DNA of 33,705 bases, taken from a virus. Location of the stretch: positions 1 through 33,705 of IMG/VR virus record IMGVR_UViG_3300032288_004250; one strand, given 5' to 3'. A model generated the notes under the pieces. That model had not been told where the DNA came from, made no database searches, and saw only the letters and a program-made list of their open reading frames with translations. A program made the translations under genes and the position numbers. This document shows, one piece after another, positions 1-33,705 of the stretch; position 1 is the stretch's first letter; every line of letters starts with the position of its first letter.

Positions 1-303
1 CGCATACTGCTCCCATTTCGCCAGCGTTGCCTCTCGGTCTGCCACCACGTCGGGCACGAGAACCCATTTAGGCGTCAGTCCTTGCGCTCTCACGTTGCCG
101 AGCATTGCCAGCCATGCCGCTTCATCCCACGGCCTGCCCGTTGTCCAGCTTGCGAACGCGTCGTTGTCGAGCGCAAACGGCATCCACGGTCGAAGCTTCG
201 TCTTCTTCATCGCGGACGGCCCGACGAGCCAGCCGATGCGGCCATCGTAGCGGCCTGCCCAATAGTGGACGATTGCGCTGGAGTTATTGGACGGCATGAC
301 CAT
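1..303 (-). CDS. Partial gene, TGT/DpdA-like phage protein (5' part)
   Basis: An open frame runs off the left edge, so only the first ~100 residues are visible. It begins MVMPSNNSS and contains FALDNDAFASW and, further on, WVLVPDVVADREATL. The pattern LDN-x-AF followed by VPDVV is what I associate with phage proteins of the tRNA-guanine transglycosylase superfamily (DpdA-like), where the Asp in the LDxGAF-type motif lies in the base-exchange site. Here the usual Gly is Asp (NDAF). DpdA enzymes put 7-deazaguanines into phage DNA; that role is inference, and no deazapurine synthesis genes are in the window. The start at 303 has a GCGGAAAC stretch in front; an in-frame ATG at 360 is the alternative, preceded by ACC. 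It lies downstream of the small gene ending at 379. Confidence 0.6.
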   Translation of the reverse strand, partial: MVMPSNNSSAIVHYWAGRYDGRIGWLVGPSAMKKTKLRPWMPFALDNDAFASWTTGRPWDEAAWLAMLGNVRAQGLTPKWVLVPDVVADREATLAKWEQYA

Positions 304-378
304 CAGTTTCCGCTTTACATCGCGGGCCATGATCTGCGCCCAATGCAGAGTTATAATCATGGTATTCGGTGGTAAAGT

Positions 379-588
379 TCAAAACTCGTCAGTCGCGGTG
401 CCGTCGCGTTCGTGCTCCCAAGTCGCAAAAGCAGACATCGGATTGCGAATTGGCGCAGATTTCGCGTTTGCGGGCGATTTGGCGGCCTCTTGGCGTCGCA
501 TGATTGCTAACACTCGCGCGAGCTTGCGGCCAATCTGGCGGCTTGTGGGGCCGGTTTGTTGGCAAATCGGGTAAGGAATGGCATTCAT
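379..588 (-). CDS. Small basic HTH-like protein
   Basis: This 69-residue protein starts in an ATGA overlap with the stop of the DnaB-type helicase, so it is probably translationally coupled to it. Residues 8-31 (ICQQTG..SRQIGRKLARVLAIM) have the spacing of a helix-turn-helix, and the middle is rich in Lys/Arg. The C-terminal end is acidic (WEHERDGTATDEF). I do not recognise the family. Its place after the helicase suggests a replication accessory or a small DNA-binding regulator, but that is context only. Longer reading frames on both strands here look like shadows because they lack the coupling. Confidence 0.5.
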   Translation of the reverse strand: MNAIPYPICQQTGPTSRQIGRKLARVLAIMRRQEAAKSPANAKSAPIRNPMSAFATWEHERDGTATDEF

Positions 589-1982
589 GGTGTCGGTTCC
601 TCGGTTTCGCGGATGACCTCAAAGCGGAAATTGTTCCCTCGCAGTTCCATCATGACATAGCGGTATCGCTCGCCGTCGCGCAGCTTCTTGAAGAAAATCT
701 TCCGCACCCATGACGGCTTTTCGTCCTCGTCCTGCTCGCCACGCTGCCAAGCTGGTTTCTTGCCCTGTTGCTTGACCTTTTGAATCTGAATCAGATTGTC
801 GGCGTCCTGCTCGATTGCCATGCTTTCCCGCACCTCGCCATCTTTGTTTTGCTGGCTGGGCATGATGATGTGCGCTCCCGTCGTCTTGGCGCACTGCTTG
901 GCGGTCGCGGTGATGTGTGCAACCTCGCGCTCCCGATTCTTCTTGTCTGTTGCCGCCGTTTTGCACAATTGAATATAGTCGATCATGGCAACGAGCCTCT
1001 TGCTGGCAGGCAACTTGCGGGCGCGGCGCGTGATGTCTCGGCAAATCTGCTCGATGGTCTTGCCCGCCACGTCGATAATGTGCATGTCCCACTCGCTGAC
1101 CTTGCGGGCATGCGCAGCCAAAGAGCCTTGTTCCCCTCTGGTCAAAAGTCCCATCTTGAGGTTGCGGGCGTCAATACGCCCCTGCGAGCACAAAATGCGC
1201 CGCGCCTCGGTCTTGGGCATCATCTCATAGGTGTAATCAACGCACTGGTGCCCTTCCTTGGCGACCTCTTCGAGAATTTGGCGACACAGCGAGGACTTGC
1301 CATCGCTGGACTCTGCGGCCACGACCGTAAGGCATCCAGGCTCAAGCCCGCCCATTATGTCATCAACCGCCTCGATGCCGGTCGAGACGCCAGCAAACTT
1401 CCTGCCGGATGACGCCTGCCCCTCGCAATCTTCCAATACCTGCATGACGAGTTCACGGATCGGCGTCGAGGGCAATTCGGCGCTTTCCTCCATGGACGAA
1501 ACTTCGCGAGCGTCTTGGATTCGCCGTGCCGCATCGTCGAGCACAACCGTTACGTCATCGTCGGTCTGCTCCTTGCCGTGCTCGAAGGCTTGAGCGATAT
1601 TCAGCGCAGAGGCCCGGATGACTTCGCGCAGCGTGAACTTCTCCATCACGATCTTGCGATAAAATGGGAAGTGCGCCGAGATAGGCGTAAAACCCCAAAG
1701 GTCGCTAATCGCCACGGCTCCGCCTACTTTGTCGAGTGCCCCTTGCTCGCGCAGGAAATGAGTCAGCGTCACGGGGTCGAAGGGTTGCCCCTTGGCCGCA
1801 AGCGTTTGCATTGCCTCGTAAATGGCCCGCGTGCCTTCGTGGTAGATTGTGGCAGGCGCAGGACATTCGTTCAGCAGTTCGGGCCGCTGCATGAGGCACG
1901 AGATAACGCCCTTCTCGGCCTCGTCTGAGCAAGGCAGCGCGCGGTTCAGGGAGGCTAGAAGCTCTTCGGTCGTGAGGGTCAT
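585..1982 (-). CDS. DnaB-type replicative DNA helicase
   Basis: The 465-residue product is the replication fork helicase. Residues 1-130 match the DnaB N-terminal helical domain (SDEAEKGVISCLMQRPELL, then FDPVTLTHFLREQG). The RecA-like C-terminal half follows, with a Walker A-type loop near residue 225-232 (AESSDGKSS, replacing the commoner RPxxGKT) and a Walker B strand near 331 (VAMIDYIQL). A later PSQQNKDGEVRES stretch with an ADNLI segment fits the DnaB arginine-finger region. Length matches DnaB (about 450-470). It starts 4 bases inside the end of the replication initiator gene (1979-1982, ATGA), so initiator and helicase are made as a pair. The last residues are acidic. Family assignment is firm; the identity of its loader is not. 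Confidence 0.93.
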   Translation of the reverse strand: MTLTTEELLASLNRALPCSDEAEKGVISCLMQRPELLNECPAPATIYHEGTRAIYEAMQTLAAKGQPFDPVTLTHFLREQGALDKVGGAVAISDLWGFTPISAHFPFYRKIVMEKFTLREVIRASALNIAQAFEHGKEQTDDDVTVVLDDAARRIQDAREVSSMEESAELPSTPIRELVMQVLEDCEGQASSGRKFAGVSTGIEAVDDIMGGLEPGCLTVVAAESSDGKSSLCRQILEEVAKEGHQCVDYTYEMMPKTEARRILCSQGRIDARNLKMGLLTRGEQGSLAAHARKVSEWDMHIIDVAGKTIEQICRDITRRARKLPASKRLVAMIDYIQLCKTAATDKKNREREVAHITATAKQCAKTTGAHIIMPSQQNKDGEVRESMAIEQDADNLIQIQKVKQQGKKPAWQRGEQDEDEKPSWVRKIFFKKLRDGERYRYVMMELRGNNFRFEVIRETEEPTP

Positions 1983-3013
1983 TTCGCAGACGGGTCAAAG
2001 TTTTTTGCGCGGTCGATTTCGCCGCTCCAGTTGTTCAGCAAAGTCAGGAGGTCGCGTCGCAGGTATTGGCACCCTGATTGCGTGTAGAACCAACGCACAG
2101 CCTTCCAATCGTCCGGCTCGATAGGCTTGGCGATCTTGGCCCATGCCTTCCGCTCTTTGTCGCTCCATGCTGTTGTGGGCCTGCGACCAAACCAAGACGC
2201 CACTTCTTTTTGCTCAGGGGTCAGGATTGGAACGGTTTGTTGAGCTTCCAACTCCAACGACGGCGGAGCCGGAGGTTTCCCGTTTGGGGATATAGGGGTA
2301 ATTGAAGATGAAGATGAAGATGAAGATGAAGCCCTTTCTTGAGCCTTTTCATCACCCTTATTTAAACCCATAAGGGTAAGCAGCTTTTCGAGGTTTTGGC
2401 CCTCAATTCTGAACCATTCACCCATGATGCAATTAGATTTGAACTCCTGATGCAGTCTAGCCTCATCCTTACCCATATCCTGCGACGGCATCACCCCGAT
2501 AAGGGTAAGCCCCTCACCCTTAAGGGTAGATTTGATCTTGTTGAAGCGATTGGTTACATTTTGCGCGATACCAATTTTAATGGCTCCATCTGATGAGCGT
2601 CGGATGGCATAGACAAAGCCGGGGGATTTATAATCACCCTTTAAAGCAGGGTTTCCGCCTTGGTGCCCATTCTCGCGGGCCTTTTTCCGCAAGGCCTCAT
2701 CTCTGACCATGCGGCTATTGTAAATCGCTCCATCTTCACGTTTTTTAGCCACCCCGTAAGTCAACAAGGTAGAAAGGGCGGATTGCAGCTTTTGGTTATC
2801 CAAACCGAGCAACCGGCAAAGGGCATCTTCCGGCATCGGCTTACCGTTCAGCAGCAAGACGCCGCGCTCGTCAGACTCATGTAGCAGGCAGATGATTTCC
2901 CACCAAATGCCGCGCGTCTCGAAGTCGAGCGATTGCACGCCGGGGTCTTTGCGCCAGTCAGCGGGGTAGAATTGAAATGCTGGCAGTCTGCCGCTGTTTT
3001 TGGCATCACTCAT
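1979..3013 (-). CDS. Replication initiator-like protein with embedded T5orf172/GIY-YIG-like domain
   Basis: With the ATG at 3013 the protein has 344 residues and begins MSDAKNSGRLPAFQFYPADWRKDPGV, the usual opening of DUF1376-like phage replication proteins; an in-frame ATG at 3064 adds 17 unlikely residues. Residues ~9-115 form the winged-helix-like N-domain. Residues ~131-203 (GFVYAIRR, IKIGIAQNVTNRF, ARLHQEF, GEWFRI) match the T5orf172/MUG113 GIY-YIG-like domain. A linker with nine consecutive serines (~228-236) leads to a C-terminal domain (~255-344) containing FGRRPTTAWSDKE and LRRDLLTLLNNWSGEIDRA. The inserted domain is visibly AT-richer than its flanks and carries repeated ACCCTTA motifs. 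Position in front of dnaB suggests it loads helicase or marks the origin, as lambda O does; this is inference. Confidence 0.8.
   Translation of the reverse strand: MSDAKNSGRLPAFQFYPADWRKDPGVQSLDFETRGIWWEIICLLHESDERGVLLLNGKPMPEDALCRLLGLDNQKLQSALSTLLTYGVAKKREDGAIYNSRMVRDEALRKKARENGHQGGNPALKGDYKSPGFVYAIRRSSDGAIKIGIAQNVTNRFNKIKSTLKGEGLTLIGVMPSQDMGKDEARLHQEFKSNCIMGEWFRIEGQNLEKLLTLMGLNKGDEKAQERASSSSSSSSSITPISPNGKPPAPPSLELEAQQTVPILTPEQKEVASWFGRRPTTAWSDKERKAWAKIAKPIEPDDWKAVRWFYTQSGCQYLRRDLLTLLNNWSGEIDRAKNFDPSAK
2292..2643. repeat. Cluster of ACCCTTA/TAAGGGT repeats inside the initiator gene
   Basis: Short repeats with core TAAGGGT occur in both orientations: an identical 12-mer ATAAGGGTAAGC at 2370-2381 and 2499-2510; a perfect palindrome ACCCTTAAGGGT at 2516-2527; CACCCTTAT at 2353-2361, forming an inverted repeat with 2370-2377; TTACCCAT near 2469-2476; TCACCCTTTA at 2634-2643; and a degenerate ATAGGGGTA at 2292-2300. 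Iterons inside an initiator gene are known from lambda-type origins, so this is a candidate replication origin or autoregulatory site. Part of the similarity could come from the coding sequence (LTLMG and LTLIG). Confidence 0.5.
2304..2331. repeat. Hexanucleotide microsatellite (GAAGAT)
   Basis: GAAGAT is repeated about 4.7 times in tandem. On the minus strand it encodes the nine-serine linker of the replication protein as alternating TCA and TCT codons. Copy-number change would lengthen or shorten the linker by two serines without shifting the frame. Confidence 0.9.
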
Positions 3014-3230
3014 GATCCGATTAAAAAAGGCCGCCCCATCGAGTTCACTGGAAAACCTGCGCATGAGAGCAGGATGCCCGAAGGCACGAACAAGATGGGG
3101 CGATGTAGTGGGTTCCTCATGTCTTACATGCCGTTTCCAGTCGGCAGGGTTTTATCAGTCAGTTTCTCGCTTATTACAACGTGGTATTTTGTGTTACCGT
3201 CGAATGACACTTGTGCATGTTGGCACGTTG

Positions 3231-3569
3231 TCAGAATGGAATGTCATCGTCCGCCATGCCGTCCGCAATCGGCGCTTCTGGATACTCGATAGTCCCAGGA
3301 GGCGAGCGGCGCGGTTGTGGCTGTTGATGAATGACGCGCCTTTGCGGCGCTTGCTGGCGCTGCTCTTGCCGGTCGTCTTCAAGCGGATAGAGCGACAAGT
3401 AGCCCGACCATTCAGGCGATACCGGCATGGCGTCGAGCTTGAGCGAGATTCGCCCTTGTTCGTCCGTGAACGCGACGCCGCATTGCAGGTAGCGTTTCTT
3501 TTCCTCGCCGGTCTGGCGGTCCTTGTATTTGCCTACGGTGGCAACGATTTTGTGGGTAGCTTGAGCCAT
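3231..3569 (-). CDS. SSB-like single-stranded DNA-binding protein
   Basis: This 112-residue protein has an N-terminal beta-rich part (residues 1-60: KIVATVGKYKDRQTGEEKKRYLQCGVAF) that fits an OB fold. A Gln/Pro/Arg-rich linker follows (about 67-95), and the protein ends in ADDDIPF. The acidic DDDIPF tip is the signature by which bacterial SSB recruits partner proteins. The OB part is shorter and more divergent than E. coli SSB (178 residues), so I call it SSB-like. It sits between rusA and the replication initiator. The start has no Shine-Dalgarno sequence but the A/C-rich ACAACAAGACC directly before ATG. About 217 bases separate it from the initiator start at 3013, with no supported gene inside. 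Confidence 0.75.
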   Translation of the reverse strand: MAQATHKIVATVGKYKDRQTGEEKKRYLQCGVAFTDEQGRISLKLDAMPVSPEWSGYLSLYPLEDDRQEQRQQAPQRRVIHQQPQPRRSPPGTIEYPEAPIADGMADDDIPF

Positions 3570-3589
3570 GGTCTTGTTGTGTGGTGTTG

Positions 3590-3604
3590 GGTGCTATTTG
3601 GTGG
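3590..3604. repeat. Copy of recurrent leader element CCACCAAATAGCACC
   Basis: On the minus strand the 15-mer CCACCAAATAGCACC lies about 20 bases before the SSB-like start codon. A copy differing at one position is at 6421-6435 before another small gene. Shorter versions precede the genes starting at 4353 (TTTGGTGG on the plus strand, 4368-4375) and 360 (TATTCGGTGG, 363-372). Its role is unknown; translation enhancement or a regulator site are both possible. Confidence 0.45.
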
Positions 3605-3606
3605 CA

Positions 3607-4053
3607 TCACGACGCAATGGACGTGACGGTAATTTGAACGCCAGAAGGCTCGCCGAGAGCGGTCCACCGTTTGAGAAGTTGGCCCGAGCAGGCTTGGCTA
3701 TCGTCGCGCCACATCTCGATTTTGGTCAAGGTGTCGAGCACGGCCTTGTCGAGGTTGTCGCGATCCGGCTTTTGCGTGTGCCAGACGGGCGCGTCTGCTT
3801 TGATTTGGCCCTTGCTGGTAAAGTGCGACTTCGGGCGCGGAAACACAAACTCGCAATCGACGCGAACCGGGCCGGTGAAGATGGGGCGGGCCGCATGTGG
3901 ACGCATTGCCGAGCGTGCCGCCAGATGAATAGACGCCTTGAAGTCGTCAGCGGTGCCAGGATCATAGACGCCAGCATGACGGCCACGCACGAAAGCACGA
4001 ACGCGAGGTTGTCCCTTCGGTATGCCGGGAGCGAAAAAGATAATGGGCGTCAT
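3607..4053 (-). CDS. rusA: RusA-type Holliday junction resolvase
   Basis: The 148-residue protein cuts four-way DNA junctions during phage recombination or debranches DNA before packaging. The N-terminus (IFFAPGIPKGQPRVRAF) is the RusA opening strand. The acidic cluster is KPDRDNLDKAVLD (D97, D99, D102) followed by WRDDSQ (D117, D118), matching the catalytic aspartates of RusA. Length fits the family (about 120-150). The start at 4053 forms an ATGA overlap with the 64-residue gene upstream, which rules out the longer in-frame start at 4170. It lies between lambda-exo/RecT-type genes and the SSB-like gene, so the block is a full recombination kit. Confidence 0.9.
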   Translation of the reverse strand: MTPIIFFAPGIPKGQPRVRAFVRGRHAGVYDPGTADDFKASIHLAARSAMRPHAARPIFTGPVRVDCEFVFPRPKSHFTSKGQIKADAPVWHTQKPDRDNLDKAVLDTLTKIEMWRDDSQACSGQLLKRWTALGEPSGVQITVTSIAS

Positions 4054-4244
4054 ACAAGTTTGATGGTAGCGACCGACGCTTGCTTGAGCTTGTCCCATCC
4101 GGCAGACACGCCAGAGACAGCGCGGATGCCAAGAGGCTCGTTCGGGTTTTCGTGCTCGCGCAGGTTCCAAGTCAGAACCTCCGCTTTGTGGCCGATGGCT
4201 TGGCCAAGCGTCGCGAGTTCGTTGATAAGTCGTTCAATCGTCAT
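4050..4244 (-). CDS. Hypothetical 64-residue protein
   Basis: This small protein (MTIERLINELATLGQAIGHK, ending SVATIKLV) is predicted mostly helical with a mildly amphipathic first half. It overlaps rusA by ATGA at its end, and the 39-residue membrane peptide gene overlaps its start by 11 bases. The start is preceded by ATCCC. No family is recognised. Tight coupling on both sides is the main reason to accept it. Confidence 0.65.
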   Translation of the reverse strand: MTIERLINELATLGQAIGHKAEVLTWNLREHENPNEPLGIRAVSGVSAGWDKLKQASVATIKLV

Positions 4245-4353
4245 GGGATTTAATCATGGTTGTTGCGACCCATGCAGCGGCGATGAAGAATGCAGCAGCA
4301 GCAAATGCTTCTGGCCATTCCATAGGAGATTGCGCAAGTAAAACGTAGTTCAT
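4234..4353 (-). CDS. 39-residue single-pass membrane peptide
   Basis: The peptide reads MNYVLLAQSPMEWPEAFAAA at the start and ends MIKSHDD. Residues ~13-34 form one clear membrane segment rich in Ala, Phe and Trp. It starts 24 bases after the exonuclease stop, behind CCACCAAACGCCACAAACTGCC, an A/C-rich leader without Shine-Dalgarno, and overlaps the next gene by 11 bases. It is one of several tiny membrane proteins in this genome (see 6253, 8411 and 11382). Function is unknown; a membrane-effector or superinfection role would be speculation. Confidence 0.55.
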   Translation of the reverse strand: MNYVLLAQSPMEWPEAFAAAAFFIAAAWVATTMIKSHDD

Positions 4354-4376
4354 GGCAGTTTGTGGCGTTTGGTGGT

Positions 4377-5018
4377 TCAGTCCTTCACTTGAAGTTTCGG
4401 CGTCATCTTCTCGCGATACGCTCCGTATTCGATGACAAAGCGTTCAATCGCGGCTTCCAGCTTTGCCGTGTAGTCGTCGCGCTCCACGACCAAGTGAAAA
4501 GGTTGCAGGCCGGGGAAGTAAGAGAAGAAATGCCAGCGATCTAGTCCCGTGACCGCCATGGAGCCGTGAACCTGCGCCTTGTATTCGTCCGGTAAAACAC
4601 CGTCCTCGATATACTCGGCATGCGTGAACGGCGACGGACATTTGATTTCGAGGCCTGCCACATATTCGCCGGACTCGTCCTTTATGAGCGAGTCAGGCGA
4701 GCAGCCGACAACGTGCTTCCACTGGTCAGCGGTCACAAAGGCGACCTGTTCGGTAGTAAGGCCCGTATGCGCCTCGAAGGCCTTGCGCGCTTCCGGCTCC
4801 ATCTCGGTCCCGCGATCGGTCCAAAACGTTCCGAGGAACTTAGCATAGTCGGGCGTGAAGCACTCCACCAACAGGTCGCGCATGTAGGCGCTGGCTTGTT
4901 TGCTGTACTCACCCTTCGCGGGCGTGATGATCTTCTTGAAGTTGCTCGCAGAGACACGGCCACGTTTTAAAGCAAACCATTCTTCGGAGCCTTGGAGAAA
5001 GCCTTGATGGATTTTCAT
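4377..5018 (-). CDS. YqaJ/lambda-exo family 5'-3' exonuclease
   Basis: This 213-residue PD-(D/E)xK nuclease resects double-strand ends for RecT. Family landmarks are in order: GSEEWFALKRGRVSAS (residues 10-25), GTEMEPEARKAFE (70-82, with E72/E74), GCSPDSLI (D109), LEIKCPSP (E124, K126) and the helix YKAQVHGSM (Q149), as in lambda exonuclease and YqaJ. The start at 5018 makes an ATGA overlap with the recT stop and lies behind a G-rich stretch, so it is preferred to the ATG at 5045. Exonuclease and RecT are coupled, as expected for a two-component annealing system. Confidence 0.92.
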   Translation of the reverse strand: MKIHQGFLQGSEEWFALKRGRVSASNFKKIITPAKGEYSKQASAYMRDLLVECFTPDYAKFLGTFWTDRGTEMEPEARKAFEAHTGLTTEQVAFVTADQWKHVVGCSPDSLIKDESGEYVAGLEIKCPSPFTHAEYIEDGVLPDEYKAQVHGSMAVTGLDRWHFFSYFPGLQPFHLVVERDDYTAKLEAAIERFVIEYGAYREKMTPKLQVKD

Positions 5019-6001
5019 ACAAAAGCCCCCCTTTCCTTGTCCCATTTCACGCCGAGCACCTTGGCCCGCGCCTGAATGGCTTTTTTCACAATCTCCTGTT
5101 TCGCGCCCGTCAAAGCCGCGTTGGCTTGCTCGACGTAGGAGCCGAGGTTTTCGGCGTCAGAATCGGCCACAGCTTCGAGCAGGTCGGTTGCCAGCATGTC
5201 CTCTTGCGTTGGCTCCGCGACTTCGTGGACGACTTCCGTTTCCGCCTCGATGGTCGGAGCCTCGCCAGGAGGTTGGGCAAAGGGATCAAGGGGCGCGGAT
5301 CGTGCGGGCGAGACTTGGCGCGCAGATGTGTCGTGTTCGACCTCGTCGCCGTCCTTCTCGACAGCATCGCGAAACTCGGCAGACATGGGGAGCCACTTCG
5401 CGAGGCGACGAAAGGCGGTCTTTTTCGCCATCTCATTATAGTCCGTAACCCACGGCCCGGAGCCGCCAGACTTTGAGCGGCGACGGATGGCGTCGATTTC
5501 TTCCTTGTTGAGCACCGCCACGAATACCGGCCCCTCCTTCGTGACTGCCATCGCATAAGCGGCATACATGGCACCACGCGGTTGCTTCCAGTCGATGACA
5601 TGCCGGGTAATCTCGCCCAGGTTGTATTCAAAGACATCGTTCTCGCACACAATGTCAGCGTGCAGCTTGGCAATAATGCCGGAACGCATGGCAAGTTCAG
5701 CAAGGCCTTTCCAGTCAAGGATCAACGTGCATTGATTGCCGTAGGGAATCAGGTGCGCGCGCCGTCCGTCCGGCTCGATGCCGAAAGCCGACAGGTCGAG
5801 CAGGCAGCGGAAAAGGCTTTCCTGCGTGCAGCTTGCCAGCTTCGGCGTTCGCGTCAGGGCCGTAATGGCAACCCGGCAGAATCGTTCAGGCGTCAGATGT
5901 TTAGGAAGCGCGGCGGCGAATTGCTCGCGCATTTTCTCGCCCGAAAGGATGCCTTTCAGGGTTGCGAGTTGGCTTGGTGCAGTGGCGAGTTGGTCACTCA
6001 T
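5015..6001 (-). CDS. recT: RecT-family single-strand annealing protein
   Basis: The 328-residue protein anneals complementary single strands exposed by its partner exonuclease. Residues ~25-230 carry RecT features: PERFCRVAITALTRTPKLASCTQESLF, DLSAFGIEPDGRRAHLIPYG, CTLILDWKGLAELA, and the PWVTDYNEMAKKTAFRRLAKWLP segment near 190-210. The C-terminal third is acidic and low in complexity, then turns basic. The start at 6001 follows the upstream stop by three bases (TAACCCATG), with no Shine-Dalgarno. Length is typical (RecT about 270-330). Confidence 0.93.
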   Translation of the reverse strand: MSDQLATAPSQLATLKGILSGEKMREQFAAALPKHLTPERFCRVAITALTRTPKLASCTQESLFRCLLDLSAFGIEPDGRRAHLIPYGNQCTLILDWKGLAELAMRSGIIAKLHADIVCENDVFEYNLGEITRHVIDWKQPRGAMYAAYAMAVTKEGPVFVAVLNKEEIDAIRRRSKSGGSGPWVTDYNEMAKKTAFRRLAKWLPMSAEFRDAVEKDGDEVEHDTSARQVSPARSAPLDPFAQPPGEAPTIEAETEVVHEVAEPTQEDMLATDLLEAVADSDAENLGSYVEQANAALTGAKQEIVKKAIQARAKVLGVKWDKERGAFV

Positions 6002-6004
6002 GGG

Positions 6005-6256
6005 TTACTTGTTGGGATTCTTGTTGGGATTCTTGCGTTCGAGAAGCTGGCGAAGGCTGCGGTAGCATTTCAGGCGGTCGCAAAGCTCGACCTGCTTTTC
6101 CGCAATGAGCCAATCGACGGCGGCAGTCAGGTCATAGCCGTTCGCTTGGAGTTGAGTCACAACCGGCGCGAAGGGCGCCCATGATGAGCGGCTTGGCTTT
6201 TGCGGCGGCAGCGCCTTTGCGGCCTTGGCGAGGAGTTGGGTGATAGGCGTTTTCAT
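6005..6256 (-). CDS. Hypothetical 83-residue protein with C-terminal KNPN repeats
   Basis: The body (APFAPVVTQLQANGYDLT, then VDWLIAEKQVELCDRLK) looks like a small helical bundle. The end is ERKNPNKNPNK, encoded by a perfect tandem 12-base duplication. It starts in an ATGA overlap with the stop of the 51-residue gene and ends three bases before recT. I do not recognise the family. The short repeat may be a recent slippage event that adds a basic tail. Confidence 0.6.
   Translation of the reverse strand: MKTPITQLLAKAAKALPPQKPSRSSWAPFAPVVTQLQANGYDLTAAVDWLIAEKQVELCDRLKCYRSLRQLLERKNPNKNPNK
6009..6032. repeat. Tandem 12-bp duplication
   Basis: TTGTTGGGATTC occurs twice head-to-tail (6009-6020 and 6021-6032). 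It encodes the repeated KNPN at the C-terminus of the 83-residue protein. Confidence 0.9.
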
Positions 6257-6408
6257 GCGTGGAAAATCAGATAAGCAGCAGCGCCGACGCAGCCGATGCA
6301 GAAGCCGAGCGCGTAGAAGGTCATGGAAGCGCGGCGTTCATGCACCTGCGCAATCGTGCGCGGGCGAAGGTCGAGCATGTGAGGGCTGGGGCGAAGGCGG
6401 ATGTTCAT
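6253..6408 (-). CDS. 51-residue membrane peptide
   Basis: The product begins MNIRLRPSPHMLDLRPRT and has one hydrophobic segment at the C-terminus (residues ~30-50, FYALGFCIGCVGAAAYLIF) behind a strongly basic N-terminal half. This topology suggests a tail-anchored protein with its basic domain in the cytoplasm. The start at 6408 lies 12 bases after a copy of the CCACCGAATAGCACC element and directly behind ACACC; the stop overlaps the next gene by ATGA. A longer upstream reading in the same frame only reads antisense-like coding of the 121-codon gene. Function is unknown. Confidence 0.55.
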   Translation of the reverse strand: MNIRLRPSPHMLDLRPRTIAQVHERRASMTFYALGFCIGCVGAAAYLIFHA

Positions 6409-6420
6409 GGTGTGGCTTTT

Positions 6421-6435
6421 GGTGCTATTCGGTGG
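6421..6435. repeat. Second copy of leader element CCACCGAATAGCACC
   Basis: It differs at one position from the copy at 3590-3604. It overlaps the stop codon of the gene ending at 6425 and lies 12 bases before the start at 6408. Confidence 0.45.
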
Positions 6436-6751
6436 TGTCCGGCGTTTCGAGAGTGCGGATTGCTTCGAGGACGACGGAAAGGGGCGTGCGTTGGTTGAAC
6501 CGGGCCTCCCATTCATGCTTTTCGTCCATGACGTAGAGGAACGGTTCCGTAGAGGGCCACTCTCCCGACCGGATGCAGACATGCGAGTCACCAAGTTGGA
6601 GGTAAATCGGATGCCCGTCCGCGTTGTCGGGGTGCTTTGGGTCGATCTTCATTCCCTTCTCGGCGAGGATCGTATCGACTCCATGCCACCACTCGCGGCG
6701 ACGTTGGAGGCGGGTTTCGATGTAGAGCGGAATCAGCTTCGCGTCACTCAT
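6425..6751 (-). CDS. Hypothetical 108-residue protein
   Basis: With the ATG at 6751 the protein begins MSDAKLIPLYIETRLQRRREW. This start has a good ribosome binding site (AAAGGAG seven bases ahead), one of the few strong ones here, and is preferred to the ATG at 6790. The sequence contains HGVDTILAEKG and DSHVCIRSGEWPS, and ends LETPDTTE; it looks like a soluble alpha/beta protein. It overlaps the stop of the upstream gene by eight bases. No family is recognised. Confidence 0.7.
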   Translation of the reverse strand: MSDAKLIPLYIETRLQRRREWWHGVDTILAEKGMKIDPKHPDNADGHPIYLQLGDSHVCIRSGEWPSTEPFLYVMDEKHEWEARFNQRTPLSVVLEAIRTLETPDTTE

Positions 6752-7046
6752 GGCTTGCTCCTTTCCCCATGGCGTTCCTAAGCAGCCCAATTGACGTTGA
6801 ACCGGCTTGTTGCAAAGGTATCGCGTTCATGATGACGACGGGCTGCAATAAGTCTTTGCGCATCACAATTTGCCGATCGAGCGCGCTATTCAGCAGATTA
6901 AAGACGTGCTCAATTGCCGCGACATCGCATCCCATAATTGCCACCTCTCCAACGCCGGGGATTTTATAACCGCAGCTAATCAAAGAGATTGCGCGGCCAA
7001 TAACTTCGCTGGGCATTGCCATTGCTTGTTTGGGAGTATCACTCAT
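6744..7046 (-). CDS. Hypothetical 100-residue protein
   Basis: The protein (MSDTPKQAMAMPSEVIGRA, then GYKIPGVGEVAIMGCDVAA and FNLLNSALDRQ) is soluble and without motifs that I recognise. It starts in an ATGA overlap with the RHH-like gene upstream and has AAAGGG about nine bases before the start. It is the second of a run of small early genes (7365 to 6425) that read as one transcription unit with the tandem palindromes at its head. Confidence 0.65.
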   Translation of the reverse strand: MSDTPKQAMAMPSEVIGRAISLISCGYKIPGVGEVAIMGCDVAAIEHVFNLLNSALDRQIVMRKDLLQPVVIMNAIPLQQAGSTSIGLLRNAMGKGASHE

Positions 7047-7207
7047 GACTTGCGGCCCTTTCTAGCCTTGGGCGTCACAGCAGCGGAGGCCGCGTGCATC
7101 CAGTTCAACATCGAGAGCGTTTCAGCTTCGGGCGTGCGCTTGCTGCGAGATGCAGCAGCTTTGACCCAGCGCGCCAGCTCCGGGTTGAGTTCGAGGGTCA
7201 GCTTCAT
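7043..7207 (-). CDS. Small RHH-like DNA-binding protein (54 residues)
   Basis: The start at 7207 has a clear ribosome binding site (AAAGGAG eight bases upstream) and begins MKLTLELNPELARWVKAAAS, with a strand followed by two helices (SRSKRTPEAETLSMLNWMH) as in ribbon-helix-helix or Arc-type repressors. The C-terminus is basic (KARKGRKS). The longer reading from 7324 overlaps the preceding RHH gene and is rejected. It overlaps the upstream RHH gene by four bases, so the two small proteins are probably made together and may act as a pair. Confidence 0.65.
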   Translation of the reverse strand: MKLTLELNPELARWVKAAASRSKRTPEAETLSMLNWMHAASAAVTPKARKGRKS

Positions 7208-7365
7208 TTCCGTGCTCCTTTCTTGGTCTTGGTTGGTTTGGCGGCGGGACGGTTCAGGCCAAGGAGAAACAAGGCTTGATTCCCGATAGTGCGGCACTCG
7301 GCCTTTGCCTGTTCGGCAAGCCATGCGTGCGTTTCGTCGTCGGCGTTGATGATGATTTGCTTCAT
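7204..7365 (-). CDS. Small RHH-like repressor next to tandem palindromes
   Basis: The 53-residue protein MKQIIINADDETHAWLAEQA... has the ribbon-helix-helix layout: a beta strand (KQIIINA), helix A (ETHAWLAEQAKA), a turn and helix B (IGNQALFLLGLN), then a basic tail (KPTKTKKGARK). RHH proteins bind DNA as dimers on short palindromes, and two 15-bp palindromic boxes abut its start codon, which suggests autoregulation. An in-frame ATG at 7425 would make the boxes coding (GVTTP twice, nine codons apart); that start has no ribosome site, so 7365 is preferred. Confidence 0.65.
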   Translation of the reverse strand: MKQIIINADDETHAWLAEQAKAECRTIGNQALFLLGLNRPAAKPTKTKKGARK

Positions 7366-7408
7366 AGGTGTGGTTACACCCGAATTGCTAAAGGGTGTGG
7401 TTACACCC
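7366..7408. promoter_or_regulatory. Tandem palindromic operator candidates
   Basis: GGTGTGGTTACACCC occurs at 7367-7381 and again at 7394-7408, 27 bp apart. The second copy, with 7393, forms a perfect palindrome GGGTGT-GGTT-ACACCC, and the first has arms GGTGT/ACACC. The first abuts the RHH gene start at 7365, so a bound repressor would cover its ribosome site. The 27-bp spacing places the boxes on roughly the same DNA face (about 2.6 turns). Binding by the neighbouring RHH protein is inference. Confidence 0.6.
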
Positions 7409-7448
7409 GTCAAACGGTTTTTCATAATGTTTCACATTTTTTCATTGA

Positions 7449-7907
7449 TTACTTGTAATCTGCTGGTGTGGCCCCAGCGGCTCGAAGCCAGCCGATGAAT
7501 TGCTCCGACACGCGCCCGTTGCGGTTGTCGGCCTTCTCGATGGTCTGGAAACCCTCCAGGCGCGCCAGAAGCCGCGCCAGCCATCGCGGCAAGGGCAAGA
7601 CGACCTCGCGGCCCCTGCCGCCTTTTTTGCGCGGTGAGAGCGTCAGCAGGTCGCCGCTGGCCGTCGTGGCGTCGAGCAGGTCTTGCAGGCGGTGGCCGGT
7701 ATGCCAGCCCAGCGCGGCGAGGCAGCACCAATCCTTGCGCTTGGCGCGGCGCATGACGCGCAGGATTGCGGCTTGCTGGCTTCGCGTAATCGTCTCCTTG
7801 TCGATGGAGTCGTTCCGCGCCCGCGTGACGGCATCCACCGGATTGCTCGTCAGGTGCCCCAGCTTGACCGCCCGACCGAAAACCATGCCGACAAAGCGCA
7901 GGTGCAC
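7449..7907 (-). pseudogene. Truncated tyrosine recombinase (integrase remnant)
   Basis: This 152-codon frame holds the end of a core-binding domain (FGRAVKLGHLTSNPVDAVTRAR) and the first half of a tyrosine recombinase catalytic domain. Box I is present as ALGWHTGHRLQDLLDA (R73), and the beta-hairpin lysine region follows (SPRKKGGRGREVVLPLP). The frame stops at FIGWLRAAGATPADYK, just where the HxxR box, the second His/Trp and the tyrosine nucleophile should follow, and none is found downstream. The N-terminal arm domain is also missing, and the frame opens with a GTG at 7907 without a ribosome site. It cannot catalyse integration alone. Most likely it is a relic of a temperate ancestor; expression as a DNA-binding fragment cannot be excluded. 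Confidence 0.7.
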
Positions 7908-7919
7908 GGGTGCATTCTG

Positions 7920-8414
7920 TCACACCGTAAAACGGATTCGAGAACGAATGCGGGAAACGTGGCGAACCTTTGCCAGCACGGCCCCGCCCTCGCGTCTACC
8001 TGCCCCGTCTGTGTTGCCCTCGATGGTCCGAACGTTGCCGTTCTTGTCCGGCGCAGACGTGGCAATGCCGATGTGGCTGAACGTGAAAATCACGATGTCT
8101 CCGGCCTGAATGTCTCCGCGGTGCGGTTTCCGCGTGTTCGTGCTGGCGTCCTGCTCAAGGCTCCAGTTCTCGAAGTCCCATGCGCCAGCCGTGCGCGGGC
8201 GTTTGAAGGTCTTGGTTTCGGCAATGCCCGCCGTCAGCATGGCTTCACGGACGCACCAGCAAACGAAAGCGGCGCACCACGGCCATCCTTTGTCGGCAGG
8301 AAGCCACGTTGCGGCCTTGTATTCGTTGACGCGCCGCCCGCAGTTGGAGCCGTTGACTTCCTGTGTGCCGATTTCTCGACGCGCAACTTCGACTAGGGCT
8401 TGAGGTAGTTTCAT
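7920..8414 (-). CDS. CHAP/NlpC-P60-like endolysin
   Basis: The 164-residue protein should cut peptidoglycan peptides at lysis. The catalytic Cys lies in WPWCAAFVCWCV (C47), the His in FTFSHIGIA (H114) and the third polar position in TIEGNT (E132/N134), the order of CHAP-type cysteine hydrolases. The opening (ALVEVARREIGTQEVNGSNCGRRVNEY) is typical of single-domain phage CHAP enzymes. There is no separate wall-binding domain and no signal peptide, so it needs a holin. Its start overlaps the 41-residue membrane peptide by ATGA. Confidence 0.88.
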   Translation of the reverse strand: MKLPQALVEVARREIGTQEVNGSNCGRRVNEYKAATWLPADKGWPWCAAFVCWCVREAMLTAGIAETKTFKRPRTAGAWDFENWSLEQDASTNTRKPHRGDIQAGDIVIFTFSHIGIATSAPDKNGNVRTIEGNTDGAGRREGGAVLAKVRHVSRIRSRIRFTV

Positions 8415-8536
8415 GGCTTTTTGGATGCGTAATAGAAGGCCCCGACAACAAGCCCGATCATGACCGCGCCAGATAGAATGATGCGCGCGCCCGTTTCTGG
8501 CATTGTCATGGCGGCTAGGTCGAGGAGTGTGTTCAT
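8411..8536 (-). CDS. 41-residue membrane peptide, candidate holin
   Basis: The peptide begins MNTLLDLAAMTMPETGARII, has one membrane segment (about residues 19-37, ILSGAVMIGLVVGAFYYA) and ends in ASKKP. One transmembrane helix with a short basic cytoplasmic tail, just before an endolysin and coupled by ATGA on both sides, fits a small holin or pinholin. Family membership cannot be shown by motif because holins share little sequence. The alternative is a helper of the membrane-HTH protein two genes upstream. Confidence 0.6.
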   Translation of the reverse strand: MNTLLDLAAMTMPETGARIILSGAVMIGLVVGAFYYASKKP

Positions 8537-9177
8537 GGAATCAGAACCTTGTCATGTTCGAGGATTTCGCGCACCGTGCCCGGCAGCGCGAGGCCCCCGA
8601 TCCACGTGCTGTGTCCGTAGTGGTGCCGCGAGTGATCAAACACACGGCCCGGGAAGCAGTCAGCCAGCGCTTTGCCGCGCAGGCCTAGCGATCCGAAGCC
8701 CAGGCCAACAAAGTTCAGCAGCTTCGCGGACAGGCCCGCCGCCAAAAGCGCCTTGTCGTTTGCGCTCCCGTAGATGTGGACGCGGCTAATCGCGCCGCAC
8801 TGCACCGCTTGTGCAAAGTCCGCATCCTCCGCAGCCGGGGCGATGAGGTGGACGCTATCCAGTCGGAGCGTTGGAATCTCCTTCTTTGCTGCCGCCAGAG
8901 CGACGCGCGCGATGAGGTCGCAGCCGTTACTGTGCCCGATCATGCGGACGGTCCAGCCGTCTTCCGCGTAGCCTAGCGCCTTCTTGAGCAGCTTTTCCGC
9001 CCGGCGAGCCTGAAACAGGCGCCGCGTCAGCGCCGTCGTGTAATACTCGAACTTTTCCGGCTTCACGTTGTCCGGCGTTTGCCGGTTCAGCAGCGTTGCC
9101 GCTTCATCTACCCAGCCGTCTGTTTGCGCGGGATTGGTGTGAATGCCGTTGAGGATGAAATAGACGATGGGCTTCAC
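8533..9177 (-). CDS. Alpha/beta-hydrolase, possible lysis esterase
   Basis: This 214-residue protein has the alpha/beta-hydrolase fold: an initial strand (VKPIVYFILNGIHTNP), the nucleophile elbow GHSNG (S83), a strand ending HLIAPAAEDADF, and candidate acid and base D141 (SANDKAL) and H186/H189 (HHYGHSTW). The GTG at 9177 is chosen because GAGGAGG lies seven bases ahead and it forms a GTGA overlap with the upstream stop; the ATG at 9195 is the alternative. Sitting between the membrane-HTH protein and the holin/endolysin pair, it may cut an ester in the envelope, in the manner of LysB enzymes of mycobacteriophages. The substrate is unknown and LysB homology is not claimed. Confidence 0.75.
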   Translation of the reverse strand: MKPIVYFILNGIHTNPAQTDGWVDEAATLLNRQTPDNVKPEKFEYYTTALTRRLFQARRAEKLLKKALGYAEDGWTVRMIGHSNGCDLIARVALAAAKKEIPTLRLDSVHLIAPAAEDADFAQAVQCGAISRVHIYGSANDKALLAAGLSAKLLNFVGLGFGSLGLRGKALADCFPGRVFDHSRHHYGHSTWIGGLALPGTVREILEHDKVLIP

Positions 9178-9638
9178 GGCTTGGCCTCCTCGCATTCGGG
9201 TTCGATCTTGACCGCGACCTTTCCGCCAGATTCGGCGGGATTCGGAATGATGCGGAAACCTGCGGAAATGCGCCAGCTCTTGCCATCCTTCTCAGGCATC
9301 GGCACGATCTGGCCGCGCGCGATGTAATTCAGCACCGTGCGCTCGTCGCAGCCCTCGCGAGTAGCCACATCCTTCGTAGTCAGCCACGTTTTGGCGCTGT
9401 CCACCATCTCGGTGTCCGCCTCCGCACTGCCCATGTTGATGCTGTTAGAGATGTTGCCCTTGCCACCGCTTTGCATCGCGATTTGCATTTTCATCACGGC
9501 AATGTCGCGATCGTGAGCGAGTATGGTGTTAACCGTCCAAACAAAGAACAACGGAGCCGCCCACAGAGAAATTTTGAATACCCACCCATGAACCGTCCCG
9601 AGTTTGATGATTTCTTGGTTGTCGTCCATAATGCTCAC
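9174..9638 (-). CDS. Membrane-anchored helix-turn-helix protein
   Basis: The 154-residue protein starts with GTG (ribosome site GGAAGGGGG about nine bases ahead). Residues ~18-40 (HGWVFKISLWAAPLFFVWTV) form one membrane segment. After a spacer (AMQSGGKGNISNSINMGSAE), residues ~85-113 (WLTTKDVATREGCDERTVLNYIARGQIVP) read as a MerR/excisionase-like HTH with the usual turn and the following wing (KSWRISAGFRI). The tail is acidic. A one-pass anchor joined to a DNA-binding domain in a lysis cassette is unusual. It could be a membrane-tethered regulator of lysis, or a holin-type protein that borrowed the fold. Function is unproven. Confidence 0.7.
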   Translation of the reverse strand: MSIMDDNQEIIKLGTVHGWVFKISLWAAPLFFVWTVNTILAHDRDIAVMKMQIAMQSGGKGNISNSINMGSAEADTEMVDSAKTWLTTKDVATREGCDERTVLNYIARGQIVPMPEKDGKSWRISAGFRIIPNPAESGGKVAVKIEPECEEAKP

Positions 9639-9701
9639 GACATTCCCCCTTCCGTTAGAAAGCGCGCATCATTCGAGTCTGTCAGCGGGTTACTCATGTT
9701 G

Positions 9702-11009
9702 TTACAGCAGCGCCCTGATTTGAGTTTCAATTGCTGAGGCCAAAATGGCATGGCCTGCATCGGATGGATGCACACCGTCTGAGAACACGGCGGACGTGTA
9801 ATCGTCAAACCGAGCGTCCACATTAGCCGGATCGAAATACGCATCGCACATACCCGATTGATTGGTGACGCAAAGGCCATTGAATTCAGCGCGCTTGGCG
9901 CGTGTCCACGTCCCTGGGTTTCGGTCAAGCATGCCGATGGCCAAAACTTTATAGCCAGCCGTGCGGGCATCTTGGCAATACGCTTGGAAATCACCAAACG
10001 CCTGGGCGGCAGTCCGGCCAAAAACGAGATCATTTGTCCCACCCCACGCCACCAAGACGTTGTTGCCGGACGTGCGAAATCCCGCCGTAAATTCTTCGGT
10101 GGCGGCATTGAGCCTCATGTAAATGGCCGGACCTCCGCCCGCCGTGGCATTGCCAACAGTTTGCCCCGAAATACCAAAATTCCCAACGTGGTAATCATTG
10201 GTTCCCAGCGATGCGGCAAGCAACGCAGCCCACGCATTGGCCGGGGCGCTGGCTCCAGAGCCTGCGGTGATGGAATCACCATCCAACACAATACGGCGGC
10301 GATCTTTAAGTGCCCATTTATCGCGCAGGTAATTGGCGCACGCGGTCCAATCCGTGTCGGCTAGACGGGAATTAAAAGCCAACACCTCGTGCATGTGCCC
10401 ACTCCAAAAATAACCGGAGAGGTTGCTCAAGCCGGAAACTTTCAAAGCGCTGGCCGTTGTTGTTCCAGCGGCCACGCGCGTTTTGCCGTCAAAAACTTGA
10501 CAAGCGCCCGCAGTAACACGCATGCCAACAAGGATTGGTTCTGTCAACGACACAGGCAAGCATGACATGCTCGCCAAGACGCCTGCGCCTTGGTAAAAGT
10601 TTGGCCGCCGCGCCGTTTGGATTCCGAGATAAGGATCAATGCCATTGCTCCAAAACAACCGGAACACATCATCCTCACGATTGACCACCGCCATGATGGA
10701 ATAAGCCGTTCCGCTGCCCGTGTAAGAACGCAGCAAACGCTTGGTTCCATCGAAGTAGAACCCCGGTTTGCCATTCAAAACGTTGGTCTTGAAAACAGGC
10801 GGCACCGTGGCTTCCGTAAAATGCCGCGCGTTGCCACTCCAATCCGTGGCGGTGGTGACCGATGCGTTGTTTGCATAAGTCTCTTGGTTCGCATCCAGCC
10901 AGATCGCAGGCGAAAGCGACAACGGGTTAAAGGTCGCCGCCCCACTTGCCACGAATCGCGGACGCCTGCGCAGGCGGTCAATCCCGCCGAATTTGGCGGA
11001 GTGGATCAT
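9702..11009 (-). CDS. Tail-associated LamG-like/SGNH esterase
   Basis: The 435-residue protein joins a concanavalin/LamG-like beta sandwich (residues ~28-235: LSPAIWLDANQE, WSGNARHF, GYFWSGHMHEVLAFN) to a GDSL/SGNH hydrolase (about 238-435). SGNH blocks are clear: DGDSITAGSG (Ser about 246), GISGQTVG, WGGTNDL (Asn about 324) and SDGVHPSDAGH (Asp/His about 411-414). Such enzymes on phage tails deacetylate or de-esterify capsule or O-antigen during attachment. The N-terminus (MIHSAKFGGIDRLRRRPRF) is short and basic and may dock to the tail. Its start overlaps the 93-residue gene by ATGA, so both may belong to one adsorption apparatus. Confidence 0.85.
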   Translation of the reverse strand: MIHSAKFGGIDRLRRRPRFVASGAATFNPLSLSPAIWLDANQETYANNASVTTATDWSGNARHFTEATVPPVFKTNVLNGKPGFYFDGTKRLLRSYTGSGTAYSIMAVVNREDDVFRLFWSNGIDPYLGIQTARRPNFYQGAGVLASMSCLPVSLTEPILVGMRVTAGACQVFDGKTRVAAGTTTASALKVSGLSNLSGYFWSGHMHEVLAFNSRLADTDWTACANYLRDKWALKDRRRIVLDGDSITAGSGASAPANAWAALLAASLGTNDYHVGNFGISGQTVGNATAGGGPAIYMRLNAATEEFTAGFRTSGNNVLVAWGGTNDLVFGRTAAQAFGDFQAYCQDARTAGYKVLAIGMLDRNPGTWTRAKRAEFNGLCVTNQSGMCDAYFDPANVDARFDDYTSAVFSDGVHPSDAGHAILASAIETQIRALL

Positions 11010-11287
11010 GACAGATATTCGGCCTCGATGCTCTTGAGGGTGACTTGCGTGTTCGAGTCATCGGCACGCTTGACGGAAATCTGGTTCGCGTTCGTGATGC
11101 CGTAGAACGAATAACCGGAGCCAGTCGGAAGCTCGAAGGTCGCCGAATCGCTGCCGCGCTTGAACGCAAGCGTCGTGCCCGTGTTGTTGATGACGTGGAC
11201 GCCATCGCAGACGTAGGCCGGGAAGGTCACGAAATTCGTTCCCGTGGCGCTGGTTTGAACGGAGGTAAGAAAGGCCGCGTTGGTCAT
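11006..11287 (-). CDS. Small beta-rich virion-type protein (93 residues)
   Basis: The sequence (TGTNFVTFPAYVCDGVHVINN, then LAFKRGSDSATFELPTG and NQISVKRADDS) is composed of short strands and turns, typical of phage decoration, tail or fibre-associated domains. It is coupled to the SGNH esterase by ATGA. It likely shapes or attaches the esterase, or decorates the virion. No named family is recognised. The 94 bases ahead are GC-rich, and the start has no Shine-Dalgarno. Confidence 0.65.
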   Translation of the reverse strand: MTNAAFLTSVQTSATGTNFVTFPAYVCDGVHVINNTGTTLAFKRGSDSATFELPTGSGYSFYGITNANQISVKRADDSNTQVTLKSIEAEYLS

Positions 11288-11381
11288 GCGGAACTTCGGG
11301 GAAACGGGCGCGGGCGTGTCAAGTCCCGGCTACGGGCATTTTTGACGTGACAGCGGGCAGGCGGTCGGGGAGACTTGCGGC

Positions 11382-11546
11382 GTGAACCGAATCAAAGAAG
11401 CCATCAAGATTGAAGCCCGCGAACTTTGGGACGGCGGGGGCAAGGGCATTTTCTGGCTCATCTTCTTCGCGACTGTGATCTACGGCCCCCTCTATCTGGC
11501 GGGCCGTCTGGTCATTGCCCTGTTTGAGTGGCTTCAATCACTTTAG
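11382..11546 (+). CDS. 54-residue membrane peptide on the plus strand
   Basis: This is the only plausible plus-strand gene. It starts with GTG behind GGGGAG (about nine bases) and encodes an amphipathic basic/acidic N-terminus (MNRIKEAIKIEARELWDGG) followed by a long hydrophobic segment (about 22-50) with Trp, Tyr and Phe at its edges, ending FEWLQSL. Its last 35 bases converge on and overlap the 3' end of the giant protein gene. A minus-strand frame over the same bases (11319-11537) looks less protein-like. It could be a holin, spanin-like or exclusion peptide. The 94 bases at 11288-11381 hold only a GC-rich stretch with a small CCCG/CGGG hairpin before TTTTT (11325-11344). Confidence 0.45.
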   Translation: MNRIKEAIKIEARELWDGGGKGIFWLIFFATVIYGPLYLAGRLVIALFEWLQSL

Positions 11547-14500
11547 CCGCATCTACGCCAGCATTGGCCAGTGCCACAATAGCCGCAATGTCGGAACTGA
11601 ACAGGCCCGCCGCTTGGAAGACGTTCCACCAATCTTTCAAGTCGCCGTCTCCTTCGGCGATGTCTTGAGCTGAAAAGGCCGCATACTTGACCGCACTAAA
11701 CTGCCCGCTTTCCCCGAACATATCTCCGATGAGCGGGATGCCGGAAACCATGCCGTAGAGCATCGCGCCCGAGATTCGCGGCAGACTCCATTTCTCCTCG
11801 TCGTCATCGCCCTTCATGTCCTTCCAGGCGTTGCGGATCACAACGCCCGCCGCCGCCATGAGGAGTGAAACCATGACAGTCCTGCCCGCCGCCTGCGGGT
11901 CTTTCTTGGCATTCAGCAGGCTCCAACCAAGATAGGCGATCTTTTGCCGCGCCTCCGACGAGTAGGCAAAGACGGACTTTAGAGCCGGGTGCATGGCCGT
12001 TACTTCCCACAGGGAGCGCGTCGCCATGCGGGTAGGCTGCGCGACTTGCTCGACGCCGCGTTCTGCCTCGCGATGCGCGTAGGCGTCCAGCTCCGCGCCA
12101 GTCATGCCCGCCGCCCTGCCTTGGCCGCGATGGTAGTCTAGCAGGATGGCATAGCTTCCCGCCGTAAAGAACGCATCCGCGCCCGAAAGCAGCTTGCCTA
12201 GCTGGGTCGCGTAATACTTGGCCGCGCTGGGGTTCTGCGCGCCGCTCAGGTTGTCGAGAGCTTGGCGCACGATGGCAGGCGCGGCCTTGTAGCGGCGCTG
12301 AATAAAATCGCTCTTGATGGCATCCCGCCAGCCGAGACGGCCCGCCAAGAGCTTTCCGAAGCGAAGCACAAAGGAGCCGGTCGGGATCAGCAGCGCCGAG
12401 GCGGCAAGCTGGGTGCTTTGAATTGCCAGCGTTCCGGCTTTGCCCAGCAGCGCCATCGTGGCGGCATTCTGCGCCATGTTCGCAATCCCGCGATTGAAGG
12501 CAAGCTGGTTCGAGGCATCGCGAAAACCGCCCTGCGCGATGGCGTCCACCCACTGCCGCAGAGCCGAGGAGGCATTCTTGCCCCCGCTGGCATGCACGGC
12601 GTTCAAGACCTCGCGATTACCCAAGACGGCGTTCATCTCGACGGCCAAGTCATAGTAGGCCTTCCAGTAGGCAATCTGCCGGTTGTGTAGGATCAGGGTT
12701 TGGAGAGCGTCGCGAAACTCAGGCTCCGCGATGGCGTTGCGGCTACGTGTGCGCAGACTTCCGGGCGTCAGGATGGAGCCGCCCGACACTGCCGAGCCGG
12801 TCACGGGATCAACGACCTCGCCCGCCTTGGTCTGCGCGGGCGTGACCGTGATAGGCGCGTAGGCGTCATGATGCGGCATGTTGACGCCGTAGCGGGCGCG
12901 GTAGAGCGGATTCAGGGTTGCCCATTCGGCGGCGTATCGCTCCGAGATAAAGGCCATGACGCGGCGAGCTTCGGGCGTCAACGCGGCCTCGATTTCGTCG
13001 ATCCATGCCTGATCGTAGGACCACTTCGACGTGACTTCATTGTTCTCGTTCCGGGTGCCTTCCATGTGGCGCTTGCCGTCCTCCTGCCTCCACATGAGCA
13101 GGGCTTGGATGGCTTCGAGCTGCGAGAGTTCGCCCTTGTCGGTCTTGATGGTGCGTTGCGCCAAACGGTAGCGCAGGCGTTCACCTTCGAGCACGGAACC
13201 GCCGCCCATCTCGGAAAACAGCGCCTCGACCTCATCGCCGAGCTTTTGGGATTCGTCCTCATACTTGCTCGATGCCTCGCGCTCCGCATCCACAAGCGCG
13301 TCAACGCGCGAACTCTTGAGGCCGAACACATACGAGAGAACCTGATGCAGCGACGACAGGGAGAGCCAGCTACCCTTCAAGCGCCCGACTGCCTCCTTGG
13401 CCTCATTGTCTGCCGCGTCGCGTTCCGGCTTCAAGCCCGCTTTGCCGGTGGCGACAATGAAGTCTTGCCGCATCCCGGCGCGGCGTTCCTTCCGCTCGAT
13501 TTCGGCCAGCTTCCATTTCAGCCATGCGCCCTGATAGATGTCGCGCAGGCTATCAAGCGCCGAGAAGGCACGGCCCGAGTCGGCATTTTTCAAATCGCCC
13601 ACAAGCTCGACAAGACCGCGCTCCGTGACGGCCAAAACTTCCTGTTCAGGCGTCAGTTCCCCGGAAGCAATCCGGGCGTCAAGATCGGCCAGACGGCCAG
13701 CGACAGCCAGCGCGTCCATGTCGGCGGCAGCTTCGGCGGCAGCAAAAAGAGCGTGCATGTCCGCATCCTTGCCCTTGCCCTTCTTTCCGGCCTCCATGTC
13801 GGGACGGGCCTTCTTGAACAGCTTCTCGATTTCGCGAACGGCTTCCTTCTTGAGATACTTCTCAAGCTCACGGTTCATCTTGTCGATACGGCGTTCGATT
13901 TCGGCCAGCATGGCTTCATCGGTCGCCAGACCTGCGAGCTTCACATATCCGCCCACGCGGGCGCGGACTTCGGGCGGAGCCGCCGCAAGAATGCCGTCCA
14001 GCGTGCGCAGAGCCGCTTTCAGCATGTCGCGTTGCGCCTTCGGGCTTCCGGCTGTCTCGCGGGCTTGATTCGCCCAGGCCTCCGCCTCTGCCTTGGCTTC
14101 TGCCTTCGCGACCTTCTGAGCGTCTTTGTAGGCCTGCACGGCTTCACGATGCGCGGCCTTGTCTTTGCGGGTAGAGGCGATGACTTCGGCCAATGAATCC
14201 CAAAGCTCTTGTGCCGAGTCTCCACGCAGCGGCCCGCCTTGATCCTGCGGCCCATCGTGAAGAGCCTTCGCCATCTTGCCGGGAGTGATTCCCGCACCCT
14301 TGGAATACCACGCAGGCGGAAGCCACGGAACGCCGTCGTATTCATCGAGATTCTTCACCCCGTTTTTTACGGCAGTGCTTCGACTCATCAATTTTCCCTC
14401 GTCCAGCATCGCCGCAACCAGCGGATCACCTTCGAGCGCGGACGGTTCAAATTCGAGCGTTTGCCGCGCGCTCTCGAAAAGGCCGTCAAGATAGGCCGTC

Positions 14501-17500
14501 ATGCGCCGGTCGAAGCCGTCCGCCTCGCGGAAGGCCTGTTCTTTGCCGATGTCTTTAGCCGTGCGGATCACGTCACCTTTGGCGATCCACTCGGCACCAA
14601 GGCGAAGCGCGCGCTCCTTCGCGACCTGCGCGATGGCAAGGCGCAATTCCGGCTTGGCTTGAAAGAGCGAGAACTTGGCCTCCATGCGGGCGGCAAAATC
14701 GCCGGGGCGGAGGCTGAACGTCTCGCCCTCGACCGGCTTCCCGTTCTCTTCGAGGATGCGAACTAGGTTTTCGTCAAAGATGACGTAGTTCCGCGTCGGT
14801 TTACCTTTCTCAAGCTGCTCCCGGTAGTTCCGGGCGATGGCTTCTTTCTTTTTCGGTGTGTTGTAAACACTTCGCATCATTTGAGCGACCGTCTTTTCCA
14901 CATCGTAGTTGTTCTGCTCAAAGACTTGCAGAAGCCTCGCATCCATCACATTCGCGGGGCGACTGCCGCCGTCTAGGTAGCGAATGCCGGGGATGCCGGA
15001 TTCAGCAAACGCTTTGCTTGTTGCCTCGCGATTACCTGATGGAAGCCCGAAAATATACAGCTTTTGCCCTTCAAGGTCTTGTGCGCGATCCCAAGAGTAA
15101 GCGGGACGGTTTTTGGCAATGTATTCACGCATGGCCGCCTTCACCTTCTCACTCTGATCTGACAGCGGCTTGTCCCAATCCAAGAACTGATCCCCGTCCG
15201 GCAGGAGTTCGACGGTGTAGAGGTTGCCTCCGCCACCTTCGGCTGTGTCGATCAGATAAATGGCCTCATCGGCTACCTCTTGGGTAATAATGCCGTCACG
15301 AAGCTCTGATTGAATTTCTCTTTTAGCGTCCAGTTTGTTTCCTTTATAGCCAAGTGTTCCTTTGGCTTTATAGGCTGCCTCTGCGCTCACGCTTGGGTAT
15401 TCTGCAATGAGTTTCCAAGCAGTAGCACCTAGACGTTTCTGATACTCTGCCGCAACCCCTTCGTTCTCAGCAAAGTAAAGCCCCCACCCGTAAGCCTGCG
15501 CGCCCTCGCCCGTGCCGATCTTGGCCGTCGTGAACTTATCGACCTTGTGCGGCGTGCCGTGATAGGCTCGAATGCTGAACGTGGTAGGGCCGACAAGCTG
15601 CGCGCCGTCCGGCATTTGGACGACCTTTGAGGCGTCAGCAGGAACGGCGCGAGACATCGAAAACGTCTCGCCATTCGGCCCCGGATTCTCGGGCGAATAG
15701 CCGGAAGTATCGACGGCCTCCGCCGCGATGGCGTCCGCTTCTTTGGCCGCGCCCGCGTCGTGTTCAAGCTGCGAACTGCCACCCGTCAGGGCATCAAAAA
15801 GCGCGTCGTATTCACCGCCAAGCTTACCCTCTTGGCGTGCTTTGGCGAGCTTCGAGGCCGTTTCGAGCAGGGCGCGGAACAGCTTACGGAAAGCATCGAG
15901 GATGGCGGTAAGTGCCGATTGCTCGCGGTCGTTCAGGTTCAGGCCGCGCGAGACAGCGCCAGGACCGATGCGCTTACCCTCCCGCATGCGTCCGAGGACA
16001 TCGGCCACAACCACACGACTGATGGCTTCCGTCAGCGCGCGAGGAGCCGTTTCCGATGAAGCGGCGATTTCGTCCCACGTCGAGCCTTCGAGGAAGGCTT
16101 CACCCGTGGCCGATTCAGCGAGCTGCACCCAGCGGACGCCCATCTCTTTCGTGAAGGCGCGACGTTCAAGGCCCGCCTTCCAGCGTCCTTCCGTGATTTC
16201 CTCCACGGCGGTCAAGAATGCGCGCTCGTTCCCGGCTGCATTGACGACGCTGCGCGATTGACCGTCTTGGACCGTGTTCCGGCCAAGGACCGCGATCCGT
16301 TCGACATCCTGGCGGAACTGCATGGCGCGCGCGCTGGCATCCTGCCCGCCAAAGACTTCGCCCGCAATCGCGCGAGCCTCCGCCATCGTCGCGCCCTTGA
16401 TGACGCCACCGGCAACCGCTGCCTCCATGGCCTGTTCGGGCGTCATGGCTCCCGCGTTGACGCGATCCGTCAGCGTTTCGGATTTGGGCCGGAACTCCAC
16501 GCGCTCGCCCTTGAGGAAGCCGGGAGTCGATCCAAGGAAGCTGTCGGCCAGCGAGGCCACAAGCTCAGCCTGTGCCCGCTCCATGTCGTTCATGGCAGCG
16601 GTCGCGACATCGCGGGCCTCTTCCCACGTTGCAAACTTGGCCGTCTTGCCGTCACTCGTCACCGTCCAGCCGTCCGCATCGCGCGCGAGGGTCGGCATAG
16701 CGCCGAGGCGTTCAAGCTCTGCCGTCGCGCTGGCGAGGTCGTTCTGGCGCTGACTCATGGCGTCCTGATATTCGGCGGCGACTTCGGGAGAACGACGGCC
16801 CCAGGACTCGCGAAGGATCGTTTGCGCCTGCGAGGTATTGCCCGCCTGCGCGGCTTCAATGATGGCGACGCGATCGGTTTCCACCACGCCAGCGGCCCCG
16901 AGTTGGTCGTTCCACGTCAGCAGCTCTTTCGCGCCGCGATACTCGTTCACGGACGCGGCCCCGATGCCCACAAGCGTCAGGGGAAGCAGTCCAATCGCCA
17001 CGTCGGCGCGGCCCTTCCAGAAGTCGCGTGCCTCCGCCGCCGCATCAAAGCCGGGAGCGTCCACTCGCAGGGCTTCAATGATGGCAGGCGTTGCGATGTC
17101 CTGCGCGGCTTCGACGACGTTCTCAGACGCGAACGAGACGCCACCGCGAGCCAATGCGCGCGTGGCAAGCTGCCGCGTGAACGGTTGCGAAACGAGGCTC
17201 TTGATACCGGGCAGCTTGTCGAGTGCCTTCACGCCCACGTAATCAAGCGCCGTTTGAACCGCAGCGGAAACGCCCGCGACGAGCTTCTTGTCCGCGCTGG
17301 TCATCTGCGGATATTTCAGGCTCAAGTCATTGTATTCGATATTGGAATACGCATTCAGCAGCATAGGGGCCGCAAAGCCGCGCGTTGCTGCCATGAGGCC
17401 CAGCGCCGCGCCACTGGTGCCAATCGTCGAGGCAAAGACGTTCGGGATAGGGTCGGCGGTTTCGCCGATGGAGCGAATTTCATTCGAGACGCGCAGGCGC

Positions 17501-18732
17501 TTCAATTCGCGGTCCTTGGCGTCACGGATGAGCTTTTGAGCGTCGGCATCCAGCGTGACAATGTTTCGATCATCGGCCATCGCAAAGCCGCCAGCGCCCG
17601 CAGGGCCAGCGCCAGAGGCCGAGGCCTCCGTTGCCATGCTGTAGGAGATAGCTTCACGAACATACTTTCGCGCCTGTTCGGGCGTTTTGATTTCCGTTCC
17701 CGAGAAGCGGACGCCCTGCGATCCATCAAAGAGGCCTTGCTTGATGTTGTTTTCTGAAACGGACTCGATTTTGCGTTCGATGTCGGCAGCGGTAAAGGCG
17801 GCGTTGCTGGCAATGCGCGCCGCTGCCTCGCCGGTCTGTTGAAAGAATTTCCCCTCGCGATACTGCCCAAGCGTCAGGATTTCCGCGAACGACTTAGCGG
17901 CCTGCGAGCCTTGATTCTCTCCGCCCTTGGCCTCCTTGACCTTCTCGCCGCCCTTTTCGGCCTGCATGCGCAGAGCCGCCAGCACAAGACGGCGCTCCGT
18001 TCCGGGCAGGTCGAGCAACCGTTCATTCAGCGGCCCGAGGTCAACTTGCCCGCCGTCCATGTCGGACGCGATGGCGTCGGAAAACTCGCGGATGAAACCC
18101 GCGTGCTTGCTCATGATGGCCTGTGTCTGCTCGTAGGCCGAAAGGAACGCCTTGGCGTCAATTTCATTGTCGGTGTTGCCCGCCGCCAGCGCGCGGACTT
18201 CGGCCAGCTTTTCGAGGCTCCCCATGCCCTCGACGGCAGCGCGGAACCCTTCGTTTAGGGAACGCTCCTGCACGTCGCGCGTGGCCTTCTGGCCCTTCGC
18301 GATCTTGGCGGCGTGCTGGTAAAAGGCCGCATCTTCGAGGCCCGGTTCAGCGCCGGACTTGGCCGCGAAGTCATCACGAAAGAACGGGAAGGCGCGCGAA
18401 ACTTCCTCTGCCGTCTTGCCATACTGGCGAGCCAGAAAGGCCGTATTGACGACCCGCGCCCGGTCGGCATCGGGATTTGCCGAAAGACGTAGGCCAGTCG
18501 AGAACGACGGCGAGGCGGCATCGACGTTCTTGAGGTCGTCGAACAGGGAAAAGTAGCGATCTTCACCTTCGCGGCGTTGCTGTTCGGCGGTCGGGAAATC
18601 GGGTAAACCGTATTCGCGTTGCTGCTCCCGATACCGGCGCAGCACGTCAGCGGCACGCGCTTGGTTCTCGGGCGTCATGGCGTCGATGCCTTGCGCCAGC
18701 GCGAAGGCTTCACTCTCAAGGATTTGGGGCAT
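11512..18732 (-). CDS. Giant 2406-residue polyvalent/internal virion protein with ART-like domain
   Basis: This is the largest gene, in the place where T7-type phages encode the ejected internal core proteins. Residues 1-420 are mostly helical. About 430-560 holds hydrophobic stretches (ASTIGTSGAALGLMAATRGF, then KLVAGVSAAVQTALDY) that could cross a membrane. About 1050-1325 is an ADP-ribosyltransferase-like domain of the polyvalent-protein type (AYHGTPHKVDKF, GTGEGAQAYGWGLYFAENE, ending NYVIFDENLVRILEENGK). About 1400-1800 is rich in charged helices. About 2090-2330 has several hydrophobic helices (MALLGKAGTLAIQSTQLAAS, VMVSLLMAAAGVVIRNAW) typical of large polyvalent protein-associated C-terminal domains. 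The likely role is injection with the DNA, with the ART-like domain modifying host targets; this is inference. It overlaps the preceding gene by 17 bases. Confidence 0.8.
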   Translation of the reverse strand: MPQILESEAFALAQGIDAMTPENQARAADVLRRYREQQREYGLPDFPTAEQQRREGEDRYFSLFDDLKNVDAASPSFSTGLRLSANPDADRARVVNTAFLARQYGKTAEEVSRAFPFFRDDFAAKSGAEPGLEDAAFYQHAAKIAKGQKATRDVQERSLNEGFRAAVEGMGSLEKLAEVRALAAGNTDNEIDAKAFLSAYEQTQAIMSKHAGFIREFSDAIASDMDGGQVDLGPLNERLLDLPGTERRLVLAALRMQAEKGGEKVKEAKGGENQGSQAAKSFAEILTLGQYREGKFFQQTGEAAARIASNAAFTAADIERKIESVSENNIKQGLFDGSQGVRFSGTEIKTPEQARKYVREAISYSMATEASASGAGPAGAGGFAMADDRNIVTLDADAQKLIRDAKDRELKRLRVSNEIRSIGETADPIPNVFASTIGTSGAALGLMAATRGFAAPMLLNAYSNIEYNDLSLKYPQMTSADKKLVAGVSAAVQTALDYVGVKALDKLPGIKSLVSQPFTRQLATRALARGGVSFASENVVEAAQDIATPAIIEALRVDAPGFDAAAEARDFWKGRADVAIGLLPLTLVGIGAASVNEYRGAKELLTWNDQLGAAGVVETDRVAIIEAAQAGNTSQAQTILRESWGRRSPEVAAEYQDAMSQRQNDLASATAELERLGAMPTLARDADGWTVTSDGKTAKFATWEEARDVATAAMNDMERAQAELVASLADSFLGSTPGFLKGERVEFRPKSETLTDRVNAGAMTPEQAMEAAVAGGVIKGATMAEARAIAGEVFGGQDASARAMQFRQDVERIAVLGRNTVQDGQSRSVVNAAGNERAFLTAVEEITEGRWKAGLERRAFTKEMGVRWVQLAESATGEAFLEGSTWDEIAASSETAPRALTEAISRVVVADVLGRMREGKRIGPGAVSRGLNLNDREQSALTAILDAFRKLFRALLETASKLAKARQEGKLGGEYDALFDALTGGSSQLEHDAGAAKEADAIAAEAVDTSGYSPENPGPNGETFSMSRAVPADASKVVQMPDGAQLVGPTTFSIRAYHGTPHKVDKFTTAKIGTGEGAQAYGWGLYFAENEGVAAEYQKRLGATAWKLIAEYPSVSAEAAYKAKGTLGYKGNKLDAKREIQSELRDGIITQEVADEAIYLIDTAEGGGGNLYTVELLPDGDQFLDWDKPLSDQSEKVKAAMREYIAKNRPAYSWDRAQDLEGQKLYIFGLPSGNREATSKAFAESGIPGIRYLDGGSRPANVMDARLLQVFEQNNYDVEKTVAQMMRSVYNTPKKKEAIARNYREQLEKGKPTRNYVIFDENLVRILEENGKPVEGETFSLRPGDFAARMEAKFSLFQAKPELRLAIAQVAKERALRLGAEWIAKGDVIRTAKDIGKEQAFREADGFDRRMTAYLDGLFESARQTLEFEPSALEGDPLVAAMLDEGKLMSRSTAVKNGVKNLDEYDGVPWLPPAWYSKGAGITPGKMAKALHDGPQDQGGPLRGDSAQELWDSLAEVIASTRKDKAAHREAVQAYKDAQKVAKAEAKAEAEAWANQARETAGSPKAQRDMLKAALRTLDGILAAAPPEVRARVGGYVKLAGLATDEAMLAEIERRIDKMNRELEKYLKKEAVREIEKLFKKARPDMEAGKKGKGKDADMHALFAAAEAAADMDALAVAGRLADLDARIASGELTPEQEVLAVTERGLVELVGDLKNADSGRAFSALDSLRDIYQGAWLKWKLAEIERKERRAGMRQDFIVATGKAGLKPERDAADNEAKEAVGRLKGSWLSLSSLHQVLSYVFGLKSSRVDALVDAEREASSKYEDESQKLGDEVEALFSEMGGGSVLEGERLRYRLAQRTIKTDKGELSQLEAIQALLMWRQEDGKRHMEGTRNENNEVTSKWSYDQAWIDEIEAALTPEARRVMAFISERYAAEWATLNPLYRARYGVNMPHHDAYAPITVTPAQTKAGEVVDPVTGSAVSGGSILTPGSLRTRSRNAIAEPEFRDALQTLILHNRQIAYWKAYYDLAVEMNAVLGNREVLNAVHASGGKNASSALRQWVDAIAQGGFRDASNQLAFNRGIANMAQNAATMALLGKAGTLAIQSTQLAASALLIPTGSFVLRFGKLLAGRLGWRDAIKSDFIQRRYKAAPAIVRQALDNLSGAQNPSAAKYYATQLGKLLSGADAFFTAGSYAILLDYHRGQGRAAGMTGAELDAYAHREAERGVEQVAQPTRMATRSLWEVTAMHPALKSVFAYSSEARQKIAYLGWSLLNAKKDPQAAGRTVMVSLLMAAAGVVIRNAWKDMKGDDDEEKWSLPRISGAMLYGMVSGIPLIGDMFGESGQFSAVKYAAFSAQDIAEGDGDLKDWWNVFQAAGLFSSDIAAIVALANAGVDAAKVIEATQTGQ

Positions 18733-20221
18733 GCTTTTTCAGGATGTCGTCGAGGTTAGGCGGCGTCGATCCTGTGTTTTCAGGAAGGAGCAGCAGGGCA
18801 GCGGGCAAGACTTCGGAGGCAGCGCGGGAATTGATAGGCGCGCGGGCCAGTGAGGAGATGCGGGAAAAGACTTCTTCGGAGGTCTTGAGCGTTCCGGCCT
18901 TCACTTCGCGCGTGATCGTCTCTTTGATTTCGGCGACCTTGCGCAGTACTTCCGTTTTCTTGGCCGCATCCTCCTCGAAAACCGGCTCTTCCTGCGCGGG
19001 TTGCTGCGCTTCCTTGACGCCAAAAAGGCCGTCGCGTTTGAAGAACAAGCCCTCCTTTTTGCGGTAAAGCGGCTTGCCGGTTTCGTCCGTTTTGGCGACC
19101 TTGAAGGCTCCAAGTAGCTGTTCGTCAAAAGCCGCAGAATCGAGCGCCTGAAAGGCCTCCGTCGTGCGAACTGCCTCCATGCCGCCAGAAGCAAAACGCG
19201 CATCGTAGAGGCTGCGCAGGTGTTCGAGATGCGGCCCGCTGAAATTGGCTTCAAGGAAGGCCTCATACTTGGCGCGCTCCAACGGCGCGGCATTCGACGG
19301 CATCGAGCCAATGGCGGTGATTTGACGCTGAAAAAGCTCCTCGTCGTTTGAGGGCTGCGAGGTCGCGAGCGTGACAAGCTCCTGCCGGTCGAGGTCCGTC
19401 AAGGAGGCGTCGGCCTTGAGTTCATCGGGAGAGGGCAAATCACCAACGCCGATGCGACGGCGGAATGTGTTGAAGCTCTCCGTCCGGTTTTGCTGCTCCT
19501 GACGGTCGGCCATTTCGTTAATCTTGAACCGTTGCAGTTCAGAAATGCGGGAAGCCTTTACGCCTTCGTCGGCCAACTCTCGCGCCATCGCGGGGTTGGT
19601 TTTTGTCATCATCGACAAATCCTCAAAGTCTTTTTCTGCCGTCTTAGTCTTGAAGGCGCGTTTTACATCCTGCCGCATTGCCTCCGCTTGTTCGGGAAAG
19701 ATCGTGCCGGAAGTCTCCAAGAGCGTGATTGCCCCAAGGGCGCGGTCGGCATCGTCGTTCTCAATCGCGGCATTGATGGAGTTTTGCCCAGCCTGCAAGG
19801 CGCGCGCGGCGGTCTGCTTCAAGGCCTGCTCTTGGACGCGGCCCGTCTGCATGGTAGCCCAGCGGCCCACACCCTGCGCGAGCGAGAGACGACCATCCGC
19901 CGAAAGCTGGCGCTGCCCGTTGCGCTTTTCGAGTTCGGCGCTAATGCGCCGCCACTCGGGAAGCCATGTTTTTTCGTTCGTGTTTTTGGCCTGGAAAACC
20001 GCAAAGTCATTCGCGGCCTTCTGCATGTCCTGTTCCGCTTCGAGCAGTTCGCGGGCGTCGTTGACTCGCGTGTACTCCGCAAACACACGGGCACCACTGG
20101 CCCCGAGGCTCATCAAACCGCGCCCGATGTCATCGGTAGGAGCGGCGACGCGGGCCGTTTCCAGCGGTTGAACGCCGGATTCGAGAAAGGCAGTCTGGCC
20201 GTCACGGTAGCGAGTGCTCAT
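18716..20221 (-). CDS. Internal virion protein (501 residues, T7 gp15-position)
   Basis: The protein is almost entirely charged helix with coiled-coil character (ELLEAEQDMQKAANDFAVFQ, REVKAGTLKTSEEVFSRIS), begins MSTRYRDGQTAFLESGVQPLE and has an acidic patch near EEPVFEEDAAKK. It lies between a gp14-like protein and the giant core protein, the position of the second internal core protein in T7-type podoviruses. Such proteins form a tube for DNA and protein ejection. The assignment rests on gene order and composition, not on a motif. Its end overlaps the giant gene by 17 bases. Confidence 0.7.
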   Translation of the reverse strand: MSTRYRDGQTAFLESGVQPLETARVAAPTDDIGRGLMSLGASGARVFAEYTRVNDARELLEAEQDMQKAANDFAVFQAKNTNEKTWLPEWRRISAELEKRNGQRQLSADGRLSLAQGVGRWATMQTGRVQEQALKQTAARALQAGQNSINAAIENDDADRALGAITLLETSGTIFPEQAEAMRQDVKRAFKTKTAEKDFEDLSMMTKTNPAMARELADEGVKASRISELQRFKINEMADRQEQQNRTESFNTFRRRIGVGDLPSPDELKADASLTDLDRQELVTLATSQPSNDEELFQRQITAIGSMPSNAAPLERAKYEAFLEANFSGPHLEHLRSLYDARFASGGMEAVRTTEAFQALDSAAFDEQLLGAFKVAKTDETGKPLYRKKEGLFFKRDGLFGVKEAQQPAQEEPVFEEDAAKKTEVLRKVAEIKETITREVKAGTLKTSEEVFSRISSLARAPINSRAASEVLPAALLLLPENTGSTPPNLDDILKKHAPNP

Positions 20222-20445
20222 AGCTTATGCGGTTTTCTTTGCAGGGATCGCCTTTTTTTGCGCTCGCTTTGCTCAATGATTAACTCAAGCAACCCAGCGT
20301 TTGTACACTCAATGCGGCGCTTAGGAGGTTCGGGCGCTTTGGGAATTTTTGGATAAGGGGAAAAAGGAAATGGAGTTCCAGGGATTGGCGCTGGGTCCAT
20401 TACCCATTTATAAACAGCGGCATAAAGTCTTTTCAGTAGTGTCAT
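20218..20445 (-). CDS. Hypothetical 75-residue proline-rich basic protein
   Basis: The product has a short amphipathic N-terminus (MTLLKRLYAAVYKWVMD), a proline-rich centre (PAPIPGTPFPFSPYPKIPK) and a very basic end (SERKKRRSLQRKPHKL). It overlaps both neighbours by four bases, so it is coupled within the internal virion protein operon. This suggests a minor virion or assembly component; no family is known to me. Confidence 0.6.
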   Translation of the reverse strand: MTLLKRLYAAVYKWVMDPAPIPGTPFPFSPYPKIPKAPEPPKRRIECTNAGLLELIIEQSERKKRRSLQRKPHKL

Positions 20446-20954
20446 GGAAGTTTTGCGGTGGATTGTTTGCGCGGATAATCGCGTGCTACTCCATACCCCA
20501 TTTGTGCGAGATTTCCAATTCCCTCGATAAGCAGGCCGGTCCCGCGTTGCTTGAGTCCTGCGACGCTTGAGGCTGCGCCGTAGCGGGCATTTGTGGCTTG
20601 GTTGGTCAGCGCGCGGGTCGTGAGGTCGCCGCCATACTGCGCGTCTGAAAGCTCGCGCTGTTGCAGCGTCAGCGTTTCGGCCATGATGGAGAGCGGCGAA
20701 CCTCCGCCCGTGCCGCTCAGTGCCATGCGGGCCGCCTGTGTGGCGCGTGCCCCGGCCTGATTCTTGGCTGTGCGGCGCTGATTCTCGGCAAGCTCGATTT
20801 GCTTCCGCTTGGCCTCATCCTCTGCCGCGCGCGCCTGCATGTCGCCCTCGATCTTGGCGGCCTGCTGTTGCTGGCGGTTGGCGTAAAGGCTCATGCCCAG
20901 GCCCCCGATGGAGGCGGCGGCGCTTAGTCCTGCAAAAATGGGTGCAAATGCCAT
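20442..20954 (-). CDS. gp14-like internal virion protein
   Basis: The 170-residue protein has a glycine/alanine-rich hydrophobic N-terminus (FAPIFAGLSAAASIGGLGMS), then a Gln-rich coiled helix (YANRQQQQAAKIEGDMQARA), with RRTAKNQAGARATQAARMA and a C-terminal helix. This is the usual look of the smallest internal core protein of podoviruses (T7 gp14 position), thought to form a pore in the outer membrane during ejection. It sits right after tail tubular protein B. The start has GGAGG about 11 bases ahead and AAACC directly before ATG. Confidence 0.75.
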   Translation of the reverse strand: MAFAPIFAGLSAAASIGGLGMSLYANRQQQQAAKIEGDMQARAAEDEAKRKQIELAENQRRTAKNQAGARATQAARMALSGTGGGSPLSIMAETLTLQQRELSDAQYGGDLTTRALTNQATNARYGAASSVAGLKQRGTGLLIEGIGNLAQMGYGVARDYPRKQSTAKLP

Positions 20955-20957
20955 GGT

Positions 20958-23639
20958 TTATCTTCCCTCCACTTCATGAATCAAAATGTAAGCCAGCAAG
21001 TTAAAAGGCACGGGATCGGCGCTGCGGAATTGCAGCTCGATGGAGTCCTCCCAATCTGCCGGAACGTGGCTAGAAATGCGCGTCGTCCTGACCGTGAGCG
21101 CCGGTTCGTCGGCCTGCTCGCGCTCGTAGGGGGACGAGTAGTCTAGCGCCGTCCAGTCGCCGCCCGTGCGGAACTCGCCCCCAATGGAGTTGTAGAGGCA
21201 GGCAATGAGCCGGTTCGGACGCCAGCGCCGCCCCTGCCCGGTGCCGTCATCCAGCACGACTTCTAGGCGCATCGGTCGAAGCGTGGCCTCGTAGGCAAGG
21301 CCCACAATGGCCGACGTGGCAGCGGTCGAGAGCGTGACGGCTCCCGAGGAAACCGTTTTCGTCTCGATCCGGGCACCATCCGCCCAAATCTTGACTTGCT
21401 TCCCTTCGAGGTGCGAAAGCCCCGTGATGGACGTTCCCGAGGGCGTGACCTTGAGGCCCGAGTCCACATAGAAGAAATCACTCGCGGTGTCGAAATCGAA
21501 ATCTTGCGCGGTCGGATAGAACCTTTCGACGTTCCGAACCGTCGCGCCGTTGATGGTCCGGCGCACCACAAACCAAACTTCATCCCGTCCGTTGTCGCCG
21601 TAGATGGTCGCGACGCTCTCGAAATAGCCATCCGTGACGTGGCGATGCCATGCCGTGACGTTCTGGCGTCGGTCGTAGGTGAAGCCGCAAAGTTCCCCGT
21701 CGCCATTGACGGCCCAAAGGACCGAATCGGGCATGGCCGCAAAGTCCATATCTACAAGGCCCGAAGCGCCCAGGTGTTCGGCAAATTGCAGCACGTCAGA
21801 CCCGCTCCAAGCGTCGCGGCTGAAATCGTAATTGAACTCATGGAGGCGGCGCGCACTTCGAGGGCACCAGAACAAGGCGTCGTTGACCATCTGCGGCGCA
21901 AGCGGCGCGGAGCCGTTCCGGGTCGTCAGGCGGGCGCGCATGTTGTCGGCAGTCAGGACGGAATCAGATTCGCCGCTGTTGATGATCCATTCCTCCCCGG
22001 TCGTGCCGATGACGAGATTCCGGCCAAGCGAGGCCATCCACTCGATTTGATTTGTCTCGACGCTTGAAAGCGTGATGTCGATACCGTCGTCATCTTCCGG
22101 GCCGGTGAAGAAGTTATAGAAGTCATCGACGCGGCTAGACCATGCCCGCGAGGCGTCGCCCGACACACCAGCGAACCAAAGGCGCGCCTCATGGAAGGCC
22201 ACGGCGCGCGGGTAGCTCGCCCCGAAGGCACCGCGATACCAGTTTCGGTTATCGGTCGTCAGAATCTCGCAGGGCGCAAAAGTGATGTCTGGCAGCACAA
22301 AGGAGGCCGTGACCTCCGTGCTGGAAACAAACGAGTCCACGCGAACCAGCGCCGTCACAACGCCGGTTGTGGCCTCGATCAAAAAGCCTTGGTCGCGCGC
22401 CGTCGAGGTGATGCCAGGCTCCCACCGAATGCGGTAATAGCCGCCCGTCGAGGGGCCGTTGTAGGTCGAGGCAATGTTGCCGTCTGCCGGGTTCTTGAAG
22501 CCCCAATGGCGAACGCGGTCCCAAGTGCTGCGGTCAGGGCTGAACTCAAGGTAAAGCTCTCCCTTGACGCCACCGTTCAGATAGCCGGAATAATTGGTCG
22601 TCGTGATGGTCGAGCGAATGAGCGCGTCGCCCGCAATGAACATCGGCTCCGTGACGTGCGTAACTCCCGCCGTGTGGTTCGTGGACAGGAAAAGCGAACG
22701 CTTTGAGCACCCTACGTCGATGCGGAAATACGTCCCTTCATCGGCAGCAGAAAAGGTCGCGGCGCTGGCAAAGAGGCGAAGGTTGGAGTCACCGACCGCC
22801 AGCCAGTAGGTAGCCCAAGACCCGGAACCACCCGGGCGCGGATTGGCATTGTAGCCTGAACCTGCAATTAGGGCCGCCGTCGAGAGAATGCAGACATATC
22901 GCACGCCCGCCACGTCCACCATATCGGCAGTGTCGTGGTCGTCGTCGCGCGCCCACGGGCCGCGAGGTTTGACTGCTTTCCAGCGCGAGGCCGCTAGATC
23001 GGTCGCGAATGTGCCGGACGTGTGGCCCGTTGCGCACATATAGAGCAAGCCGCTTTGAAGCCGGACCTGCCCGACCGTGTAAACCGTCCCGGTCGCCCAC
23101 GCGGTAACGCCCGGCTGAATCCTAATCGTCGTCGTCGTATCATTGATGTCCGACATGGGCGGAAAGTCGAACGGGAACTCTTCGAGCGTCCAGCTTGTTT
23201 CCGAATTGCGCGAAAGACGGCGCGGCGCATGCGACGGATGCACAAGGAACATCACGTCGTTGATCTGGCAGAACTGCACCGCTTGAAGCTGCGCCGCCGT
23301 GTAGGGGGATGCGATTTCCACAGGCGTTCCGCTGGTTATGCGCGTCATGGCGGAGCCGCCTTTCCAGAAGCGCATATAGGTGTGCCCCATCTCGATAACG
23401 TAGTTAGTCGAGGTCGAACGCTTGAAGGGAATCAGGCGCGTTGCCGTCGAGGAGGTCTTGACGGCCCCGCCATATTGCAGGCCCGGACGCTTGAACGCTC
23501 CGCCGTAGGGCCGCACGACACAGTTTTGCAGCTCGCGGCAACCGTCACGGTAAATGGCTGCGTCTGGCCGGGAGTCGAGCAGTTGCGAAAGCTCGCCGCC
23601 GTTGAAGGAAGCCTGAAAGGTTCGGGTTGCGATGCTCAT
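20958..23639 (-). CDS. Tail tubular protein B (nozzle)
   Basis: The 893-residue protein forms the distal tail nozzle of a short-tailed phage. The opening MSIATRTFQASFNGGELS, then YRDGCRELQNCVVRPYGGAFKRPGLQY and TRLIPFKRSTSTNYVIEMG, is the family signature, followed by FCQINDVMFLVHPSHAPRRL. Beta-rich insertions (about 170-460) make it long compared with T7 gp12 (794). Later segments (VETNQIEWMASLGRNLVIGT, EEWIINSG) match the conserved propeller part. It overlaps tail tubular protein A by four bases (ATGA). Confidence 0.9.
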   Translation of the reverse strand: MSIATRTFQASFNGGELSQLLDSRPDAAIYRDGCRELQNCVVRPYGGAFKRPGLQYGGAVKTSSTATRLIPFKRSTSTNYVIEMGHTYMRFWKGGSAMTRITSGTPVEIASPYTAAQLQAVQFCQINDVMFLVHPSHAPRRLSRNSETSWTLEEFPFDFPPMSDINDTTTTIRIQPGVTAWATGTVYTVGQVRLQSGLLYMCATGHTSGTFATDLAASRWKAVKPRGPWARDDDHDTADMVDVAGVRYVCILSTAALIAGSGYNANPRPGGSGSWATYWLAVGDSNLRLFASAATFSAADEGTYFRIDVGCSKRSLFLSTNHTAGVTHVTEPMFIAGDALIRSTITTTNYSGYLNGGVKGELYLEFSPDRSTWDRVRHWGFKNPADGNIASTYNGPSTGGYYRIRWEPGITSTARDQGFLIEATTGVVTALVRVDSFVSSTEVTASFVLPDITFAPCEILTTDNRNWYRGAFGASYPRAVAFHEARLWFAGVSGDASRAWSSRVDDFYNFFTGPEDDDGIDITLSSVETNQIEWMASLGRNLVIGTTGEEWIINSGESDSVLTADNMRARLTTRNGSAPLAPQMVNDALFWCPRSARRLHEFNYDFSRDAWSGSDVLQFAEHLGASGLVDMDFAAMPDSVLWAVNGDGELCGFTYDRRQNVTAWHRHVTDGYFESVATIYGDNGRDEVWFVVRRTINGATVRNVERFYPTAQDFDFDTASDFFYVDSGLKVTPSGTSITGLSHLEGKQVKIWADGARIETKTVSSGAVTLSTAATSAIVGLAYEATLRPMRLEVVLDDGTGQGRRWRPNRLIACLYNSIGGEFRTGGDWTALDYSSPYEREQADEPALTVRTTRISSHVPADWEDSIELQFRSADPVPFNLLAYILIHEVEGR

Positions 23640-24439
23640 GCGAAACGGGAGGCGTGTAGTTCGCTGCTTGCCGTGTTGACGTTGGTATCGCCCTTGCCTT
23701 CGCGCGCATCACGTCCGCGTGCATTCGGCAGCATGAGCCGTTCATAGGTCTGGCGAAGCTCCGCCGAGCGTCCAGCCGGTCCCGCGAGGTCTTGCGCCAG
23801 ATACGAGGCAAGGAGCGTCGAGAGCGCCGCCACGAACTCATGCGGATAGGTCGAGGTCGTTTCGTTGCGCCACGTGTAGGCCACGAAAGCCGCTTCGAGG
23901 TCACACAGGATGAAGCCAGATTCGACGCGAAACGCTTCCGTGTCGTTCTCCTCCATGTCGCGGTCAGGATCATCGACGACGCGCCGGACCTTGACGCAAT
24001 CGGAAGGAAGCGCGTGCTGATACGACCACCCGAAGGCCGGAATCTTGAGAAACGTCCCGCCGCTCGAATAGCCGGACGCGAAAACGCTGTCTTGCAGGTC
24101 GAACGTGTCGGCGTCGATCCGCGTCACAAAAAACGACCCGACCGCGCAAGGGACGTTCTCGATTGCGGCCCGGTCGCCGGTCACTAGGCCGTGCGACGTC
24201 TTCGTGATGCGGACAAGCCCGCCATTGTTGGTCACGGATGTAATGGCCGTGCGCGAGACTTTGAGGCGTGCGCGCTTTGTGGCAAAGTTCCAGTTCTGCG
24301 CGCTAAGAGCTTCATTGAGCGCCAGTTCCCAAAACTTGCGGCCACTAACTGCCTGCGGGGTCGTGTCCGTGTCGGCATTCGCGAGAGACTTGCCCCCGAT
24401 GAGCGCAAGGGCGGTGTTGATGATTTCGGTCTTGGTCAT
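23636..24439 (-). CDS. Tail tubular protein A (head-tail adaptor ring)
   Basis: The 267-residue protein is the ring between portal and nozzle. The start MTKTEIINTALALIGGKSLANAD and the helix FWELALNEALSAQNWNFATKRA are the gp11-type motif pair. An inserted beta domain (about 60-135: ITKTSHGLVTGDRAAIENVP, DADTFDLQDS) is of the kind seen in many phage tail proteins, and a return to helices follows (HEFVAALSTLLASYLAQDLAG). The start is preceded by GCAAACC, with no Shine-Dalgarno. A terminator-like hairpin lies upstream at 24457-24495. Confidence 0.85.
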   Translation of the reverse strand: MTKTEIINTALALIGGKSLANADTDTTPQAVSGRKFWELALNEALSAQNWNFATKRARLKVSRTAITSVTNNGGLVRITKTSHGLVTGDRAAIENVPCAVGSFFVTRIDADTFDLQDSVFASGYSSGGTFLKIPAFGWSYQHALPSDCVKVRRVVDDPDRDMEENDTEAFRVESGFILCDLEAAFVAYTWRNETTSTYPHEFVAALSTLLASYLAQDLAGPAGRSAELRQTYERLMLPNARGRDAREGKGDTNVNTASSELHASRFA

Positions 24440-24450
24440 GGTTTGCGTTT

Positions 24451-24495
24451 AAAGAAAGCGGGAGCCGCCCCCAACAAGAAAGGACGGCCCCCGCT
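24451..24495 (-). terminator. Hairpin between decoration gene and tail genes
   Basis: On the minus strand AGCGGGGGCCGTCC (24495-24482) pairs with GGCGGCTCCCGCT (24469-24457), followed by TTCTTT. This is a GC-rich stem with a short pyrimidine tract, consistent with a partial terminator or an RNA-processing stem after the head genes. Confidence 0.6.
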
Positions 24496-24544
24496 GTTTT
24501 GTGCGCCACTGCATGCGCCTCGCCACACCCGAAGGGCGAATGGT

Positions 24545-25000
24545 TTAACCGAGCGTGTAGAAGATGTGCCACGTCTGCGTGTGCGCGGCGGCACTGGTCG
24601 CGGTCGTGATGACGGCTTGCAGCCAGTCGGCGGAAGTGGTCTTGAACGGAGTCGTGAAGGCCACGCCTTCGGTTCCCTCGGTCAGTTCCTTGCGGCCCGC
24701 CGCGTTGCCGAGCGCCAGCCCGGAGGCATAGCGGTCGTCATCGGAGCTGTCGCCGATTTTGAGCGTGCAGGCGTCGCCAGGGTCGGTGTAGTCCACCGAG
24801 ATTAGGGACGGGATCACGCGAGCGCCAGCCGGAAGGCGAGCGATGCGGATCACGTCATTGACCGCGAAGGTGCCAGGGACCGAAACGGTGGCTTCGAGAT
24901 ATTTCACGTCGCCGCCGTAAGCGCCGAGAGAAGGAGCCTTAGATTGATCCGTCAGAGCGGAGGCCTGAGCGGTAGCGTAGTCAGTTGAGAAGGTAGGCAT
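24545..25000 (-). CDS. Head decoration-type structural protein
   Basis: The 151-residue protein (MPTFSTDYATAQASALTDQS, then VKYLEATVSVPGTFAVNDVI and VIPSLISVDYTDPGDACTLKIGD) is beta-rich and follows the major capsid gene directly. Such a protein behind the capsid gene in podoviruses of this type is generally a minor head or decoration protein. It is bracketed by two hairpins (25030-25057 and 24457-24495), so its expression level may be set separately. The exact role is unproven. Confidence 0.7.
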   Translation of the reverse strand: MPTFSTDYATAQASALTDQSKAPSLGAYGGDVKYLEATVSVPGTFAVNDVIRIARLPAGARVIPSLISVDYTDPGDACTLKIGDSSDDDRYASGLALGNAAGRKELTEGTEGVAFTTPFKTTSADWLQAVITTATSAAAHTQTWHIFYTLG

Positions 25001-25029
25001 AGGATGAGGAAAAAGGTGAAGGTTTGAGG

Positions 25030-25057
25030 AAAAGGGCGCTCCCCGAAAGGAGCGCCC
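25030..25057 (-). terminator. Strong hairpin after the major capsid gene
   Basis: A perfect nine-base inverted repeat, GGGCGCTCC (minus 25057-25049) and GGAGCGCCC (25042-25034) with loop TTTCGG, is followed on the minus strand by TTTT. It begins ten bases after the capsid stop codon. It is a Rho-independent terminator or partial attenuator that would favour capsid over downstream messages. Confidence 0.75.
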
Positions 25058-25066
25058 CGAGATTCA

Positions 25067-25948
25067 TCACGGCTCGTTGCAGTAGATGCGCACGACGCCT
25101 TTGTTTTTGGCGCGGACAGCACCCATGCGCTTGACGGCGCGAAGCTGGGTCTTGTGCGACTTGGCCGGAAGCACGTCGATGTGGACGTGACGTTCGAGGT
25201 CAGCGAAGCGGACGCCGGACTTGTGCCAAGCTACGACCTTGCGGACGTTGCTCGCCACACTGAGGCGCTGAGAGGGAACCCAAGTGAAGCCCATGAAGCG
25301 GTCCACCTTGCCGTCCTTCAACGCCATGAAGTCGTTGTAGTCGCGGCTGGTGACTTCCGTAATGCCCAGGGCGTCGTCGAGCTGGCGCGCCCCATAGGCG
25401 AGATAGCGTTCCGACTCGGGCACTTCGGCGAGGTCGAACAGGCGCTTCGCATAGCGGAGCTTGCCCATCGTGAGGCCGGAATCGACCGTCGAGCCAGAAG
25501 GCACGTAGTTGACCGCGATGGACTGCGCCGAAAGGAAGGCGTCGGAATCGGTGCCGTTTTCGCCGATGTAGCGCGTTGCGTCCATGGCCTCGATAATGAG
25601 GTCATCGGCGCGGCGGTTTTCAGCGGCAGCAGCGGAGACGATTTCGTCGGACTGCGGGAGGGTGATTTCGCCGAGTTGAACGGCATCATCTTCGTCCCAG
25701 CTTTTGACAAACTGGAACTTGCGCCGGAAAATCCAGTATTTGAAGCCGGTCGAGTCGCCGTCGCCAGTGTCGGCCTTACGGTCGGTCACTTCGGACATTT
25801 CGGTTTGGTCGAGTTCGTTGAACCACTTGCGAGCGCCAGTGAAGGGAGAGGCCGTAACGGCACCCTTCATGCGGGAGTTCATTTGCTGGTAAGCCTGCTC
25901 CCAATTGGTCGCAAACTCGGTTTTGTAGAATGAGGGGATTTCAGCCAT
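25067..25948 (-). CDS. Major capsid protein
   Basis: The 293-residue protein begins MAEIPSFYKTEFATNWEQAYQQ, with FTGARKWFNELDQTEMSEVTDR near residue 36 and FRRKFQFVKSWDEDDAVQLGEI near 75, a pattern I associate with the capsid protein family of BPP-1-type podoviruses (HK97-like fold). Its place between a scaffold and head accessory proteins, the hairpins on both sides and the absence of an enzymatic motif all agree. The leader is long and structured. The start is behind CTTCACCTTT and lacks Shine-Dalgarno. Confidence 0.85.
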   Translation of the reverse strand: MAEIPSFYKTEFATNWEQAYQQMNSRMKGAVTASPFTGARKWFNELDQTEMSEVTDRKADTGDGDSTGFKYWIFRRKFQFVKSWDEDDAVQLGEITLPQSDEIVSAAAAENRRADDLIIEAMDATRYIGENGTDSDAFLSAQSIAVNYVPSGSTVDSGLTMGKLRYAKRLFDLAEVPESERYLAYGARQLDDALGITEVTSRDYNDFMALKDGKVDRFMGFTWVPSQRLSVASNVRKVVAWHKSGVRFADLERHVHIDVLPAKSHKTQLRAVKRMGAVRAKNKGVVRIYCNEP

Positions 25949-26026
25949 AAAGGTGAAGAAAGAATGAGAGGTTGATTGCCTTGGCGTGTCCGGTGCCTTT
26001 GGCGTTCAAGCTCGGTCTTTCGGTTC

Positions 26027-26130
26027 CCCGCGCGAAGCGGGCCGTCAGTGCCTTGCTTCGCGATTGCCCCTCTTGTCGTGTGAGAGGTCGCTTGGACAAC
26101 GCGACGGAGTGAAACACCCGCCGCGTTGTC
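26027..26130 (-). promoter_or_regulatory. Structured leader between scaffold and capsid genes
   Basis: The 194-base gap 25949-26142 holds three hairpins on the minus strand: GACAACGCG/CGCGTTGTC (26095-26103 with 26122-26130, with a further inner pairing), CCTCT/AGAGG (26069-26073 with 26083-26087) and CCCGC/GCGGG (26027-26031 with 26037-26041). None is followed by a T-run, so they look like RNA-stability or processing elements rather than terminators. The first starts 13 bases after the scaffold stop. Confidence 0.5.
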
Positions 26131-26142
26131 AAGAGTCGATCA

Positions 26143-27006
26143 CTACAATTTTTCGCCAAGCAGCGCGGCAATGCGAGCCTGAGCCTGCTTTTGCTTCTCA
26201 AGGCCGTTTTTGCCTTGGTAGTCGTCGCCCTTGCGGATGGTGTCGGCCTGCTCGCGAAGTGTCGCTTGCGCGCCGTCGCCGCCGAGAAGTTTATCCTCGC
26301 GCATGAGCTTCGAGGCCGAATGCAGGAGCCGGATCATCTTCGCGTTACTGCCAACTTCCGGGTCGGTGATGTCCACGCCCAGGAGCTTCGCGGCCTTGAC
26401 GGACTGCGCGAGATTTTCCTCGTAGCCTTGGCCCCATTCCTTTTTCAGGTCTGCGGTCTGCTGCGCAACGTAGGCCTCCGCATCAGCGCCGTTCTTTTGG
26501 GCCGCTGCTTCCTGCGCCGAAAGATTGAGCGCCACAAGGTCAGCCAACGCTGCTTTCGGGAGATGATGCTTGATGCCGATTTCCGCGAGCTTGCCCGCCA
26601 GTTCATCGCTCCACTCGGCACCCGCAGGCAGCTTTTCAGGCTTCAAGGGGCCGTAGCCGTCCGGCTTGTCAGGAGCGCCGACGAGCTTCCGCCATTCGGC
26701 GACCTGCTCAGGCGTGGCGTTCTCGCCAGGAGGAGTGAGACGCTTGGCCGAGATGGCCTTTTCCGCATTCGCATAACCGCCGATGAGGTCGGTAATGGAA
26801 GGGAAACGCCCGACGCTTGGCCCGAATGGCTTGAATGCCTCGGGTAGCTTGTCGGTCCAGCCCTGCGCGAAAGTGCCGTCCGGGTTGATGAGTTCGTGGA
26901 AGGACAGCCCGCCGACTTGCTGGCCTTGCTGTTGCTGCCCCTGTTGCTGTTGTTGGACGTCGCCTTGCTGCTGTTGCTGGCCTTGTTCGAGGATCGTCGT
27001 GCTCAT
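26143..27006 (-). CDS. Capsid scaffolding protein with polyglutamine N-terminus
   Basis: The 287-residue protein lies just before the capsid gene, is helical and highly charged, and ends in a basic helical tail (EKQKQAQARIAALLGEKL), the usual form of a procapsid scaffold. Residues 8-30 are almost all Gln (EQGQQQQQGDVQQQQQGQQQ). The middle (ATPEQVAEWRKLVGAPDKPDGYG) is a pattern common in podovirus scaffolds. It assembles the capsid shell and leaves before packaging. The start is preceded by CAGCACCAAC without Shine-Dalgarno. Confidence 0.8.
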   Translation of the reverse strand: MSTTILEQGQQQQQGDVQQQQQGQQQQGQQVGGLSFHELINPDGTFAQGWTDKLPEAFKPFGPSVGRFPSITDLIGGYANAEKAISAKRLTPPGENATPEQVAEWRKLVGAPDKPDGYGPLKPEKLPAGAEWSDELAGKLAEIGIKHHLPKAALADLVALNLSAQEAAAQKNGADAEAYVAQQTADLKKEWGQGYEENLAQSVKAAKLLGVDITDPEVGSNAKMIRLLHSASKLMREDKLLGGDGAQATLREQADTIRKGDDYQGKNGLEKQKQAQARIAALLGEKL

Positions 27007-27027
27007 GTTGGTGCTGTTGGATGTGGA

Positions 27028-27546
27028 TTAGATGGGTTCGCCGCCGTGCTCGCTTTCAGACCGCTTTTCATGAGCGGCATTTGCGCGCGCGATCTTGCCA
27101 AACTGAAACTCGACCTCCTCGACGGTCGGCAGTGTCTTACCGGCATACTCGCGCGCGAAGTCCTCGGCGCTGAGGATGCTTTTCGCCCAGGCCACAAAGG
27201 CGGGCGTGCGACTGCCGAGAGCTTCGTGCATGGCCGGGTACATGGGAATCAGCCCCCTGTCAGCCGCAACCGTGATGCCGAAAATGGTCGTCAGGTCCGT
27301 TTCCTCGGCAGGTTCGGGCTTGCTCTGCTCGACTTCGGGCGTTTCCGGCTTGTCGATCGGCGTAGGCGTTTCCGGCGCTTTGCTGGCGCTTTCGATGACT
27401 TCAAAAGTCACGTCGGCTCCTGCGGCCTTGCGAACTTGGCCCATGATGACGGGCGGGAGTTTCGAGAGAGAGCGGACAACGCCGCCCTCCAGTTCTGCGA
27501 TTTGTTGGCCGTCGCGGAGAACGGCACTTCCTTCAATGGTAATCAT
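27028..27546 (-). CDS. Hypothetical head-region protein (172 residues)
   Basis: The N-terminus (MITIEGSAVLRDGQQIAELEGG) is beta-like, the centre is a Pro/Glu-rich linker (APETPTPIDKPETPEVEQSK) and the C-terminal part is helical (MHEALGSRTPAFVAWAKSIL). It is coupled by ATGA to the Bbp19-like gene before it and precedes the scaffold. A role in head assembly is inferred from context. No family is recognised. Confidence 0.6.
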   Translation of the reverse strand: MITIEGSAVLRDGQQIAELEGGVVRSLSKLPPVIMGQVRKAAGADVTFEVIESASKAPETPTPIDKPETPEVEQSKPEPAEETDLTTIFGITVAADRGLIPMYPAMHEALGSRTPAFVAWAKSILSAEDFAREYAGKTLPTVEEVEFQFGKIARANAAHEKRSESEHGGEPI

Positions 27547-27848
27547 GCGGGTGCGTGGGTGTTGCTTGTTGCTTCTGCGGGTTTCAACTCCATAGCGTCG
27601 ATCTCAAAATCAACGTCTAGAGGTAAAGTCATGAGCGCAAGGATGTGAGACATCACCTCGCGGTTGCCATCTCGCTTTGCGGCGCGGTGCGTGTTGCCTT
27701 CGTGGCCGGTTTCAAAAACTGGCGCGGCGATGGGGTAGCGTTTTTGCAGATAGACCCAAATGCGTTCCCAGTCCTTGTTTTTGGACAGCGATTGTGCGGC
27801 CCCGCGAATAACGCGAAGCTCCTTTTGGCGTGGCGTCTCTTCGGTCAT
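27543..27848 (-). CDS. Bbp19-like phage head-region protein
   Basis: The 101-residue protein contains WERIWVYLQKRYPIAAPVFE and NTHRAAKRDGNREVMSHILAL. The second segment resembles the conserved end (rdGxREv-x-h-l) of the Bbp19 family of Bordetella phage BPP-1, which lies near the portal in those phages. The function of Bbp19 itself is unknown. It overlaps both neighbours by four bases. Confidence 0.55.
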   Translation of the reverse strand: MTEETPRQKELRVIRGAAQSLSKNKDWERIWVYLQKRYPIAAPVFETGHEGNTHRAAKRDGNREVMSHILALMTLPLDVDFEIDAMELKPAEATSNTHAPA

Positions 27849-28141
27849 TGCGCGATTGTGGGCATGATTTCCATTTTGCGGAACTCGCTCCAGATTTCGA
27901 CCGCCAGTTCCTCGACATCCTTTTCGTTGTGAGTCTCGGGACGCAGCGCCACATTGGCGGCATACTTCCGGCCCATGATTTCAGCCTGAAATGAAAAGCA
28001 CGTTACACCCTCTTTCTCGAATAGGTGCTGAATCCGCGTTTGCAGGCCGAACTGCGAGGCAAAGTCCGCCATCTTGATAACGGCGTCTTTGTTGCCACGT
28101 CGAAAGTGGTTCGAGAAATTGGGTCTAAATTCTTGGCTCAT
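27845..28141 (-). CDS. Hypothetical 98-residue protein after the portal
   Basis: The protein begins MSQEFRPNFSNHFRRGNKDA and has an alternating strand/helix middle (GVTCFSFQAEIMGRKYAANVAL). It starts in an ATGA overlap with the portal stop and ends in an ATGA overlap with the Bbp19-like gene. The much longer reading in this frame beyond 28141 is only the shadow of the portal gene. Probably a small head-assembly protein, by context. Confidence 0.6.
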   Translation of the reverse strand: MSQEFRPNFSNHFRRGNKDAVIKMADFASQFGLQTRIQHLFEKEGVTCFSFQAEIMGRKYAANVALRPETHNEKDVEELAVEIWSEFRKMEIMPTIAQ

Positions 28142-29853
28142 GCAATGAGTTCGCGGGCTTGTTCGATGCCTCCGACCTTCTGGACGGTTCCCGCTGCTTT
28201 TTCGGCCATCTCGGCGGCCATTGCGGCCTGTTGAGCTTCTGCGGCCTGTTGGCGCTGCGCGTCGCGGACATCTTCCGGCTTGAGCCATTCGGCAGGGATG
28301 CCGTTCGCGAGAGCCTTGGCGCGCTCCATGGTGTCGAAATCGTAGTTGTCCAGCACGCCGGGAACGGCCTGCGCGATGGTCAGCGTTTCCTCCAGGGTCC
28401 GGCTTGCGGCCATGTTGCGCTGCATGCGGATTGCCAGCGCAAGCCGACCTTGGAGCACGACCTTCGGCATGGCAACGCGACCGCTGGCAGGATTGCCGCC
28501 AAGGAATGCTTCGGCAGGAGGCGGAGGAAGCTGGCCCGATTCGGCGAGCAGCGTAAAAACATGCTGCATCATCGGTTGCACTTCCTCGACGGCATCGCGC
28601 GAGAAGGCGGGCGTGATGAGGGTCAGGCGCTCGCCTGCCCGTTCTGCGACCTCGCGGGCCGTCATTTGGCGGTCGAGGTTCGCGAACATTTGGAAAAGCT
28701 CGACGTGAAACTTGGTCTGAATGGCGAGCTTCTTTTGCTCGACGATCCATTGCGCAGTCTTGAGGTCGGCAGGCTGATACAGAGGTCGCGGCCAGCGATC
28801 CGCAGCGACGTTCTGGTTGACGTAGTTCACGCCACGCGCCGTCATGATTAGCTGCCCTTCGAGTTCGTCGGGTGCCATCATGGGCGGGTCGATGGCGCGT
28901 TCGACCATCACGTCGAGCATGGCATGCAAGAAGTTGTTCTGCTTCACTTCCGGCAACGCCAGAATGCCCGGAGAGTAGCCCCAAGGACAGGTTGCACCAA
29001 GGGCCGACCATTTGAGGTAACGGGCCGCAAAGATCGGCATGGAGGCAAAGCCGGACTCCTTGAGCATTTGCTTCGAGGCAATGCAGACCCAGCACGACGC
29101 CACGGGCATGAAGATGGAGGCGGCAGGATTCGCCGTCTCGGGAATGTCGGCGCGGTCGCGCTCGTAGATGGCGTGAAGGACATCGAACTCCTTGCCCGCT
29201 CCGCCGTTCTTTTCGACCGCCCAGGCCTCGCGCATGTCTTTGGTCAGCGCCTCTTCGCCCATGAGTTCGACAATGCGGGAAGGCGCGAGCTTGTGGCGAC
29301 GGAAAAAGCCCGTCACCTCGCCGAAAATGTTCTCCTCGATGCAGTAGGTGCCAATCGGAAAAGACTCGAAGCGAAGGCGACCGTTGCGCATTTCGGCCAG
29401 CATGGCGGTTGTGCCGTGCGCGCACTTGGTCAGCAGGTTTTCATGACGCGAAGTGTAGTAATTCGAGTTCGCGAGCAGTTCCTGCGCGACGTGCGAGGCC
29501 TCCTGAGTCCACAGCTTGACGGCATCGGTTGCCCGTTGGTTCGACGGCGCGGCGAATTGAAACCATTCCTCACTTGCCGAAGTCGTCCAAGACATGAGGC
29601 CCGCCGCCATGGTCTGCAAGGCATCGCTGCCGGTCGTGTCGAACATGCGAGCTTCGACGCCCTTGTCTGGCGTGACGCGCTGAACCGTAATGCCAGCGTG
29701 GCGAGGGCTGATCTTCTCGGCCACTTCCTGCCAAAGTGCATCAAAGGGCGCGCGGTCGCCTTCGAGGCGCTCGAACTTCTTGACCAGCTTTTCCGCCTTC
29801 GCTTTGTCGCGGGCGGAGTACATGGCCTTGGCGTCTTGGGGTTCTTCGGTCAT
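28138..29853 (-). CDS. Portal protein (head-to-tail connector)
   Basis: The 571-residue protein is the dodecameric portal of podoviruses. Head-tail_con family landmarks are visible: the N-terminal helix with FERLEGDRAPFDALWQEVAE, then ARMFDTTGSDALQTMAAGLM and WTTSASEEWFQF, then LLTKCAHGTTAMLAEMRNG, and the C-terminal WLKPEDVRDAQRQQAAEA helical tail. DNA passes through it during packaging and ejection. Gene order around it (terminases upstream, scaffold and capsid downstream) agrees. It overlaps the proline-rich gene by four bases (29850-29853). Confidence 0.92.
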   Translation of the reverse strand: MTEEPQDAKAMYSARDKAKAEKLVKKFERLEGDRAPFDALWQEVAEKISPRHAGITVQRVTPDKGVEARMFDTTGSDALQTMAAGLMSWTTSASEEWFQFAAPSNQRATDAVKLWTQEASHVAQELLANSNYYTSRHENLLTKCAHGTTAMLAEMRNGRLRFESFPIGTYCIEENIFGEVTGFFRRHKLAPSRIVELMGEEALTKDMREAWAVEKNGGAGKEFDVLHAIYERDRADIPETANPAASIFMPVASCWVCIASKQMLKESGFASMPIFAARYLKWSALGATCPWGYSPGILALPEVKQNNFLHAMLDVMVERAIDPPMMAPDELEGQLIMTARGVNYVNQNVAADRWPRPLYQPADLKTAQWIVEQKKLAIQTKFHVELFQMFANLDRQMTAREVAERAGERLTLITPAFSRDAVEEVQPMMQHVFTLLAESGQLPPPPAEAFLGGNPASGRVAMPKVVLQGRLALAIRMQRNMAASRTLEETLTIAQAVPGVLDNYDFDTMERAKALANGIPAEWLKPEDVRDAQRQQAAEAQQAAMAAEMAEKAAGTVQKVGGIEQARELIA

Positions 29854-30050
29854 GGCATGCTTTGGCCTTGAGGAACCTGCCCGAGAATGGTTTTTGGCTG
29901 CGCGGCCTGCCCGAGGATGGTTGAGCGAATGCCCTTCTTGCGTTGCTGCATCGCAGCGGCGTCGGTCGTGCCCTGTTGGACATCTTCACGCACCGGCAAA
30001 GGAGCAGGAGGCGGAGGGGGCGGAGCTTGCGGTTTTGGCATGAATCCCAT
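29850..30050 (-). CDS. Proline-rich small protein before the portal
   Basis: The 66-residue protein (MGFMPKPQAPPPPPPAPLPV, then a Gln/Lys-rich middle and RSTILGQAAQPKTILGQVPQ) is of the short proline-rich type very often found just ahead of the portal in T7-like and BPP-1-like phages. A second ATG at 30041 is an alternative start. It overlaps the end of the preceding gene (29986-30050) in another frame and the portal start by four bases. It may dock to the portal; the role is unknown. Confidence 0.6.
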   Translation of the reverse strand: MGFMPKPQAPPPPPPAPLPVREDVQQGTTDAAAMQQRKKGIRSTILGQAAQPKTILGQVPQGQSMP

Positions 30051-30390
30051 GGCAACAGAGTCGTTTGAGTTCGTCGAACTCCCAAAGTCGGGGGAAACCG
30101 CGCCTGGAATAGCAAGCGAATTTTGTCTCACGCGGGCAAACGCGGAAGAACTCCGCCAAGTCACCGGCTGCGATCCAAACGCACCAGCAATCGCCGTCCG
30201 GGTCGGAAAGCTCCAGGTTGCCCCATTCGGCCCACGTCCAGTCTGAACGAACAAGGCGAGCCATCACGAAAGCGGTAGGAGACGCCCACACGTAGCCGTT
30301 GCGGAGATGGGCCGCTAAATCGGCCTCGAAGGTATGGCCCGCCGCAAAGTGCGAGGCGTAGAGGGCGGCGATTGCTTGCTGGACGTTCAT
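29986..30390 (-). CDS. Phage protein of unknown function (134 residues)
   Basis: The start at 30390 is fixed by a TAATG overlap with the upstream stop. The protein reads MNVQQAIAALYASHFAAGHT, then LRNGYVWASPTAFVMARLV, a Cys-rich WCVWIAAGDLAEFF and FPRLWEFDELKRLCC. The layout (N-terminal helices, GYVWASPT strand, W/C-rich strand, FErrG-like turn) recurs in tailed phages ahead of the portal, but I know no function for it. It overlaps the proline-rich gene by 65 bases. Confidence 0.6.
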   Translation of the reverse strand: MNVQQAIAALYASHFAAGHTFEADLAAHLRNGYVWASPTAFVMARLVRSDWTWAEWGNLELSDPDGDCWCVWIAAGDLAEFFRVCPRETKFACYSRRGFPRLWEFDELKRLCCHGIHAKTASSAPSASCSFAGA

Positions 30391-30644
30391 TAACCGGAGG
30401 TCGAGTGAATACAAATAGCCGCCTCAATCATGCCTAAACCGGCCCCGAGTTCATCGACCGCGCAGCAAAAGTCAGTTCCCGGACCTCGATCCATTCGCGC
30501 ATTGATTGCGGCCTCCTTTTTCACATCATAGACGCTTAAACAACGGTCCCCCGTGGTATAAAGACCAATTCCAGGCGGAGGATTGCAAAGCAACCTCTCA
30601 ACTCGCCGCATCCATGCTTGCTGCTTTTTATTTGGCGTGCTCAT
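30390..30644 (-). CDS. Hypothetical 84-residue protein
   Basis: The start at 30644 (MSTPNKKQQAWMRRVERLLC) is chosen over the ATG at 30665 because it has GGGGAGAG about a dozen bases upstream. Four cysteines (C27, C38 and a CC pair near residue 63) and a basic N-terminus suggest a small metal-binding or nucleic-acid-binding protein, but no motif is decisive. It lies directly after the tRNA-like cluster. Confidence 0.5.
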   Translation of the reverse strand: MSTPNKKQQAWMRRVERLLCNPPPGIGLYTTGDRCLSVYDVKKEAAINARMDRGPGTDFCCAVDELGAGLGMIEAAICIHSTSG

Positions 30645-30669
30645 AAATTTAATAGCTCTCCCCAAAAGC

Positions 30670-30767
30670 TGAATTGAGCGGGCAGGATTTGAACCCGCCT
30701 ACTGTTACCACGCAGGGCGGCACCGCGCTGGATGCTCTCACAAGTTTTACACCATTCGCTCAATTCA
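30670..30767 (-). repeat. Inverted repeat closing tRNA-like element 1 (11 bp)
   Basis: TGAATTGAGCG at 30670-30680 pairs perfectly with CGCTCAATTCA at 30757-30767, extending the acceptor stem outward by five pairs. Confidence 0.8.
30674..30762 (-). tRNA. tRNA-like element 1, possibly tRNA-Gly(GCC)
   Basis: On the minus strand the T-arm is canonical (GCGGG-TTCAAAT-CCTGC), and the acceptor arms TGAGCGA and CCGCTCA pair at six of seven positions, with A73 next. A D-arm GGTG/CATC with a 15-base loop and an anticodon stem GCGCG/CCTGC (one mismatch) give loop GTGCCGC, anticodon GCC. The D-loop lacks the usual GG, so function is doubtful. Leader and trailer extend the acceptor stem to 11 perfect pairs. 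CCA is not encoded. Confidence 0.45.
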
Positions 30768-30774
30768 ACCTTCG

Positions 30775-30921
30775 GAGAGTAGAGTTCAGCGGGAGCGGGA
30801 CTTGAACCCGCAACCGGCTTCTTAGGGAGGATGCCGCTCTACTATGTCGTGTCACCGACACCTACTTTGCACCGTGACAAAGTGCGTTTCGCCTTGAGCT
30901 ACCCCGCTGAACTCTACTCTC
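30775..30921 (-). repeat. Perfect 19-bp inverted repeat closing tRNA-like element 2
   Basis: GAGAGTAGAGTTCAGCGGG (30775-30793) is exactly complementary to CCCGCTGAACTCTACTCTC (30903-30921). Six of the pairs belong to the tRNA acceptor stem and 13 lie outside it, so leader and trailer form one long helix. Confidence 0.9.
30787..30908 (-). tRNA. tRNA-like element 2, Gly(CCC)-like with D-loop insertion
   Basis: The acceptor AGCGGGG/TCCCGCT pairs fully (one G-U), and the T-arm GCGGG-TTCAAGT-CCCGC is perfect. D-stem halves GCTC and GAGC are 56 bases apart instead of about 8-11; the extra ~46 bases hold small hairpins (ACTTTG/CAAAGT and GTGTC/GACAC). The anticodon stem GCATC/GAAGC has one mismatch and an eight-base loop CTCCCTAA, one base longer than CTCCCAA of ordinary tRNA-Gly(CCC). 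It is either a degraded tRNA or a frameshift-suppressor type. Length is 122 bases. Confidence 0.55.
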
Positions 30922-30928
30922 GAATTTG

Positions 30929-31046
30929 GAAAACAGAATCCAGCGGGCAGGGCTTGATACCTGCTAACGGGTCAACGCAGTTAGTCTCCGTGCGTCTGGC
31001 TGCGATGCTTGCGTGTCCTTCCACGCCGCCGCTGGATTCTGTTTTC
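30929..31046 (-). repeat. Perfect 18-bp inverted repeat closing tRNA-like element 3
   Basis: GAAAACAGAATCCAGCGG (30929-30946) is exactly complementary to CCGCTGGATTCTGTTTTC (31029-31046). Seven pairs are the acceptor stem and 11 lie outside it. Nothing else is seen in the 71 bases up to the terminase stop at 31118 except a palindrome CAAGCGCGCTTG (31071-31082). Confidence 0.9.
30939..31035 (-). tRNA. tRNA-like element 3, type II with long variable arm
   Basis: The acceptor CCAGCGG/CCGCTGG pairs at all seven positions with A73. The D-arm GCGT-GGAAGGAC-ACGC resembles tRNA-Leu. The variable region of about 27 bases can fold (ACGG/CCGT). The T-stem GCAGG/CCTGC is intact, but the loop TATCAAGC has one extra base, and the anticodon loop GCAGCCA lacks U33. 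The amino acid cannot be assigned. It may be a decayed Leu- or Ser-type tRNA or a non-decoding tRNA mimic. Confidence 0.4.
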
Positions 31047-31117
31047 GAGTTGTCAAAGATCACAGCGCCACAAGCGCGCTTGAATGCTATTGTGCGGCAT
31101 TTCGTGGTATTGGCAAG

Positions 31118-32728
31118 CTACAAATTCGCCAATCCTCCGACCGCCACCGTGCCGCGCCGTTGCGCTCTTGGCGTCTCATCGGCCCGCAGGTTGCCGACAA
31201 GGCTGCCCTGCTCATCGGCAGCGCCAAACGTCACCATAGCGTCAGCCCCGTGCGAGTTCACGTCATGCAGCGGCAGAGCCCGCAGTGCGCCAGAAGCGGC
31301 TTTTGGCTGCGTCCGGTAGTTCGTCAAGCATCCGAGGCCCGAAGGCAGCTTTTCGCCGAATGCGTCGATTTGGGCCTTCTCGCAGGCCGGATCGAACCAC
31401 ATGCGCGGGATGCGGTCACGCACGGCGTTGATGCCGTCCCACTTGTCGCCCGCAATCGGGATCGTAATAATCTTGTGATTCGGCACCCCAGCGGCGACAA
31501 GCTGGCTGCGGTAAGTGACCGATGAGCCACGGTCGCGATAGTCCACGTCATGCGGGAAGAAGTGAGTCGAGAAGGACAAGCCTAGCTCCTGCTCAAATTG
31601 GCGAATCACTTCCGCCGCCCGGACAGCACCCGCGCCGGTCGTGAAAAAGAACCGATGCCACAGGATGTCACGAAAGACCTGTTGGCCCACCCAGCAAGAG
31701 AGGCCGTCGTTGCCGATGTCCCAAAACGACCAAAGCGGGCGGTTCGCCTCGACGGTCAGCGGTCGGACACGGCCCTTGCTCTTGACCGTCACGACCTGCG
31801 GGAAGATTTGGCCGGACACGACCACGCGGATTGCCTCCTCGGCAATGGTCGGAAACTGCGTCCACACGTCGTCTTTCTGCTCCTGGCGCTTCTTCTCATA
31901 CCAAGCCCAGCGCGAAGCCGGAATCTTGATGCCGTGCTTTTCCTGCATCTCGGCAGCGTATTTCAGCACCTCGTCAGTCTCGGGCGCGTGGCCGGTAAGA
32001 TCGTAAGACGGGTGCCCATACCACGGGAAGAAATGGAGCTTCCAATCCATGCGCGAGAGCGGTTTGCCCACCATCGAGAGCGCCAAATCGAACAGGTCGC
32101 GTGCTGGCGTGCCCTCGCCGCCCTCCATGGTCGTCTCTACGTCAATGACGCCGTGTGCCCCAATGGCGTTCAGGGTGCCTCGCTTGACTTTTCGGGCGCG
32201 ATCCGGCGCGTGTGCAGACTGCGGCCCTGCCTCGCTCCAATGGATGCGGCGCGGAGTTCCACCCATGAAGGAGGTCGAGGCCTCCATGCAGGAGCCGTTC
32301 GACCATTCCAGCCTTTCGGTCGTGTCTTTGACCAGTTTCAGCCCCTTGTGAATCTGTGCCCAAATGTGCGCAATCACGGGATTCGGATGCTTTGGCCCGT
32401 CCTTCCATGCCCTGCGCGCAATGTCGAGCTTCTTCAAGGCGTCGTCCTCGCGGTAGTCCACAATCGCGCAATGGGTATTCGGGACCGTCAGGGCCTCGTC
32501 GAAGTTGTCCAAGACAATGAGCGTGGACATGCCCAGCTTTCGAGCCTTCGGGACAAAATTTCGCGTGTGGCGCTCGCGAAGGAACTGCTCCTGTTCGGCG
32601 CGCATCACAAAGGGGATTAGGCCCCCGTCCTCGTCATCCTCGGGGAGAATGAGCATGAGATTGTTCAAGCGCCATCGCTTGTCACCCAGGCATGCGGCCA
32701 TTTCCTCGGCTGTGACGGTGGCGGTCAT
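31118..32728 (-). CDS. terL: Terminase large subunit
   Basis: The 536-residue motor/nuclease packages DNA through the portal. The ATPase half has the opening MRAEQEQFLRERHTRNFVPKARKLGMSTL (variant Walker A near residues 59-70), RIHWSEAG and a stretch DVETTMEGGEG. The nuclease half has its acidic positions in SFWDIGNDG (about 342), HDVDYRDRG and HGADAMVTFG near the end. The gene overlaps terS by four bases. The family is certain; the packaging mode (headful, cos or terminal repeat) cannot be read from it. Confidence 0.92.
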   Translation of the reverse strand: MTATVTAEEMAACLGDKRWRLNNLMLILPEDDEDGGLIPFVMRAEQEQFLRERHTRNFVPKARKLGMSTLIVLDNFDEALTVPNTHCAIVDYREDDALKKLDIARRAWKDGPKHPNPVIAHIWAQIHKGLKLVKDTTERLEWSNGSCMEASTSFMGGTPRRIHWSEAGPQSAHAPDRARKVKRGTLNAIGAHGVIDVETTMEGGEGTPARDLFDLALSMVGKPLSRMDWKLHFFPWYGHPSYDLTGHAPETDEVLKYAAEMQEKHGIKIPASRWAWYEKKRQEQKDDVWTQFPTIAEEAIRVVVSGQIFPQVVTVKSKGRVRPLTVEANRPLWSFWDIGNDGLSCWVGQQVFRDILWHRFFFTTGAGAVRAAEVIRQFEQELGLSFSTHFFPHDVDYRDRGSSVTYRSQLVAAGVPNHKIITIPIAGDKWDGINAVRDRIPRMWFDPACEKAQIDAFGEKLPSGLGCLTNYRTQPKAASGALRALPLHDVNSHGADAMVTFGAADEQGSLVGNLRADETPRAQRRGTVAVGGLANL

Positions 32729-33159
32729 GGCTTGGCTTTGAAGACTTTCGCCACCACTGCCGCGAGGTCGGGCAGGGCAACGTCAATGTGGCCCGTGTGT
32801 CGGACCTCCTCGGGCTCGTAGTAGGCGGCGGCTTTCCCAATCTCTCGAAGCGCGCCGGTTGCGGCTGAATAGTCCTCCGCATCTTCGGCCTTGTCGGCGA
32901 TCTTTTCGAGTCGATCAAGCCAGCGGTCCCGTGTCAGGTCGAACTTGCGGTCAGCTTTCTCGCTGACCTTTTTTCTCAAATCTGCGATTCTTAGAGACAC
33001 CTTAGAATCTTTAGAAAGCCGACAGCCCGTTACTTCCGCCGTCCCGCTTGAGCAATTCCCATCCCGGCTGACGTGCTCGACGTAGGCCTGACTGGCGGGC
33101 ATGCCGAGAGCCACAGCTTGCGCAAACGCTTCATGTTTCGGGTTCTTCAATGCGGGCAT
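32725..33159 (-). CDS. terS: Terminase small subunit
   Basis: The 144-residue protein recognises the phage DNA end and starts packaging. The N-terminus (KNPKHEAFAQAVALGMPASQAYVEH) is the HTH typical of small terminases, followed by a coiled helix (SLRIADLRKKVSEKADRKFDL) for oligomer formation and a C-terminal helix (LPDLAAVVAKVFKAKP) likely to contact TerL. The ATGA overlap with terL fits the pair. Part of the gene (32985-33020) is strikingly AT-rich and repeated. Confidence 0.88.
   Translation of the reverse strand: MPALKNPKHEAFAQAVALGMPASQAYVEHVSRDGNCSSGTAEVTGCRLSKDSKVSLRIADLRKKVSEKADRKFDLTRDRWLDRLEKIADKAEDAEDYSAATGALREIGKAAAYYEPEEVRHTGHIDVALPDLAAVVAKVFKAKP
32991..33015. promoter_or_regulatory. 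Candidate packaging recognition (pac-like) repeats
   Basis: Within terS, TTAGA occurs at 32991, 33002 and 33011, roughly one helical turn apart, in an AT-rich island of a GC-rich gene. Several phages carry pac boxes inside terS. This is a sequence-based guess. Confidence 0.35.
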
Positions 33160-33225
33160 GCTCGTATCGGGTTAGATGCAGGTCGTAAAGTCAAGGGGCG
33201 AACTGGCGCTGCGGCAAACAGACTC

Positions 33226-33249
33226 GCTGAGGCTCGCTAGCGGCTCAGC
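33226..33249. repeat. Inverted repeat upstream of terS
   Basis: GCTGAG (33226-33231) pairs with CTCAGC (33244-33249) around an inner palindrome CGCTAGCG. It sits in the 102-base gap between the zinc-ribbon gene and terS, where no gene is seen. It could be a terminator without T-run, or a TerS or regulator site. Confidence 0.45.
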
Positions 33250-33261
33250 TCGTTGTTCGGC

Positions 33262-33480
33262 TCAGACATAAGCAAGAGCGAGTTGAGGCTTAGCAGTCCG
33301 TTTTCTCGCCAACCCAATTAATCGGATGGCGGCAGATCTACGATGTTCCCATGTTGTTGCGGGATCTCGCATGATGAGGTTTTCCGGCCTATCTGCGAGG
33401 TGTGTCTCGCATGAGTCGCAGAGCATTGTTTCGCGGAGCTTGTGCCCTCCGCATGGGCAGTGAGTGTCTTCGTAGGCCAT
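33262..33480 (-). CDS. Small zinc-ribbon-like protein
   Basis: With the ATG at 33480 the product is 72 residues, MAYEDTHCPCGGHKLRETML followed by CDSC. The four cysteines CxC...CxxC within 20 residues suggest a zinc ribbon. The rest is basic and helical (RRSAAIRLIGLARKRTAKPQ). The longer start at 33522 lacks support. It precedes terS and may be a late transcription regulator, but this is only context. Confidence 0.55.
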   Translation of the reverse strand: MAYEDTHCPCGGHKLRETMLCDSCETHLADRPENLIMRDPATTWEHRRSAAIRLIGLARKRTAKPQLALAYV

Positions 33481-33510
33481 AGATGTTTGTGGAAACCCGC
33501 CGAACAATGC

Positions 33511-33544
33511 CACTGGAGACAACGGCGGTAGATCGCCTCCAGTG
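33511..33544. repeat. Inverted repeat between two small genes
   Basis: CACTGGAG (33511-33518) is complementary to CTCCAGTG (33537-33544), with GGCG/CGCC pairing inside the loop. It lies just after the stop at 33556-33558 and before the zinc-ribbon start, so it may be a weak terminator or operator. Confidence 0.45.
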
Positions 33545-33555
33545 CTCTCAAAGTC

Positions 33556-33705
33556 TTATTCCCGCCGTGTCTCACTGGCGGCGTTCACCCTGAGCCACAT
33601 GACCCACTTGCCGCATTTTCCGCGCCGCCGAGCGAGTCCGAGTTGCTCCAGCTTCACGAGTCGATTGTTGATCGCGTTTGGCGTCACGCCACCTTCACGC
33701 AGTTC
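33556..33705 (-). CDS. Partial winged-helix protein (3' part)
   Basis: The frame enters from the right edge. Its visible 49 residues read LREGGVTPNAINNRLVKLEQ, then LGLARRRGKCGKWVMWL and a short tail ASETRRE. A recognition helix (PNAINNRLVKLEQLG) followed by a wing (ARRRGKCGKWVMW) is typical of winged-helix regulators. It is probably a transcription regulator or a small DNA-binding protein ahead of the packaging genes. The N-terminus is outside the window. Confidence 0.65.
   Translation of the reverse strand, partial: ELREGGVTPNAINNRLVKLEQLGLARRRGKCGKWVMWLRVNAASETRRE

Follow-up and report, generated by a model that had tools for sequence, protein, structure and literature searches.

Why does a phage replication initiator carry a nuclease-like domain between its DNA-binding part and its C-terminal part? 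The question is raised by the window analyzed here, a stretch of 33,705 nucleotides covering positions 1 to 33,705 of the IMG/VR virus record IMGVR_UViG_3300032288_004250. The original prediction, made from the letters and a list of open reading frames, placed a GIY-YIG-like (T5orf172) domain at 2400 to 2630 in this initiator. It proposed either that a nuclease-like module had been captured to nick or mark the origin, or that the initiator was host to a homing-type domain that became part of it. From the reading frame list and the translation, the initiator starts with the ATG at 3013, inside an open reading frame that spans 1979 to 3064 on the minus strand, and it overlaps the start of the DnaB helicase reading frame at 1979 to 1982. 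The features that matter for the argument are as follows.

1979 to 3013, minus strand: replication initiator of 344 residues, from the open reading frame (open from 3064) and its translation.
2789 to 3013, minus strand: first half of the winged-helix DNA-binding domain, residues 1-75, from identity to relatives L012 and L013 and a RepA-like fold.
2642 to 2788, minus strand: second half of the winged helix and the following helix, residues 76-124, ending in GGNPAL, from a drop in nucleotide identity.
2369 to 2641, minus strand: inserted cassette of 91 residues (125-215), from its absence in most family genes and its position relative to GGNP.
2408 to 2620, minus strand: core of the GIY-YIG (MUG113/T5orf172) domain, residues 132-202 (GFVYAIRR to GEWFRI), from Pfam, alignments, a structure model and a match to I-TevI.
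2303 to 2329, minus strand: poly-serine linker and right-hand recombination junction, from DNA identity comparisons with L001 and with L003/L004.
1982 to 2302, minus strand: C-terminal domain, residues 238-344, 98% identical to that of L001 and 66% identical over 77 residues to L014.
585 to 1982, minus strand: DnaB-like replicative helicase (Pfam DnaB_C 5.2e-36 and DnaB 1.1e-17; PHROG 19 1.6e-58).
2293 to 2528, no strand: clustered half-sites TAAGGGTA, putative iterons of an in-gene origin, with seven of the nine matches in the window (up to one mismatch).
2515 to 2528, no strand: TTAA-centered palindrome CACCCTTAAGGGTA within the GIY-coding DNA.
2366 to 2377, no strand: near-palindrome ACCCATAAGGGT (plus strand) with one change at its center; ACCCTTA lies at gene nucleotide 636.

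The predicted domain is borne out by Pfam, in which MUG113 (PF13455; 1.8e-10, 41.7 bits against a curated cut-off of 22.3) and T5orf172 (PF10544; 5e-7, 30.6 bits against a cut-off of 20) both match within residues 132-212. Its DNA is also AT-richer than the flanks, as had been noted, with a GC content of 0.42-0.51 in slides of 2280-2639 versus 0.54-0.63 over 1500-2219 and 0.48-0.59 over 2640-3059. A whole-protein AlphaFold2 model built on an eight-row alignment is confident for the winged helix and the GIY domain and poor for the C-terminal half, and the model of the excised GIY domain reaches a pLDDT of 94.2. In VIA-align comparisons with solved structures, the best match of this excised model is I-TevI (1mk0; Z 6.0, 69 aligned, rmsd 3.5), and a second I-TevI structure (1ln0) scores Z 5.8 with 68 aligned and an rmsd of 2.6; AtGRXS16, Slx1, UvrC and T4 EndoII stand lower, and of the first nine rows only that of the unrelated CheC (Z 5.1, rank 4) is not a GIY protein. 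The model also matches predicted viral T5orf172 and GIY-YIG proteins, to about 1e-6. A Foldseek search of the PDB gave nothing at 0.001 for the GIY model or the other model, and a sequence search of solved structures with alignment A3 gave chance-level matches only. Since the VIA-align Z is middling, CheC intrudes at rank 4 and the Foldseek PDB search was empty, the identification of the domain rests on the Pfam match.

Sixteen columns are invariant in all 13 aligned members of the module, which are as little as 33% identical, and they include Y135, K146-I-G148, R156, E184, H188 and E199-W-F201 in the window numbering. Thus, the Tyr, Arg and Glu of a GIY-YIG site are conserved, and Glu184 is assigned as the catalytic residue by motif. 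The Tyr of the YIG half-motif is replaced by Lys (KIG) in every one of the 13, the same change as that reported for K73 of the restriction enzyme R.Hpy188I (PMC2630997). The window Tyr, Lys and Arg would correspond to I-TevI residues 6, 17 and 27, provided that the alignment start (8 to 3) continues without a gap. For the T5orf172 type, one nuclease activity is reported to depend on the Glu (PMC10448857). Moreover, the module is under purifying selection in L081 and L098, the one close pair measured, with a dN/dS of 0.10 compared with 0.08 for the N-terminal domain.

The N-terminal domain was originally called DUF1376-like. Its assignment to an initiator holds, as it matches PHROG 13246 ("replisome organizer", 1e-8), and the family name does not, since neither DUF1376 nor RepA_N (PF06970) matches the window protein in Pfam up to E=1; DUF1376 is the N-terminal domain of the sister phage L001 (3.6e-9). 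The top VIA-align match of the N-domain model is plasmid RepA (4pql; Z 8.3, 80 aligned, rmsd 2.5), with further RepA matches to 4pt7 (8.2, 79, 2.6) and 5kbj (7.9, 89, 4.4). Unrelated winged helices reach Z 7, near these scores, and the likeness is one of predicted fold and no proof of kinship. The O-like PHROG 678 is matched by three of eight GIY-bearing members, and also by L012 and L106, and L106 resembles phage protein O entries in its C-terminal part; the window protein has no O-like PHROG match.

The surroundings of the gene also fit an initiator. By Pfam, its neighbors are the DnaB helicase, RusA, YqaJ and RecT, which places it in a phage module for replication and recombination. Of the 13 GIY-bearing loci, 8 (window, L019, L081, L094, L096, L098, L103 and L104) have a DnaB or IstB/DnaC-type gene nearby, with Pfam run on one next reading frame only in 10 loci and L102 searched by tblastn alone. 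The L035 locus has a DEAD/ResIII helicase, and no DnaB or IstB/DnaC-type gene was detected in L093, L102, L106 or L107. From their sequences, these neighbors support the initiator status of the GIY-bearing proteins.

To place the module in its family, we scanned with the N-terminal domain, confirmed relatives by tblastn and kept the 80 most window-like of 206 viral relatives. A motif search found the GIY domain in five of the 80 (L019, L035 and L081-L083), and scans with small GIY alignments added L093, L094, L096/L097, L098, L102, L103/L105, L104, L106 and L107. From 84 loci, after dropping L002-L004, the open-ended reading frames L067 and L085 and identical proteins, we compared 14 GIY-bearing genes, of which 13 are distinct, with 65 GIY-less ones, all distinct; L082, whose N-domain and module are identical to those of L081, is among the 14 and excluded from the 13. 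The domain is missing in 65 of the 79 genes, a ratio that is not a population frequency because the relatives were picked by likeness to the window. A fixed ancestral domain with conserved linkers is thereby ruled out, and the N- and C-terminal domains are indeed separated by an insertion, as first proposed. The insert always follows GG-[NS]-P-x-L (14 of 14), and a Y-x-x-[PS]-G-[FYH]-x-Y stretch lies close to its start. The junction is common to the 13 distinct proteins, whose whole-protein identity falls to 29% among the eight aligned, and the linker is highly variable, with GAEHG-type repeats and differing lengths. For example, residues 1-75 of the window protein are 97-98% identical to those of L012 and L013, which have no module at this site, a trait of homing endonucleases. 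No phage pair differing by the insert alone was present among the loci compared, and the window GIY segment used alone as a query of the viral scan found no relative.

Relatives are also sparse in wider collections. A search of 50,697 phage records and 72,556 plasmid records found none with 80% coverage of the window protein, no phage record reached this coverage for L093 or L106, and blastn of window positions 600-5000 gave no phage match. Two pattern scans turned up no relative in 84,980 bacterial and archaeal genomes, which is weak evidence of absence as the patterns were short conserved peptides. Among the matches listed in a search of the open-access literature, no initiator with an internal GIY-YIG domain appeared apart from Odn-type proteins.

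The window gene is a mosaic, because its left-hand identity to relatives breaks near residue 75 and its right-hand identity ends in the poly-serine codons. On the left, nucleotide identity to L012/L013 is 0.78-0.89 over residues 1-75, 0.42-0.62 over 76-119 and 0.73 over 120-124, while L012 and L013 remain 0.82-0.96 identical to each other across the residues matching 76-124, which points to a break by recombination close to residue 75. On the right, the window shares 97.9% of its DNA over 368-2326 with the GIY-less sister phages L001/L002, and this match stops within the poly-serine codons; the N-domain of L001 differs from that of the window, and L003/L004 match the window within 1979-2786 solely at 2301-2331. 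Three blocks are thus read from the sequence: the N-half, the second winged-helix half with nuclease and repeats, and the C-terminal part. L081 tells a similar story, as its DNA likeness to L079 is lost between nucleotides 150 and 647 and returns at 648, inside the CTTAAG of L081. Judging by these alignments, both genes look like block swaps.

The module also has a history that differs from that of its host genes. On an N-domain tree, which has few columns for its number of rows (106 for 78; L001, without a GGNP motif, was left out), 8 changes are required to explain the GIY label, and well-supported branches force at least 5 of these. Shuffled labels need a mean of 13.0 changes and in none of 500 shuffles as few as 8, so the module is partly inherited. 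The GIY domains of L019 and L035 are 67% identical, and the halves of their N-domains 46% and 39%; L096 and L107, a likely vertical pair, show the opposite pattern (GIY 58% versus 73% for both halves). At the DNA level, L019 and L035 resemble each other as far as TTTACCCTTAAG, ahead of the poly-serine codons, and beyond it L035 continues with CAAAA, as does the GIY-less L028 (TAAGCAAAA). The second half of the L035 N-domain is nearest to GIY-less L037, and full co-inheritance of binding specificity with the module is true in part only. An intein and a group I intron were both rejected: the window protein, with its insert of 91 residues, has no Pfam intein match, an Rfam scan of 1500-3600 gave one chance-level match (E 0.29), and the reading frame is continuous. 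The optional, mobile, fixed-site pattern fits the homing-type domain that had been suggested.

What lies at this fixed site in genes that lack the module? In 22 of 64 GIY-less genes (L001 was again excluded), a TTAA-centered palindrome occupies the insertion point, 21 of them at +7 nucleotides and one at +4, with arms like TTTG-S and S-CAAA directly after GGNP. This junction palindrome occurs in none of the 14 GIY-bearing genes. The other 42 GIY-less genes lack it, and some have CAAGG/CCTTG arms or long GGGGGG/CCCCCC repeats nearby. In the GIY-bearing genes, CTTAAG is present in 12 of the 13 distinct genes, 11 of which have it +39 to +60 nucleotides past the EWF codons, compared with three occurrences in the 117 kb of the rest of these loci; it is found in 16 of 65 GIY-less genes as well. 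L102 lacks CTTAAG and has GGACCCTAAAGGGTCC in the corresponding region, and a hybrid palindrome is found in L035 only. The longer CCTTAAGG occurs 13 times, in 10 of the 13 GIY-bearing genes (codon-shuffle mean 0.8, maximum 4), and is present in 4 of 65 GIY-less versus 11 of 14 GIY-bearing genes. In the window, ACCCATAAGGGT reads CTTATG on the coding strand at +36 nucleotides past EWF, near the place of CTTAAG in the other GIY-bearing genes, and the perfect palindrome sits inside the GIY-coding part, unlike in those genes. Pooled palindromes exceed codon shuffles in both groups, with 12 versus a mean of 0.37 (maximum 2) for 13 GIY-bearing genes and 34 versus 3.9 (maximum 12) for 65 GIY-less genes.

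Short repeats gather in the same DNA. With up to one mismatch, TAAGGGTA occurs nine times in the window, and seven of these copies fall in 2293-2528; nine is a mild excess over chance (mean 4.2, four shuffles reach 9), and it is the clustering that stands out. This region is the top repeat cluster of 668 slides, scoring 13.3 versus 5.4 for the best elsewhere with 8-mers and 12.1 versus 6.8 with 10-mers, and 4 of 300 synonymous-codon shuffles of the window gene reach the observed 7-mer count. Gene by gene, exact 7-mers are enriched over synonymous shuffles (p<=0.05) in 3 of the 14 genes with the module and 18 of the 65 without it, so that the expectation of repeats in every GIY-bearing gene failed, and the top cluster lies in the initiator gene in 38 of 69 loci scanned. 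A perfect-arm inverted-repeat test was positive for 34 of 64 GIY-less genes (null mean 12.2, maximum 19) and lends weak support for 8 of 13 GIY-bearing genes (null mean 2.6, maximum 7), the window gene being negative. Lambda O has origin repeats inside its gene. The linker DNA here also looks like a putative in-gene origin, with TTAA palindromes whose arms are clade-specific. Since these putative repeats overlap the insert, the module is linked to the putative origin more closely than the original prediction could show.

Several known systems resemble parts of this arrangement. The closest is Odn of Vibrio phage ICP1, which joins a T5orf172-type GIY-YIG nuclease to an initiator DNA-binding domain (RepA_N) and cuts the origins of the satellite PLE (Barth et al. 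2021, PMC8263062); further odn genes have been described (PMC10448857). Odn is aimed at an origin with repeats, and putative origin repeats are present in the window. As described in those sources, Odn is a stand-alone anti-satellite nuclease, whereas the window domain sits inside what appears to be the phage's own working initiator, between the DNA-binding and C-terminal parts and at a putative origin palindrome, and has only a RepA-like fold in place of RepA_N. Another fusion is p19 of Myxococcus phage Mx8 (NC_003085), a full-length member of PHROG 8130 annotated as a replication initiation protein, which has a MUG113/T5orf172 domain (PF13455 3.8e-13) after its N-terminal domain and is followed by a gene noted as "similar to DnaC". 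Its N-domain matches PHROG 16167 and 12556, the latter also matched by two of eight GIY-bearing members, and it lacks the GGNP junction of the window family. As the domain type of the window is here preceded by a different N-domain, p19 is probably an independent fusion and such fusions probably arose more than once.

The mosaic itself has parallels among RepA_N initiators of Gram-positive plasmids, which share the winged-helix N-domain and carry their origin boxes midway along rep; in pSK41, an in-frame deletion of the central domain encoded by the origin is tolerated (PMC5703833). Plasmid pPR9 represents a natural swap of N-domain and origin against a constant C-terminal domain, like the window mosaic (PMC5703833), and PLE RepA a similar one (PMC8263062); the cited part of the plasmid account mentions no nuclease domain (PMC5703833). 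Lambda O-like initiators (PHROG 678/345) match the C-terminal part of several GIY-bearing members, unlike the window protein itself, and like the window family have a neighboring helicase or loader. Lambda O is not known to contain a nuclease. Homing nucleases have chiefly been described in introns, in inteins or in the gaps separating genes. Those of the I-TevI type share with the window module the GIY-YIG fold and a scattered distribution, and the window module may likewise sit at a recognition-like site; the difference is that the window module stays in the finished host protein.

Taken together, we suggest that the module may be a mobile, origin-associated nuclease kept in frame in the initiator and probably directed at related origins that lack it, a tentative reading to which we give slightly less than an even chance. 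We favor it because the module is conserved, mobile and located at the palindrome of an initiator expected to bind there, and because Odn provides a precedent, by analogy with which the reading leans toward homing or exclusion. The O-like or RepA-like initiator would bind, through its winged helix, a putative origin in the linker-coding DNA of its own gene, and its C-terminal part would recruit the helicase and hand over to the adjacent DnaB. The 91-residue module would have entered the linker in frame, where about a third of the GIY-less relatives examined have the TTAA-centered palindrome, and would stay in the mature protein. Brought to related origins by the DNA-binding part of the initiator, it would cut or nick those whose palindrome is unsplit, and the allele with the module would gain through repair or through loss of the rival that was cut, giving homing-like spread or rival exclusion comparable to that of Odn against satellite origins. 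In the carrier's own origin, a palindrome with other arms, in most cases located after the module, would have taken the place of this one. A more specific version, in which a permanently in-frame, unspliced homing endonuclease in an essential initiator finds origins of related phages through the host DNA-binding domain and cuts unsplit palindromes, and a replacement half-palindrome keeps the occupied origin functional yet immune, seems rather unlikely. Several observations count against the favored reading: the Lys in place of the YIG Tyr, the small share of genes with significant 7-mer repeats, the GIY-less majority without a junction palindrome, the presence of CTTAAG in some GIY-less genes, the position of the window palindrome inside the GIY-coding part, the restriction of a hybrid palindrome to L035 and the partial inheritance of the module. 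A carrier might also be harmed if the nuclease were drawn to its own origin.

If the target were instead the phage's own origin, the module would nick the palindrome there to aid melting or to switch the mode of replication, and the initiator would have gained a catalytic step. The retention of CTTAAG in the gene, mostly at a set distance past the domain, and the conserved active-site residues would agree with such a nickase. Theta-type O/DnaB systems, however, are not known to need a nick; L012 and L013, so similar over residues 1-75, manage without the module, and repeated gain and loss would be odd for a core replication step, so that we consider self-nicking improbable. The layout agrees no less well with attack on GIY-less origins.

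The module might also not cut at all. As a degenerate GIY-YIG fold it could add origin contacts or space the two ends of the initiator, in line with the KIG motif and with half-sites that spread over the GIY-coding DNA of the window. This noncatalytic role is in our view unlikely, though less so than self-nicking: Tyr, Arg and Glu are invariant in every aligned member, Lys stands at that place in a restriction enzyme too (PMC2630997), and a T5orf172 nuclease has been reported to depend on its Glu (PMC10448857). A further reading is a neutral passenger, with a disordered, origin-encoding linker tolerating inserts and a phage-borne GIY domain landing there by illegitimate recombination. The great variation of the linker and the deletable central domain of pSK41 (PMC5703833) make this conceivable. 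Against it stand the purifying selection in L081/L098, the use of one junction by 13 such divergent proteins and the forced label changes on the N-domain tree, and we rate it about as improbable as the nickase. An origin-directed nuclease thus remains the reading we prefer.

What is new here is that the linker DNA looks like an origin and that 22 of 64 GIY-less relatives have a palindrome at the insertion point, both as read from sequence comparison. If the preferred reading is true, homing in introns, inteins and intergenic DNA would be joined by a further solution, a nuclease kept within a functioning initiator at the origin palindrome, and one protein would link initiation with attack on rival origins. 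The comparison also charts, from sequence, where in-gene origins probably lie across a large phage initiator family that has been little studied, and this map makes both origin function and the target of the nuclease directly testable.

Across the helicase and the initiator C-terminus, the window (368-2326) shares 97.9% identity with L001 and L002, sister phages whose initiators lack the GIY-YIG module, and the initiator N-domain of L001/L002, a true DUF1376, is entirely unlike that of the window. That N-domain comes with a repeat of its own, AACCACC in five copies, a count matched in 1 of 300 synonymous-codon shuffles. Sequence comparison points to a swap of putative origin specificity between the window's phage and these sisters at a poly-serine microsatellite. 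In the GIY-less initiators of L040, L054-L058 and L070, the linkers contain inverted repeats of 24-26 bp, AAGGGGGGTTTTGAAACCCCCCTT being one example. They lie a short distance past the GGNP-type junction, the point at which GIY-bearing initiators have the module, and are likely origin palindromes of a different specificity class.

Genes adjoining GIY-bearing initiators in three relatives, together with one further window protein, are as follows.

L081 3928-4605: Mom-type DNA modification gene immediately after the initiator (4e-37)
L094 2811-3839: N6/N4 DNA methylase gene immediately after the initiator (1.5e-44)
L104 4732-7320: helicase gene with an intein containing a LAGLIDADG homing endonuclease, adjoining the initiator
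Window 20958-23639: protein with two weak matches that fall below the curated cut-off, one to a phage nozzle protein (1e-5), the other to the carbohydrate-binding module CBM_5_12 (2.1e-5)

The modification genes of L081 and L094 could possibly serve in origin self-protection. The replication module of L104 houses two distinct homing-type elements as neighbours, the LAGLIDADG-containing intein and the GIY module. Since the N-domain of Mx8 p19, the annotated replication initiation protein of Myxococcus phage Mx8 (L007), also matches PHROG 5718, named HNH endonuclease (first 106 positions, 2.3e-13), there is a hint that HNH nucleases, too, may have been joined to initiator N-domains.
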